51,571 bases of DNA from an uncultured Spirochaetia bacterium (lineage in GTDB: Bacteria; Spirochaetota; Brachyspiria; Brachyspirales; Brachyspiraceae). The DNA lies in NCBI GenBank assembly GCA_947038115.1, contig CAMQVF010000006.1:1-51571 (forward strand), in the 5' to 3' direction. A program made the position numbers and the translations under genes. Shown piece by piece: positions 1 through 51,571 of this stretch. Positions within the stretch are counted from its first letter, which is position 1. Each line of letters begins with the position of its first letter. The notes under the pieces were generated by a model that had not been told where the DNA came from, made no database searches, and was given only the letters and a program-made list of their open reading frames with translations.

Positions 1-519
1 GAAAAATCGGAAACGTTCCATTCTTACAATGCCATTAACAGGCTCAATATTATAAGTGCTGTCAGGTGCGAAATGATCATTTTTTCCCTTATACATTATA
101 TAAGTGGCATCTGTAATCTTTCCTAAGCTACCAGTAACGACTTCAGTATAAGTATCCTCGCCTGATACGGTATATTCTGCAGTAGCAGCATCACCTGCCG
201 ACCATTGTTTATAATTGTGAAATTTGTGTCTAGCAACATTTTTACCATCAAAATAAGTAGATAAAGTCCATTCATCAAATTTCGCACTATTAAAACCACC
301 AAAATCAGGGTTATTATTTTCAGGAAAAAGGAAAGGATCGGAATTGACATCAACTACTGGCGGTGGCGGCGGTGGTGTTCCAGAATCATTATCATCGCCA
401 CCTGAAACATCACGCCTAGAATTATAAAGTCTAGGATCAAAGCCATTTCCACATGATAATAAGAAAATGGCTAAAAAACAGACACAGAAATATTTAAATA
501 ACAAATTAGTTTTTTTCAA
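1..519 (-). CDS. Putative lipoprotein, C-terminal part cut off by the window edge
   Basis: A 173-codon reading frame runs off the left edge. The start is taken as TTG at 519, because an in-frame TAA lies four codons upstream and no ATG fits. The N-terminus has Lys-Lys, a hydrophobic stretch and a lipobox-like LLSC with Cys at residue 23, so the product is probably a lipoprotein. After the Cys come an acidic linker with GGDDNDSG, six consecutive prolines and a Trp/Tyr-rich domain. It lies 26 bases behind the outer-membrane protein gene on the same strand and is probably co-transcribed with it. I do not recognise the family. The ribosome-binding site (AAGG) is weak. Confidence 0.7.
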   Translation of the reverse strand, partial: MKKTNLLFKYFCVCFLAIFLLSCGNGFDPRLYNSRRDVSGGDDNDSGTPPPPPPVVDVNSDPFLFPENNNPDFGGFNSAKFDEWTLSTYFDGKNVARHKFHNYKQWSAGDAATAEYTVSGEDTYTEVVTGSLGKITDATYIMYKGKNDHFAPDSTYNIEPVNGIVRMERFRFF

Positions 520-545
520 AAGACAACCTTAACAGATAAACTCTG

Positions 546-1376
546 TTATCCTCTAAAGCTTAAACCAATGCTTATACCAAAATCTAAAGAATTTAATCTA
601 AAAGACTTAAGTGGCACTGAAGGGTCGAAACCCTGTGCTATAGCTGATTCAAGTAGTGTTGGAGGCATAGTTATAAACTTAGGATCATAAATATTATAAG
701 AAAGATATCCACCTAAAATAAGAGCAAAATTATCTACAATAGGCTGATAATATTCAAGACCGCCACGTATTGACAACATCAAAGGATTCATTTGTTTAAT
801 CATCTCTTCTGTAACTATAATTGTTCCAACTTCTTGAGGAAATACCTCTGGATGAGAAGAGTAAAACTCGTATGTAGGAGTAGTATCTGCTATCATTTTA
901 GCACCAATTCCCAAACTTACAGCAAATCTATTATTAAAGAAGAAAGATTTTAATGTAATTCCGAAGTCAGCAACTGGAGTATAAAATGCAGAAAAATATA
1001 CATCAACCTGCTCTTCTACTTCACCCACTTTAACAAGTGATCCAGAAGACTGAATAGAACTTCCCTGTCCAACACCAAGATATCCAAACACACCTAAACC
1101 AGAAAACATATTATTATTTTCAAGTCCGAAAAATTTATCAGCTCCAAAAATATAACCAACTTCAAGCTCGCCACCGATTATAAAACCGAGTCCACCCTTC
1201 ATATAATTAGCACCAAGTGAAGCAAGATCAGTCTCATCAATTTTTGGTTGAGTATAAGTTCCACCAAAGTTCGCCTTTAGATTCAAAGTAAAACCAGAAT
1301 CTAACGCATAACCAGAAGATATATTTGCAAAAAATATGCACATAACCGTCAGACCTAAAACTGTAAAACGTTTCAT
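546..1376 (-). CDS. Probable outer-membrane beta-barrel protein
   Basis: The 276-aa product starts with a signal peptide (KR followed by a hydrophobic core, likely cleavage after SSGYA around residue 24). The rest alternates Gly/aromatic-rich strands such as GLGVFGYLGVG, GGLEYYQPIVDN and LDFGISIGLSF. It ends in an amphipathic strand close to the C-terminus, as outer-membrane barrels usually do. An AGGTGG ribosome-binding site precedes the ATG. It sits directly upstream of the lipoprotein gene at the window edge. The exact family and function are unknown to me; the barrel assignment is inferred from composition and periodicity. A secreted periplasmic protein remains possible. Confidence 0.65.
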   Translation of the reverse strand: MKRFTVLGLTVMCIFFANISSGYALDSGFTLNLKANFGGTYTQPKIDETDLASLGANYMKGGLGFIIGGELEVGYIFGADKFFGLENNNMFSGLGVFGYLGVGQGSSIQSSGSLVKVGEVEEQVDVYFSAFYTPVADFGITLKSFFFNNRFAVSLGIGAKMIADTTPTYEFYSSHPEVFPQEVGTIIVTEEMIKQMNPLMLSIRGGLEYYQPIVDNFALILGGYLSYNIYDPKFITMPPTLLESAIAQGFDPSVPLKSFRLNSLDFGISIGLSFRG

Positions 1377-1420
1377 ATTATAACCACCTATTAATTTTTA
1401 AAATTACACGCTAAAAAAAC

Positions 1421-1600
1421 TTAAGCGTAAACGTTAACATTCTCACCAATCCCAGGACGACTAGAAGAATTAACCAATTCAGATACACCAGACATTAATA
1501 CATCAATAGCCTGTGATTGCATCTCAGATGATCCTTTAAGCATTTCTATTGAAAAAGCTTGCTGTACCATTGATGACTGATAATTTCCTTGAATTTGCAT
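1421..1600 (-). CDS. Small YjfB-like putative motility protein
   Basis: A 59-aa frame starting at ATG 1600, behind a strong GGAGGT ribosome-binding site. The peptide has a Gln/Met-rich helix with VQQAFSIEMLKGSSEMQSQA near residues 12-31, then a helix with IDVLMSGVSELV, and ends in PGIGENVNVYA. This layout (short helix-rich protein ending in a Gly-x-x-hydrophobic-Asp/Asn-hydrophobic tail) matches the YjfB putative motility protein family as I remember it. Its neighbour upstream, the FlgJ-like rod gene, also points to motility. Molecular function is not known for the family. A promoter-like element lies about 30 bases upstream. Confidence 0.7.
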   Translation of the reverse strand: MQIQGNYQSSMVQQAFSIEMLKGSSEMQSQAIDVLMSGVSELVNSSSRPGIGENVNVYA

Positions 1601-1628
1601 AACCGACCTCCAAATTTAATATAATTAA

Positions 1629-1656
1629 AAGATATCATAATATTACATAAAGTCAA
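1629..1656 (-). promoter_or_regulatory. Putative sigma-70-type promoter of the YjfB-like gene
   Basis: On the minus strand, TTGACT (1656-1651) and TATCTT (1634-1629) are separated by 16 bases, about 30 bases ahead of the ATG at 1600. The region is very AT-rich, so the -10 match carries limited weight. Confidence 0.45.
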
Positions 1657-1685
1657 ACTATAAATGATATTTAAAATAATATTTA

Positions 1686-2069
1686 CTATATATATTTTTC
1701 CATTTGATTATAAATCATTTCAGATATTCCAAAAACTTTTGTCTTAGAAAACTCTTTAGAATATTCAGAATATAACATATCCTCAAATAAATCTTCAGCC
1801 ATACCACCATCGATAAGCTCTGTTTTATTAATAGTTTTACGCATCGATTTAAGCATGTCATTTATAAGTAAAGACTCAAAATCATTGGCGACATTTTTAA
1901 GTCTTTTAAGCTCAAACTCTCGCTCGCTTTCAGGTTTAGTCTCTAAAGAATCTGATTCAATAGAAAACTTAGATGTAAGATTCTCATTTTGTTTTTTAAG
2001 ACTCTCCATTCGTGAAGATAAAGCACTTGACCTGCTTAAATCTAATTTTGATGTAATATCTATTTGCAT
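1686..2069 (-). CDS. flgJ: FlgJ-like flagellar rod-binding protein (no muramidase domain)
   Basis: A 127-aa protein. Residues about 55-127 match the rod-binding domain of FlgJ: ANDFESLLINDMLKSMR, then a GGMAEDLFEDMLYSEYSKEF segment and a final helix. The C-terminal peptidoglycan-hydrolase domain of enterobacterial FlgJ is absent, as is usual in spirochaetes. The N-terminal 50 residues are polar and probably disordered. In the periplasmic flagellum it would help cap or assemble the rod. The start is ATG 2069 with GGAG seven bases upstream; the longer TTG-started frame from 2081 contains that ribosome-binding site. It lies downstream of the chemoreceptor gene and upstream of the YjfB-like gene, which forms a small motility group. 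Confidence 0.8.
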   Translation of the reverse strand: MQIDITSKLDLSRSSALSSRMESLKKQNENLTSKFSIESDSLETKPESEREFELKRLKNVANDFESLLINDMLKSMRKTINKTELIDGGMAEDLFEDMLYSEYSKEFSKTKVFGISEMIYNQMEKYI

Positions 2070-2136
2070 ATTTTTCTCCAATATAAAATCTACTAGATTA
2101 AATTATCGGAGGAATATGATAACGGATAAGAATATT

Positions 2137-5001
2137 TTACCAAGAAATTACAAACTCTGTGTAAGCACTGCCGTCTTCTATTGAAACTGTTTTTTTTATG
2201 CTTGAATATTTTCTTCTAAACTTACAAATATCTAATATATATGCTTCAATATACTTTTCCATTAAATAATTATGCCCTATAAAATAAGACATATGTATAA
2301 CAAATTTTTTGCTATCCCGTCTTACTACATCAATTTTCATATTAGGAAATGATTTCGAAATAATATTACAAATATAATATATAAAATTATTCAAAGAACT
2401 TAATCTCATAATGATTTTTTTTGATCTGCTAATATTATTAAAGTCATATAAAGACTTTGCTTTTACGCCATCATCGATATTATTATCATAAAACATATTA
2501 ACCATAGCTAAAAGAGGTGCTAAGTAATCTTTATCTAGGTTGTAATTTTTTTTAGCTGATATCGACTTAGGTTTTTCATATAAACTTGCATTCGCTTTAT
2601 CAAGACTTGAAACAAATTCAGAATATTTTTCTTTACCAAATCGAATGCTTATAAAATTGATAAGCTCTTTTATCTGATAGCCTTTAACAAAAGTTTTATT
2701 CATAGTGGATTCTAATTTAGATTTTTTATCTTCTATAGTCATTATGTCATCAAACTTATACTTATGTATCTCATTTTCTAAATCTGATAATGACCCAATC
2801 ATTTGGCTATAATACTTTTCGACTTCCAAACTTAAGTCATTAAATTTAGAACTAGACTCTAAAATAATTTCAGAACTTTTCGCCATATCTTTTGAACTTT
2901 CATCAATAGAACTTGAAACACCAACTATCGATTCTAAAGGTTCAGTAAGCATTAAAACTTCATTTCCAAAATCGCCAATCTTATCATATAAACGGGCATA
3001 AGTTTCTTTTACAGAACTGAATATATCACTTACATCTTGACTTGAATTATTTAAACTAAAAATATCGAGTGAATTTGAATCTAATAAAGCTTTCAAATTA
3101 ACAATATTTTCACTAAGCGAAGTTACTTGGGTTTCTCCATTCGCAAATACATTGCCAGCATGTTTTACATCTTGAATAAGTGCATTAATACCAGCCTCAA
3201 AATCTTTTAATCTTTTCCAAATTTTATCAAGCTCAACTGCAGAATTATTAGATAATTTGCGTATTTCTTCTGCAACAACCGAAAATCCTTTACCAATATC
3301 TCCAGCATGTGCCGCCTCAATTGCTGCATTCATAGCAAGCATATTAGTATTTTGTATACCTTCACTTGTAAAAGTAAAATAATTATTCAAGTCTTTTACT
3401 ATGTCTCCAATAACTAATAGTGTAGTTTTAGATAGTTCTACAGTCTCTTTAGCAGAAGTTATAACTTGACCAACTAGATTAGAATATTCACTAGCTTCAC
3501 TTAAATTCGATACGAAATCGTGAATATTAGAAGATAGATTTTTTGTTGACATCTCAACTTTAGCAACTGTAACATTTATATGATCCATTTCATTCTTTAC
3601 TTCATCTTTTAAGCCACTTATTGCGACAAACCCTGATGACGACCTTGACAAACTAGTGCTAACATTAGAAATAATGTCTCTAATATTATCTATATTGCTT
3701 TGAGTAGATATTATATTATTAGCTACAAAAGAATACTCAATAGAGGCATTAGATACCGAACTCGAAAAATCTTTTATAACTTGATCTAAAGAATCGGTGT
3801 CTTTTTTAGTAATTTCTAATTTATTCGCTGTCGATGAAAATAATGTGTTAAGATTATAAGTAAGTATCGAGGTCCATTTAGTCATTTCTGATATAATATC
3901 TTTAGTATTAAAAGTTTTAAGATTAAACCGAAGGTCTTTATCACGTACCGATTGTTCAAAAGCATTAGTTATAGAATCTAACGGCTTTAATGAAACATGC
4001 ATTATAATATTTACAAATATAATTAATAATATTACAACTAAAACAGTAACTAACAAAAATAAAATAAAATAATTATTCAAATTAGATGAATAAAAACTTA
4101 TAGGAGTATAAACAATAAGATAATAGTTATTAACACCCAAGTATTTTATACTTACATTATGTTTTACATCATTTATAAAAACATCCTCAAATGAAAATTT
4201 TCTAATATCACTAAATCCATAAATTACCTCATCTATCCATCCAAGCGAAGATGTATCTCTTAAAAGATAATTTTTATCCTCATGAAACAAAATCTGTGAA
4301 CTATCAACATCAACTATAGTAGATTTAATACTCTCATTACTATATTGACTAACTATAATAGAATGCAATTTATCAATAGATATGTCTGTAGTGCTAACAG
4401 CTAAAATCTCATCATTATTATAAATAGGTGCTGATACAGTTATAACTTCAAAAGTCTTACCGTCTATAGTTTTAGAATATGGTGCTGAGTAATGTACTTT
4501 TCCAACCATAGGTAATATGTTATTATCCTCATTAGGAATAACTTCTAAAAAAAATTGCTCTGATGAATAATCCGATTCATATACATAAGAAAATGTATTA
4601 TTATTTTCATACATATAAACAGATAAAGCATCTTTAGGTTCAATATTCAAATAATAAGGATTAAAATAAATACCCGCACCAGAAGCATAAGTATATAAAT
4701 CTTGAGTTTGATAAAATTTCGATATCGAATTTGTAAAAACAGAATGCAATTCTAAATTATCAGTTCTAGAAATTCTATAAGAAAGTGCATTAATTTCAGC
4801 TAATGATAAACTTGAATTTTGAGCATCTAATAATATATCATCCAGTAATGACGAAATATTATCTATATAAGAATTTACAATTAGATTTGACTCAGAATTG
4901 GTATTTTTCATATCGTAAAATATATTTATCACAAAAATTATAGATAGTGATAAAACTGTTATGAGCAAAACTGCGTAAAGTATTTTGTTTTTAATTTTCA
5001 T
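2137..5001 (-). CDS. Methyl-accepting chemotaxis-type receptor with an extra C-terminal domain
   Basis: A 954-aa membrane receptor. The order is: TM1 (about residues 7-27), an extracytoplasmic double-Cache-like sensor (about 30-305, with [19 protein letters not shown] and [20 protein letters not shown]), TM2 (about 310-335), a HAMP-like stretch ([14 protein letters not shown]), then long coiled coil. The MCP signalling tip lies near residues 545-590 ([20 protein letters not shown] followed by [14 protein letters not shown]). From about residue 769 to the end there is a separate globular domain beginning [20 protein letters not shown] and ending TEFVISW. This outline recalls DUF2378/V4R/HNOB-like ligand-binding domains. 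The MCP assignment is firm; the identity of the tail is a guess. The ligand is unknown. Confidence 0.88.
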
Positions 5002-5100
5002 TCAATAACCCTAGTTGACATACATGATACTATATAATCAATATAAAAAAAAGAGACGTTTCTAAATTTATTAGATTTTTTATTTTAAATAGACTTATAT

Positions 5101-6702
5101 CTAAACTTTAGGTTTTATTTTAGATATAAATATATCAAATAAAGAAGAAAAATCTTTATTTTTTAATATTATATTCGCCATAGCATAAATAAAAATCGAC
5201 GAGAATATAATTATAATTATTTTTAATATTAAATCTAATTTTGCAATACTTAAAAATTCAAAATTAAATAAGTACTTTTTTATAATCAAAACAAAAATAC
5301 ACATTATAAAACTAGAAAAAATCGTTTTAATTAATTCTAATTTTTTATCTAAAATTGAATGAGTCTTCATCTTCTTTTTTAATATAAAAAATAATATAAA
5401 AAATGAAAAAATATTCGCAACCACACTTGATATAGCAATACCTTTTATATCAAACTTAAAATAATAAACACATAAAATATTAAAAATAAGATTTATAAAA
5501 AAAGCAAATAAAGCCACATAAACAGGTGTTTTCATATCTTTCATCGCATAAAATGACTGAACAATTATTCTATACCCAGCGACAAAAAATAGTGAAATGG
5601 ATAAATAAAATAATGCATTATAAACCAAATTACTAGACTCACTTGAAAACTTTCCATACTCGAAAAGCATCGATATAATTTCACGTCCCAAAATCATAAG
5701 CCCAAGCGAAGCAGGAATTGTAATTAAAGCAATAAGCCTAATCGAATAGCTTAAAGATTTTTTAGCCTCTTCAATATTATTTTCAGCAATTAATCGGCTT
5801 AGCGTAGGTAGCATTACAGTCGATATACTAACAGCAAAAATTCCTAATGTGAATTCATTAAGCCTAGTCGCAAATGTTAAGGCAGCAACTCGCCCTTCCC
5901 CAATTGAACCCGCAAATGCAGTAGAGACCAATAAATTAATTTGATAAATACTTGCCCCAAAAATACCCGGGATAAATAAATAAATCATCTTTCTAACATA
6001 TTTACTTTTAAAATTGAGAAGTGGTTTAAATGAAAATCCAAGCCTAGCGACAAATGGTATCTGATAAATAAATTGCACAAAACCACCAAGTAAAACAGCA
6101 AAAGCAAATACATAGGCAATGCTATCAAAAGTGTTTTTAAAGAAAAAGTAAAAAATTAATGACACTGATATTATAACAATATTAAAAAGAATTGGACTTG
6201 CAGCTGAAATTGAATATGAATTGTGAACATTCAAAATACCTTGCATGAGTGCTGCTAACGAGATAAAAAATAAATATGGAAACATTATTCTCGATAAATT
6301 GGTGGCTAAATTTACAGCCTCAATATTATTATCAGCCGAGGTATATAAAAGCCTCACCAAAAAAGGAGAAACTATAATTCCTATTAAAACAATAAAAATC
6401 ATAACTAAAAATAAAATACTAAAAACACTTCTAAAAAAAAGTTTAGCTTCTTCCTCGCCATCTTCTTTTTTTACTTCTATAAAAACTGGTATAAAACTTA
6501 CAACCATATTACCTTCCGCAAATAGCCTTCGAAGGAGATTTGGCAAAATAAAACCTATGGCAAAAGCATCAGCCACAAAACTTGTACCCAATAAAAATGC
6601 TTGTATTTGATCACGAAAAAGACCTAGAAACCTGCTGATAGTCGTTACTAATGACATTTTAAGCGATGACTTAAGAATTTTTTTATTCTCATTTCCACTC
6701 AT
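5101..6702 (-). CDS. murJ: Lipid II flippase MurJ
   Basis: A 533-aa polytopic membrane protein with about 14 hydrophobic segments. The MurJ/MviN hallmark is near the N-terminus: SRFLGLFRDQIQAFLLGTS followed by ADAFAIGFILPNLLRRLFAEG. It flips lipid-linked peptidoglycan precursor across the inner membrane; the Arg-rich first segments carry the family's conserved cationic residues. ATG 6702 was chosen over the GTG at 6720, because the GTG codon overlaps the GGAGAG ribosome-binding site. The start is four bases after the mnmG stop codon, so the two genes form a tight operon and are probably translationally coupled. Length and composition are normal for the family. Confidence 0.95.
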   Translation of the reverse strand: MSGNENKKILKSSLKMSLVTTISRFLGLFRDQIQAFLLGTSFVADAFAIGFILPNLLRRLFAEGNMVVSFIPVFIEVKKEDGEEEAKLFFRSVFSILFLVMIFIVLIGIIVSPFLVRLLYTSADNNIEAVNLATNLSRIMFPYLFFISLAALMQGILNVHNSYSISAASPILFNIVIISVSLIFYFFFKNTFDSIAYVFAFAVLLGGFVQFIYQIPFVARLGFSFKPLLNFKSKYVRKMIYLFIPGIFGASIYQINLLVSTAFAGSIGEGRVAALTFATRLNEFTLGIFAVSISTVMLPTLSRLIAENNIEEAKKSLSYSIRLIALITIPASLGLMILGREIISMLFEYGKFSSESSNLVYNALFYLSISLFFVAGYRIIVQSFYAMKDMKTPVYVALFAFFINLIFNILCVYYFKFDIKGIAISSVVANIFSFFILFFILKKKMKTHSILDKKLELIKTIFSSFIMCIFVLIIKKYLFNFEFLSIAKLDLILKIIIIIFSSIFIYAMANIILKNKDFSSLFDIFISKIKPKV

Positions 6703-6706
6703 TATG

Positions 6707-8572
6707 CTATTTCTCTCCACGTCTTATTGCTAAAATCAATACTTGCACAACCGACATATCAACTTCTGGAATCTTTAGAGCATTTGCTATTGTATGTGGT
6801 TGATACTCTATTAATTTATTTATAGCGTCAGTCTTCACGCTTTTTAATATGCTATAGTCGAAATCGGAAGGGATAATCATACTCTCATATTTTTTTATAT
6901 CTTTAATCTCATTTTGAAGCCTAGAAATATAACCCTCATATTTAATTGTTATTTCAGCATTTTCTAAAACTTCTTTTTTATAATCATCATTAATTAAATG
7001 CTTGATAGTGTTAATATCACATTCAGGCCTGCGTATAAGAGCAGCCAAACTTATAGTTTTAAATTCCTTAGCCTCTTTAAGAAAACCCAAATCGAGAGTT
7101 TCTTTTTTTGTAAGTATTCTTTTAGCTAAAAAATCTATTAATATACTAGTTTTTTTCTTTTTATCTTGAACTTTCAAAAATCGTTCTTCTGAAGCAAGTG
7201 AAATATTATACGACTTTTCAGTAAGTCTTTCATCAGCATTGTCGGCTCTCAAAATCATTCTATATTCAGCCTGCGATGTAAACATTCGATGAGGTTCTTT
7301 TGTTCCCTTGCTTGTTAAGTCATCGATTAAAACACCAATATAAGCGTCACTTCTGCTTAGAATAAATTCTTCTCGATTTTGTATTTTTAACGCAGCATTT
7401 ATACCAGCCATAAGCCCTTGAGCTGCAGCCTCTTCATAACCGCTTGTGCCATTAACTTGACCAGCATTATAAAGCCCTTCTATTTTTTTCGTTTCAAGTG
7501 TCTGTTTAAGCTCAATAGGGTTAATATAATCATATTCAACCGCATAAGCTGGCTTTAATATTTTAGCATTCTCAAGACCTTGAAGACTATGAATCATCTC
7601 ATATTGAACATCTTCAGGCAAACTAGAAGAGAAACCATTAATATAAACCTCATCACTTCGAAGCGATTCAAGCTCTAAAAATAATTGATGTCTTTCTTTA
7701 TCAGCAAAACGCATAACTTTATCTTCAATACTCGGACAATAGCGAGGACCAACACCAGTTATACGACCAGAAAATAATGGCGAACGGTTCATATTCTTTT
7801 CTATTACAGCATGTATTTTTTTATTTGTATAAGTTACATGGCAAGGTGTTTGAGCAATATTAATTGAGTCAGTCAAATATGAAAAAGGATAAATCTCTTC
7901 GTCTCCATATTGAGTTTCTAAAACACTATAGTCAATACTTTTAGAATCAATTCTCGCAGGAGTACCAGTTTTAAGCCGACCAACCTCGAAACCTAAACTT
8001 TTCAAGTTGTCTGAAAGCCCTATAGATGCAAGCTCACCAATCCTGCCAGCTTCTTTGCTATACTCCCCTATATGAATTAAACCATTTAAGAAAGTACCCG
8101 CAGTGATGATGACAGCTTTCGTTTTATATTCAATTCCACGTTCAGTTATAACACCTACAATTTTTTTATTTTCGATAACAAGTTTAGTCACAATATCTTG
8201 AGCCATGCTAAGATTTTCTTGAGAATATAAAATTTTTATAGCTTCATCTCTATAAGCATATTTATCAGCCTGTGCTCTCGGTGCCCAAACAGCACGTCCC
8301 TTGCTACGGTTAAGCATTCTAAATTGAATCATAGTTTTATCGATAATCTTACCCATCTCGCCGCCAAGTGCGTCAATTTCTTTAACAATTTGACCCTTAG
8401 CAACTCCCCCAATAGAAGGGTTACAAGACATCTGTGCTATATTATCTAAATTGATAGTGATGAGAAGTGTCTGACATCCAAGCCTAGCTGAAGCAAGTGC
8501 CGCCTCAAGCCCCGCATGCCCTCCGCCTATAACTATTGTATCATAACTTTTAGGGCTATTTATTATTTCCAT
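6707..8572 (-). CDS. mnmG: tRNA uridine-34 5-carboxymethylaminomethyl modification enzyme MnmG (GidA)
   Basis: A 621-aa FAD enzyme that, with MnmE, installs the cmnm5 group on the wobble uridine of certain tRNAs. The N-terminal dinucleotide-binding motif is [17 protein letters not shown] (about residues 16-32), followed by [20 protein letters not shown] and [11 protein letters not shown]. The second conserved block [20 protein letters not shown] (near residue 370) and the C-terminal helical domain are present, and the full length fits. An AAGG ribosome-binding site precedes ATG 8572. It is the first gene of an mnmG-murJ pair. No mnmE is in the window. Confidence 0.96.
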
Positions 8573-8584
8573 ATTTGAAATACC

Positions 8585-9004
8585 TTAATTTAATGGTAAT
8601 TTGTCAATGCTTTCTATAAGCCATTTATTATTATTAAACACTAATTTTATATAATAATATGTTGGGTTATAATAGCTTGACCTTAATATTATAGTTCCTA
8701 GTCGTTGTTTACTAAAATCTATGCTGTATATTATTGTCGCTGAATATTCTGTTTTAATTTCATTTTTATTGCTTGAAACAAAACTTTTTATAGAGTCATC
8801 ATTTGTAAGTAATATATCTTTCATAGACTCGACATCTAAACTTTTGAATGAATTTCTTTTTATCCATTTAATATTATCGTCGCTCAAAGCTTTTTTCATT
8901 TTTATAAAAGTATTAAATAAATCTCGCTTATTTACAGTTTCAGCATCTTCCACACATGAGACAAAAATAAAAGATATAAAAAATAGTAGTAGTATTTTTT
9001 TCAT
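8585..9004 (-). CDS. Small putative lipoprotein
   Basis: A 139-aa product with a lipoprotein signal (KK, then LLLFFISFIFVSC, Cys at residue 17). The remainder is an NTF2-like or DUF4878-like small alpha/beta pattern: an N-terminal helix with lysines, then beta strands ending YYIKLVFNNNKWLIESID. Its ATG overlaps the stop of the preceding lipoprotein gene by one base (TAATG), so the pair is probably translationally coupled. The overall layout resembles that neighbour (helices, then a final strand containing W-L/K-L-I), so they may be paralogues. I cannot name a function. It ends 12 bases before mnmG. Confidence 0.7.
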   Translation of the reverse strand: MKKILLLFFISFIFVSCVEDAETVNKRDLFNTFIKMKKALSDDNIKWIKRNSFKSLDVESMKDILLTNDDSIKSFVSSNKNEIKTEYSATIIYSIDFSKQRLGTIILRSSYYNPTYYYIKLVFNNNKWLIESIDKLPLN

Positions 9005-9510
9005 TATATAGTTACATCCAAAAAGTTAATAGTTAAAAGCTTCCATACTCCATCTTGATAAATAGCTATAAATTCTATCAAATTAACATCTGGAGTTTCA
9101 GAGTTGGCATATCGAATTTGTGCAACATGTGTGCCATTAAAGCTACGATAAGTTGTGCTTACGTCATAATATCCACCATCAGATGGTAAATAACTTGCAA
9201 CCGAAAACTCATCTGTAGAAAATATTCGTCTGTATATAACGCCTAAACTTTTAATAGAGTCGATAATTTGTCGAGGTGCAAGGTCAGATATTAAAGTCAT
9301 CGCAATAATATTTTCTAATGCTTTCTCATCTGGTGCATCAGCAACAATTAAAGAAAACTCAAGTGTATCTCTTCTCATTATTAGCAAAGATAAATAAGTC
9401 TCAAATTGATTAGCACCAAGCTCATTAGCTAGTTGAGTATCTTCTTTTTTACATGAAGAAACTAAAATCAAAATAACAGAAAATAGTATTAAAATATGTT
9501 TTTTTTTCAT
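9004..9510 (-). CDS. Small putative lipoprotein
   Basis: A 168-aa product with signal MKKKHILILFSVILILVSSC (Cys at residue 20), followed by KKED, which would be the start of the mature lipidated protein. The mature part has two helices, then beta strands (THVAQIRYANSE, LIEFIAIYQDGVWKLLTIN). This again looks like a small cystatin/NTF2-type fold, but that is only a secondary-structure impression. An AAGGAT ribosome-binding site lies six bases before the ATG. It is the upstream member of a coupled pair with the next lipoprotein, located between lnt and mnmG. Function unknown. Confidence 0.7.
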   Translation of the reverse strand: MKKKHILILFSVILILVSSCKKEDTQLANELGANQFETYLSLLIMRRDTLEFSLIVADAPDEKALENIIAMTLISDLAPRQIIDSIKSLGVIYRRIFSTDEFSVASYLPSDGGYYDVSTTYRSFNGTHVAQIRYANSETPDVNLIEFIAIYQDGVWKLLTINFLDVTI

Positions 9511-9540
9511 TCTTATCCTTAAAATATATAAGTTGCTGGT

Positions 9541-11562
9541 TTATTTATCATCGTCACTTTTTTTATTATTTATACTAGAATCGGAATCTTCTATAATAGA
9601 TGATAAACTTGAAGAAGACGAATCAGGGTCATCTTCAAAAATAGAAGTGTATTCTTTTTTCTTTTTAAAACCAACTTTTTTATGACTCTTGAAATCTGTA
9701 AAAAGAGATACTATACTTTTAATAATATCTTTAAACGGACGCATATTATTATTTTTTTTAATATATTCTGTTTTATTTCTAACTTTCAAGAAAATTAAAT
9801 AGCATATAAGAAAAACAATAAATAATAAACATAAAAGAGTAAACCATTCCCCAGCCAATGTGTATAAAGTTTTTTCCTTATTTAATGCCATACTAGCAAC
9901 CATAAAACCCGGCTCCCAAAACGGAATAACCTCTAGCACTTTACCCGCACTAGATATATGACCCGTCGCCCCAGAGTTTCCATTTTGAACTACATCTCGT
10001 CTATTTTCAACAGCTCTGAAAACTGCCATATTAAAATGTTGCCACTGTGAATTGTCGCTATAAGACCATGCGTCTTCTGTAATTATAGCAAGCAATTCTG
10101 CATCATCTTTTATAAATCTACGTGTGAAATTACCAAAAGCACTTTCATAACATATTATTGCAGCAAACTTATAATCTTCACTAGGATGAGAAAATATTGT
10201 ATAGCCATCCCAAACTGTCCATCTGCCTGCCCCAGCACTGCCGAATTCGGCATGAATGAATTGAACAACCTTTCCAAAAATTGGCATATTAATCCAAAAG
10301 TCACTATCAAAAGGATAAGCTTCTCCACCAGGTACAAGTTTAATTTTTCCATAATTAGCAATAGGAGCACCTTTTGTATCTATAAACTCCATGCCGTTAT
10401 AATAATTATAATTTCCGTAGTTTTTAGAATTTGTACTTTCTTTAATTATAGAAGTGCCTAGCAAATGATATGTTTCTGATTTTCTAATCATATCATAAAT
10501 AATTCCAGTATTATAAAGACCGGGCCTATTATTTTTATTATCTAAACCTTTTTTATTATCATTATAGTAATAACCATATGAATCTAAAATTGTCGACTCG
10601 GGATGAATAATTAAATCTGGCTTAGATTCAGCCATTAACTCATCAACAAGTTTAGAAATACGTTTTGACACAATAGTTCCATTCTGACTTTTTCCATCAG
10701 GTTTCTCTAAATTATTAAATTTTTCTGGCTTAAGAAAAAACTTTTTAGCGATGGTCTGTAGACCTGAAGATCTTTTTTCTGCAATTTCACCAGTATATAT
10801 GCTTCTCCATTTATGATTTGGATCAAATGCTTTTTGAACTAATCCAATATTAGTTTTATCTCTTTCTTCACGTTTTTTATTTTCTAAGTTAATTTGAATG
10901 AATCCATATGAAATAATTAAAGTGAAAGATATAACAAAGCCTAGAATATATTTAAGTCGTATATGAATATTTTTTTTATTAGCTTCCGAATAATCGATAA
11001 TAAAACTTGCTATCATCGCATTTACAAAATATAAAAAGAAACTCACTCCCAGTTGCCCAGTCAAATCGGCGAATTGAATGAATGGTAAAAAGTTCCACTG
11101 CGAATATGAAATCATGCCCCAAGGAAAACCAATATACCCAACATTTCTCATATACTCCATCATTGTAAAAAGTGCGGGTACTATTAAAATTCTTAATGCT
11201 GGAAACCTATTCGATAAAATATTTGATAACAACATTGCAGGAAAATAAAATAATAATACAAGCAAAAATAATATACTGAAAAGTGTTAATAATGCAACAG
11301 TTGTATCAGTCTCTTTTAACATAAAAGCAGCTATCCAAAAAAGCAGTATGCCAAAAAATACGAAGACAAAACAAGCCGCTGCAAAATAAATATCCCTAGC
11401 TTTATACGCCTTGAAAACTACTATATTAAGTGGAACTAATGCCACAAAAGCAAATGGAAATAAATTGAAAGGTGGAAACGCTAAAAGCATTAAAAACGCT
11501 GAAATTATCGATAAGATTGCAATACTTTTTATATTTGATTTTTCTATTTTGTTTTTTAGCAT
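9541..11562 (-). CDS. lnt: Apolipoprotein N-acyltransferase Lnt, with a long C-terminal tail
   Basis: The enzyme adds the third acyl chain to the N-terminal Cys of lipoproteins at the inner membrane. About six membrane segments fill residues 15-225. A nitrilase-type domain follows with the expected triad: Glu in IIHPESTILDS (about 317), Lys in YGKIKLVPGGEAYPF (about 405) and Cys in AAIICYESAFGNF (about 468). A last membrane helix lies at about 575-595. At 673 aa it is over 100 residues longer than the usual ~510-560. Part of the excess is a Lys-rich, then Ser/Asp-rich cytoplasmic tail (DDPDSSSSSLSSIIEDSDSS) after about residue 600. It lies upstream of two lipoprotein genes, which suits its role. 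Confidence 0.93.
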   Translation of the reverse strand: MLKNKIEKSNIKSIAILSIISAFLMLLAFPPFNLFPFAFVALVPLNIVVFKAYKARDIYFAAACFVFVFFGILLFWIAAFMLKETDTTVALLTLFSILFLLVLLFYFPAMLLSNILSNRFPALRILIVPALFTMMEYMRNVGYIGFPWGMISYSQWNFLPFIQFADLTGQLGVSFFLYFVNAMIASFIIDYSEANKKNIHIRLKYILGFVISFTLIISYGFIQINLENKKREERDKTNIGLVQKAFDPNHKWRSIYTGEIAEKRSSGLQTIAKKFFLKPEKFNNLEKPDGKSQNGTIVSKRISKLVDELMAESKPDLIIHPESTILDSYGYYYNDNKKGLDNKNNRPGLYNTGIIYDMIRKSETYHLLGTSIIKESTNSKNYGNYNYYNGMEFIDTKGAPIANYGKIKLVPGGEAYPFDSDFWINMPIFGKVVQFIHAEFGSAGAGRWTVWDGYTIFSHPSEDYKFAAIICYESAFGNFTRRFIKDDAELLAIITEDAWSYSDNSQWQHFNMAVFRAVENRRDVVQNGNSGATGHISSAGKVLEVIPFWEPGFMVASMALNKEKTLYTLAGEWFTLLCLLFIVFLICYLIFLKVRNKTEYIKKNNNMRPFKDIIKSIVSLFTDFKSHKKVGFKKKKEYTSIFEDDPDSSSSSLSSIIEDSDSSINNKKSDDDK

Positions 11563-11707
11563 GATGACTCTTTATTTGTTAATAATTTTAATTCATCAAT
11601 TTTATCATATATAGATATAACTTCAATATGCATATATTTAAATTATTAAAAAAACATATATACTAATAAAAAAATATGCAATAATATTTTATAGAGAGGT
11701 AATAAAT

Positions 11708-11914
11708 ATGATGAATATAAAAATAAACGGTGAAACTAAAGAATTGAATGACAACATAAACATTGCAGATTTACTCAAGTCTTATAATATTAAAAATATG
11801 AATGCTGTAGTTGTTGAGCTTAATGGCAAAATTATAGAGAGTAGTTGTTATGAAGGCACTCTAATTAACGATAATGATATGCTTGAAGTTGTATCATTCG
11901 TTGGGGGTGGTTGA
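11708..11914 (+). CDS. thiS: Sulfur carrier protein ThiS
   Basis: A 68-aa ubiquitin-like protein. It begins MNIKINGETKELNDNINIAD, has the LNGKIIESSCYEGTLINDND core and ends VVSFVGGG, the C-terminal Gly-Gly that ThiF adenylates and that later carries the thiocarboxylate. An AGAGAGG ribosome-binding site precedes a doubled ATG. thiF starts one base after the stop codon. The role is sulfur donation for the thiazole half of thiamine. No thiG, thiH or thiC is nearby, so a different sulfur-transfer use cannot be excluded. No TPP riboswitch is visible in the 145-base upstream gap, which otherwise holds only AT-rich sequence between the divergent lnt and thiS genes. Confidence 0.85.
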   Translation: MMNIKINGETKELNDNINIADLLKSYNIKNMNAVVVELNGKIIESSCYEGTLINDNDMLEVVSFVGGG

Positions 11915-11915
11915 T

Positions 11916-12548
11916 ATGGAAAATGAATTTGAAAGTGGTTTACTAAAATATATAGATAAAGATTTTTTAAAATTTATTCAATCATTAAATATTGGAATAG
12001 CTGGGCTTGGTGGACTTGGAAGCAATATATTAAATTCTATGGCAAGAAGTGGTTTTAATAAATTTACAATTTGTGATTTTGATAAAGTTGAAGCTAGTAA
12101 TTTAAATAGGCAATATTATAATATAGAAGATATTGGATTATATAAATCAGATGCTATAATAAAAAATATAAATAAAATAAATAAAAATATCGAGTTTACA
12201 AGCTATAATCAAAAACTTGATGAAACTAATATGAATAAAATATTTGATAATTGCAATATAATTTTTGAAGCGTTTGATAATCCAATATCTAAAAAAGAAT
12301 TATTTACTTCATTTCATAAAGAAAAAAATAAAATAATAATATTTGGATCAGGAATGGCAGGATTTAATATCATAGACAATAATATAAAAATAAAAAAAAT
12401 AAAAGAAAATATTTATATAATAGGTGATTTAGAAACGAATGTAAGCAATGACACACCTCCACTAGCACCAAAAGTTATAGCCGTTGCATCCACTATGGCG
12501 GCTGTTGCATTTGAAATCATTTATAAACAATATTTAAGAAATGTTTAG
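11916..12548 (+). CDS. thiF: ThiF-family sulfur-carrier adenylyltransferase
   Basis: A 210-aa E1-like enzyme. The nucleotide-binding loop is NIGIAGLGGLGSNILNSMARSG, shown here as GIAGLGGLGSN, near residues 25-40. The DFDKVEASNLNRQYY block supplies the conserved Asp and Arg, and PPLAPKVIAVASTMAA lies near the C-terminus. The paired CxxC zinc motifs of larger ThiF/MoeB proteins are missing, which fits the short 'family 2' ThiF of anaerobes. It adenylates the C-terminal glycine of ThiS. The start at 11916 directly follows the thiS stop; the frame extending to 11874 would overlap thiS by 41 bases and adds nothing conserved. Its 3' end overlaps the convergent DUF115 gene by 15 bases. Confidence 0.85.
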   Translation: MENEFESGLLKYIDKDFLKFIQSLNIGIAGLGGLGSNILNSMARSGFNKFTICDFDKVEASNLNRQYYNIEDIGLYKSDAIIKNINKINKNIEFTSYNQKLDETNMNKIFDNCNIIFEAFDNPISKKELFTSFHKEKNKIIIFGSGMAGFNIIDNNIKIKKIKENIYIIGDLETNVSNDTPPLAPKVIAVASTMAAVAFEIIYKQYLRNV

Positions 12549-14177
12549 AGTATTTATATAATTAATCCAATTAAATATATTAACTTTAAGTGTGTGAAAA
12601 TCAATATTACCTCGACTAAAACTTAATTTATGCGAAGGAAAAACTATTCCAAATAATTTATTCTCTAACAATAACTGCTCATCATCTTTAGCTAGTGCAC
12701 TTTTCAGATTATTAAATAACATCAAAAACTCTGACATATCAGAAGTTTCCATTTCAGGCTTTATATTTATTAACTTATCATTGCTTTTTTCACTAATGCT
12801 ATTTTTATAAATTTCTATATTTTTTATAATAGCAGACTTTTTTGACAAATTATAAAACTTAATATTATTTACAGAATTTATAAAACTTTCAACATGTTTA
12901 TGATAAGATGATAAAGCATATGAAGTTTTTCTTTTTTGATTATCATAGCAATTTATTTCACATTCAGCATTTTGACGATTATAATTTTTTGTATAAATTG
13001 TAGCAAGTTTATTATGAGTTGTGTAGTCGATATGAAATGACGACGAATATTTTGTATGTGTCTTCTCATCGATATAACAAAAATCAACACCCGATAAAAT
13101 AATATGTGAAGGCTTAAGCATTAAAGCTATTCGAAACGCTGGCATTATAACACTGCCTTCCATTGGAATATAATCACTATTTTTATAAATTAAATTCTCC
13201 AAACTTTCATCATGTGTAAAGTAAAATATATTTTCATTTTTTATATGATTTAATGGCGTGGGGTAAGCTGTATGAGTTGTAAATATTTTTATATCTTTTT
13301 TAGAGCGAATAAATTCTTCAAAATGAATATATGAATAAAAACCACCATCCGTTGTTATTACGGCATCAGGCAAAATATCATTTTTTATCAATGTATTAAA
13401 TGCATGAGATAGACAAAGAATAAAATATTTTTTTGACAATTTTTTAATCTCTTCTAACGACTCATCCAAACTAGCACCGCCTGAAACTAAAAGTAGTGGT
13501 GTATTATTATCAAGTAAGTTTTTAAAACAATTAATCGAAAACCCTTGATTAAACTTTTTATTATATAAAATATTATTTGCCCAAAGTTTTGAAAAATAAA
13601 AATACGAAGTTAAAGACATTATTTTTTCACGAGCCAACATATTATAGGCAATAGTAAGTTCATCATAATAATTAAAATAAATAGCAGAAGCTCTTGCATG
13701 TCTTATGACAATAGTATTGATTATATCAGTATCTTTTATAATTTTATCTAAAAACAAAATAATATCTGCGACACTTTCATTTGCGATAAATATAACTCTA
13801 TCTAAAAATGAAAAATAAACATTACTTAAAAGCGAAAAAATTATTTCAATATCATGCTCTATAATAATAGCTTTTTTAGAATTTGATAATGATAAAAAAT
13901 ACTCCACTTGATGTAGTGATGAAGCTGAAAAAAATAAACCCATTGAGTAAGTATTATTATTAATGGTTGAGTCGACCAACTTTTTCGATTCAACATCAGG
14001 GGCATAATTTGAAACTAGTAATTTTGATTTATAAGAAACTGTATGTAAATTATTTTTATTAAATGAAATAGTGTAGTCACTTGCAGTACTTAATTTAGTC
14101 GACTCTAATTGTTTTATATATTTTAAATTTTCAGAATTTTTTGATAATAATAATAGATTTTGTTTTAATATATCCAT
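12534..14177 (-). CDS. DUF115 / Maf-type motility-associated glycosyltransferase-like protein
   Basis: A 547-aa protein. The central region (about residues 225-290) carries the DUF115 signature: LLLVSGGASLDESLEEIKKL, FILCLSHAFNTLIKNDILPD and AVITTDGGFYSYIHFEE. The segment SHIILSGVDFCYIDEKTHTKY follows downstream. Related Maf proteins transfer nonulosonic acids to flagellin in Campylobacter, Helicobacter and Aeromonas, and MptE-like archaeal relatives are pyrophosphokinases. In a spirochaete with glycosylated flagellar filaments, a role in flagellin modification is plausible but unproven. The gene starts five bases after the ftsQ stop, so it belongs to the metG-ftsQ transcription unit. The 3' end overlaps thiF. 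Confidence 0.75.
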   Translation of the reverse strand: MDILKQNLLLLSKNSENLKYIKQLESTKLSTASDYTISFNKNNLHTVSYKSKLLVSNYAPDVESKKLVDSTINNNTYSMGLFFSASSLHQVEYFLSLSNSKKAIIIEHDIEIIFSLLSNVYFSFLDRVIFIANESVADIILFLDKIIKDTDIINTIVIRHARASAIYFNYYDELTIAYNMLAREKIMSLTSYFYFSKLWANNILYNKKFNQGFSINCFKNLLDNNTPLLLVSGGASLDESLEEIKKLSKKYFILCLSHAFNTLIKNDILPDAVITTDGGFYSYIHFEEFIRSKKDIKIFTTHTAYPTPLNHIKNENIFYFTHDESLENLIYKNSDYIPMEGSVIMPAFRIALMLKPSHIILSGVDFCYIDEKTHTKYSSSFHIDYTTHNKLATIYTKNYNRQNAECEINCYDNQKRKTSYALSSYHKHVESFINSVNNIKFYNLSKKSAIIKNIEIYKNSISEKSNDKLINIKPEMETSDMSEFLMLFNNLKSALAKDDEQLLLENKLFGIVFPSHKLSFSRGNIDFHTLKVNIFNWINYINTLNIS

Positions 14178-14182
14178 AACTA

Positions 14183-14959
14183 TTATTCTTTAATTATTGC
14201 TTCTTCGAATCGGAAGTCTATTTCTCTGACGTAATTATCATTATCTTTTAACGTTTTTATAATAGCCGCAAGTTTAATCATTTTTTCAGGTTTAATATAC
14301 TTCTCCACTAAAACTTTAGCTCGATACGACCTTGGATATATTATTAAATCTTTACCAAATGCATTCATTTCAGATATCAAATCATAAACTTCTTTGTTCT
14401 CTTCTTTTACGGCATAAAGAGTTTCTATAATATATTTTGTATAATCATCTGTAATATATTTAGAATTAGTGCCAATATTAAAGCCCGTCATATAAGGCAC
14501 GTCATAACTTGCGATAATATTTTGTTTTATTATACTTCCATCAGAAGTAATTTCGTAGATGTTTCCAGAATACTCGAGTAAAGATACAGCTTCTTTTTCT
14601 TTTACATTAATAGTAAGCATATCAGGAATTGACCGTTTTATCGAGATAACTTCTAGAAGTGGATTTCTTTCAATATCTTTTTTTACTTCATCGAGAGGAA
14701 TAAAAAATAAACTTTTATTGTTAAAACTTCCAATCGATGTACTCTTAATAACATCCACTGTTGTCATTCTATTAAGCCCATTTATTTCGACTCTTAAAAA
14801 TTTAGATGATCTAAATAAAATAACTAGACTCACTAGAATAAGAAGAGAGAATACAAAAAAAATCCTCAAATATTTAAGCTTTTTATTTTTAGGCTTAGTA
14901 TATTTTTTGACAGTTTCTTTATATTCTCTATTTCTTTCTGATTTCTTTTTTAAAGACAT
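14183..14959 (-). CDS. ftsQ: Cell division protein FtsQ/DivIB
   Basis: A 258-aa bitopic membrane protein. It has a basic cytoplasmic N-terminus (MSLKKKSERNREYKETVKKY), one membrane segment at about residues 30-50, and then a POTRA domain (FLRVEINGLNRMTTVDVIKS, LFFIPLDEVKKDIERNPLLE). The FtsQ beta domain follows, with IPDMLTINVKEKEAVSLLEY. It links cytoplasmic division proteins to the septal peptidoglycan synthases through FtsB and FtsL. The ATG overlaps the stop of the upstream tRNA-binding-domain gene by one base (TAATG), so translation is probably coupled. Unusually, no mur, ftsA or ftsZ genes flank it. Confidence 0.87.
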   Translation of the reverse strand: MSLKKKSERNREYKETVKKYTKPKNKKLKYLRIFFVFSLLILVSLVILFRSSKFLRVEINGLNRMTTVDVIKSTSIGSFNNKSLFFIPLDEVKKDIERNPLLEVISIKRSIPDMLTINVKEKEAVSLLEYSGNIYEITSDGSIIKQNIIASYDVPYMTGFNIGTNSKYITDDYTKYIIETLYAVKEENKEVYDLISEMNAFGKDLIIYPRSYRAKVLVEKYIKPEKMIKLAAIIKTLKDNDNYVREIDFRFEEAIIKE

Positions 14960-15336
14960 TATCTAATAGGACATCCGACTGGCATTTCGTCTTCAGTCTT
15001 CAAAAGAGATAATTTATCATCGCCAATTTCAGCAAATAAAATCATACCTTGAGACAATACACCTCTAAATTTACGAGGCATTAAATTCGCTAAATAAATA
15101 ACTGTTTTATTAATTAAATCTTCAGGCTTATAAAATTCAGCAACACTTGAAACAACAGTTCTATTCTCAGTGTCTCCAATATCAAGAGTAAACTTTAAAA
15201 GCTTGTCCGCATTTTCAACTTTCTCAACATGCACAACTTTAGCAGTACGCATTTCTAACTTAGCAAAATCATCAAAAACTATGTCTGGTAAATGCTTAGT
15301 TACTTCATTTTCTTCTGGTGTAGTATTCTCACTCAT
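14959..15336 (-). CDS. Free-standing tRNA-binding (Trbp111/EMAP-II-like) domain protein
   Basis: A 125-aa OB-fold protein. From about residue 18 it matches the C-terminal domain of the adjacent MetRS (DFAKLEMRTAKVVHVEKVEN, KPEDLINKTVIYLANLMPRK, GVLSQGMILFAE). Hand alignment gives 56 identities in 83 positions with the MetRS tail, so it is a close paralogue. Such domains bind tRNA non-specifically and dimerise. It could act in trans with MetRS or as a CsaA/Trbp111-like tRNA chaperone. An AGGAG ribosome-binding site lies nine bases before ATG 15336, and the gene follows metG by 26 bases. The stop overlaps the ftsQ start. Confidence 0.85.
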   Translation of the reverse strand: MSENTTPEENEVTKHLPDIVFDDFAKLEMRTAKVVHVEKVENADKLLKFTLDIGDTENRTVVSSVAEFYKPEDLINKTVIYLANLMPRKFRGVLSQGMILFAEIGDDKLSLLKTEDEMPVGCPIR

Positions 15337-15362
15337 AAAATCAATCTCCTTATTAAAAAATA

Positions 15363-17321
15363 TTATTTAACTATACTTCCCGCAGGAACTTCTTTATCTA
15401 AACTAAACGATGTTAGTGTAGTACCATCTTGAGCAAACATCAACATACCTTGCGACTTAATCCCTCTAAGTTTACGAGGTTTTAAATTGGCTAAATAAAG
15501 AACCGTTCGACCAATAAGATCTTCTGGTTTATAATGTGCTGCAATTCCTGATACAACAACCCTATTTTCTTTATCTCCAATATCAATAACAAATTTGATA
15601 AGCTTATCAGTATTCTCTACTTTTTCAGCAGCAACAACTTTCGCTGTTATAATTTCAATTTTCTCAAAATCTGTAATATCAATATCTGTTTTATGATTAT
15701 TAATCTCTTCTTTTTTTTCTTTACAATCTTTAATATTTAGAGGGGCAACATCAGTGCCTAATTCTTCGTCGATATCAAACCTTTTAAATAAAGGCTCACC
15801 TTTTTCGATTTTAATCCCCGCAGGTAATGATGCCCAATTATGAGCACAATCTAAATTAGTAGGTGGCTGAAGCGACATACGATCAAATACTTTTTTAGGT
15901 GTCTCCACGAAAAATATTTGCAAATATGAAGTTACAGTATAAAAAGCCTGAAAAGATAAATAAATAACAGTCGCTAAATGATCTCTAGTGCTTTCATCCT
16001 TAGCCAAATTCCAAGGTGCTGAATCTTCAACATATTTATTTGTAATTCTCACAACATCCCATATATGTATTAAAGCCTCATGAAATTGAAATCCATCAAG
16101 TGATGATTCAACATTCGCATCAAGAGTTAAAACAGCTTTTTTTAATTCTCTTTCTCGCTCTCCATAAACACTTTCAACTTCTTCAGGCAAAGTAGAGTCA
16201 AAATATTTTTCAAGCATTGTTGTTATTCTATGCCATAAATTACCATAATCATTAGCCAAGTCGCTGTTTATTCTTTTAAGTAATGCCTCTTCCGAATAAT
16301 TTCCATCACTTCCAAAATTTATCTCTCTCATTAAAAAATATCTAAGTGAATCAACACCGTATTTTTCTATTAAAGTATTAGGATCAACCACGTTCCCACG
16401 GCTCTTACTCATCTTTTTACCATCACCAAATAATATCCAACCATGTCCATAAACTTTTTTAGGGAGTGGAATCTCAAGCATTTTTAGCATTATAGGCCAG
16501 ATGATACCATGAAAACGTATAATTTCTTTTCCTGCAAAATGAACATCCGCAGGCCAGAATTTTTTATACAAATCTTCTGTATCTTCAGGAAAACCCAATG
16601 CCGTTATATAATTACTTAATGCATCAATCCACACATAAATTTTATGATCGCTATCGAAAGGAACATCTATCGACCAATCAACACCTTTTCTTGTAACAGC
16701 CAAGTCCTCAAGACCCGGTGCTAGAAAATTATTAACCATTTCGTTAACACGTTCTTTAGGCTCTAAAAACTCGGGGTGCTCTTTGTAATAATTCATAAGC
16801 CAATCGCCATATTCTGATATTCTTAAATAATAACAATCCTCTTCACGACGCTCCAATTCTTTCTCGCAATCAGGACAGTAATATTTATTATCTTTAAGTT
16901 TAGCTTGACTATCTGTAAAAAATGCTTCATCACTAACGCAATATAAGCCTTTATAAACACCTTTATAAATATGATTTTTATCATAAAGAAGTTGAAATAT
17001 TTTCTGCACTCTTCTTTTATGATAATCATCAGTTGTCCGAATATAATGTGTGTAGTCTATTTGCAAACTAGACCAAAGTTTTTTTGTTTCATCAACAATA
17101 TGGTCAACATATTCTTTAGGCTTTTTACCCACTTCTGCGGCTTTACGTGAAATTTTTTCTCCATGCTCATCTGTTCCCGTTAGAAAAAAAGTTTCATATC
17201 CTGAAAGCCTTTTATATCTTGCCATCGTGTCTGCTGCAATTGTGCAGTAACAATGCCCTATGTGTAAATAATCAGATGGATAATAAATTGGTGTTGTTAT
17301 ATAGTATTTTTTTATACTCAT
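15363..17321 (-). CDS. metG: Methionyl-tRNA synthetase
   Basis: A 652-aa class I synthetase. The HIGH motif is in YPSDYLHIGHCYCT (residues 20-23), the connective domain has YYCPDCEKELERREEDCYY, and KMSKS appears in GDGKKMSKSRGNVVDP near residue 302. An anticodon-binding helical domain follows. An acidic/Lys-rich linker leads to a C-terminal tRNA-binding OB domain from about residue 550. The protein charges tRNA-Met for initiation and elongation. A GAGGGAGAT ribosome-binding site precedes ATG 17321, and a good promoter lies 46 bases further upstream. It is the first gene of a unit continuing with the free tRNA-binding protein, ftsQ and the DUF115 gene. Confidence 0.96.
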   Translation of the reverse strand: MSIKKYYITTPIYYPSDYLHIGHCYCTIAADTMARYKRLSGYETFFLTGTDEHGEKISRKAAEVGKKPKEYVDHIVDETKKLWSSLQIDYTHYIRTTDDYHKRRVQKIFQLLYDKNHIYKGVYKGLYCVSDEAFFTDSQAKLKDNKYYCPDCEKELERREEDCYYLRISEYGDWLMNYYKEHPEFLEPKERVNEMVNNFLAPGLEDLAVTRKGVDWSIDVPFDSDHKIYVWIDALSNYITALGFPEDTEDLYKKFWPADVHFAGKEIIRFHGIIWPIMLKMLEIPLPKKVYGHGWILFGDGKKMSKSRGNVVDPNTLIEKYGVDSLRYFLMREINFGSDGNYSEEALLKRINSDLANDYGNLWHRITTMLEKYFDSTLPEEVESVYGERERELKKAVLTLDANVESSLDGFQFHEALIHIWDVVRITNKYVEDSAPWNLAKDESTRDHLATVIYLSFQAFYTVTSYLQIFFVETPKKVFDRMSLQPPTNLDCAHNWASLPAGIKIEKGEPLFKRFDIDEELGTDVAPLNIKDCKEKKEEINNHKTDIDITDFEKIEIITAKVVAAEKVENTDKLIKFVIDIGDKENRVVVSGIAAHYKPEDLIGRTVLYLANLKPRKLRGIKSQGMLMFAQDGTTLTSFSLDKEVPAGSIVK

Positions 17322-17366
17322 GGATCTCCCTCAAACTGTTAAGTAAGTATTTTTGTATTCTTAAAA

Positions 17367-17394
17367 AGTATACTTCATAACTAGTTTTTGTAAA
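17367..17394 (-). promoter_or_regulatory. Putative promoter of metG
   Basis: Minus-strand TTTACA (17394-17389) and TATACT (17372-17367) with a 16-base spacer. The -10 lies inside a perfect 10-bp palindrome AAGTATACTT. It is the only good match in the divergent metG/EamA gap. Confidence 0.6.
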
Positions 17395-17438
17395 GATAGA
17401 GAAATAAAATTATGATAAAAATACGCACTCTTTTTAGA

Positions 17439-17466
17439 TTGACAATTTTAAGAATTAAAGTATTCT
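17439..17466 (+). promoter_or_regulatory. Putative promoter of the EamA/TrpX-like operon
   Basis: Plus-strand TTGACA (17439-17444) and TATTCT (17461-17466) with a 16-base spacer, 31 bases ahead of the ATG at 17498. The -35 is a consensus match. Confidence 0.65.
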
Positions 17467-17497
17467 CTATAAACTTAGTACTAAGGATATTTTATTT

Positions 17498-17911
17498 ATG
17501 TGGAAAATATATGCAATATTGGCAGCCCTATTTGCAACAGCGACAGCACTACTTGCAAAAGTTGGAATATCTGGGATAAATAGTAATTTGGCAACGGCTA
17601 TACGTACTATTGTTATTTTAATTATAACTTGGGGTATTGTTTTTGTATCTGGTTCTTTTAGTAGTATAAAAGAAATAACCTCAAGAAATCTATTATTTTT
17701 AGTGCTATCAGGTATCGCAACAGGACTATCATGGCTATTTTATTTTAAAGCATTAAAAGAAGGTGACGTCTCGAAAGTAGTTCCAATAGATAAACTCTCG
17801 ATTGTTTTCACTATAATCCTTTCATTTCTAATTCTTGGGGAGACCCCATCGGTTAAAACAATTTTAGGTGCTTGTTTTGTAGCTATTGGCGTAATAATAA
17901 TAGCAATATAA
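17498..17911 (+). CDS. Half-size EamA/DMT-family transporter
   Basis: A 137-aa hydrophobic protein with about five membrane segments and a single EamA repeat: starts MWKIYAILAALFATATALLA, has ATGLSWLFYFKALKEGDVSK and LSIVFTIILSFLILGETPS, and ends in a hydrophobic helix. Full drug/metabolite transporters have two such repeats, so this one probably works as a dimer. The substrate cannot be told from sequence. Only one base separates its stop from the start of the binding-protein-like lipoprotein gene, so the two are one operon. A weak AAGG lies 12 bases before the ATG. Confidence 0.8.
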   Translation: MWKIYAILAALFATATALLAKVGISGINSNLATAIRTIVILIITWGIVFVSGSFSSIKEITSRNLLFLVLSGIATGLSWLFYFKALKEGDVSKVVPIDKLSIVFTIILSFLILGETPSVKTILGACFVAIGVIIIAI

Positions 17912-17912
17912 T

Positions 17913-18875
17913 ATGAAAAAGAAATATTTTTTATTCCTTCTTATTTTAGTATCTTTTAATTTTTCTTGCAGTAAACAAGAAGAGCCTTCTAATAAAAATA
18001 GAATTACAATAATCAAATATGAACACTCTACACTTGTTAATCAAATAGAAGAAGGTTTGGTTGATGAGTTATATTTAAAGCTCGACCATCTTGAGATTAT
18101 AAGCTATACAGGTAATGGAACAGAAGAAGATGCTATTAGAATATTAACAATAGCTAAGCATAATAATTCTAAGGTAATTGTTACTATCTCGAGAGAAGCT
18201 ACATTACTTGCATTAAATGTTTTAGAAACTAATAAAATAGCATTTGCTGGATATTTCTCTGTTGAGGAAGCAAATCAAATATACAGACATAATAATCTTC
18301 ATGGAAATGTGAAAGGTATTTATAAAGTAGAAGATGCTAATTTATACATTCAAAAACTGGCAAAAATACTTGATCCGAATTCTATAGGTTATATGTATAA
18401 AATTGATAATATAAGCTCGTTAAATAGAGCATCACTAATAAAAAATACGGCATCTAATTTAAATATTGAATATTACGATTTTCCAATATTGAGGGCAGCA
18501 AATATTACAAATATAAACCATGAAAATATTGATGTTTTATATATTGATAATAGTGTTTTAGGAAATATTAACTTTATAGTAAGTAATTATTCGATACCAA
18601 TTGTTACATCTGATAATACCGACTTCGTTTATAATAACATTCTACTATCTATGGATGTTAATTATTATAGAGTTGGCAGACTTCTTTCTGATTCTGTATT
18701 AAAAATTATCAATGGAGAGAACATAAAAAATATAAAAAATATCTTACTTAAATCTGAAGATAATTTTGATATTTATATTAATGAAGATGTCGCAAAAAAA
18801 CTTAATATTAAAATAAATACAAAATTACTAAACAAAAATACTAGAATAATTAAAGTACAGAATATTTTTCAATAA
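17913..18875 (+). CDS. TrpX-like (ABC substrate-binding) lipoprotein, orphan
   Basis: A 320-aa lipoprotein: signal KKKYFLFLLILVSFNFSC with Cys at residue 19, then a two-lobed periplasmic binding fold. Segments such as GNGTEEDAIRILTIAKHNNS, KVIVTISREATLLALNVLE, YIDNSVLGNINFIVSNY and IPIVTSDNTDFVYNNILLSM match the ABC_sub_bind (TrpX/YtfQ-like) family as I know it. These proteins bind amino acids or related small ligands for a permease and ATPase, but neither is encoded nearby. It is translationally linked to the upstream half-size EamA protein. The 3' end overlaps the convergent recJ gene by 26 bases. The ligand is unknown. Confidence 0.75.
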   Translation: MKKKYFLFLLILVSFNFSCSKQEEPSNKNRITIIKYEHSTLVNQIEEGLVDELYLKLDHLEIISYTGNGTEEDAIRILTIAKHNNSKVIVTISREATLLALNVLETNKIAFAGYFSVEEANQIYRHNNLHGNVKGIYKVEDANLYIQKLAKILDPNSIGYMYKIDNISSLNRASLIKNTASNLNIEYYDFPILRAANITNINHENIDVLYIDNSVLGNINFIVSNYSIPIVTSDNTDFVYNNILLSMDVNYYRVGRLLSDSVLKIINGENIKNIKNILLKSEDNFDIYINEDVAKKLNIKINTKLLNKNTRIIKVQNIFQ

Positions 18876-21018
18876 TAAGTTGAGCCTCACTTTTTCCATT
18901 AAATCTATTTACTTCAACTTTATATATAATATTTATCATTTTATTTTCTGAAATTTCCAAATATTGATCAGGCTTAACATTCCATATAATTCCCTGTAGC
19001 GACTTGCCATCAGATGCCAAAGTAAGTATTAAATGCAATTTATTATTTTTTTCTATTTTTCGAATGCTCTGTATCGTAATATTATAAGAAGCAAACAACG
19101 GCTCTTCATTGCAAGAACCATATGGTTTAAAGCTTTCAAGTTCCTCTGCCAAACTAATTGTTATATCTCTAAATGAGAGTTTTAAACTATACTCCAATGT
19201 TTCAGTATCATTATCGAATCCATTATTAATAGAATAAGTTTGAACTGATTTATTAAACTCTTCCATGTTGCTACTTTCAATACTAAAGCCTGCAGCATTT
19301 TTATGCCCACCATATTTTATAAGTAAATCTGAAGAACTTTCAAGCATAGCCCTCGCATTATTTACACCCTTACTTCTAACACTACCAACACATATCTGCG
19401 ACTCTAAATCTTCAGATAATACAATAGTTGTTTTTTTATACTCATTTAATACACGACCAGCAATAAGACCCGTAAGTCCTTTATCTACTAAATGGCTTTT
19501 AACTATAATCACAGTTTCTTTATCAAGCTGATTATGCTTTATTTCACTTGTAGCAAAAATAAAATTCTCATCTGTGAGTTCTTTACGCTTTTCATTCATA
19601 TTAAAAATTAAGTCAGAAGCGATAATAGCATCTTCTTCACATTCACTCACAAGTAAATTAAAAGCTTCTTCAGGTTTACCCATTCGACCAGCCGCATTTA
19701 TAAATGGTGCAATTCTCCATGAAACAGCAATTACATCGATTCCATTTGTCATGTTTATTTTTAGTTTACTTAACAATGTTTTATATCTAATATGTGTAGA
19801 ATTATTCATATTTTCAAGCCCACTTTTTACATAAACCCTACTCTCGCCAATTAATGGAATAATATCTGCAATGGTTGCAAGCCCAACAAGTATCGATTTC
19901 CGTTTTATAAATTCATTTAATCTTGTTTGACTTAGATAAAAAAGTCGTTGAAAAATTGCTACTTTAATAAGCATATCACTATAATCCATATTTTCATATC
20001 GATATATATTTACATTTAAAGCTAATGCAAAGTCTTTTAATGTCTTTGTCGCTTTCAAATCGACTTGACCATAATGCTCAGCCAGATTAAGTAAATTAAA
20101 AACTTCATCATATTTAGGTAAATATATTTCATGTTTTTCATATAATGATAATAATTTTTTAAGTCTCTCTTCGCCACCAGTTAAAACCAAAACGACATTA
20201 TCACCTTCAAACATGTAAGAAGCTAATTCTTCGAGGACTTCTTCTTCAGATAATGATTCTTCTAAATATGAATTAAACATTATTTTATACTGACCATCTT
20301 CTGTCTTTTCGAATGCAAATATATCATTGTCTGGAACAAAATTTTTAAGCCTCAATGCTTTTATATATTTTAATGAATTATCATTTTTATCAACTTCATA
20401 ATCAAGCACAATCGCATCTTGATTATAAAATTTTGAATATGAAAAAACCAATGACTGCATAAGTTTAAAAGCGACAGCACAACCAGAATAATTAATACCA
20501 GCGAAGCCAGAATTTTTTAGTTTAGGATTATATATAGCATAAGCATTTGGAAGCGTCTCAGGGATGTCATGGTGATCTGTAACTATGATGTCTATGCCCA
20601 AAGAGCGAGCAAACTCAACTTCTTCAACATTAGAAATTCCACAATCGACAGTAATAATTAATGAAAAACCTTCCCGAGCATATTCTTCTATAACCATTTT
20701 TGAAAGTCCATAACCAGTTTGATGATTCGGCATAAAGCCATGAACATTGCCACCAGCGACTTTTTTTAGTGTATTAAAAATTAATGAGGTTGATGTTATT
20801 CCGTCAGCATCTTTATCGCCATATATTAATATTTTTTCTTTTGAGTTAATAGCAAGCCTAAGTCTATCGACAAAAACATTAACTTCTTTTATTTCAAAAG
20901 GATTTGAGAGTGAATATATATCTTGATAAAAGAAATCGAATATTTCAGCTTTGCTTATAATTTGTCTATCTTCAAGGAGTTTTTTGATTATTGGGTTTAT
21001 ATTATTTATATCTATCAT
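18850..21018 (-). CDS. recJ: Single-stranded-DNA exonuclease RecJ, with a large insertion
   Basis: A 722-aa DHH-family 5'-3' exonuclease used in recombination and mismatch repair. Motif I is KILIYGDKDADGITSTSLIF (near residue 65), followed by LIITVDCGISNVEEVEFA and IIVTDHHDIPETLPNAYAIY carrying the DHH motif. Later come VSWRIAPFINAAGRMGKPEE, the DHHA1 part with GLTGLIAGRVL and KYGGHKNAAGFSI, and a C-terminal OB-like domain. Typical RecJ is about 560-580 aa. Here roughly 170 extra residues separate the block ending AVAFKLMQSL from VGLATIADIIPLIGESR. The ribosome-binding site is weak. The gene is divergent from ispF. Confidence 0.9.
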   Translation of the reverse strand: MIDINNINPIIKKLLEDRQIISKAEIFDFFYQDIYSLSNPFEIKEVNVFVDRLRLAINSKEKILIYGDKDADGITSTSLIFNTLKKVAGGNVHGFMPNHQTGYGLSKMVIEEYAREGFSLIITVDCGISNVEEVEFARSLGIDIIVTDHHDIPETLPNAYAIYNPKLKNSGFAGINYSGCAVAFKLMQSLVFSYSKFYNQDAIVLDYEVDKNDNSLKYIKALRLKNFVPDNDIFAFEKTEDGQYKIMFNSYLEESLSEEEVLEELASYMFEGDNVVLVLTGGEERLKKLLSLYEKHEIYLPKYDEVFNLLNLAEHYGQVDLKATKTLKDFALALNVNIYRYENMDYSDMLIKVAIFQRLFYLSQTRLNEFIKRKSILVGLATIADIIPLIGESRVYVKSGLENMNNSTHIRYKTLLSKLKINMTNGIDVIAVSWRIAPFINAAGRMGKPEEAFNLLVSECEEDAIIASDLIFNMNEKRKELTDENFIFATSEIKHNQLDKETVIIVKSHLVDKGLTGLIAGRVLNEYKKTTIVLSEDLESQICVGSVRSKGVNNARAMLESSSDLLIKYGGHKNAAGFSIESSNMEEFNKSVQTYSINNGFDNDTETLEYSLKLSFRDITISLAEELESFKPYGSCNEEPLFASYNITIQSIRKIEKNNKLHLILTLASDGKSLQGIIWNVKPDQYLEISENKMINIIYKVEVNRFNGKSEAQLIIEKYSVL

Positions 21019-21047
21019 TTTTTCACTTTAATTTATTTTATTAAATC

Positions 21048-21075
21048 AATATATTATAAATAAATCATTTTTCAA
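21048..21075 (-). promoter_or_regulatory. Possible promoter of recJ
   Basis: Minus-strand TTGAAA (21075-21070) and TATATT (21053-21048), 16-base spacer, about 30 bases before the recJ ATG. The region is so AT-rich that the match is only suggestive. Confidence 0.35.
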
Positions 21076-21121
21076 GTCTTTATGCAATTAAAATAATTAT
21101 TTAAATGTTATGTTTATATAT

Positions 21122-21150
21122 TTGACAATTTACACTACTTTAAGTATAAT
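21122..21150 (+). promoter_or_regulatory. Consensus sigma-70-type promoter of ispF
   Basis: A perfect TTGACA (21122-21127), 17-base spacer and perfect TATAAT (21145-21150), 35 bases upstream of the ispF ATG. It is the best promoter match in the window. Confidence 0.8.
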
Positions 21151-21185
21151 ATCAAAAAAGTCAAACACTATTTAAGGTTTAGTTT

Positions 21186-21662
21186 ATGCGAATAGGTTAT
21201 GGATATGACTCACATACTTTTGAAGAGAATAGAAAATTAATTATAGGTGGTACAGATATTCCTTATCACCTTGGGCTTAAAGGACATTCTGATGCTGATG
21301 TTCTTATTCATGCGATAATAGATGCGATACTTGGGGCTTTGGCTTTGGGAGATATAGGTTCTCATTTTCCTGATAATGATGAGAAATATAAAAATATATC
21401 CTCTGTTGAATTATTAAAAAATGTTATGAAAATCATAGATGAAAAAAACTATGAAATTAAAAATATCGACTCGACAATAATATGTGAGAAACCGAAACTT
21501 AGAGACTATATTGACTCAATAAGAAATAATTTAAAAGATATATTAAAAATCGATTTAGACTGCATATCTGTTAAGGCTAAAACGAATGAAAAAATGGATG
21601 CGGTAGGTGAAGGTTTAGGTATTATAGCTCATGCTGTGGTTTTGATGGAAAATAAGAAATAG
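21186..21662 (+). CDS. ispF: 2-C-methyl-D-erythritol 2,4-cyclodiphosphate synthase IspF
   Basis: A 158-aa enzyme of the MEP isoprenoid pathway that cyclises CDP-methylerythritol 2-phosphate. The family signature is intact: RIGYGYDSHTF at the start (Asp8 and His10 are metal ligands), GLKGHSDADVLIHAIIDA, LGDIGSHFPDND and the C-terminal AKTNEKMDAVGEGLGIIAHA. The length is normal. It is not fused to IspD. It follows a consensus promoter and precedes the squalene-synthase-like gene by 32 bases, so early and later isoprenoid steps appear to share a transcript. Confidence 0.96.
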   Translation: MRIGYGYDSHTFEENRKLIIGGTDIPYHLGLKGHSDADVLIHAIIDAILGALALGDIGSHFPDNDEKYKNISSVELLKNVMKIIDEKNYEIKNIDSTIICEKPKLRDYIDSIRNNLKDILKIDLDCISVKAKTNEKMDAVGEGLGIIAHAVVLMENKK

Positions 21663-21694
21663 ATTGTAAAAATAAAAATAAAGTTGGATTAAAA

Positions 21695-22657
21695 ATGGAC
21701 ACTAAAATAACATCGGGATACTTATTAAAGTTGGTTTCAAGAAGTTTTGCATTAGCAATTCCGTTACTTGATAAGAACAAAAGACTTGCAGTTGAAACTC
21801 AATATTTGCTTGCAAGAGTAATTGACACCATCGAGGATTCGCCGTTAAGTATGGATGATAAAGATACATTAATTGGTGCATTCAATAATATACTTTTAAC
21901 TACTGATACTGAAAAACTTTTAGCTATTAAAAATATAGTGCATGAAAACACAACGAGTGAAAATGATAAAATGCTAGTTGATAATGTTCAATTAGTACTT
22001 GATAATTTTTTTACTCTTGACTCAAAGATTCAAAATATATCAACAACTTATCTCAAAGAAATGGGTTATGGAATGCTTTATTATCAAGACCATGACGTTG
22101 AAACCTTTGAGGATTTAGATGATTATTGCTATTATGTGGCAGGAACTGTTGGGCTTTATCTTACAGAGCTAGTCGAGATAGTTGATGAAAGAGAATTGAG
22201 TAGAGATTACTCTAAATCATTCGCACGTTTTTTACAAAAAGTTAATATTATCAGAGACGCTAAAGAAGACTTAAAAGAAAATAGAATTTTTTGGCCAAAA
22301 GAAGTAATTGGAGAATTTAAAATTGAAGACTTGTTTGAAAATCCAGACTATGAAAATCAGGCATTATTAATTCTAGACAATATGATAAACAATGCATTGG
22401 CAGAGTTTGAACAAACAATTTATTATATATCAAGTATCGATTGTAAAGAATCAAAAGGATATAGAAATTTCACATTAGTTTCAGCTATTATGGCTTTTGA
22501 AACATTAAAACTTCTACGTAATAATTATGATGTGTTTTCAGGCGAGCCTATAAAAATAGCAAAAAAACTTACTCTAGAAATTATAGCTAAAATAAAAGCG
22601 GGATTTTATACTGATAAAGAATTACTTGGCATTTTATCTGAAAGTAAAAGCATATAA
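21695..22657 (+). CDS. Squalene-synthase-like enzyme (squalene/phytoene synthase family)
   Basis: A 320-aa all-helical prenyl-condensing enzyme. Both Asp-rich motifs are present: LARVIDTIEDSPLS (DxxED) near residue 45 and VNIIRDAKEDLKENRIFWPK near residue 185. SRSFALAIPLLDKNKRLAVE and DDYCYYVAGTVGLYLTELVE are also conserved. The string NIIRD...ED...R.FWPKEV is closer to eukaryotic-type squalene synthase than to CrtB or HpnC/D as I remember them. It lacks the C-terminal membrane anchor of the eukaryotic enzyme. Predicted substrate is farnesyl diphosphate; whether the product is squalene or another C30 (or C40) hydrocarbon cannot be settled here. It lies in an operon with ispF. Confidence 0.8.
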   Translation: MDTKITSGYLLKLVSRSFALAIPLLDKNKRLAVETQYLLARVIDTIEDSPLSMDDKDTLIGAFNNILLTTDTEKLLAIKNIVHENTTSENDKMLVDNVQLVLDNFFTLDSKIQNISTTYLKEMGYGMLYYQDHDVETFEDLDDYCYYVAGTVGLYLTELVEIVDERELSRDYSKSFARFLQKVNIIRDAKEDLKENRIFWPKEVIGEFKIEDLFENPDYENQALLILDNMINNALAEFEQTIYYISSIDCKESKGYRNFTLVSAIMAFETLKLLRNNYDVFSGEPIKIAKKLTLEIIAKIKAGFYTDKELLGILSESKSI

Positions 22658-22698
22658 ACTAATTTATTATCAATCATTATTTACAAGTTGTTAAATAA

Positions 22699-22736
22699 AA
22701 AACCTCTAATAATCAATATCGACTATTAGAGGTTTT
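22699..22736. terminator. Bidirectional intrinsic terminator between the squalene-synthase-like gene and rpoC
   Basis: A perfect 13-bp stem (22699-22711 with 22724-22736, core AACCTCTAATA/TATTAGAGGTT) with a 12-base loop. It has T-rich sequence on both strands and sits in the 94-base gap between convergent genes. Confidence 0.85.
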
Positions 22737-22751
22737 ATTTGTTTTAATCTA

Positions 22752-25700
22752 TTAAACTGTAATCTGAACTATCTCTTCTACTTTTTCTTCTTTTTGCTCA
22801 TAAGTATCCAATTTAATATCACCTCTTTCTTTATTGTAAACAGTGATATTTCTATAAGCTTTAAGCCCAGTACCAGCTGGTATTAAATGACCTATGATAA
22901 CATTCTCTTTTAAGCTAGCAAGTTTATCAACTTTACCCTTAATCGCTGCGTTTGTAAGAACTTTTGTAGTCTCTTGGAAACTCGCTGATGATATAAATGA
23001 ATCAATATTAAGTGCTGCTTTTGTAAGTCCAAGTAATACTGGCTTTCCTTCTGCAGGAGATCCACCTTCAGCAGTGTATCTATCGTTTTCAAGCTTAAAT
23101 TCATCTTTATCAATATATTGACCAACAATATATCGAGTATCACCCGGATCAAGAACTTCAAAACGTCTAAGCATTTGTCGAATAATTACAGCAAAGTGTT
23201 TATCATTAATTATAACACCCTGTTGTTTATAAACTCCTTGAATCTCTTCAAGTAGGTATGCCTGTAATGCTAAGTCTCCTTGAGTTGCAAGAATATCATG
23301 TGGGTTTATTTTTCCAGCACATAATTGAGTTCCAGCTTTTACATAATCGCCATTTCTTACTAAAAGCATTTTACCATGAGGTATTAAATACTTCTCAACT
23401 TCATCATGTTCATCAATGATATAAACACTCTTTTTACCCTTGACAGTACCTTTAAGTTCAACTTTTCCGTCAACACCAGCTATTATCGCTGTGTCTTTAG
23501 GACGTTGAGCTTCTAAAAGTTCTTGTACTCTAGGTAGACCACCTGTAATATCGATGCTCTTCTGCTGAATTCTTGTCGATTTAGCAAGTATCTCACCAAT
23601 ATTAACAACTTGACCATCATTAACAACAAGCTGAGCACCATTAGGAATATCAGTTTCAAATGTTCCACCATCGCCAACTACAAGAATTTTCGGAGGTCTG
23701 TCTTGACCTTTAACGTCTTGAATTATACGAGTAGTATTTCCTGTCTGATCATCCAGAGACTCGATCATTGTTGTTCCCAAAGAAATATCTTGATAACGAA
23801 CAATACCAGTTTGCTCAGATATAATCGGTTCATTATAAGCATCAAAGTCCGCTATAACTCTACTAGACTCAAGATACTCACCCTCTTTAACTTTATAAGT
23901 AGAACCAACTTTAATTGCCAACTGATGTGAAATACCAGTTACTAATAAATATTTAGCATCGCTAGTTATTTTCAAAGTACCTTTATGTGTGGCTTTAATT
24001 TCATTGCCTTCTTTATCGATAGCAAGAACATCACTAATTAAAATTTTGGCATCATGGTCAAAATTAACTTTTTCTATTTCTTCAATATTATATTTTTCAT
24101 GTACACGTCTAATTGAAGCATTACCCTTTCTTGCTGTTATTCTCACACCTATTGTAGGCTCTGTAACATAAGTAGCAAGCTCTTCGACATATACAGGATA
24201 ATTAACTTTAATTTCATTCTCTTCAACTGCCTGACCAGCAACACCACCAATGTGGAAAGTACGCATTGTAAGCTGTGTTCCCGGCTGACCAATACTTTGA
24301 GCAGCAACAACACCAACGGCTTCTCCGATAGATGCCAATGTATTTGTAGATAAACTTCTACCATAACATCTTTGACAAATACCAACCTTACTTTCACATG
24401 TTAAAGGATGTCTTATATTCATCGATTCAACACCAACAGCCTCAATTTTTAAAGCTATCTCTTCTGTAATCTCTGAATTGACAGGACATACAACTTCAAA
24501 TGTACTAGGGTCATAAATTGTTTCATTACTAAAAAATCCTACAACTCTATTTTTAAGTGGCTCAATAATCTCATCACCTGATTTTATTGCACTAACCTTA
24601 ACACCATTAACTGTACTACAATCATTTTGAGATACAACAACTCCAATAGCAACATCTACTAATCGTCTAGTCAAGTATCCCGCATTCGATGTTTTAAGCG
24701 CTGTATCGGCCAAACCTTTACGAGCTCCATGTGTCGAAATAAAGTATTCTTGTACTGTCAAACCTTCTTTAAAGTTTGAAGTAATCGGTAATTCGATAAT
24801 CTCGCCTGACGGTGTAGCCATAAGACCTCGCATACCTGCAAGCTGTCTAATCTGCTGTCTACTACCTCGAGCACCCGAATTAGCCATAATATATATAGGA
24901 TTAAATCCATCTTGATCCGCTTCTAAAGCTGTCATCATCGCGTCAGCAACTTTTGTTTCAACAGAACTCCATAAGTCGATAACTTTTTGACTTCTCTCAA
25001 GGTCGGTCATAATACCAACCATATACTGACCTTGAATATTTTCTACTTCTTTATTAGCAGCAATAATCTCATCTTTTTTCATTGCAGGAACAACAATATC
25101 ATCTAAAGATATAGTCGAACCAAATAATGTCGCACTCTTATAACCTAAAGTTTTAACGCTATCAAGTATTTCTACAGTTTTAGCAGTACCATATCTTAAG
25201 TATATAGAATGAATTAGTCGAGCCAAAGTTTTACTATCAAAAATATCATTTTGAAATTCGAAACCCTCTGGCAAACTTTCATTAAACATTATTCTACCGA
25301 CTGAAGTTTCAAGGAAATACTCTTCGTCTTTTTCGTTTTTCATTAATACTTTAATTCTTGCTTGAATATCGATAATACTATTATCATAAGCAAGTAGAGT
25401 ATCTTTTTCTCCAGCAAATACTTTACCTTCCCCTTTAACTCCAGACCTTAATCTCGTAAGATAGCTTATTCCTAAAACTATATCTTGAGTAGGGTTTACA
25501 ATCGGTTCACCATTTGCAGGGTTCAAAATATTATGAGGAGCAAGCATTAAAGTCCAAGCCTCAATTTGTGCCTCAGCTGAAAGTGGTGTATGTACAGCCA
25601 TCTGGTCACCATCAAAGTCAGCATTATAAGCATGACAAACAAGTGGATGCAACTGAATTGCTTTACCTTCAATCAAAATAGGCTCAAATGCTTGAATACC

Positions 25701-26963
25701 TAAACGGTGAAGTGTCGGGGCTCTGTTTAATAGTACTGGATGCTCTTTAGCAATTTCCTCTAAAACAGCCCAAACTTTATCATCTTTAAGCTCTTCAACT
25801 AATCTTTTAGCACTTTTAATATTATGAGCTGAATCAATCTCAACTAATTTTCTCATAATAAAAGGCTTAAATAATTCAACAGCCATTTTTTTAGGAAGTC
25901 CACATTGATGCATTTTAAGTCTAGGACCAGCAACAATAACTGAACGACCAGAATAGTCGACTCGTTTACCCAAAAGGTTTTGACGGAAACGACCTTGCTT
26001 ACCTTTAAGCATGTCAGATAGTGATTTAAGAGGTCTATTACCAGGCCCTTTAACCATCTTTTTACGCTTAGTATTATCAAATAATGCATCAACCGATTCT
26101 TGAAGCATTCTTTTTTCATTTCTTATAATAATATCAGGAGCTCTTAAAACTAAAAGCCTTCTTAATCTTATATTTCTATTTATAACTCTTCTATAAAGAT
26201 CATTCAAGTCACTAGTAGCAAATCTACCACCATCTAATTGAACCATCGGACGCAACTCAGGTGGAATAACAGGAATTACATCTAAAATCATCCAAGAAGG
26301 CTCACTACCACTAGCCTTAAAGTCTTCAAAAATTTCAAGTCTTTTTCTTAGACGTCTATCACTTTTTAAACCTTTCTTAATCATTTCTTCACGAAGTTTG
26401 TGAATTTCATCATCTAATTTAAGATCTTTAAGCATATCTCTGATGCCTTCAGCACCAATACCAATTCTTATAGTATCACTAAAATCATCTGTATAGTCTT
26501 CATATTCTTCCTCAGTTAATAAATCAGCTTTTGAAAGATCACTATCACCCGGATCAATGACAACATAACGCTCAAAATATAAAACACTACGAACCGACTG
26601 CATTGACATATTAAGAAGCAAACCTATTCTTGAAGGAGTATTTCTATAATACCAAATATGAGCAACAGGTGTAGCAAGTTCTATATGTCCCATACGTTCA
26701 CGACGAACTTTAAAATGTGTAACTTCAACACCACACTTATCACAAACAACGCCCTTATAACGTATGCTCTTAAACTTACCACAATAACATTCATACTCTT
26801 TTGTCGTTCCGAAAATCTTCTCACAGAAAAGACCATCTTTTTCGGGACGCAATGTACGATAGTTAATAGTTTCAGGTTTTTTTACCTCTCCATAGCTCCA
26901 CTCACGCATAACATGAGCGCTAGCAAGACTAATCTTTAATTGATCAAAATTGTTAAATTGCAT
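22752..26963 (-). CDS. rpoC: DNA-directed RNA polymerase subunit beta'
   Basis: A 1403-aa beta' subunit. It has the N-terminal zinc site ([20 protein letters not shown]), the lid/zipper and clamp region, and the catalytic Mg-binding motif [13 protein letters not shown] near residue 445. The bridge helix and trigger loop follow ([20 protein letters not shown]). A second zinc cluster comes later ([16 protein letters not shown]). No large lineage insertion or intein is visible, and the length is normal. A GGAAGG ribosome-binding site precedes ATG 26963, 21 bases after rpoB. It is the last gene of the rpmG-to-rpoC unit and is followed by a strong terminator. Confidence 0.98.
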
Positions 26964-26984
26964 ATATTAAAACCTTCCTATTGT

Positions 26985-29900
26985 TTACTTAAAAATCTTT
27001 GTTGTCTTCTTAGTTTTTTGTCTAAGTTCTTTTTCTGTAGAAGGTACTTTTTCACCCTTGTCGTCATGTATAGTAATATTAAGTCCGAGACCTCTAAGCT
27101 CTTGTACTAATACATTGAAACTTTCAGGTATACCTGGTGATGAAATAACATCCCCTTTTACAATAGACTCATATATTCTAGCTCGTCCAGTCATATCATC
27201 CGACTTGACAGTTAAAAACTCTTGAAGCATATTCGCAGCACCATAAGCCTCTAATGCCCACACTTCCATCTCTCCAAGCCTCTGTCCACCAAATTGTGAC
27301 TTTCCACCCAAAGGCTGTTGAGTAATAAGCGAGTAAGGACCAGTACTTCTAGCATGAACTTTATCTTCAACTAAGTGATTAAGTTTAAGCATATACATAT
27401 ATCCAACGGCTACATCACTTTTGAAAGCTTCTCCAGTTCGACCATCATAAAGAGTAACTTTTCCATTTGCATTCATTCCACTTGCAACCATAGTATCAAC
27501 TAAGGCAGCTTCTTTTGGACCTTCAAATACTGGACAAGCAAATTTAACACCCATTTTATGACCAGCCCAAGCAAGTAACATCTCAATAACCTGCCCGATA
27601 TTCATTCGTGAAGGTACTCCAAGAGGATTTAAACAAATGTCAACTGGCGTTCCATCTTCCAAGTGTGGCATATCTTCAATTTCCATAATTCTAGCGACAA
27701 CACCTTTGTTTCCGTGTCGACCAGCCATTTTATCGCCTTCTTGAATATTACGCTTTTTAGCTAAAAATACTTTTACAACCTCTTCAACTCCGGGCTTAAG
27801 TTCATCACCATTCTCACGGCTATAAACACGAACATCAATTACAGTACCATCTTTACCATGAGGCACTCGAAGTGAAGTATCTTTAACATCACGAGCCTTC
27901 TCTCCAAAAATAGAATGTAATAATTTATATTCAGGAGTTATTTCAGTCTCACCCTTGGGTGTAACTTTACCAACCAAAATATCTCCAGCCTTAACTCTAG
28001 CTCCAACACGAACAACACCTCTTTCATCCAGATTCTTAAATGCATCTTCTGAAACATTAGGAATATCACGTGTAATATTTTCTTTATCAAGCTTAGTTTC
28101 ACGAGCTTCAACTGAAAACTCTTCAATATGAATAGAAGTAAAAACATCTTCATGAACCAAACGCTTGCTTAATAAAATAGCATCCTCAAAGTTATAACCT
28201 TCAAAAATCATGAACGCTGCTAGAACATTACGTCCCAAAGCTAATTCACCATTTTCTGTAGCAGGACCATCGGCAAGAAGCCCACCTGCATCAATCTGAT
28301 CACCAACATTTACAACAGGTCTTTGATGAAAGTTTGTATCTTGGTTAGTTCTTTGATATTTCGTCAATTCATATCTATCTAGCTCATTACTTGCAGCTTC
28401 ATTTCTAGGTTTTATAACAACCAAATCATGACGAACACTTACAACCGTACCTGCTCTCTTAGCATGAACTGTTATACCAATACCCGGCTGACAAATTTTA
28501 CACTCAACACCTGTTCCAACAATAGGAGCTTCAGGGAATAACAAAGGCACACTTTGACGTTGCATGTTAGAACCCATCAGTGCTCTGTTCGCATCATCAT
28601 GCTCTAAAAATGGAATTAAAGAACTTGATAGCGAAACAATTTGTTGAGGCGAAACGTCCATATATTGAACCTCTTCAGGTTGAGTATATGGGAAAGCCGC
28701 TTTATATCTAGCAGGAATTAAATTATCTCTAAATGTATTATCATCATTTAATGCAATACTAGCATCAGCAATATGATATCTTTCTTCATCATGAGCTGTT
28801 AAATATTCTATTCTATTAGTAACAACACCATTATCTACTTTTCTATAAGGAGTCTCTAAGAATCCATATCTATTAATTCTTGAATAAGTCGCAAGTGAAA
28901 CTATCAAACCAATGTTCGGTCCTTCAGGAGTTTCAATCGGACATATTTTTCCATAGTGAGTATGGTGTACATCTCTTACTTCAAAACCCGCTCTATCCCG
29001 AGTAAGTCCACCAGGCCCTAAAGCGTTTAATCTTCGTTTATGCGTAAGTTCAGATAATGGATTGGTTTGATCCATAAACTGAGAAAGTTGACTTGTACCA
29101 AAAAACTCTTTAATAACCGACTGTACAAGTTTTATGCTCACAAGAGATTGAGGCGTAATCGCATCCATATCTTGCATCTGCATTCGTTCACGAGTAATTC
29201 TTTCCATTCTCGCAAAACCCATTTTTATTTGATTAGAAAGTAATTCGCCAATACCTCTAATTCTTCTATTTCCTAAATGGTCAATATCATCTAAACTCTC
29301 TTCACTAATAAATACTTTAATTAAGAATCGAATTGTAGCGATAATATCTTCATGACTAAGCACTCTGCCTTCGCCATCGCCGACTTCAGGAAAGTTAAGT
29401 CTTTTATTTATTTTATATCTACCAACTTCGCCTAAGTCATAGATTTTTGGATCAAATACTAAATCATTACAAGTTTTAATTACAGTTTCAACTAAAGCCT
29501 GCTCACCTTGTCTGATGATGCTATATATTTTAATACAAGCATCTTCTTGTGTTTCAGTTGTATCTTTGTCTAGAGTGTTTATAATTGTTGTATTATCTTT
29601 AAGCTCAGACATATCTAAGACAGAAACTTCAGTAATTCCACTCATACAAAGTCTTTCAGCAAGAGTCGTATTAATAAGCTCACCAGGAGTAAGTATTACT
29701 TCTTCAGGGTTTTCACTGTCATAAACTGTTGCAAATGAACGTCTACCAGTTAAAGCCTCTTTTTTATCTTCGTCTGAAAGCTTTTCGAGCAAAATAGTTT
29801 CAACACCATAAAATAGTTTTAAAATTTCTTCATTTTTTTCGATACCAATGGCTCTTAAGAATACAGTAACAGGAAGTTTCTTCTTTCTGTCTATTCTTAC

Positions 29901-30512
29901 ATACATAATATCTTTTCTAGTATCAAGTTCAAATTCTAACCAAGTTCCTCTATCAGGAATAATCTTAGCTACAAACATAGAATTTTTATCATTTCTATTG
30001 AAGACAACACCCGGTGATCTATGAATCTGCGAAACGACAACACGCTCGGCACCATTTATAATAAATGTACCTCTATCTGTCATAGAAGGAATATCGCCTA
30101 CAAATATATCTTGCTCGATAAGCCTTTCAGGGTCTCTAACTGTTAATTGAACTTTAATTTTGAACGGATAAGAATGCGTTTTATCACGACGACGAGCCTC
30201 TTGCTCAGTCATCTTAGGTTCACCTACAGAATATGAAAGGAATTCAATTTGCATCTTTTCATTTTGTGCGACTATAGGAAATATATTATTTAATACTTGC
30301 TGTAACCCTTGATTTTTACGCTTGTTTTCTGGAACATCTTTTTGCAAGAATCCATTATATGAATCTTTTTGTATAGCAAGAAAGTCTGGTGGGTCTAAAA
30401 CAGGAAATACCGATGAAAAATTAACCCGGCCATTATCTACTCTATAATTTTTAGAAAACTCAACCCCCTTTTCTCTGTATACTTTATTATCTATTTTTTT
30501 GTTATTCGCCAT
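26985..30512 (-). CDS. rpoB: DNA-directed RNA polymerase subunit beta
   Basis: A 1175-aa beta subunit. Conserved blocks include FIINGAERVVVSQIHRSPGV, the rifampicin pocket (GTSQLSQFMDQTNPLSELTH then KRRLNALGPGG), HHTHYGKICPIETPEGPNIG, GDKMAGRHGNKGVVARIM, and the C-terminal GGQRLGEMEVWALEAYGA. Residue 496 is Asn where E. coli has Ser531, a natural feature linked to rifampicin resistance in spirochaetes. The start is ATG 30512 with GGAG nine bases upstream; a longer TTG-started frame from 30527 contains that site. It follows rplL across a 97-base gap holding a hairpin, and precedes rpoC. Confidence 0.98.
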   Translation of the reverse strand: MANNKKIDNKVYREKGVEFSKNYRVDNGRVNFSSVFPVLDPPDFLAIQKDSYNGFLQKDVPENKRKNQGLQQVLNNIFPIVAQNEKMQIEFLSYSVGEPKMTEQEARRRDKTHSYPFKIKVQLTVRDPERLIEQDIFVGDIPSMTDRGTFIINGAERVVVSQIHRSPGVVFNRNDKNSMFVAKIIPDRGTWLEFELDTRKDIMYVRIDRKKKLPVTVFLRAIGIEKNEEILKLFYGVETILLEKLSDEDKKEALTGRRSFATVYDSENPEEVILTPGELINTTLAERLCMSGITEVSVLDMSELKDNTTIINTLDKDTTETQEDACIKIYSIIRQGEQALVETVIKTCNDLVFDPKIYDLGEVGRYKINKRLNFPEVGDGEGRVLSHEDIIATIRFLIKVFISEESLDDIDHLGNRRIRGIGELLSNQIKMGFARMERITRERMQMQDMDAITPQSLVSIKLVQSVIKEFFGTSQLSQFMDQTNPLSELTHKRRLNALGPGGLTRDRAGFEVRDVHHTHYGKICPIETPEGPNIGLIVSLATYSRINRYGFLETPYRKVDNGVVTNRIEYLTAHDEERYHIADASIALNDDNTFRDNLIPARYKAAFPYTQPEEVQYMDVSPQQIVSLSSSLIPFLEHDDANRALMGSNMQRQSVPLLFPEAPIVGTGVECKICQPGIGITVHAKRAGTVVSVRHDLVVIKPRNEAASNELDRYELTKYQRTNQDTNFHQRPVVNVGDQIDAGGLLADGPATENGELALGRNVLAAFMIFEGYNFEDAILLSKRLVHEDVFTSIHIEEFSVEARETKLDKENITRDIPNVSEDAFKNLDERGVVRVGARVKAGDILVGKVTPKGETEITPEYKLLHSIFGEKARDVKDTSLRVPHGKDGTVIDVRVYSRENGDELKPGVEEVVKVFLAKKRNIQEGDKMAGRHGNKGVVARIMEIEDMPHLEDGTPVDICLNPLGVPSRMNIGQVIEMLLAWAGHKMGVKFACPVFEGPKEAALVDTMVASGMNANGKVTLYDGRTGEAFKSDVAVGYMYMLKLNHLVEDKVHARSTGPYSLITQQPLGGKSQFGGQRLGEMEVWALEAYGAANMLQEFLTVKSDDMTGRARIYESIVKGDVISSPGIPESFNVLVQELRGLGLNITIHDDKGEKVPSTEKELRQKTKKTTKIFK

Positions 30513-30549
30513 ATAAAAGATCTCCAAATATAACTTTTTTACATACTAA

Positions 30550-30578
30550 TAAGAAGGGTGCTTTATACACCCCTCTTA
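30550..30578 (-). promoter_or_regulatory. RNA hairpin in the rplL-rpoB gap (attenuator or processing site candidate)
   Basis: In the minus-strand transcript an 11-bp stem (30578-30568 with 30560-30550, including one G-U pair) closes a seven-base UAUAAAG loop. No clean U-run follows, so it is not a standard terminator. In E. coli this gap holds an attenuator and an RNase III site, which makes a similar role possible. Confidence 0.5.
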
Positions 30579-30609
30579 ATTTAAGAAAACTTATAAATAA
30601 AAAGTTTTA

Positions 30610-30984
30610 TTATTTAATTTCAACTTTACCGCCAGCAGCTTCTAATTTCTTTTTGATCTCTTCAACTTCTGCTTTAGGTACTGAAGTTCTGATAGTTTCA
30701 CCACCCTTCTCTACAGCATCTTTAGCTTCTTTAAGACCTAATTCAGTAACCGCTCTAACTTCTTTGATCAAAGCAATTTTCTTCTCTGGATCAAATCCTG
30801 TTAAGATAATATCAAATTCTAGTTTCTCTTCAACAGCTTCAGCAGCAGCAACAGGTGCCGCAGCAGCAGCAGGCATAGCAGCTGTTACATTAAACTTTTC
30901 TTTGATAGCTTCAACTAACTCGTGAAGCTCTATAACTTTCATATCCTCTATCGCTTTTAAAATATCGTCTTTACTAATAGCCAT
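30610..30984 (-). CDS. rplL: 50S ribosomal protein L7/L12
   Basis: A 124-aa stalk protein. It has the N-terminal dimerisation helices ([20 protein letters not shown]), an Ala-rich hinge ([16 protein letters not shown], about residues 35-50) and a C-terminal factor-binding domain. The C-terminal domain carries [20 protein letters not shown] and [20 protein letters not shown]. It recruits translation factors to the ribosome. An AAGGAG ribosome-binding site lies eight bases before the ATG. It sits between rplJ and rpoB in the usual order. Confidence 0.98.
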
Positions 30985-31037
30985 TTTACAATCTCCTTGT
31001 TTTTCTAAATAATTTTAAGTTAAAAATATTTCTTAAC

Positions 31038-31556
31038 TTAAGCTGATTTTTTTTCTTCAAGTGCATCAAGCACGTAAGCAAGTTCTGAAATAATACTCTG
31101 AGTAGAATATACAAAACTCGTAATAGGTGACTGAAGTGAAGCGACCAAATGAGAAAGTAAAACTTCTCTTGGAGGTATAGAAGCGACAACTACAACAGTT
31201 GCGGCGTCTAAAACGTCGACACCCAAGTATCCACCTTTAATTTTTATCTTAGCATTTTTTTTCGATGCTTCATTTATAACTTTAGCAGCAGCAGGTACAT
31301 CTGTATCTGCAAACACTACAGCAGTCGGCTCAACGAAAAAATTGTCATGAACCACTCTATCAAGATTTTTAAGTGCAATATTTACTAAAGAATTTTTACA
31401 AATCTTTAATGTAGATGATGACTTAGCAAGCTCTTCTCTTAGGGCAGTTAGCTGAGGCATAGTTGTTCCACGATAATCGAAGAATACTAAACCAGCGCAT
31501 GATTCAATTTTGTCTTTAAGAAATGAAACAGCTTCTATATTTTTTTTGTTAGGCAT
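31038..31556 (-). CDS. rplJ: 50S ribosomal protein L10
   Basis: A 172-aa protein that anchors L7/L12 to 23S rRNA. Visible blocks: NKKNIEAVSFLKDKIESCAG, LVFFDYRGTTMPQLTALREE, LKICKNSLVNIALKNL, and a C-terminal helix ELAYVLDALEEKKSA that would bind L7/L12 dimers. The start is ATG 31556; the GTG at 31565 lies inside the AAGGTGGGG ribosome-binding site. The 97-base leader after rplA is short, and I could not fold a convincing L10 autoregulatory structure in it. Confidence 0.96.
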   Translation of the reverse strand: MPNKKNIEAVSFLKDKIESCAGLVFFDYRGTTMPQLTALREELAKSSSTLKICKNSLVNIALKNLDRVVHDNFFVEPTAVVFADTDVPAAAKVINEASKKNAKIKIKGGYLGVDVLDAATVVVVASIPPREVLLSHLVASLQSPITSFVYSTQSIISELAYVLDALEEKKSA

Positions 31557-31653
31557 GTTCCCCACCTTCTAATATGATTAACTACTTATTTTTCTATTTA
31601 TATAATGGGATCACAAAATATAAAATTGAGTGAAATAAATAGCTTATTAGCAA

Positions 31654-32355
31654 TTATAATTTTACTTTTTTATGATCTATTCTAATACCAACACCCATTG
31701 TCGATGTTATGCCAATACCTCTGACATATTCACCTTTCAAATCGCTTGGTTTTTTTCTTATAATTTCATCATAAAATACTTTGAAGTTGGCAGTAAGCTT
31801 TTGAGAATCCATTGAAGCTTTACCAATTCCTATTCTAACAATACCATTCTTGTCGGCTCGATACTCAAACCTTCCACTCTTGAAACTTTTTACAGCCTGA
31901 GCAATGTCAAGTGTAACTGTTCCAGTTTTAGGGTTAGGCATTAAACCTTTTCTACCAAGAATTTGTCCCAATTTACCAACTTCTTTCATTAAGTCAGGAG
32001 TAGATATTGCGACATCAAATTCAGTAAATCCACCTTTAATCTTTTCAATTAAATCTTCATTACCGACAAAAGTAGCTCCAGCAGCTTTAGCCTCTTCAGC
32101 CTTATCGCCCTGAGCAAATACCGCTACAATACGTTCTTTACCAAAAGCATTCGGGAAAGACACAGTATCTCTAATTGAGTGTTTTTGTAGAATATCAAGA
32201 TTTACTGTAACCTCAATAGTCTCGTCAAACTTTGCTGTGGCATTTTTACGAGCTAATTCGATAGCTTCTTCTACAGAATGAAACTTTAATTTCTCTGTAG
32301 CACTGCGAATAGCGTCGTAACGTTTACCACCAAGTTTTTTACCCTTAGTTGCCAT
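31654..32355 (-). CDS. rplA: 50S ribosomal protein L1
   Basis: A 233-aa protein of the L1 stalk. Typical segments: KGKKLGGKRYDAIRSATEKL, ATAKFDETIEVTVNLDI, and the conserved LGQILGRKGLMPNPKTGTVT near residue 130. The FEYRADKNGIVRIGIGKASM and GVGIRIDHKKVKL segments lie at the end. It binds 23S rRNA at the E site and may repress its own operon, as in other bacteria. An AAGGAT ribosome-binding site precedes the ATG. It follows rplK by 95 bases, which contain nothing else I recognise. Confidence 0.97.
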   Translation of the reverse strand: MATKGKKLGGKRYDAIRSATEKLKFHSVEEAIELARKNATAKFDETIEVTVNLDILQKHSIRDTVSFPNAFGKERIVAVFAQGDKAEEAKAAGATFVGNEDLIEKIKGGFTEFDVAISTPDLMKEVGKLGQILGRKGLMPNPKTGTVTLDIAQAVKSFKSGRFEYRADKNGIVRIGIGKASMDSQKLTANFKVFYDEIIRKKPSDLKGEYVRGIGITSTMGVGIRIDHKKVKL

Positions 32356-32450
32356 AATTAATCCTTATAAAAAATTATTTGTTACTTCCATTTAGTCTAT
32401 TTCAAACTTAATGGTATTGCATTATTAAAAAAGTAGAAGTATAAAACCTC

Positions 32451-32876
32451 TTATTCTGCTACTTTAATACCCATAGAACGGGCTGTTCCCGCTACAACTT
32501 TTTTAGCTGCTTCTAAATCATTAGCAGATAAATATTCCATTTTTTCTTTTGCTACTTCCTCAAGTTGTTGTTGAGTTATAGTTGCCACTTTAGTTTTATT
32601 AGGCTCGCCTGAACCTTTATCTAAACCTAATTTCTTTTTAAGAAGTTGCGCTGTACGCTCACCCTTAGTAACAAAAGTATAAGATTTATCTTCATAAACT
32701 GTGATGTATGTATTTAACACTTGACCTTTAAGTTTTGAAGTCTTCGCATTAAAATCTTTAACAAAAGCAGCTATCTGAATTTGTTTCTGACCAAGTGCTG
32801 GTCCCAAAGGAGGTGCAGGTGTCGCCTCTCCGCCTGGAATTCTTACTTTAACTATTCCGACTACTCTTTTAGCCAT
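32451..32876 (-). CDS. rplK: 50S ribosomal protein L11
   Basis: A 141-aa protein. The proline-rich N-terminal domain contains PGGEATPAPPLGPALGQKQI, the loop over the GTPase-associated centre of 23S rRNA. The C-terminal RNA-binding domain has KKKLGLDKGSGEPNKTKVAT and ends KKVVAGTARSMGIKVAE, which is standard. The length is exactly typical. A GAGGGA ribosome-binding site lies before the ATG. It follows nusG by 27 bases in the conserved order. Confidence 0.98.
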   Translation of the reverse strand: MAKRVVGIVKVRIPGGEATPAPPLGPALGQKQIQIAAFVKDFNAKTSKLKGQVLNTYITVYEDKSYTFVTKGERTAQLLKKKLGLDKGSGEPNKTKVATITQQQLEEVAKEKMEYLSANDLEAAKKVVAGTARSMGIKVAE

Positions 32877-32903
32877 TTTTTATTCCCTCTTTGATATTTG
32901 AAA

Positions 32904-33494
32904 TTATAGTTTCTTTACTTTCAAAAAGTCGAGCTCTGTAGGAGTGCTACGACCAAAAATCTCTATTTTTACAGTTACTTTACCCTTATCAGGGTTAATG
33001 TTTTCAATAACACCGCTAAGTCCATTAAAGGGACCATCGATGATTTGAACTTTCTCGCCTATATCGTATTCCATACGCATAAGTTCGCTACTGATATCGT
33101 CTTTACCTTCTCTATCTTTATCTTCAAATATTCGAGAAATATCAGTATCACTTAAAGGCGTAGGCACTATACGGCTCTCTTCCTTTGTCGTTGCATGTGA
33201 GCCGATGAAGCCTGCGACCCCTTGCGTACGTCGAACAATAGAATAAGTTGCATCATTCATGATCATTTTAACTAAAATATAACCAGGATATGAAAACTCT
33301 TCCTTGTTTACTTTCTTACCATTTTTAATAATTTTAACTGTTTCAGATGGCAAAAAAACGTCGACAATTAAGTCAGACATTCCAGCCTCTGAAGCTCTTT
33401 TCAACATACGTTCACTCACTTTATTCTCGTAACCAGATTGCGTGTGAACAATATACCATTTATAGTCTTTTTCATCAAAATTAATATCTGACAT
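32904..33494 (-). CDS. nusG: Transcription termination/antitermination factor NusG
   Basis: A 196-aa factor with an N-terminal NGN domain (YKWYIVHTQSGYENKVSERM; GYILVKMIMNDATYSIVRRT; TQGVAGFIGS) and a C-terminal KOW domain (IGEKVQIIDGPFNGLSGVIE). It binds the RNA polymerase clamp and couples transcription to Rho or the ribosome. The linker between domains (about residues 110-138) is charged. It lies 11 bases behind secE. No extra internal domain, as found in some anaerobes, is present. Confidence 0.97.
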   Translation of the reverse strand: MSDINFDEKDYKWYIVHTQSGYENKVSERMLKRASEAGMSDLIVDVFLPSETVKIIKNGKKVNKEEFSYPGYILVKMIMNDATYSIVRRTQGVAGFIGSHATTKEESRIVPTPLSDTDISRIFEDKDREGKDDISSELMRMEYDIGEKVQIIDGPFNGLSGVIENINPDKGKVTVKIEIFGRSTPTELDFLKVKKL

Positions 33495-33505
33495 AATAAA
33501 TCAAA

Positions 33506-33826
33506 TTACCCGTTATACCTATTTTTTCTAACATACCTTATAGCGAAATAAGCTATAAACAATAAAACAAAAGCTACGATAACAAACAAAGTAACCTTAG
33601 AAGCGAATAACGCAGCAACTAAGTCGCCCTGTAAAAGAGCCCTAGTCGTAAAAGTCACGATGTAGTCAATACCACCAAGCCCCAAAGAAGCCAATATCAG
33701 CAAAAATATAACCACCACTGTCTGAGACAATACTTCAGCACGAGTCGGCCAAACTGTTCTTTCAAACAATTCTTTTTTCACGTCGCTAAAATAATCTCTT
33801 ATGCTACCTTTTTTTTTGTCTGCCAT
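33506..33826 (-). CDS. secE: Preprotein translocase subunit SecE, with an additional C-terminal membrane segment
   Basis: A 106-aa protein. Residues 1-60 match short bacterial SecE: the amphipathic helix IRDYFSDVKKELFERTVWPT with the conserved WPT motif, then a membrane segment VVVIFLLILASLGLGGIDYI. About 45 further residues carry a second membrane helix (LFVIVAFVLLFIAYFAIRYV) and a basic end, which short SecE lacks. The start is ATG 33826 with AAGG upstream rather than TTG 33832. It sits between trnW and nusG, the standard position. Confidence 0.93.
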   Translation of the reverse strand: MADKKKGSIRDYFSDVKKELFERTVWPTRAEVLSQTVVVIFLLILASLGLGGIDYIVTFTTRALLQGDLVAALFASKVTLFVIVAFVLLFIAYFAIRYVRKNRYNG

Positions 33827-33860
33827 AGTCAAGCCTTAAAATTCATCATTGAACAAAATC

Positions 33861-33933
33861 AGGTCAGACAGGAATCGAACCTGCAACACCCAGTTTTGGA
33901 GACTGGTGCTCTACCAAATTGAACTACTGACCT
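33861..33933 (-). tRNA. trnW: tRNA-Trp (anticodon CCA)
   Basis: The 73-base minus-strand sequence folds as a full cloverleaf. The acceptor is AGGTCAG/CTGACCT and the D arm GTTC/GAGC. The anticodon arm is CCAGT-CTCCAAA-ACTGG with CCA at the anticodon position. The T arm is GCAGG-TTCGATT-CCTGT. The 3' CCA is not encoded. It lies between rpmG and secE, as in many bacteria. Confidence 0.97.
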
Positions 33934-33942
33934 AAGTAAAAT

Positions 33943-34119
33943 TTATCTAGAAACTTTAATCTCTTTATGAAGAGTATGCTTTCTATCAAATCTACAATAC
34001 TTCATAAGATCTAGTTTTTCTTGAACATTTTGCTTGTTTTTAGTTGTTATGTAATTCTTACGTTTACACTCTGTACACTGCAAGTTTATTTGTTCTGTTT
34101 TAATTTTCGCACTAGCCAT
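33943..34119 (-). CDS. rpmG: 50S ribosomal protein L33
   Basis: A 58-aa protein: [28 protein letters not shown], and [16 protein letters not shown]. It carries a first CxxC pair, but the second pair reads C-x-x-D, so only three of the four usual zinc-ribbon cysteines remain. The start is ATG 34119 behind AAGGAGTG; the longer frame upstream reads through the promoter region and is not credible. It is the first gene of the cluster that continues through trnW and secE to rpoC. Confidence 0.95.
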
Positions 34120-34173
34120 TAGAATTTCACTCCTTAAGGGATTTTTATATACCTCGAAAATATACGGTATACT

Positions 34174-34202
34174 ATGATACACATAAAAAACTATTATGTC
34201 AA
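34174..34202 (-). promoter_or_regulatory. Promoter of the rpmG-trnW-secE-nusG-rpl-rpoBC cluster
   Basis: Minus-strand TTGACA (34202-34197), 17-base spacer and TATCAT (34179-34174), about 55 bases before the rpmG ATG. The -35 is consensus and the spacing is ideal. Confidence 0.75.
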
Positions 34203-34302
34203 GTCTTTTAAAATAATATTTAATAACTTTGAAATAAAAAATAAAATTCTAGACAAATTTTATCATGCATGAAAAATGCTACTTAAAAAGTATAACTTAA
34301 AT

Positions 34303-34330
34303 TTGACAAATAACATAAAATGACTATACT
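34303..34330 (+). promoter_or_regulatory. Promoter of the grdX-grdE-grdB operon
   Basis: Plus-strand TTGACA (34303-34308), 16-base spacer and TATACT (34325-34330), 41 bases before the grdX start. The leader is too short to hold a glycine riboswitch. The rest of the 252-base gap to rpmG holds the divergent rpmG promoter and AT-rich sequence. Confidence 0.75.
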
Positions 34331-34371
34331 TTAATTTTTGTAGCATTCAATATATTTTGAAGGAGTGGACT

Positions 34372-34776
34372 TTGTACAGGCGTGCCTTAATATTAATTAC
34401 AACAAACAATGAAAAAGTTTCCAATAAATTCGGTAATGACTACTCGATTGACTTCATTGAAAGTGAAGATATGATGCAAGTCTTAACGAAATCAAGAGAC
34501 TATATACACTCTGGCTACAAATTACTCACACACCCATCTAGTGGAAGTCTTAAACCTAATCAAACACCATATAAATCTATAATTCTATATAAGACAGAAG
34601 AATCTATTGATTTTGAAAACTTAAATCTAATAGAAAACAGTATAGAAATATTTAAAAAATTTAATAAAGATGCTCAAATTGGAACCTTGACTGAAAAAAT
34701 AAAAAATGATTTCCAAACGGTAGATTTGTCATTAATAGAAGGATGTTTGAATAAATATATACCTATCTATTTATAG
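34372..34776 (+). CDS. grdX: GrdX family protein
   Basis: A 134-aa protein of unknown biochemical function that recurs at the head of glycine/sarcosine/betaine reductase operons. The start YRRALILITTNNEKVSNKFG and the segment VLTKSRDYIHSGYKLLTHPS, followed by GSLKPNQTPYKSIIL, fit the family as I remember it. The likely start is TTG 34372 with AAGGAG eight bases upstream; an alternative TTG at 34357 overlaps that ribosome-binding site. It is first in the operon and is followed by the transporter gene after 28 bases. The call rests partly on context. Confidence 0.8.
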   Translation: MYRRALILITTNNEKVSNKFGNDYSIDFIESEDMMQVLTKSRDYIHSGYKLLTHPSSGSLKPNQTPYKSIILYKTEESIDFENLNLIENSIEIFKKFNKDAQIGTLTEKIKNDFQTVDLSLIEGCLNKYIPIYL

Positions 34777-34804
34777 ATAAAATTTAAAATCGTGAGGAGA
34801 CTTT

Positions 34805-35899
34805 ATGAATAAGGAAAAAATATCCGTTTCAACTGTTATAATATATGCAGGGGCATTTATGGCATTTTTAATCGGTTCTGGATTTGCTACAGGACAAGAA
34901 GTATTGCAGTATTTTACATCTTATGGATTTTGGGGAATAGCTGGAACATTTACAGTGTTTGCATTATTTGTATATGTATCAACTAGTTTTATTATGGTTG
35001 GCTACAATAAAAAATTTGAAAAACCAAATGATATTTACAAATATTATTGTGGAAAATATATCGGCACATTTTTCGACTACTTCTCTACACTATTCATTTA
35101 TATGTCTTATATAGTTATGGTTGCAGGAGCTGCTGCGACTATAAATCAGCAATATGGAATTCCCTCAATATTTGGTGGAATACTGCTAGTTGTTTTATCT
35201 ATAACTACTGTAGCTTTTGGACTTGGAAAAATAGTTAATGTCTTGGGTAGAATAGGACCTGTAGTAGTTGTGCTTTCAATAGTTCTTGGACTATACGGAA
35301 TATTTAGTAATATTGGTGGGCTAAAAGAAGGACATGAAATTGTTCCTACACTACCAGTACTCAGAGCTTCGACAAATTGGTTTTTAGCTGCCGCTTCATA
35401 CACAGGGTTTTGTATGCTTTGGCTTGCAGCTTTCATATCGGCAATTGGTTCTAAAACAAAAAATATAAAAGATGGTGTTTTGGGAATGGTATTTGGAGTT
35501 GTCGGATTTTGTGTAGCTGTTTTAATAGTATCTTTAGGGCTATTAGCTCATATCGAAGCTGTAGCAACTTCACAAGTACCTTCACTTTATATAGCAGGTC
35601 TTGTGCATCCAACTTTTGCATTTGTATTTTCTGTCATAGTTATAGCTGGTATTTATACAACAGCAGTGCCATTGCTTTGGACAGTTTCTAGCAGAATAAT
35701 AAATAATGACAAAAGCAAAAACTTTATTATTGTTACAATAGTAATTGGTGTTATTGGCGGTATAATTGGGCTGAAAGTTCCATTTAATAAACTTGTAAAT
35801 GTTGTGTATGTAATAAATGGATATGTTGGGTTTTTACTTTTGTTTTTAATGATTTTTAAAAGTATTACAACTATAATAAAAAAGAAAAATCATAACTAA
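34805..35899 (+). CDS. YkvI-like membrane transporter of the glycine reductase operon
   Basis: A 364-aa polytopic protein with about ten membrane segments. The start VIIYAGAFMAFLIGSGFATG, followed by QEVLQYFTSYGFWGI, matches the YkvI family (LeuT-like amino acid/cation symporter superfamily). Other segments include YMSYIVMVAGAAATINQQYG and a hydrophobic C-terminus ending KKKNHN. A GTGAGGAG ribosome-binding site precedes the ATG. Its place between grdX and grdE suggests that it imports the reductase substrate (glycine, sarcosine or betaine), in place of the BCCT-type transporter seen in some grd operons. The substrate is an inference from context only. Confidence 0.8.
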   Translation: MNKEKISVSTVIIYAGAFMAFLIGSGFATGQEVLQYFTSYGFWGIAGTFTVFALFVYVSTSFIMVGYNKKFEKPNDIYKYYCGKYIGTFFDYFSTLFIYMSYIVMVAGAAATINQQYGIPSIFGGILLVVLSITTVAFGLGKIVNVLGRIGPVVVVLSIVLGLYGIFSNIGGLKEGHEIVPTLPVLRASTNWFLAAASYTGFCMLWLAAFISAIGSKTKNIKDGVLGMVFGVVGFCVAVLIVSLGLLAHIEAVATSQVPSLYIAGLVHPTFAFVFSVIVIAGIYTTAVPLLWTVSSRIINNDKSKNFIIVTIVIGVIGGIIGLKVPFNKLVNVVYVINGYVGFLLLFLMIFKSITTIIKKKNHN

Positions 35900-35976
35900 A
35901 AATTGAATATAAAACACTTTAAGTTAAAACTTTTAGATTTATATAAATACAAAATTAATACAGTTTGGAGGCATTA

Positions 35977-37263
35977 ATGAAATTAGAACTTGGTAAGATT
36001 TTTATTAAGGATGTTCAGTTTGCTGATAAAACGAAAGTGGAAAAAAATGTTCTATATGTATGTGCTAAAGATATAGAAAAATTAGTTCTACAAGACGAAA
36101 GGCTTATATCAGCTAAAGTTGAACTAGCAAGGCCCGGAGAGTCTGTTAGAATAGCACCTGTAAAAGATGTTATCGAACCACGTGTTAAAGTAAGTGGTAG
36201 CGGTGGCATTTTCCCGGGTATTATAAACAAGGTAAAAGAAGTTGGTAGTGGACGCACTCATGCTTTGGTTGGCTCATGCGTAATTACTTGCGGTAAGATT
36301 GTTGGCTTTCAAGAAGGCATAATTGATATGTCAGGCGAGACTGCTAAATATACACCGTTTTCTCAAACAAATAATGTTTGTATAGTAATTGAACCTAAAG
36401 AAGGCATAACTACTCATAACTATGAAGAAGCTGGTAGACTTGCTGGTCTTCAAGTAGCTAATTTTATAGGTGAAGCTGGCAGAAATGTTACACCTGATGA
36501 AATCGTTACTTATGAAACTAAGCCATTGCTTGAGCAAGTAAATCAATATCCTAATTTGCCAAAAGTTGGATATGTTCACATGTTGCAGTCTCAAGGTCTT
36601 TTGCATGACACTTATTATTATGGTGTTGATGCAAAACAGTTTGTTCCTACTTTTATGTATCCAACTGAAATTATGGACGGTGCAATAGTTAGTGGAAACT
36701 GTGTAGCTCCTTGCGATAAAGTTACAACATATCACCATTTTCATAACCCTGTAATTGAAGACTTGTATCAAAGACATGGTAAAGATTTAAACTTCATCGG
36801 TGTAATTCTTACAAATGAAAATGTATTCTTGGCTGATAAAGAACGCTCATCTGACATGGTAGCAAAACTTGCTGAACATATGTGTCTTGATGGTGTTATT
36901 ATTACTGAAGAAGGATATGGCAATCCTGATACTGACTTAATGATGAACTGTAAAAAAGTATCAAACAAAGGAATTAAAGTTGTATTAATAACAGATGAAT
37001 TCCCTGGTAGAGATGGAAAATCTCAATCATTAGCTGATGCAGTTGTAGAGGCTGACACTTTAATATCATGTGGTAATGGTAATGTTATAGTAAACTTCCC
37101 ACCAATGGATAAAGTTATAGGAACACTTGACTATGTTGAAACTATGATTGGTGGTTATGATGGTAGTTTGAAATCTGACGGCAGTATCGAAGCGGAATTA
37201 CAAATAATAATTGCTTCTACTATAGCTAATGGATTCAACAAACTCACAGCTAGAACATACTAA
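35977..37263 (+). CDS. grdE: Glycine/sarcosine/betaine reductase component B proprotein GrdE
   Basis: A 428-aa proprotein of the substrate-activating component. Visible blocks are KLELGKIFIKDVQFADKTKV, GSGGIFPGIINKVKEVGSGR, GYVHMLQSQGLLHDTYYYG and IVSGNCVAPCDKVTTYHHFH. Cys242 in the Asn-Cys context is the expected self-cleavage point. Cleavage there gives two subunits, one starting with a pyruvoyl (or similar carbonyl) group that forms a Schiff base with the substrate amine. The C-terminal ASTIANGFNKLTARTY is also conserved. The start is ATG 35977 behind GGAGG; the TTG at 35965 includes that site. It is followed by grdB after 30 bases. Confidence 0.93.
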   Translation: MKLELGKIFIKDVQFADKTKVEKNVLYVCAKDIEKLVLQDERLISAKVELARPGESVRIAPVKDVIEPRVKVSGSGGIFPGIINKVKEVGSGRTHALVGSCVITCGKIVGFQEGIIDMSGETAKYTPFSQTNNVCIVIEPKEGITTHNYEEAGRLAGLQVANFIGEAGRNVTPDEIVTYETKPLLEQVNQYPNLPKVGYVHMLQSQGLLHDTYYYGVDAKQFVPTFMYPTEIMDGAIVSGNCVAPCDKVTTYHHFHNPVIEDLYQRHGKDLNFIGVILTNENVFLADKERSSDMVAKLAEHMCLDGVIITEEGYGNPDTDLMMNCKKVSNKGIKVVLITDEFPGRDGKSQSLADAVVEADTLISCGNGNVIVNFPPMDKVIGTLDYVETMIGGYDGSLKSDGSIEAELQIIIASTIANGFNKLTARTY

Positions 37264-37293
37264 GTTGCTTTAATTATTTTAAGGAGATATTAA

Positions 37294-38601
37294 ATGGCTA
37301 AAAAGAAAGTTATACATTATATAAACCAATTCTTTGCTGGAGTTGGTGGAGAAGAGAAGGCTGGAATAGAGCCTCAAATCAAAGAAGAAATTATAGGCCC
37401 TGGTCTAGGATTAGCTAAAGAATTTGGAAGCGACTATGAAATTGTTGCGACTATTTTCTGTGGCGATAATTTCTATGCTGAAAATCTTCAAGAAGCTGAA
37501 AATAGAATTTTAGAGATGGTTAAAAAATATAGCCCTGATTTGTTTATTGCTGGCCCTGCATTTGAAGCTGGTAGATATGGTGTTGCTTGTGGTGCTATTT
37601 GTAAAGCAGTCGAAGAGAAATTATCAATTCCTGCAATCACTGCTATGTACAAAGAGAACCCGGGTGTAGATATGTATCGTAAAGATTTACATATAATCGA
37701 AACTGGACATTCTGCTGCCGACATGAAAAACACACTTCCTAAAGTTGTTGCATTGGCTAAAAAAATGACTGAAGGAAAAGAAATTCTTTCTCCTAAAGAA
37801 GAAGGTTATTTTGAGCGTGGAATTAGGGTAAATTATTTTAATGAAGTTAGAGGTGCTACAAGAGCTGTTGATGCACTTGTTAAAAAAATTAAAGGTGATA
37901 AAGTTGAGACTGAATATCCAATGCCTACTTTTGATAGAGTCGCACCAGCTGCTGCTATAAAAGATATTAAATCGACTAGAATTGCAATTGTTACAAGTGG
38001 TGGAATTGTTCCTACTGGTAACCCTGACAAAGTTGAGAGTTCAAGTGCTACTAAATATGGTGTTTATAGCATTGATGGTATGAAAACAATGAACCCTAAA
38101 GATTTTATGACTGTTCATGGTGGATATGACAGAGCTTTTGTTACTGAAGATCCGAACCTTGTTATACCTCTTGATGTTATGAGAGAAATTGAATCAGAAG
38201 GTGGAATTGGTCAACTGGTTAATTATTTCATTTCAACAACAGGAACTGGAACTTCTACTGGAAATGCTAAACGTTTTGGTGAAGAATTCGTTCAAAAATT
38301 ATTGGCTGACGGTGTTCAAGCTGTAATACTTACATCTACCTGAGGCACTTGTACTCGTTGCGGTGCAACGATGGTCAAAGAAATTGAGCGTGTTGGTATT
38401 CCTGTAGTTCACATGGCGACAGTAGTTCCTATTTCACTAACGATTGGTGCGAATAGAATTATACCTGGTGTTGGTATTCCTTATCCTTTAGGAAATCCTC
38501 CTCTTGGTGAAGAAGCTAGTAAAAAAATTAGACGTAAAATGGTTGAAAAAGCTTTAGTAGCTTTACAAACTGAAATTACAGAACAAACTGTATTTGAATA
38601 A
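37294..38601 (+). CDS. grdB: Selenocysteine-containing glycine reductase component B, GrdB (UGA read through at codon 350)
   Basis: The frame has 436 codons including one in-frame TGA at 38341-38343. Both sides are clear GrdB: VIHYINQFFAGVGGEEKAGI at the start and ADGVQAVILTST before the TGA. After it come GTCTRCGATMVKEIERVG, PVVHMATVVPISLTIGANRI and a C-terminal EQTVFE. The TGA therefore encodes selenocysteine (ST-Sec-GTCTRCG), the residue that attacks the activated substrate carbon. A SECIS-like hairpin follows directly. An AAGGAG ribosome-binding site precedes the ATG. The paralogues GrdF (sarcosine) and GrdH (betaine) are alternatives; substrate cannot be fixed by eye. Confidence 0.95.
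38341..38370 (+). promoter_or_regulatory. UGA selenocysteine codon with SECIS-like hairpin
   Basis: Twelve bases after the TGA, a perfect 6-bp stem CGTTGC (38356-38361) and GCAACG (38365-38370) closes a GGT loop. Position and loop resemble the E. coli fdhF SECIS apical hairpin bound by SelB. The element is within the coding region, as is usual in bacteria. Confidence 0.8.
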
Positions 38602-38625
38602 AAATAGATAATACATATTTTTGTG

Positions 38626-38660
38626 TCCGGCAGGATTTAATTATTCTTGCCGGATTTTTT
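38626..38660 (+). terminator. Intrinsic terminator after grdB
   Basis: A 10-bp stem with one G-T pair (38626-38635 with 38645-38654; TCCGGCAGGA and its complement) is followed by six T. It is GC-rich in an AT-rich region and lies 25 bases after the grdB stop. Confidence 0.92.
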
Positions 38661-38682
38661 ATATCAAAAACTAAATTATTTT

Positions 38683-39630
38683 TTAGCTCTTACCATATCT
38701 TAAAGTTTCCCTTTCTAAAGTCTCTTTAATCAACGGCTCAAGATGTGATGAATAAAACTCACGAGGGGTGTCTGAAATAAATGCACTTGAAAAATCATTT
38801 CTCACATTCAAATTATAAGTGTGAATTGCAGGCGTTAATGTTTCTTTTATAGACTCTGATGCCCCAAAATTAACTTCCGCTTTTATATCTGATTTAGATA
38901 TTTTATCCATCTCCAAAATTAAATCTCTTATTTTATCAACCGCATATTTTTGCTCATCTGTATAATTCATATATTCGGCAGAGCTAATATTTTTAACATC
39001 GCCAACATTATACATAGTTTCAAGCTTTTGAATTTGACCAGATAAAAAACTTATTTGCGAACCTGAACTATCAAAACCACCCTCGCCTAAGCTCGATAAA
39101 AATTTAAACTGCTCCATTTCAAAATTCATATATTCTTTACTTTGATCAAATGATTCTTTTAATTTTGCTTCTCTATAATTAGCCTCTTGCTCGATTAATT
39201 GAATTTCATATTTTGATACATCTTCACCAGCTTTTTTTCTCATTTCTATTTCTTGCATTAAGTTACTTATTTTGAGTTGATGTAAAGCCTCACTTGTCGC
39301 TCTCTCATCACTAGCCAAAGAATATTTAAGTTCAGACTCCATCAATGAATTTTCTTGTGCCATTTGATTTGCTTTCGATTTATAAGCGTCCATCTGGGCT
39401 TTACCTCTATTATCACTCAAATTAAAAAGTGAGTCTATAAAACCTGAAACCACATTGCCTACCACAGGAATTGAATCTGTAACACTGGTAATAACCGACT
39501 GCCACATGCCAACAGCATCATTTGATTTGCTGCCCATAGTATCAAAAGTAGATATTACGCTTGAAGAAATTGAAGAGAATGCTTGTGAAAAGTTGTCTTC
39601 CAAAGAAAGTTCTATACCGAGTTGTTCCAT
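38683..39630 (-). CDS. Unrecognised helical protein, faintly tape-measure-like
   Basis: A 315-aa protein with no signal peptide and a good AAGGAG ribosome-binding site. The N-terminus (LGIELSLEDNFSQAFSSISS) and a hydrophobic helix VVGNVVSGFIDSLFNLSD are followed by a long charged coiled-coil region (about residues 75-190). It ends with a globular part finishing PREFYSSHLEPLIKETLERE. The Ser-rich amphipathic start and coiled coil recall pieces of phage tail tape-measure proteins or a gene-transfer-agent component. No other phage gene is near, so this is only a resemblance. It lies downstream of the patatin gene on the same strand, 46 bases away. Confidence 0.6.
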   Translation of the reverse strand: MEQLGIELSLEDNFSQAFSSISSSVISTFDTMGSKSNDAVGMWQSVITSVTDSIPVVGNVVSGFIDSLFNLSDNRGKAQMDAYKSKANQMAQENSLMESELKYSLASDERATSEALHQLKISNLMQEIEMRKKAGEDVSKYEIQLIEQEANYREAKLKESFDQSKEYMNFEMEQFKFLSSLGEGGFDSSGSQISFLSGQIQKLETMYNVGDVKNISSAEYMNYTDEQKYAVDKIRDLILEMDKISKSDIKAEVNFGASESIKETLTPAIHTYNLNVRNDFSSAFISDTPREFYSSHLEPLIKETLERETLRYGKS

Positions 39631-39676
39631 AATAATAATCTCCTTAAGTATAGAAGCTTAAAATTAGAAATTATTT

Positions 39677-40513
39677 TTATAGTTTAATCTTACACAAAAC
39701 TTTCATTGCATCTCGATAGCCTAAGTTTGCTCTTTCTTTAGTGCTATCAAGCGAGAAGTCTAAGACGCCATTAATAAAACTGCCAAGTGAAACATCAGGA
39801 ATAATATGATACATATTTACACCTTCATGATATTCAAGTTCACTGTTAGGGCTCAAGTGAATAACAATTATATTTTTATACCCAGCGTCTAAAAGTGGTT
39901 CTATGGGCACATTACTTCCACCCAAAGATTTAATACCACCGTCAATATAATCTTTACCGTCGATATTCTCAACTCCAAATAGAACTGGAATAGAACTACT
40001 TGCCAAAAGTATAGATTTTATTTTTTCTCCATCCAGTTTATTTACCTTGAAATAATTAATTCCTAAAGGGTCAAGTCCTATTGCTGAAATAAAAAAATCT
40101 ATTTTAGAAGTTGAAATTTTATCCAAGTCCAAATATTCATCTATAAGTTCGAGAAGTCCGTCCCTTGACAATATACCAGAATTCCCCAAAGAAATAAATA
40201 GACTTTTAAGACTTACTTTTATATCTTCATCTAAAAATATTGTTTTTAAATTCTCAATAATACTATCAGAATGTCTAGTAATTATTTTATCTTGAACTTT
40301 ATTAAGCCATAAATACTCAAGTGTATTGTAGTCATTTTGAACAAAAAAACAGCCATTAAAAGCACCGACTGAAGTTGCAGATATAGCCTTAATTCTTTTA
40401 TATAAACCCAAATCTTTAATTGCCTTAAAAACACCCAGTTCGTATGAGCCTTTGCCTCCACCCCCTGCAAATACCAATGCAAACTTCTTCTTTTTTAGAG
40501 AACAGCAAAACAT
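39677..40513 (-). CDS. Patatin-like phospholipase
   Basis: A 278-aa protein. The oxyanion loop is ALVFAGGGGKGSYELGVF (about residues 12-29), the nucleophile region is AISATSVGAFNGCFF (Ser near residue 46, with Ala where most members have Gly), and the catalytic Asp is in YIDGGIKSLGG near residue 185. Patatin-like enzymes hydrolyse phospholipid acyl chains using a Ser-Asp dyad. There is no signal peptide. The start is ATG 40513 with GGAG five bases upstream; the GTG at 40519 lies in that ribosome-binding site. It follows the penicillin-binding-protein gene by 29 bases. Confidence 0.85.
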   Translation of the reverse strand: MFCCSLKKKKFALVFAGGGGKGSYELGVFKAIKDLGLYKRIKAISATSVGAFNGCFFVQNDYNTLEYLWLNKVQDKIITRHSDSIIENLKTIFLDEDIKVSLKSLFISLGNSGILSRDGLLELIDEYLDLDKISTSKIDFFISAIGLDPLGINYFKVNKLDGEKIKSILLASSSIPVLFGVENIDGKDYIDGGIKSLGGSNVPIEPLLDAGYKNIIVIHLSPNSELEYHEGVNMYHIIPDVSLGSFINGVLDFSLDSTKERANLGYRDAMKVLCKIKL

Positions 40514-40542
40514 AAACACTCCTAAGCAAAAGTACAGTAACT

Positions 40543-42798
40543 CTAATTTTTTATTTTTCCATCACTAGGGTCAAATATTTCTTCTTCTTTAAGTTCTACT
40601 ATATTATCAATACTATATTCTCTTTGAGAATTAGTTGAACCTTCTTCTATAATCTCATCCTCTGTTCTTAAATGATCAATAGGGCATTGAGTAGAAATAT
40701 CGATACTACCAATAGTAAATGGTTTAATATCATCGCATGTGTGGTTACGAGGCAAGCCCGACACCGCACAAACTTCTATCACTTTCACACCCTCGGGCAG
40801 TTTCCAAGTAAAATTTTTATCAGCATTAGGTATGACATTATTTAAATACTCTAAAGCTGCCTTCGCCGTATCAACTCCACCAAGAGCATTACTAGGCATA
40901 ACATTATTTTTATCACTACCAATCCAAGTAACAACTACAATATCAGTATTATAGGCAACAAACCAAGCATCTCGATGATCACTAGTTGTTCCAGTTTTTG
41001 CTGAAAAAGAAGGATATGTTACATTCATTTCTCTTGCACTTCTCGATGCTGTTCCACCAGAATCCAAAACTTTTTGAAGAATTGAATTAACAAAATAATA
41101 AGATGAATCGGAAACAGAATCTATTTTTATAGGTGCTTTGTCAACTAAATTATCAATATTAACTTCATTACCATCATGATCAACCACTCTCTCAACAATA
41201 TAAGGATTAAATCTAGTTCCATAATTAACAAAGACAGTATATGCACTAGCCAAATCAAGTGGAGACATTTCAACAGTTCCAAGCCCTATTGATAAAGCAT
41301 TAGGAATATAAGCATTCTCTCCAAAAAAATATCTTGAATTTTTCACAAAATAGTTGAGTCCAACATCATATAAAAGTTTAACAGACACTGTATTTATAGA
41401 TTTAATTAATGCTGTTTCAATTGTAATCTCACCCATATAACGTCTATTAAAATTACGAGGCGACCAAGGCTCTTTGCCCACTCCTTGAGGATATGTATAA
41501 TTGGTATCTATAATTTTAGTAAAAGGATGCAAACCTGTTTCAAAAGCATATAAATATATGAACGGTTTCATAACACTACCAATTTGTCTTTTTGCTTGAA
41601 ACGCTCTATTAAATTGATTATCAAAAGTATAACCATCGCCACCTATCATACTAATGATTCCACCTGTTTTGGCATCAATAGCAACGAAAGCTCCTTGAAT
41701 ACTTTCATCTGACGAACTAGCTTGAATGTCTCTAATTTTTTTCTTTATTATAGCATCTGAAGTTCTGTAATGTCTTTCATTAACTGTCGTATATATTTTA
41801 AGTCCTGAAAGTGCTAACTCATCTTCATCAAAATAGTCGAGCAACTGCTGTCGAACATATTCATTCACATAAGGAGTTCTATTTACAGTCATTTTCCATT
41901 GAGAACCTTGAACCGATTTCTCTAAATCACTATAGGCATATTCAAAAACTTTCATCTCTTCTTCAATTGTATTTTTATCTATAAATCCATGACTATACAT
42001 TCTCGATAAAATTTGTTTAACTTTTTTCTTGTTATTTTCAGGATTATTAACAATAGAATAATAAGTAGGATTCGGCAACATCGAAACAAGTATTGCATAT
42101 TCAACAAGTCGACATTCTCTAAGTGTTTTATCGAAATAGTAATTTGCCGCAGCCTCAAACCCATAGTTCCCCGCACCTAAATATACAGTATTTAAATACA
42201 TGGCAAGAATTTCTCTTTTTTCATATCTTCTTTCTATTTCATGAGCGACGAATATTTCAAATATTTTTCTTTTAAAACTTCTCTCACTTTTTGTAAATAA
42301 TAACTTCGCAAGCTGTTGAGTAAGAGTTGAGCCTCCACCTACAATACGCCCCGCTAAAATCGACTGAAAACCTAAATATGCTGAACGTATATAATTAACT
42401 CCACCATGTTTATAAAATTGCTGATCTTCCATTACAATAAGCATATTTTCTAAAATAGAATTAATATCATCGACATTTACAACCTCATAGGCTGGTGGCA
42501 TATACTCGCCTATAAGTATCGAATTTTTATCATAAATACGGGTTGGAGGAGAATTTCCAAATGGATTAAGAGGATTAAAATATCTTATCTTCTTTTCATC
42601 GCCTCGAATAACTATTATATTATAATATTCTTCAAGTGTAGCCATACTATCATCTTTGCGTGAAAGCCAATCTCTATATATAGCGAATACAAAATAACCA
42701 GATACCAATGAGAAAACTACACCGATAAAAATAAATATCAGTATTGAATATAGTAGGACTTTCGAAAATAGACTTTTTTTTGCTTTTATTTTTTTCAT
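40543..42798 (-). CDS. mrcA: Class A penicillin-binding protein (PBP1A-like)
   Basis: A 751-aa bifunctional peptidoglycan synthase. It has a short basic cytoplasmic start, one membrane anchor (about residues 14-37) and a glycosyltransferase domain with MEDQQFYKHGGVNYIRSAYL near residue 123 and GGGSTLTQQLAKLLFT. The transpeptidase domain follows, with SVMKPFIYLYAF (SxxK, near 410), IKSINTVS (SxN) and FSAKTGTTSDHRDAWFVAY (KTG, near 598). The tail after the domain is acidic and contains two Cys-containing segments (VCAVSGLPRNHTCDD). It lies 48 bases downstream of smc. Confidence 0.94.
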   Translation of the reverse strand: MKKIKAKKSLFSKVLLYSILIFIFIGVVFSLVSGYFVFAIYRDWLSRKDDSMATLEEYYNIIVIRGDEKKIRYFNPLNPFGNSPPTRIYDKNSILIGEYMPPAYEVVNVDDINSILENMLIVMEDQQFYKHGGVNYIRSAYLGFQSILAGRIVGGGSTLTQQLAKLLFTKSERSFKRKIFEIFVAHEIERRYEKREILAMYLNTVYLGAGNYGFEAAANYYFDKTLRECRLVEYAILVSMLPNPTYYSIVNNPENNKKKVKQILSRMYSHGFIDKNTIEEEMKVFEYAYSDLEKSVQGSQWKMTVNRTPYVNEYVRQQLLDYFDEDELALSGLKIYTTVNERHYRTSDAIIKKKIRDIQASSSDESIQGAFVAIDAKTGGIISMIGGDGYTFDNQFNRAFQAKRQIGSVMKPFIYLYAFETGLHPFTKIIDTNYTYPQGVGKEPWSPRNFNRRYMGEITIETALIKSINTVSVKLLYDVGLNYFVKNSRYFFGENAYIPNALSIGLGTVEMSPLDLASAYTVFVNYGTRFNPYIVERVVDHDGNEVNIDNLVDKAPIKIDSVSDSSYYFVNSILQKVLDSGGTASRSAREMNVTYPSFSAKTGTTSDHRDAWFVAYNTDIVVVTWIGSDKNNVMPSNALGGVDTAKAALEYLNNVIPNADKNFTWKLPEGVKVIEVCAVSGLPRNHTCDDIKPFTIGSIDISTQCPIDHLRTEDEIIEEGSTNSQREYSIDNIVELKEEEIFDPSDGKIKN

Positions 42799-42846
42799 AT
42801 ATTATATTATCTTATTCTAAAATTATTATAATACAAGTTAAATTTT

Positions 42847-45702
42847 TTATGCATTAACTAAATTATCATCACTGCCATTAACCGAGCCTTTCTCATCAAC
42901 TTTAACAGTATAAACTTTTGAAACACCCTTCTCTTCAGATGTAATGCCGTAATATGTGTCAGCAATAGTCGCAGAAACTTCATCATGTGTAATAACTAAA
43001 AATTGCGTCTTATCAGATAATGATTTCACCATGTTTTTATAGCGAATAATATTAGCACCATCCAAAGCAGCATCAACCTCATCGAGAATACAAAAAGGAC
43101 TTGGTCTGTACAAAAATATAGCAAAAACCAAAGCAAGCCCAGCCATAGCAAGTTCACCACCTGAATATGCTATAATATTTTCCATTTTTTTACCCGGGGG
43201 TTGTGCGATAATATCTATTGGGCTATTAAGCAAGTCTTGAGGATTTTGTATTATAAGACCGGCCTTTCCTCCACCGAATAATATTTTGAAAGTCTCAGCA
43301 AATTTGGAATTTATTTCATTGAAAGTAGTTAAAAACTCTTCACTCGCCTTTTGATTAGCCTCTTCAATAATACCAATAATCTCTTCTTTTGACTTTTCTA
43401 AATCTTCTCTTTGTTTAGTTAAAAACTCATATCTTTCTTTAGCTTCCTGATACTCGTCTAAAGCCATTTCATTAATTCCACCCAAAGATTTAATTTTAGT
43501 ATTAATATTTTCAAGTTTGGTTTTTAATGCAAACTCATCATTAGAAGGTAAAACTTGCACCTCAAATTCTTCAAGTCTTATAGCAAAATTCTCATAGAAG
43601 TGGTCATAAATATCTTTAATCTTATAATTTGTCTGATTTATTCTTTCTGTTGTTTTTGTAAGTTCTTCTTTTATTTCATTTAATTTTCTAAACTTTTTTC
43701 CCAAGCTCGCCTCAACAGTTGTAATAGTTGATTCTGCCGACTTAGTCTCGACAACTTTAGATTTAAACTCTCTTTCAATTTTTATCTTTCTTTCTTCTAA
43801 ATCTTTTAATTTATCTTTATATTCTTTAAACTTAAGTTTTATATTATTATACTGTGTCTCAATTCTAGCAATTTTTTCAGCTATAGAATTATTTTCTTCT
43901 TCAAGCGCTACAATAGATTTAATGACCATCGACTTACGCTCTTCAAATGTACGGCGTCCACCCTCATATCTAGCCTGATCTACTGTGAGAGTAGTTAATC
44001 TCGAATTAGACTGAGACATTGTTTCATTTGATATAGAAATATTAACATTCGCTGTTTCTATCTCTTCTTTATTTCTTTTTATTATGCTTTCTAAATTAGC
44101 AATAGCCTTATCTATATTTTCTTTTTGAGTATATGTTCCCTGCTTATCAAATAATAAATTTATAAACGGGTCTTTTATTTTATTATACTCTTTAAATATA
44201 TCTCTAAGTAAAACAGTATCAGTTTTTTCTGTTTCAAGTGAATACTTTAAGTCACGTAAAAATGTAACCATATTCGCATAATGAATATCTGTCATATTCT
44301 CGAATGCACCCATTGCTTCAAAATCTAATATGGTGCTCATTGTATGATCTGTAGAGTTAAGTAGGTTTTGAAAGCCTATATCTATATCATGCTCATGTTT
44401 ATCTATATTTTGATAAAAGTATGAACTTGTAATATCTCGTTTTTTTTCGTCAATTTCAGAAATAATTTTATTTATAACTTCATATTGTTGTTGTCTTAAA
44501 TCATCAATATCTGTATTTGCTTTATCATTAGCATCTGCCAAAAGAGTTATATTATTAGTATAGTTAGTGATTTTATTTTGCTCACCTGCTATAATATTAT
44601 GTTCTTTCTCTTGCTGAATAATTGATGTCTGAATTGATTCTAATATATTTTTTATTTCTAAATCAATAGAAACTACTTGCTGTTTATTGTCTAAAATTTT
44701 TGCAGTAGTAATATTTTTTCGGTCAGAATATTCTTTTTTATCTTTATCGATAGAGTCAAGCTGTACTTCAATATCTTTATACATATTTTCTATATGAGAA
44801 ATATCCGACTTAATTAAAGATACCTGCTTATCAAGCTCAACCGATAATGCTCTTGTCTCTTCAAACTTTATAAGCTCATCACGTTTTTTATTATCCAAAT
44901 CGGTAAGCTCTTTTTCAATCTCTATCTTTTTTTCAGACATCTCATCGACATATTTAGTTTGAGTTTCAAGAGTAATCTTTAATCTTTTAATATTAATAAC
45001 ATTTAGTGTAATGTTTACTTTTTTTTTCTCGTCTGTAAGTTGATAGTACCGCTCTGTTCTATTAGCTTGTTCTTTTAAGAATTTATAATGCTTTTCAGCT
45101 TCTCTAATTCCACTTTTCACGCTAAGAATATTTTTATCCGACTCCTCAAGTTTACGAGTAGCCTCTCTTCGGCGTTCTAAATATTTACTAATACCCGCAG
45201 CATCTTCAATAAGTGCTCTTCTATCTTCTGGCTTTTGTTGTGCAATTTTATCAACCATACCCTGTTTAATAACAGAATAAGCATTCTTGCCCAAACCAGT
45301 ATCTAAAAACATTTCGACAAGGTCTCTAAGCCTTACAGTCTCATCGTTAATATAATATTCAGATAAACCTTTTCGATAATACTTTCGAGTAACAGACACA
45401 GTATCCATATCATAATCTTTAAGCCAGCGACTTTGATTATCAAGAGTAAGTACAACCTCAGCAAGTGATGATGATTTTCTAGTATCTGTTCCATGGAATA
45501 TAACGCTCTCAAGTCCTCTAGAACTGTCAATTCTAAGTCTACTAGTTGACTGCTCACCCAAAACCCATAAAAAAGCTTCAACGATATTGCTTTTTCCTAT
45601 TCCATTAGGACCTAAAACAACAGTGACTCCTTCATAAAAATCTATATGTGTTTCTAGAGCAAAAGATTTAAAGCCATATAAAGTTAAACGTTTAACGTAC
45701 AT
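42847..45702 (-). CDS. smc: Chromosome segregation SMC-family ATPase, short and without an obvious hinge
   Basis: A 951-aa protein. The N-terminal head starts YVKRLTLYGFKSFALETHID, with Walker A GPNGIGKSNIVEAFLWVLGE (residues 31-50) and an intact QGMVDKIAQQKPEDRRALIE segment. Coiled coil follows to about residue 420, a poorly coiled stretch of about 95 residues (426-520), then coiled coil again. The C-terminal head carries the signature AYSGGELAMAGLALVFAIF (near 846) and Walker B PFCILDEVDAALDGANIIRY. Usual SMC is about 1,170-1,190 aa with a ~150-residue hinge. The head is SMC, not RecN or SbcC. No scpA or scpB is adjacent. Confidence 0.88.
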   Translation of the reverse strand: MYVKRLTLYGFKSFALETHIDFYEGVTVVLGPNGIGKSNIVEAFLWVLGEQSTSRLRIDSSRGLESVIFHGTDTRKSSSLAEVVLTLDNQSRWLKDYDMDTVSVTRKYYRKGLSEYYINDETVRLRDLVEMFLDTGLGKNAYSVIKQGMVDKIAQQKPEDRRALIEDAAGISKYLERRREATRKLEESDKNILSVKSGIREAEKHYKFLKEQANRTERYYQLTDEKKKVNITLNVINIKRLKITLETQTKYVDEMSEKKIEIEKELTDLDNKKRDELIKFEETRALSVELDKQVSLIKSDISHIENMYKDIEVQLDSIDKDKKEYSDRKNITTAKILDNKQQVVSIDLEIKNILESIQTSIIQQEKEHNIIAGEQNKITNYTNNITLLADANDKANTDIDDLRQQQYEVINKIISEIDEKKRDITSSYFYQNIDKHEHDIDIGFQNLLNSTDHTMSTILDFEAMGAFENMTDIHYANMVTFLRDLKYSLETEKTDTVLLRDIFKEYNKIKDPFINLLFDKQGTYTQKENIDKAIANLESIIKRNKEEIETANVNISISNETMSQSNSRLTTLTVDQARYEGGRRTFEERKSMVIKSIVALEEENNSIAEKIARIETQYNNIKLKFKEYKDKLKDLEERKIKIEREFKSKVVETKSAESTITTVEASLGKKFRKLNEIKEELTKTTERINQTNYKIKDIYDHFYENFAIRLEEFEVQVLPSNDEFALKTKLENINTKIKSLGGINEMALDEYQEAKERYEFLTKQREDLEKSKEEIIGIIEEANQKASEEFLTTFNEINSKFAETFKILFGGGKAGLIIQNPQDLLNSPIDIIAQPPGKKMENIIAYSGGELAMAGLALVFAIFLYRPSPFCILDEVDAALDGANIIRYKNMVKSLSDKTQFLVITHDEVSATIADTYYGITSEEKGVSKVYTVKVDEKGSVNGSDDNLVNA

Positions 45703-45746
45703 TAATATTCCTAATTATATCCCTCGAAAAATATCAAATATTCTAC

Positions 45747-47942
45747 CTAGAATGATTCAAAATCGTTATCATCATTAGAGTTAGAAGATAAAGTTCCGCT
45801 ACCAAATTCGCTACCACTTGAAGACTTAGCTGCTTTAGCAAAAGAAGGTTTAGATTCACGCTCTTCATATTTTTGAGACGATTCTACTTTTTTAGAATTA
45901 TTTATACTAGACATATTATTCTTTATAGGAGATATAATATTACTTTTAGAACCCAACATATTAGCCGCATTCTCATCACTACCTGATCTAGTAGTAAAGA
46001 AGTCAACAAACTCAACTAAATCTTTAGCCTGAGAAAGCAAAGCATCAGCCGATGAAGTAGATTCTTGAACCAAAGCAGCATTTTGTTGAGTAGCCACATC
46101 CATCTCTGTTACAGCTCTATTAATCTGCTCTACACCCGACTGTTGTTCAATAGCAGTTTCAGTAATTTCTTGCATAATCTGCGAAGTATCTTCTATTTTT
46201 GCCTGAATCTCAACAAATATTTCCTTAGACCTACGAGCAGTGTCAGTTGCTAGTTTAATTTTAGTATTCGATTCTGCTGTAAGCTCTGTTATATTTTTAA
46301 CTGAAGTTTGTGTAGTTTGTGCCAACTCACGAACCTCGCTTGCTACAACCGCAAACCCACGCCCTTGCTCTCCCGCACGAGCAGCTTCTACTGCAGCATT
46401 AAGTGCAAGAATATTAGTCTGTAAAGCGATAGATTCTATTATCTTAGTAATTTCATTAATTTTTACACTAGATGCTAATACATCTTCAATGTTTTTAGTT
46501 GTACTTGAAATTATATCTCCAGCAATAAGGATTGAATCTTTAGACTCAGCCATCATTCTATTTCCTTCTTTAGCATTATCAGCTGAAGCTTTAATACTAG
46601 AAGCCATCTCTTCCATACTAGCCGCTGTCTCTTCTAAAACAGCCGCCTGTGACTCTGTTCTATGTGATAAATCTGCATTTCCAGATGAAACCTCATTTGC
46701 TGCAGACTCCACTTGACTTGAAACAAATTTCACATTACCTATTGTATCATTAAGTCTATCGAGTAATTGTGCTAACCCACGTGATAATTGCCCAAACTCA
46801 TCTTTAGATTTCAGATAGAAAACAGGTGGAGACCAGTCCAAATCACCACCAGCTAACCTTTCTAAGTCTCCTAAGAAAAACAATATTGGTCTTAAAACTT
46901 TACGCTTTAATGTCAAGAACATAAATATATTAATAAATAAAACTATAAAAATACTAAATACAATTAGCACAGTAAGTACAAAATTAGATTCCTTAAATAC
47001 TTCTTTTTTAGGACTAGCGACCATTAGCCCCCAATAAGTACCTTCAGACACCTGTATAGCTTGAACAGTATATATGCTATCTACTCCATTCAGTGAATTT
47101 TTTCTTTCATAGACAAAAGATTCACCCTTAGACATACGCTCAAGCATCATATCTTCTTTATAAGACGGAAAAACATCATATATATTTTTACCCATGTCAT
47201 CAGGCCTTCCAGCAGGAGGAGAAACGATAACACCTGTATGACTAAATAAAGTTATTATTGAATCTTTATAAAGTCTATCAGCTTGAGCCATATTCTGAAC
47301 TACTTCCGCAAACAGATCGACAGTCATAACCCCTACAACAATATTTTTTTCAATAATTGGTACAGACCAAGTATACATAAGTTTATCTTCACCACCTATA
47401 TTAAAGTAATAAAAATCAGTAACATAAGGTTTTTTTGTCGCCATAGGAATGTGATAGTAATCGGCGTCTAACTCTTCTGCTGTAAATGGACGAGATAATA
47501 TCTTTCCTTGAGGATCTCTATAAACATAGACAGAAAACTGCCCTTTCGCACTACTGTATTTTGAATCGACATAATTAATATCATCATCTAAGAAATTAGG
47601 CTTAAAAGAAAGAGAAGCTCCTCCTATATCACTTGGTAGACCTGTTAAAATTTCTACCATAATACCTTCCATCCAATTTCTATCTCGCAAACCATCATTT
47701 ATTAATTTTTCTAATACTATAGAAACACCATCTAAATTATCATAAGAACTTTGTACAAAGCCAGTTACGTCAGATGCTATTTTTTTTTCTGTCTCGACAA
47801 GAAGTCCATAAGATAAGTCTTTAGACATTCTTCCAACAAAGAAACCATTAAAGGTTGCTAATACAAGAAGAATTAAAAAAAGAAATATAGTAATAGATAA
47901 GCCAATTTTAAATTGAAGCCCTGAGGTATTAATTTTTAACAT
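45747..47942 (-). CDS. Methyl-accepting chemotaxis protein
   Basis: A 731-aa chemoreceptor. TM1 is at about residues 12-35, followed by a double-Cache-type periplasmic sensor ([54 protein letters not shown]). TM2 is near 325-350, followed by a HAMP region and a methyl-accepting domain with tip [20 protein letters not shown] and [19 protein letters not shown]. An approximately 75-residue Ser/Asn-rich linker ends in DFESF. ATG 47942 with AGGAGAT was chosen; the longer start at 47978 contains that site. It lies 44 bases upstream of smc. The ligand is unknown. Confidence 0.95.
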
Positions 47943-48086
47943 AGAAACGTATCTCCTAAAATATACAATATATCGCACGAACTATAACACAATATCGACA
48001 AAAAATAAATATTTTAAAGCTAAGTATTCTCGATAATAACAGTTTTCAAACAGAATATCTAAATATAAGAATATTTTTAAACATAC

Positions 48087-48113
48087 TTGCAATTTTTATA
48101 TTTATAGTATAAA
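48087..48113 (+). promoter_or_regulatory. Possible promoter of tRNA-Leu
   Basis: Plus-strand TTGCAA (48087-48092) and TATAAA (48108-48113), 15-base spacer, 13 bases before the tRNA 5' end. The match is moderate in AT-rich sequence. The rest of the 184-base gap to the chemoreceptor gene shows nothing I can name. Confidence 0.4.
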
Positions 48114-48126
48114 GTATTAACCAGTC

Positions 48127-48207
48127 GCGAGGGTGGCGGAATTGGCAGACGCACTAGACTTAGGATCTAGCGCCAATGGCGTGAGGGTTCGACTCCCTCC
48201 TCTCGCA
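48127..48207 (+). tRNA. trnL: tRNA-Leu (anticodon TAG)
   Basis: An 81-base type II tRNA. The acceptor is GCGAGGG/CTCTCGC with discriminator A. The anticodon arm is CTAGA-CTTAGGA-TCTAG with TAG at the anticodon. The long variable arm is CGCCAATGGCGT, and the T arm is GAGGG-TTCGACT-CCCTC. The 3' CCA is not encoded. It reads CUN leucine codons. Confidence 0.97.
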
Positions 48208-48240
48208 ATTTTTTCAAAACACGACTTTATAAAAAATATC

Positions 48241-48498
48241 TCAATTATTTTTATCTCCTATATCTATAGAAAATTTACACCGCTTACATATCTCTTTAAG
48301 TCCATCATCTGTTTTATAAAGAATCATAGTTCTTTTACCATGACAAAATGGACAATCTTCTCTATTCTTGTAAAAAAGATTATGCAATAATAGCCAGAGT
48401 CTATTAAAAAGTGATAAAAAAAATAATGCGCAAAATATAAATAAAAAAACAATTAGTATTATTAATATAAAAGCTAAAAACATAATATTCACAACCAT
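48241..48498 (-). CDS. Small membrane-anchored zinc-ribbon protein
   Basis: An 85-aa protein with one long hydrophobic segment (about residues 5-40, FLAFILIILIVFLFIFCALF). A short cytoplasmic zinc-ribbon-like domain follows: DCPFCHGKRTMILYKTDDGL, then ICKRCKFSID, that is two CxxC pairs separated by about 20 residues. The ribosome-binding site is weak; the ATG at 48483 is an alternative. It is convergent with the tRNA-Leu gene and divergent from the HD-domain gene. The 152-base gap to that gene is very AT-rich, with no convincing promoter. Function unknown; the conserved-looking CxxC pairs favour a real gene. Confidence 0.6.
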   Translation of the reverse strand: MVVNIMFLAFILIILIVFLFIFCALFFLSLFNRLWLLLHNLFYKNREDCPFCHGKRTMILYKTDDGLKEICKRCKFSIDIGDKNN

Positions 48499-48650
48499 AT
48501 TATAACAATATAAATTAAAATTGTAAAGACTATAAAATATATTTCAAAATATTTTAACAAATTTTTTATAATTTTCTACTATTAATACTACTCTTTTTTA
48601 TATTTTATTATATAATATAATTTGACTAAATTTAATTTAGAAGGAATATC

Positions 48651-50093
48651 ATGGAAAATATAGATGATAATGATGTTGTATACGAAGAAGTAGCGATTGA
48701 ACATATAAGAACGATTATTGATGACCTCACAGAATGTGGCATTCCAATACTGCGTAAAAATAAAGAAGAAAAATATGTAGTTTTTCCAGAAGAACAAATA
48801 AGCATTTTATTAGAGTCTGATAAATATGAAAATATAAAGTTATATCTACCTAAGAACTATAAAGAAATTATGAATAGTAGAATGACTATTGGCAAAGTTA
48901 GTTATTCATTTAAAACTCCTGAAGAAGCAGAAAAAGAAATGAATGAGAGAATGGCTGAAGTGCATCAAATGCCTTATCAACAAAAGGTAGACACTTTAAA
49001 AAGCTATAATAAAAAGTTAGAAGCATTAGGCAAAACTCCTAAAGTTACACATAAAGTAGCTCAAGATATCACTGATATAAGTAATGACCTAGGTATTATC
49101 AATAAAATAAATATGTTTGAAAGCATTCAAAAGCTTAAAACTCAACAAATTGATATTGAAGAACTTAAGAAAAGCAATGAGGCGATAACTACTCAAACAA
49201 TTGAACTTGTAACTACAATATCGAACATATTAATTCAAAACCTAGAAACTCAAAAAGTATTTGACGAACTAAGACATTACTCTGATGGTGGAGTTATGGC
49301 TCATTCTAATCGAGTATTCATAACATATATAAATTTTTTGAACTACTATAATAGTATGATAAATAATTCATCTGCATTCATACATAAAGTAAGAACTACT
49401 TTTGCAGATAAATATAAAAATTATTATGATAGAGTATTAAAAACTTATAATATCAATGACGAGACTAAAAATATTATATACAAAGAATTTACAACAATAG
49501 AACAATGTATCGATAGAGGCATGCGTTCACTTCCTGAAAGTGATTTATATCTTTATGCAGTAGGTGCTTTACTTCATGACATAGGAAAAGTTAAGGATTT
49601 AAACTATTTTGAAAGTGCTACAGGAAGAGACACCGAGCGTATTGAGCAACATTTATTTAATAGTTATGCCCTTGTAACAAAAACAGGCGAATACCCACTT
49701 GAAGTTATATTAACTCTAGCTTTTCACCATGAATATTATGGACTTGGTTATGGTCCATTTAGTACATTTTATAAAGACAAAAAGGAAAAGGATTCAAAAT
49801 TTAGAATAAGTTCTATATTAACTTATGATGCTAAAAATTCTGACCGTTGTGATGCTTTGGCATATATACCATCAAAAATGCTCGAGATTGTTGATGTTTA
49901 TGATGCTTTAATAGACCCTGCAAGAAAATATAGACCTGGTGGAAAAGTTTTTACAAATAAAGAAGCTGTTAAAATAATGAAAACAGAATTTATAGAAAAC
50001 CATGTAAAATTAGACCCAGTTTTATTTGATACATTCATAAATTTCTTGTCACATACAACAGAAGAAGACCTTTCTATGTATCATGTTGAATAA
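48651..50093 (+). CDS. HD-domain protein resembling a degenerate HD-GYP phosphodiesterase
   Basis: A 480-aa soluble protein. The N-terminal 250 residues are helical and unassigned. The HD region starts at about residue 305 (GALLHDIGKVKDLNYFESA), with ERIEQHLFNSYALV, then AFHHEYYGLGYGPF in place of the canonical HHE..DG.GYP. Near the end, MLEIVDVYDALIDPARKY followed by RPGG matches the HD-GYP 'vaDvyDALt..RpYR' block. HD-GYP enzymes hydrolyse cyclic di-GMP. Most metal-binding His/Asp appear present, but the GYP triad reads GYG, so activity is uncertain. An AGAAGGA ribosome-binding site precedes the ATG. The 3' end overlaps the bacteriohemerythrin gene by 20 bases. Confidence 0.75.
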   Translation: MENIDDNDVVYEEVAIEHIRTIIDDLTECGIPILRKNKEEKYVVFPEEQISILLESDKYENIKLYLPKNYKEIMNSRMTIGKVSYSFKTPEEAEKEMNERMAEVHQMPYQQKVDTLKSYNKKLEALGKTPKVTHKVAQDITDISNDLGIINKINMFESIQKLKTQQIDIEELKKSNEAITTQTIELVTTISNILIQNLETQKVFDELRHYSDGGVMAHSNRVFITYINFLNYYNSMINNSSAFIHKVRTTFADKYKNYYDRVLKTYNINDETKNIIYKEFTTIEQCIDRGMRSLPESDLYLYAVGALLHDIGKVKDLNYFESATGRDTERIEQHLFNSYALVTKTGEYPLEVILTLAFHHEYYGLGYGPFSTFYKDKKEKDSKFRISSILTYDAKNSDRCDALAYIPSKMLEIVDVYDALIDPARKYRPGGKVFTNKEAVKIMKTEFIENHVKLDPVLFDTFINFLSHTTEEDLSMYHVE

Positions 50094-50538
50094 TTTGAGC
50101 TTGCTTTTTTTTTGCTTGAAGAGTCGCTATAACAATTTTAGTCATTTTTATATCTTCTAAAGCAATATGTTCTAAAAGCCAGTCTCTAAGAAGTCTAATA
50201 AAACTATGCACTACAAATGGTTGTCCACTATAGTATTTTTCAGCACTTTCGACTACAGTTGAAGCAAGTACTTTATGCATATATTTATGTTTTTCTATAA
50301 ATGGATAATTAACTTTAGCCATAATGGCTTCTTCATTTTTAAAATGACACTGAATATAATATATAATTTCCTTTAATGCTTTACTAAAAGCCTCATCACT
50401 ATCAGAGTCTTCTGTAATCACAGCATCATAGAGAATATTTATAATAGAACATAAATACTTATGCTCATTATCTATTTGCTTTATTCCCGTTTCATAGCTT
50501 TTTTTCCAATCAATAAAAGATCTAGGACTCTCAACCAT
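50074..50538 (-). CDS. Bacteriohemerythrin
   Basis: A 154-aa four-helix di-iron oxygen-binding protein. The ligands follow the family pattern: GIKQIDNEHKYLCSIINILY (first His), YYIQCHFKNEEAIMAKVNYP (His and Glu), FIEKHKYMHKVLA (two His), and WLLEHIALEDIKM (His and Asp). The start SFIDWKKSYETGI is also typical. In an anaerobe or microaerophile it may store, sense or scavenge oxygen, and related domains serve as chemotaxis partners. A GGAGAG ribosome-binding site precedes ATG 50538. It lies 32 bases downstream of hslU on the same strand. Confidence 0.9.
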   Translation of the reverse strand: MVESPRSFIDWKKSYETGIKQIDNEHKYLCSIINILYDAVITEDSDSDEAFSKALKEIIYYIQCHFKNEEAIMAKVNYPFIEKHKYMHKVLASTVVESAEKYYSGQPFVVHSFIRLLRDWLLEHIALEDIKMTKIVIATLQAKKKQAQIIQHDT

Positions 50539-50570
50539 GAAACACTCTCCACATAATTTTTATTTACTAA

Positions 50571-51524
50571 TTATAAAATATATCTGCTAACATCTCGACT
50601 TTCTTCTATGTCTCTTATGCACTCTTTAACATAGCTTGCATCAATCGTGATAGTCTGACCGCTGTTATCATCTGCGGCAAAAGAAATATCTTCGAATATT
50701 TTTTCCATTATAGTATAAAGCCTACGAGCACCAATATTTTCAACACTAGAATTTATATTATAAGAAATACTAGCGATAGAATCAAGTGCATCATCAGTAA
50801 ATAATATATGAACATTTTCTGTTTTCATAAGTTCTTGATATTGTTTTGTAATAGCATTTTTCGGTGTTGTAAGAATTTCTTTAAAGTCAGCCTCTGATAA
50901 AGCCTGTAGTTCTACTCGAATAGGAAAACGACCTTGAAGCTCAGGAATAAGATCAGAAACTTTACTGCTATGAAAAGCACCAGCAGCTATAAATAATATA
51001 TGATCTGTTTTTATAGGGCCATATCTTGTGTTCACAGTTGTTCCCTCAATTATAGGAAGCAAATCTCTTTGAACTCCATGGCGTGCAACATCAGCATGAT
51101 CCGACTTATTATTACTAGCAATTTTATCGATTTCATCTAAAAATATAATACCCATATTTTCAGTTATATTTAAAGCATCAGAAGTAATTTTATCCATATC
51201 AATAAGTGACTCACTAGATTCAGCAATTAAATATTTTTTAGCATCAATCACTTTAAGTCTTTTACTTTTTTTATTACTAGGCATAATAGAACCCATCATC
51301 GATTGTATCATGTCAGCTTCTTCCATACCCATACCAGGAATTATTCCAACCATTTTATTTTGTGAAGGGTTCATTTTTATTTCAACATAACTATCATCAA
51401 AATCACCACTTCTAATACGTTTTTTAATCTGCTCTTTAGCACTTATTTTTTTAGCTCTTTCTTCTTCAGTAAGTTCAGTCACTTCATTTTTTACAGAAGG
51501 AAGAAGTAGTTTAGCCAATTTATC
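50571..51524 (-). CDS. hslU: HslU (ClpY) protease ATPase subunit, 5' end missing
   Basis: The visible 317 residues cover the I-domain and the second half of the AAA+ module of HslU, the unfoldase partner of HslV. They include GIIPGMGMEEADMIQSMMGS, Walker B GIIFLDEIDKIAS and HADVARHGVQRDLLPIIEGT. Beyond these come FIAAGAFHSSKVSDLIPELQ (followed by GRFP) and SVENIGARRLYTIMEKIFED, ending SRDVSRYIL. Full-length HslU is about 440-480 aa, so roughly 130-150 N-terminal residues with Walker A are lost. The genomic sequence stops at 51524, where adapter begins; the TTG at 51518 is not a true start. Confidence 0.92.
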   Translation of the reverse strand, partial: DKLAKLLLPSVKNEVTELTEEERAKKISAKEQIKKRIRSGDFDDSYVEIKMNPSQNKMVGIIPGMGMEEADMIQSMMGSIMPSNKKSKRLKVIDAKKYLIAESSESLIDMDKITSDALNITENMGIIFLDEIDKIASNNKSDHADVARHGVQRDLLPIIEGTTVNTRYGPIKTDHILFIAAGAFHSSKVSDLIPELQGRFPIRVELQALSEADFKEILTTPKNAITKQYQELMKTENVHILFTDDALDSIASISYNINSSVENIGARRLYTIMEKIFEDISFAADDNSGQTITIDASYVKECIRDIEESRDVSRYIL

Positions 51525-51571
51525 AGATCGGAAGAGCGTCGTGTAGGGAAAGAGTGTCTTCGCCTGTGTAG
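51525..51571. other. Illumina TruSeq adapter with i5 index (non-biological sequence)
   Basis: Bases 51525-51557 match the reverse complement of the Illumina universal adapter, beginning AGATCGGAAGAGCGTC and ending AAAGAGTGT. An 8-base index CTTCGCCT (51558-51565) and the next adapter bases GTGTAG follow. The index is the reverse complement of AGGCGAAG, a standard TruSeq i5 index. This is untrimmed library sequence, not genome. Confidence 0.97.

Follow-up and report, generated by a model that had tools for sequence, protein, structure and literature searches.

A predicted sarcosine reductase selenoprotein gene, grdF, and its cassette in an uncultured Brachyspiraceae spirochaete

The GrdF and GrdG proteins of Peptoclostridium (Eubacterium) acidaminophilum act biochemically on sarcosine. 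Sarcosine use and two sarcosine reductase clusters have been reported for this bacterium (PMC4056300), and in strain DCMF grown on glycine betaine a sarcosine cluster grdGF was seen by proteomics together with A and C components (PMC9768040). The UxxCxxC motif and the glycine reductase reaction scheme have been reviewed (PMC13188914). The glycine reductase cluster of Brachyspira pilosicoli and B. murdochii has been published, selenoprotein annotation included (PMC2897892), additional glycine reductase complex proteins have been reported for strain B2904 (PMC3532143), and novel thioredoxin-like selenoproteins have been reported in Brachyspira (PMC5330540). We found no measurements on any Brachyspiraceae GrdF in the literature searched.

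Here we analyze a 51,571-nucleotide stretch of DNA (the window; contig 6, CAMQVF010000006.1, positions 1 to 51,571 of the forward strand) from assembly GCA_947038115.1 of an uncultured Spirochaetia bacterium. This 1.77-Mb Brachyspiraceae genome, 99% complete, falls in the same family as Brachyspira; its contents were searched family by family. The selenoprotein gene described below and its features are all of a well-known kind, and the mechanism holds nothing new. The correction concerns the substrate: automatic annotation would either cut this gene in two at its TGA or label it glycine reductase.

The selenocysteine codon and SECIS element

Positions 37294-38601 of the window form a single gene of 435 codons, in which an in-frame TGA is codon 350. 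Its features are as follows.

37294..38601, + strand: very probable grdF, encoding by read-through the component B selenoprotein of sarcosine reductase (435 aa, Sec350); best model NF040794, protein in a clade with P. acidaminophilum GrdF
38341..38343, + strand: TGA read as selenocysteine, the first residue of a U-x-x-C-x-x-C motif
38344..38381, + strand: bacterial SECIS element, Rfam SECIS_4 (RF01990), with stem 38356-38361 / 38365-38370, loop 38362-38364 and frozen stem codons

On re-reading the sequence, the position and letters of the in-frame UGA given in the original prediction were correct, as was its observation that a simple ORF call splits the gene: the table-11 ORF stops at 38343 after 349 aa, and a second piece runs from 38371. 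Read through the TGA, the frame yields 435 residues (...LTST-U-GTCTRCGATMV..., with U at position 350), which confirms the continuous protein with ST-Sec-GTCTRCG that had been proposed. The TGA is followed by a 12-nt spacer, GGCACTTGTACT, at 38344-38355 and then by a hairpin at 38356-38370, where the strands CGTTGC (38356-38361) and GCAACG (38365-38370) make a perfect 6-bp stem around the loop GGT (38362-38364), just as the original prediction had described it. Bacterial SECIS elements have been defined by a hairpin directly downstream with a G in a small apical loop (PMC1088965), and the hairpin with its GGT loop agrees with this definition. The earlier suggestion of a minimal bacterial SECIS is borne out by Rfam SECIS_4, which matches 38344-38381 over its full length (model positions 1-38) with 64.9 bits (gathering 38, E 2.7e-14); no difference was found between this family and the grdF element.

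The hairpin by itself is weak evidence, because such a hairpin lies 8-18 nt after 10/2009 TGA triplets in the window (~0.5%), in 3 cases at a distance of exactly 12 nt, and because the folding energy of the SECIS region gave no signal relative to shuffles (z 0.02). Perfect 6-bp/3-nt hairpins number 21 in the window. It is the SECIS_4 match, together with conservation of the TGA and freezing of the stem codons, that places the TGA and SECIS beyond chance. Genome collections yielded 110 homologous loci; the Sec position was readable in 109 of them, and the codon was TGA in 109/109. Because the stem hardly varies, constraint on it was tested by synonymous freezing instead of base-pair covariation, counted in 108 of the 109 scorable loci after exclusion of one duplicate locus. 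In these 108 loci the stem codons were Arg CGT (108/108), Cys TGC (107/108), Ala GCA (100/100) and Thr ACG (97/106); the loop glycine codon varied freely (GGT/GGG/GGC/GGA), and the codons around the stem used their full synonymous range. The frozen codons are minority choices in the AT-rich window (CGT 22% of Arg, TGC 21% of Cys, GCA 30% of Ala and ACG 5% of Thr), and the product of their window frequencies is 0.0007. This pattern indicates that the constraint on the stem codons acts on the RNA, as a SECIS would require.

The original prediction also held that SelA, SelB, SelC and SelD must be encoded elsewhere. We looked for an absence of all selenocysteine machinery and found all four components in the genome.

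C2:37718-37805: tRNA-Sec, anticodon TCA, 62.1 bits
C39:6674-7984: SelA, 443.5 bits
C39, about 4800-6640: SelB, 279.4 bits (cut-off 242.25), with a C-terminal SelB-wing_3
C24:792-1694: SelD, 345.6 bits

The selB gene directly adjoins selA, and in known SelB proteins the C-terminal winged helix, SelB-wing_3, reads the SECIS. Standard ORF calling does split the gene, as would be expected if the TGA were a genuine stop, or had arisen by sequencing error or by mutation in a pseudogene, leaving GrdF truncated at 349 residues; however, the same TGA in every scorable locus, the presence of SECIS_4, the complete selenocysteine machinery and a C-terminus conserved through residue 435 make such a truncation extremely improbable. 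The claim of a selenoprotein is therefore upheld: judged by homology, the in-frame TGA of grdF is a selenocysteine codon, at which selenocysteine would be inserted in vivo. Scans for promoters and terminators gave nothing above chance level, and no solved structure for GrdF was detectable by sequence.

Probable assignment to sarcosine reductase

The name GrdB, under which the gene was originally predicted, did not survive the comparison of protein families. The best NCBIfam model for the window protein (U read as C) is sarcosine GrdF, NF040794, with 794.7 bits, versus 645.1 bits on the glycine GrdB model TIGR01917. The GrdF score falls 5.3 bits short of its cut-off (800 bits), so that the formal call is not made, and the GrdB score lies above its own (602.2); automatic rules could therefore call this gene GrdB. 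The GrdF proteins of two close relatives pass NF040794 with 801.2 and 804.5 bits, and that of another relative scores 853.8. The partner encoded upstream is GrdG (NF040793, 858.5 bits, cut-off 780), whereas the GrdE of contig 1 reaches 681.1 bits on the same model. The window protein is 70.1% identical to P. acidaminophilum GrdF, versus 59.5% to the GrdB of its own genome. In a tree of 43 sequences it falls in a clade with the annotated P. acidaminophilum grdF (support 98/94), and a constraint that joins Brachyspiraceae GrdF to Brachyspiraceae GrdB lowers the log-likelihood by 119 units and is rejected (p-AU 0.00016). The true grdB sits on contig 1 within grdX-trxB-grdE-grdA-grdB-grdC-grdD.

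A protein that passes the glycine selenoprotein B cut-off and just misses that of GrdF could also be another GrdB acting on glycine, or a protein B of broad specificity, but we consider this quite unlikely in view of the separate grdB with grdA and grdE, the score of the partner on the GrdG model, and the tree placement with its AU test. In our judgement, the clade and partner tests outweigh the 5.3-bit shortfall on an automatic cut-off, and the gene is very probably grdF, the substrate-binding selenoprotein of sarcosine reductase component B, with the substrate assigned from the family.

The cassette, its relatives and the other reductases

Three genes precede grdF in the window.

34357..34776, + strand: grdX-like gene, the second GrdX of the genome, exact start codon uncertain; NF038093, 137.1 bits (cut-off 40)
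34805..35899, + strand: membrane permease that probably takes up sarcosine or a related amino acid, judged from cassette linkage
35977..37263, + strand: grdG, sarcosine reductase component B subunit alpha (proprotein)

In the second grdX (window 34174-34776), the TTG at 34357 shares bases with an AAGGAG motif, and from 34357 to the conserved region no ATG, GTG or TTG is evident; grdX copies that are 53-57% identical precede the same cassette in relatives. For grdG, a GGAGG Shine-Dalgarno sequence stands before the ATG at 35977, and the TTG at 35965 is without one. The permease matched no Pfam or NCBIfam family, with no Pfam match even at E 5. Permeases 63-68% identical to it lie upstream of grdG in most grdF-bearing Brachyspiraceae, and others 42-50% identical lie downstream of grdF in Bacillota; such consistent linkage to grdG and grdF makes it a candidate sarcosine transporter. 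Downstream of grdF, an ORF of 315 aa (38683-39630) has no NCBIfam or Pfam match.

GrdF proteins with 77-79% identity occur in 7/28 other genomes searched in the Brachyspira family and in 0/32 other spirochaete genomes searched, 2 of which have only a GrdB-type relative. The order grdX-permease-grdG-grdF is kept in 5/7 relatives; of the other two, one has no detected permease and one no detected grdX. Three Bacillota have the permease last, as grdX-grdG-grdF-permease. The additional glycine reductase proteins of strain B2904 may be a grdGF pair. The window's cassette adjoins tRNA-Trp and a secE-nusG-rplK cluster (window 33859-34300), a position not common to the copies of relatives. Near those copies we found no counterpart of the genes that flank the cassette in the window (secE, nusG and the downstream ORFs), and therefore the position of the cassette differs between genomes. 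In the 43-sequence tree, the Brachyspiraceae GrdF clade is nested inside a Bacillota clade. Because of the patchy occurrence, the differing positions and this nesting, a horizontal gain of the cassette from Bacillota is favoured, albeit not proven.

The contig 1 operon is followed by an alanine-dehydrogenase-like gene, and its grdA and grdB each carry an in-frame TGA. Components A and C, which a sarcosine reductase could share, are present there (grdA 225.4 bits, cut-off 130; grdC 765.1, cut-off 450; grdD 557.2, cut-off 350). Since contig 6 carries neither of these components for the sarcosine cassette, the cassette would have to share those of contig 1. We regard as evenly balanced the full scenario, in which a portable grdX-permease-grdG-grdF cassette was gained by some Brachyspiraceae gut spirochaetes, probably from Bacillota, depends on glycine reductase components A and C of its host, and has the unclassified permease as its sarcosine importer.

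Contig 19 (L151 8957-11607) encodes a betaine-type GrdH with its partner and SECIS_4; GrdH is the best model at 747.3 bits, which is below the cut-off of 775. This GrdH falls in a clade whose sister is grdH from plasmid pCR1A of Enterococcus gilvus (support 100/99), which suggests that it was gained separately. Contig 16 (L152 6902-7621 and 7931-9988) encodes D-proline reductase PrdB and PrdA, with proline-racemase-like and PrdC-like genes near them. The PrdB has an in-frame TGA (TAG-U-GTCHRS), and both proteins score over cut-off (selenocysteine PrdB 414.4 bits, PrdA 950.3 bits). One small spirochaete genome carries glycine-, sarcosine-, betaine- and D-proline-type selenocysteine reductases together, and these four types predict growth on the corresponding compounds and dependence on selenium.

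Proposed mechanism and comparison with known systems

The read-through frame, the SECIS, the selenocysteine genes, the family, the cassette and the shared grdA, grdC, grdD and trxB elsewhere in the genome are shown by sequence; for selenocysteine insertion in vivo, the substrate, the chemistry and the role of the transporter, we infer the following from the family. SelB with GTP and Sec-tRNA(Sec) would bind the SECIS hairpin that lies shortly after UGA 350, and selenocysteine would be inserted at this codon in place of termination. GrdF and processed GrdG would form protein B, which would bind sarcosine via a pyruvoyl/Schiff-base step and transfer the carboxymethyl group onto the Sec residue of the shared GrdA, with release of methylamine. 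GrdC and GrdD would then make acetyl phosphate, and hence ATP, with thioredoxin supplying the electrons. The pyruvoyl and carboxymethyl steps are known for this enzyme family.

The GrdB/GrdE operons of Brachyspira (PMC2897892) and of contig 1 share with the window GrdF the protein family, the selenocysteine site and the SECIS, but their GrdB is about 60% identical to it, forms a separate clade and belongs to a full operon with trxB, grdA, grdC and grdD. The betaine reductase protein GrdH likewise has the same family, selenocysteine site and SECIS_4, although it is 47-49% identical and lies in a separate clade with the contig 19 paralogue. In P. acidaminophilum (megaplasmid EAL2_808p), GrdF and GrdG are 70.1% and 78.7% identical to those of the window, the grdG-grdF order and the position of the TGA are shared, and the hairpin, CGTTGC-GGC-GCAACG, is called the same, the window's being CGTTGC-GGT-GCAACG. 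There, a BCCT transporter gene, an M24 peptidase-like (creatinase-like) gene and grdA follow, whereas in the spirochaete grdX and the unclassified permease precede the pair and grdA, grdC and grdD are on another contig.
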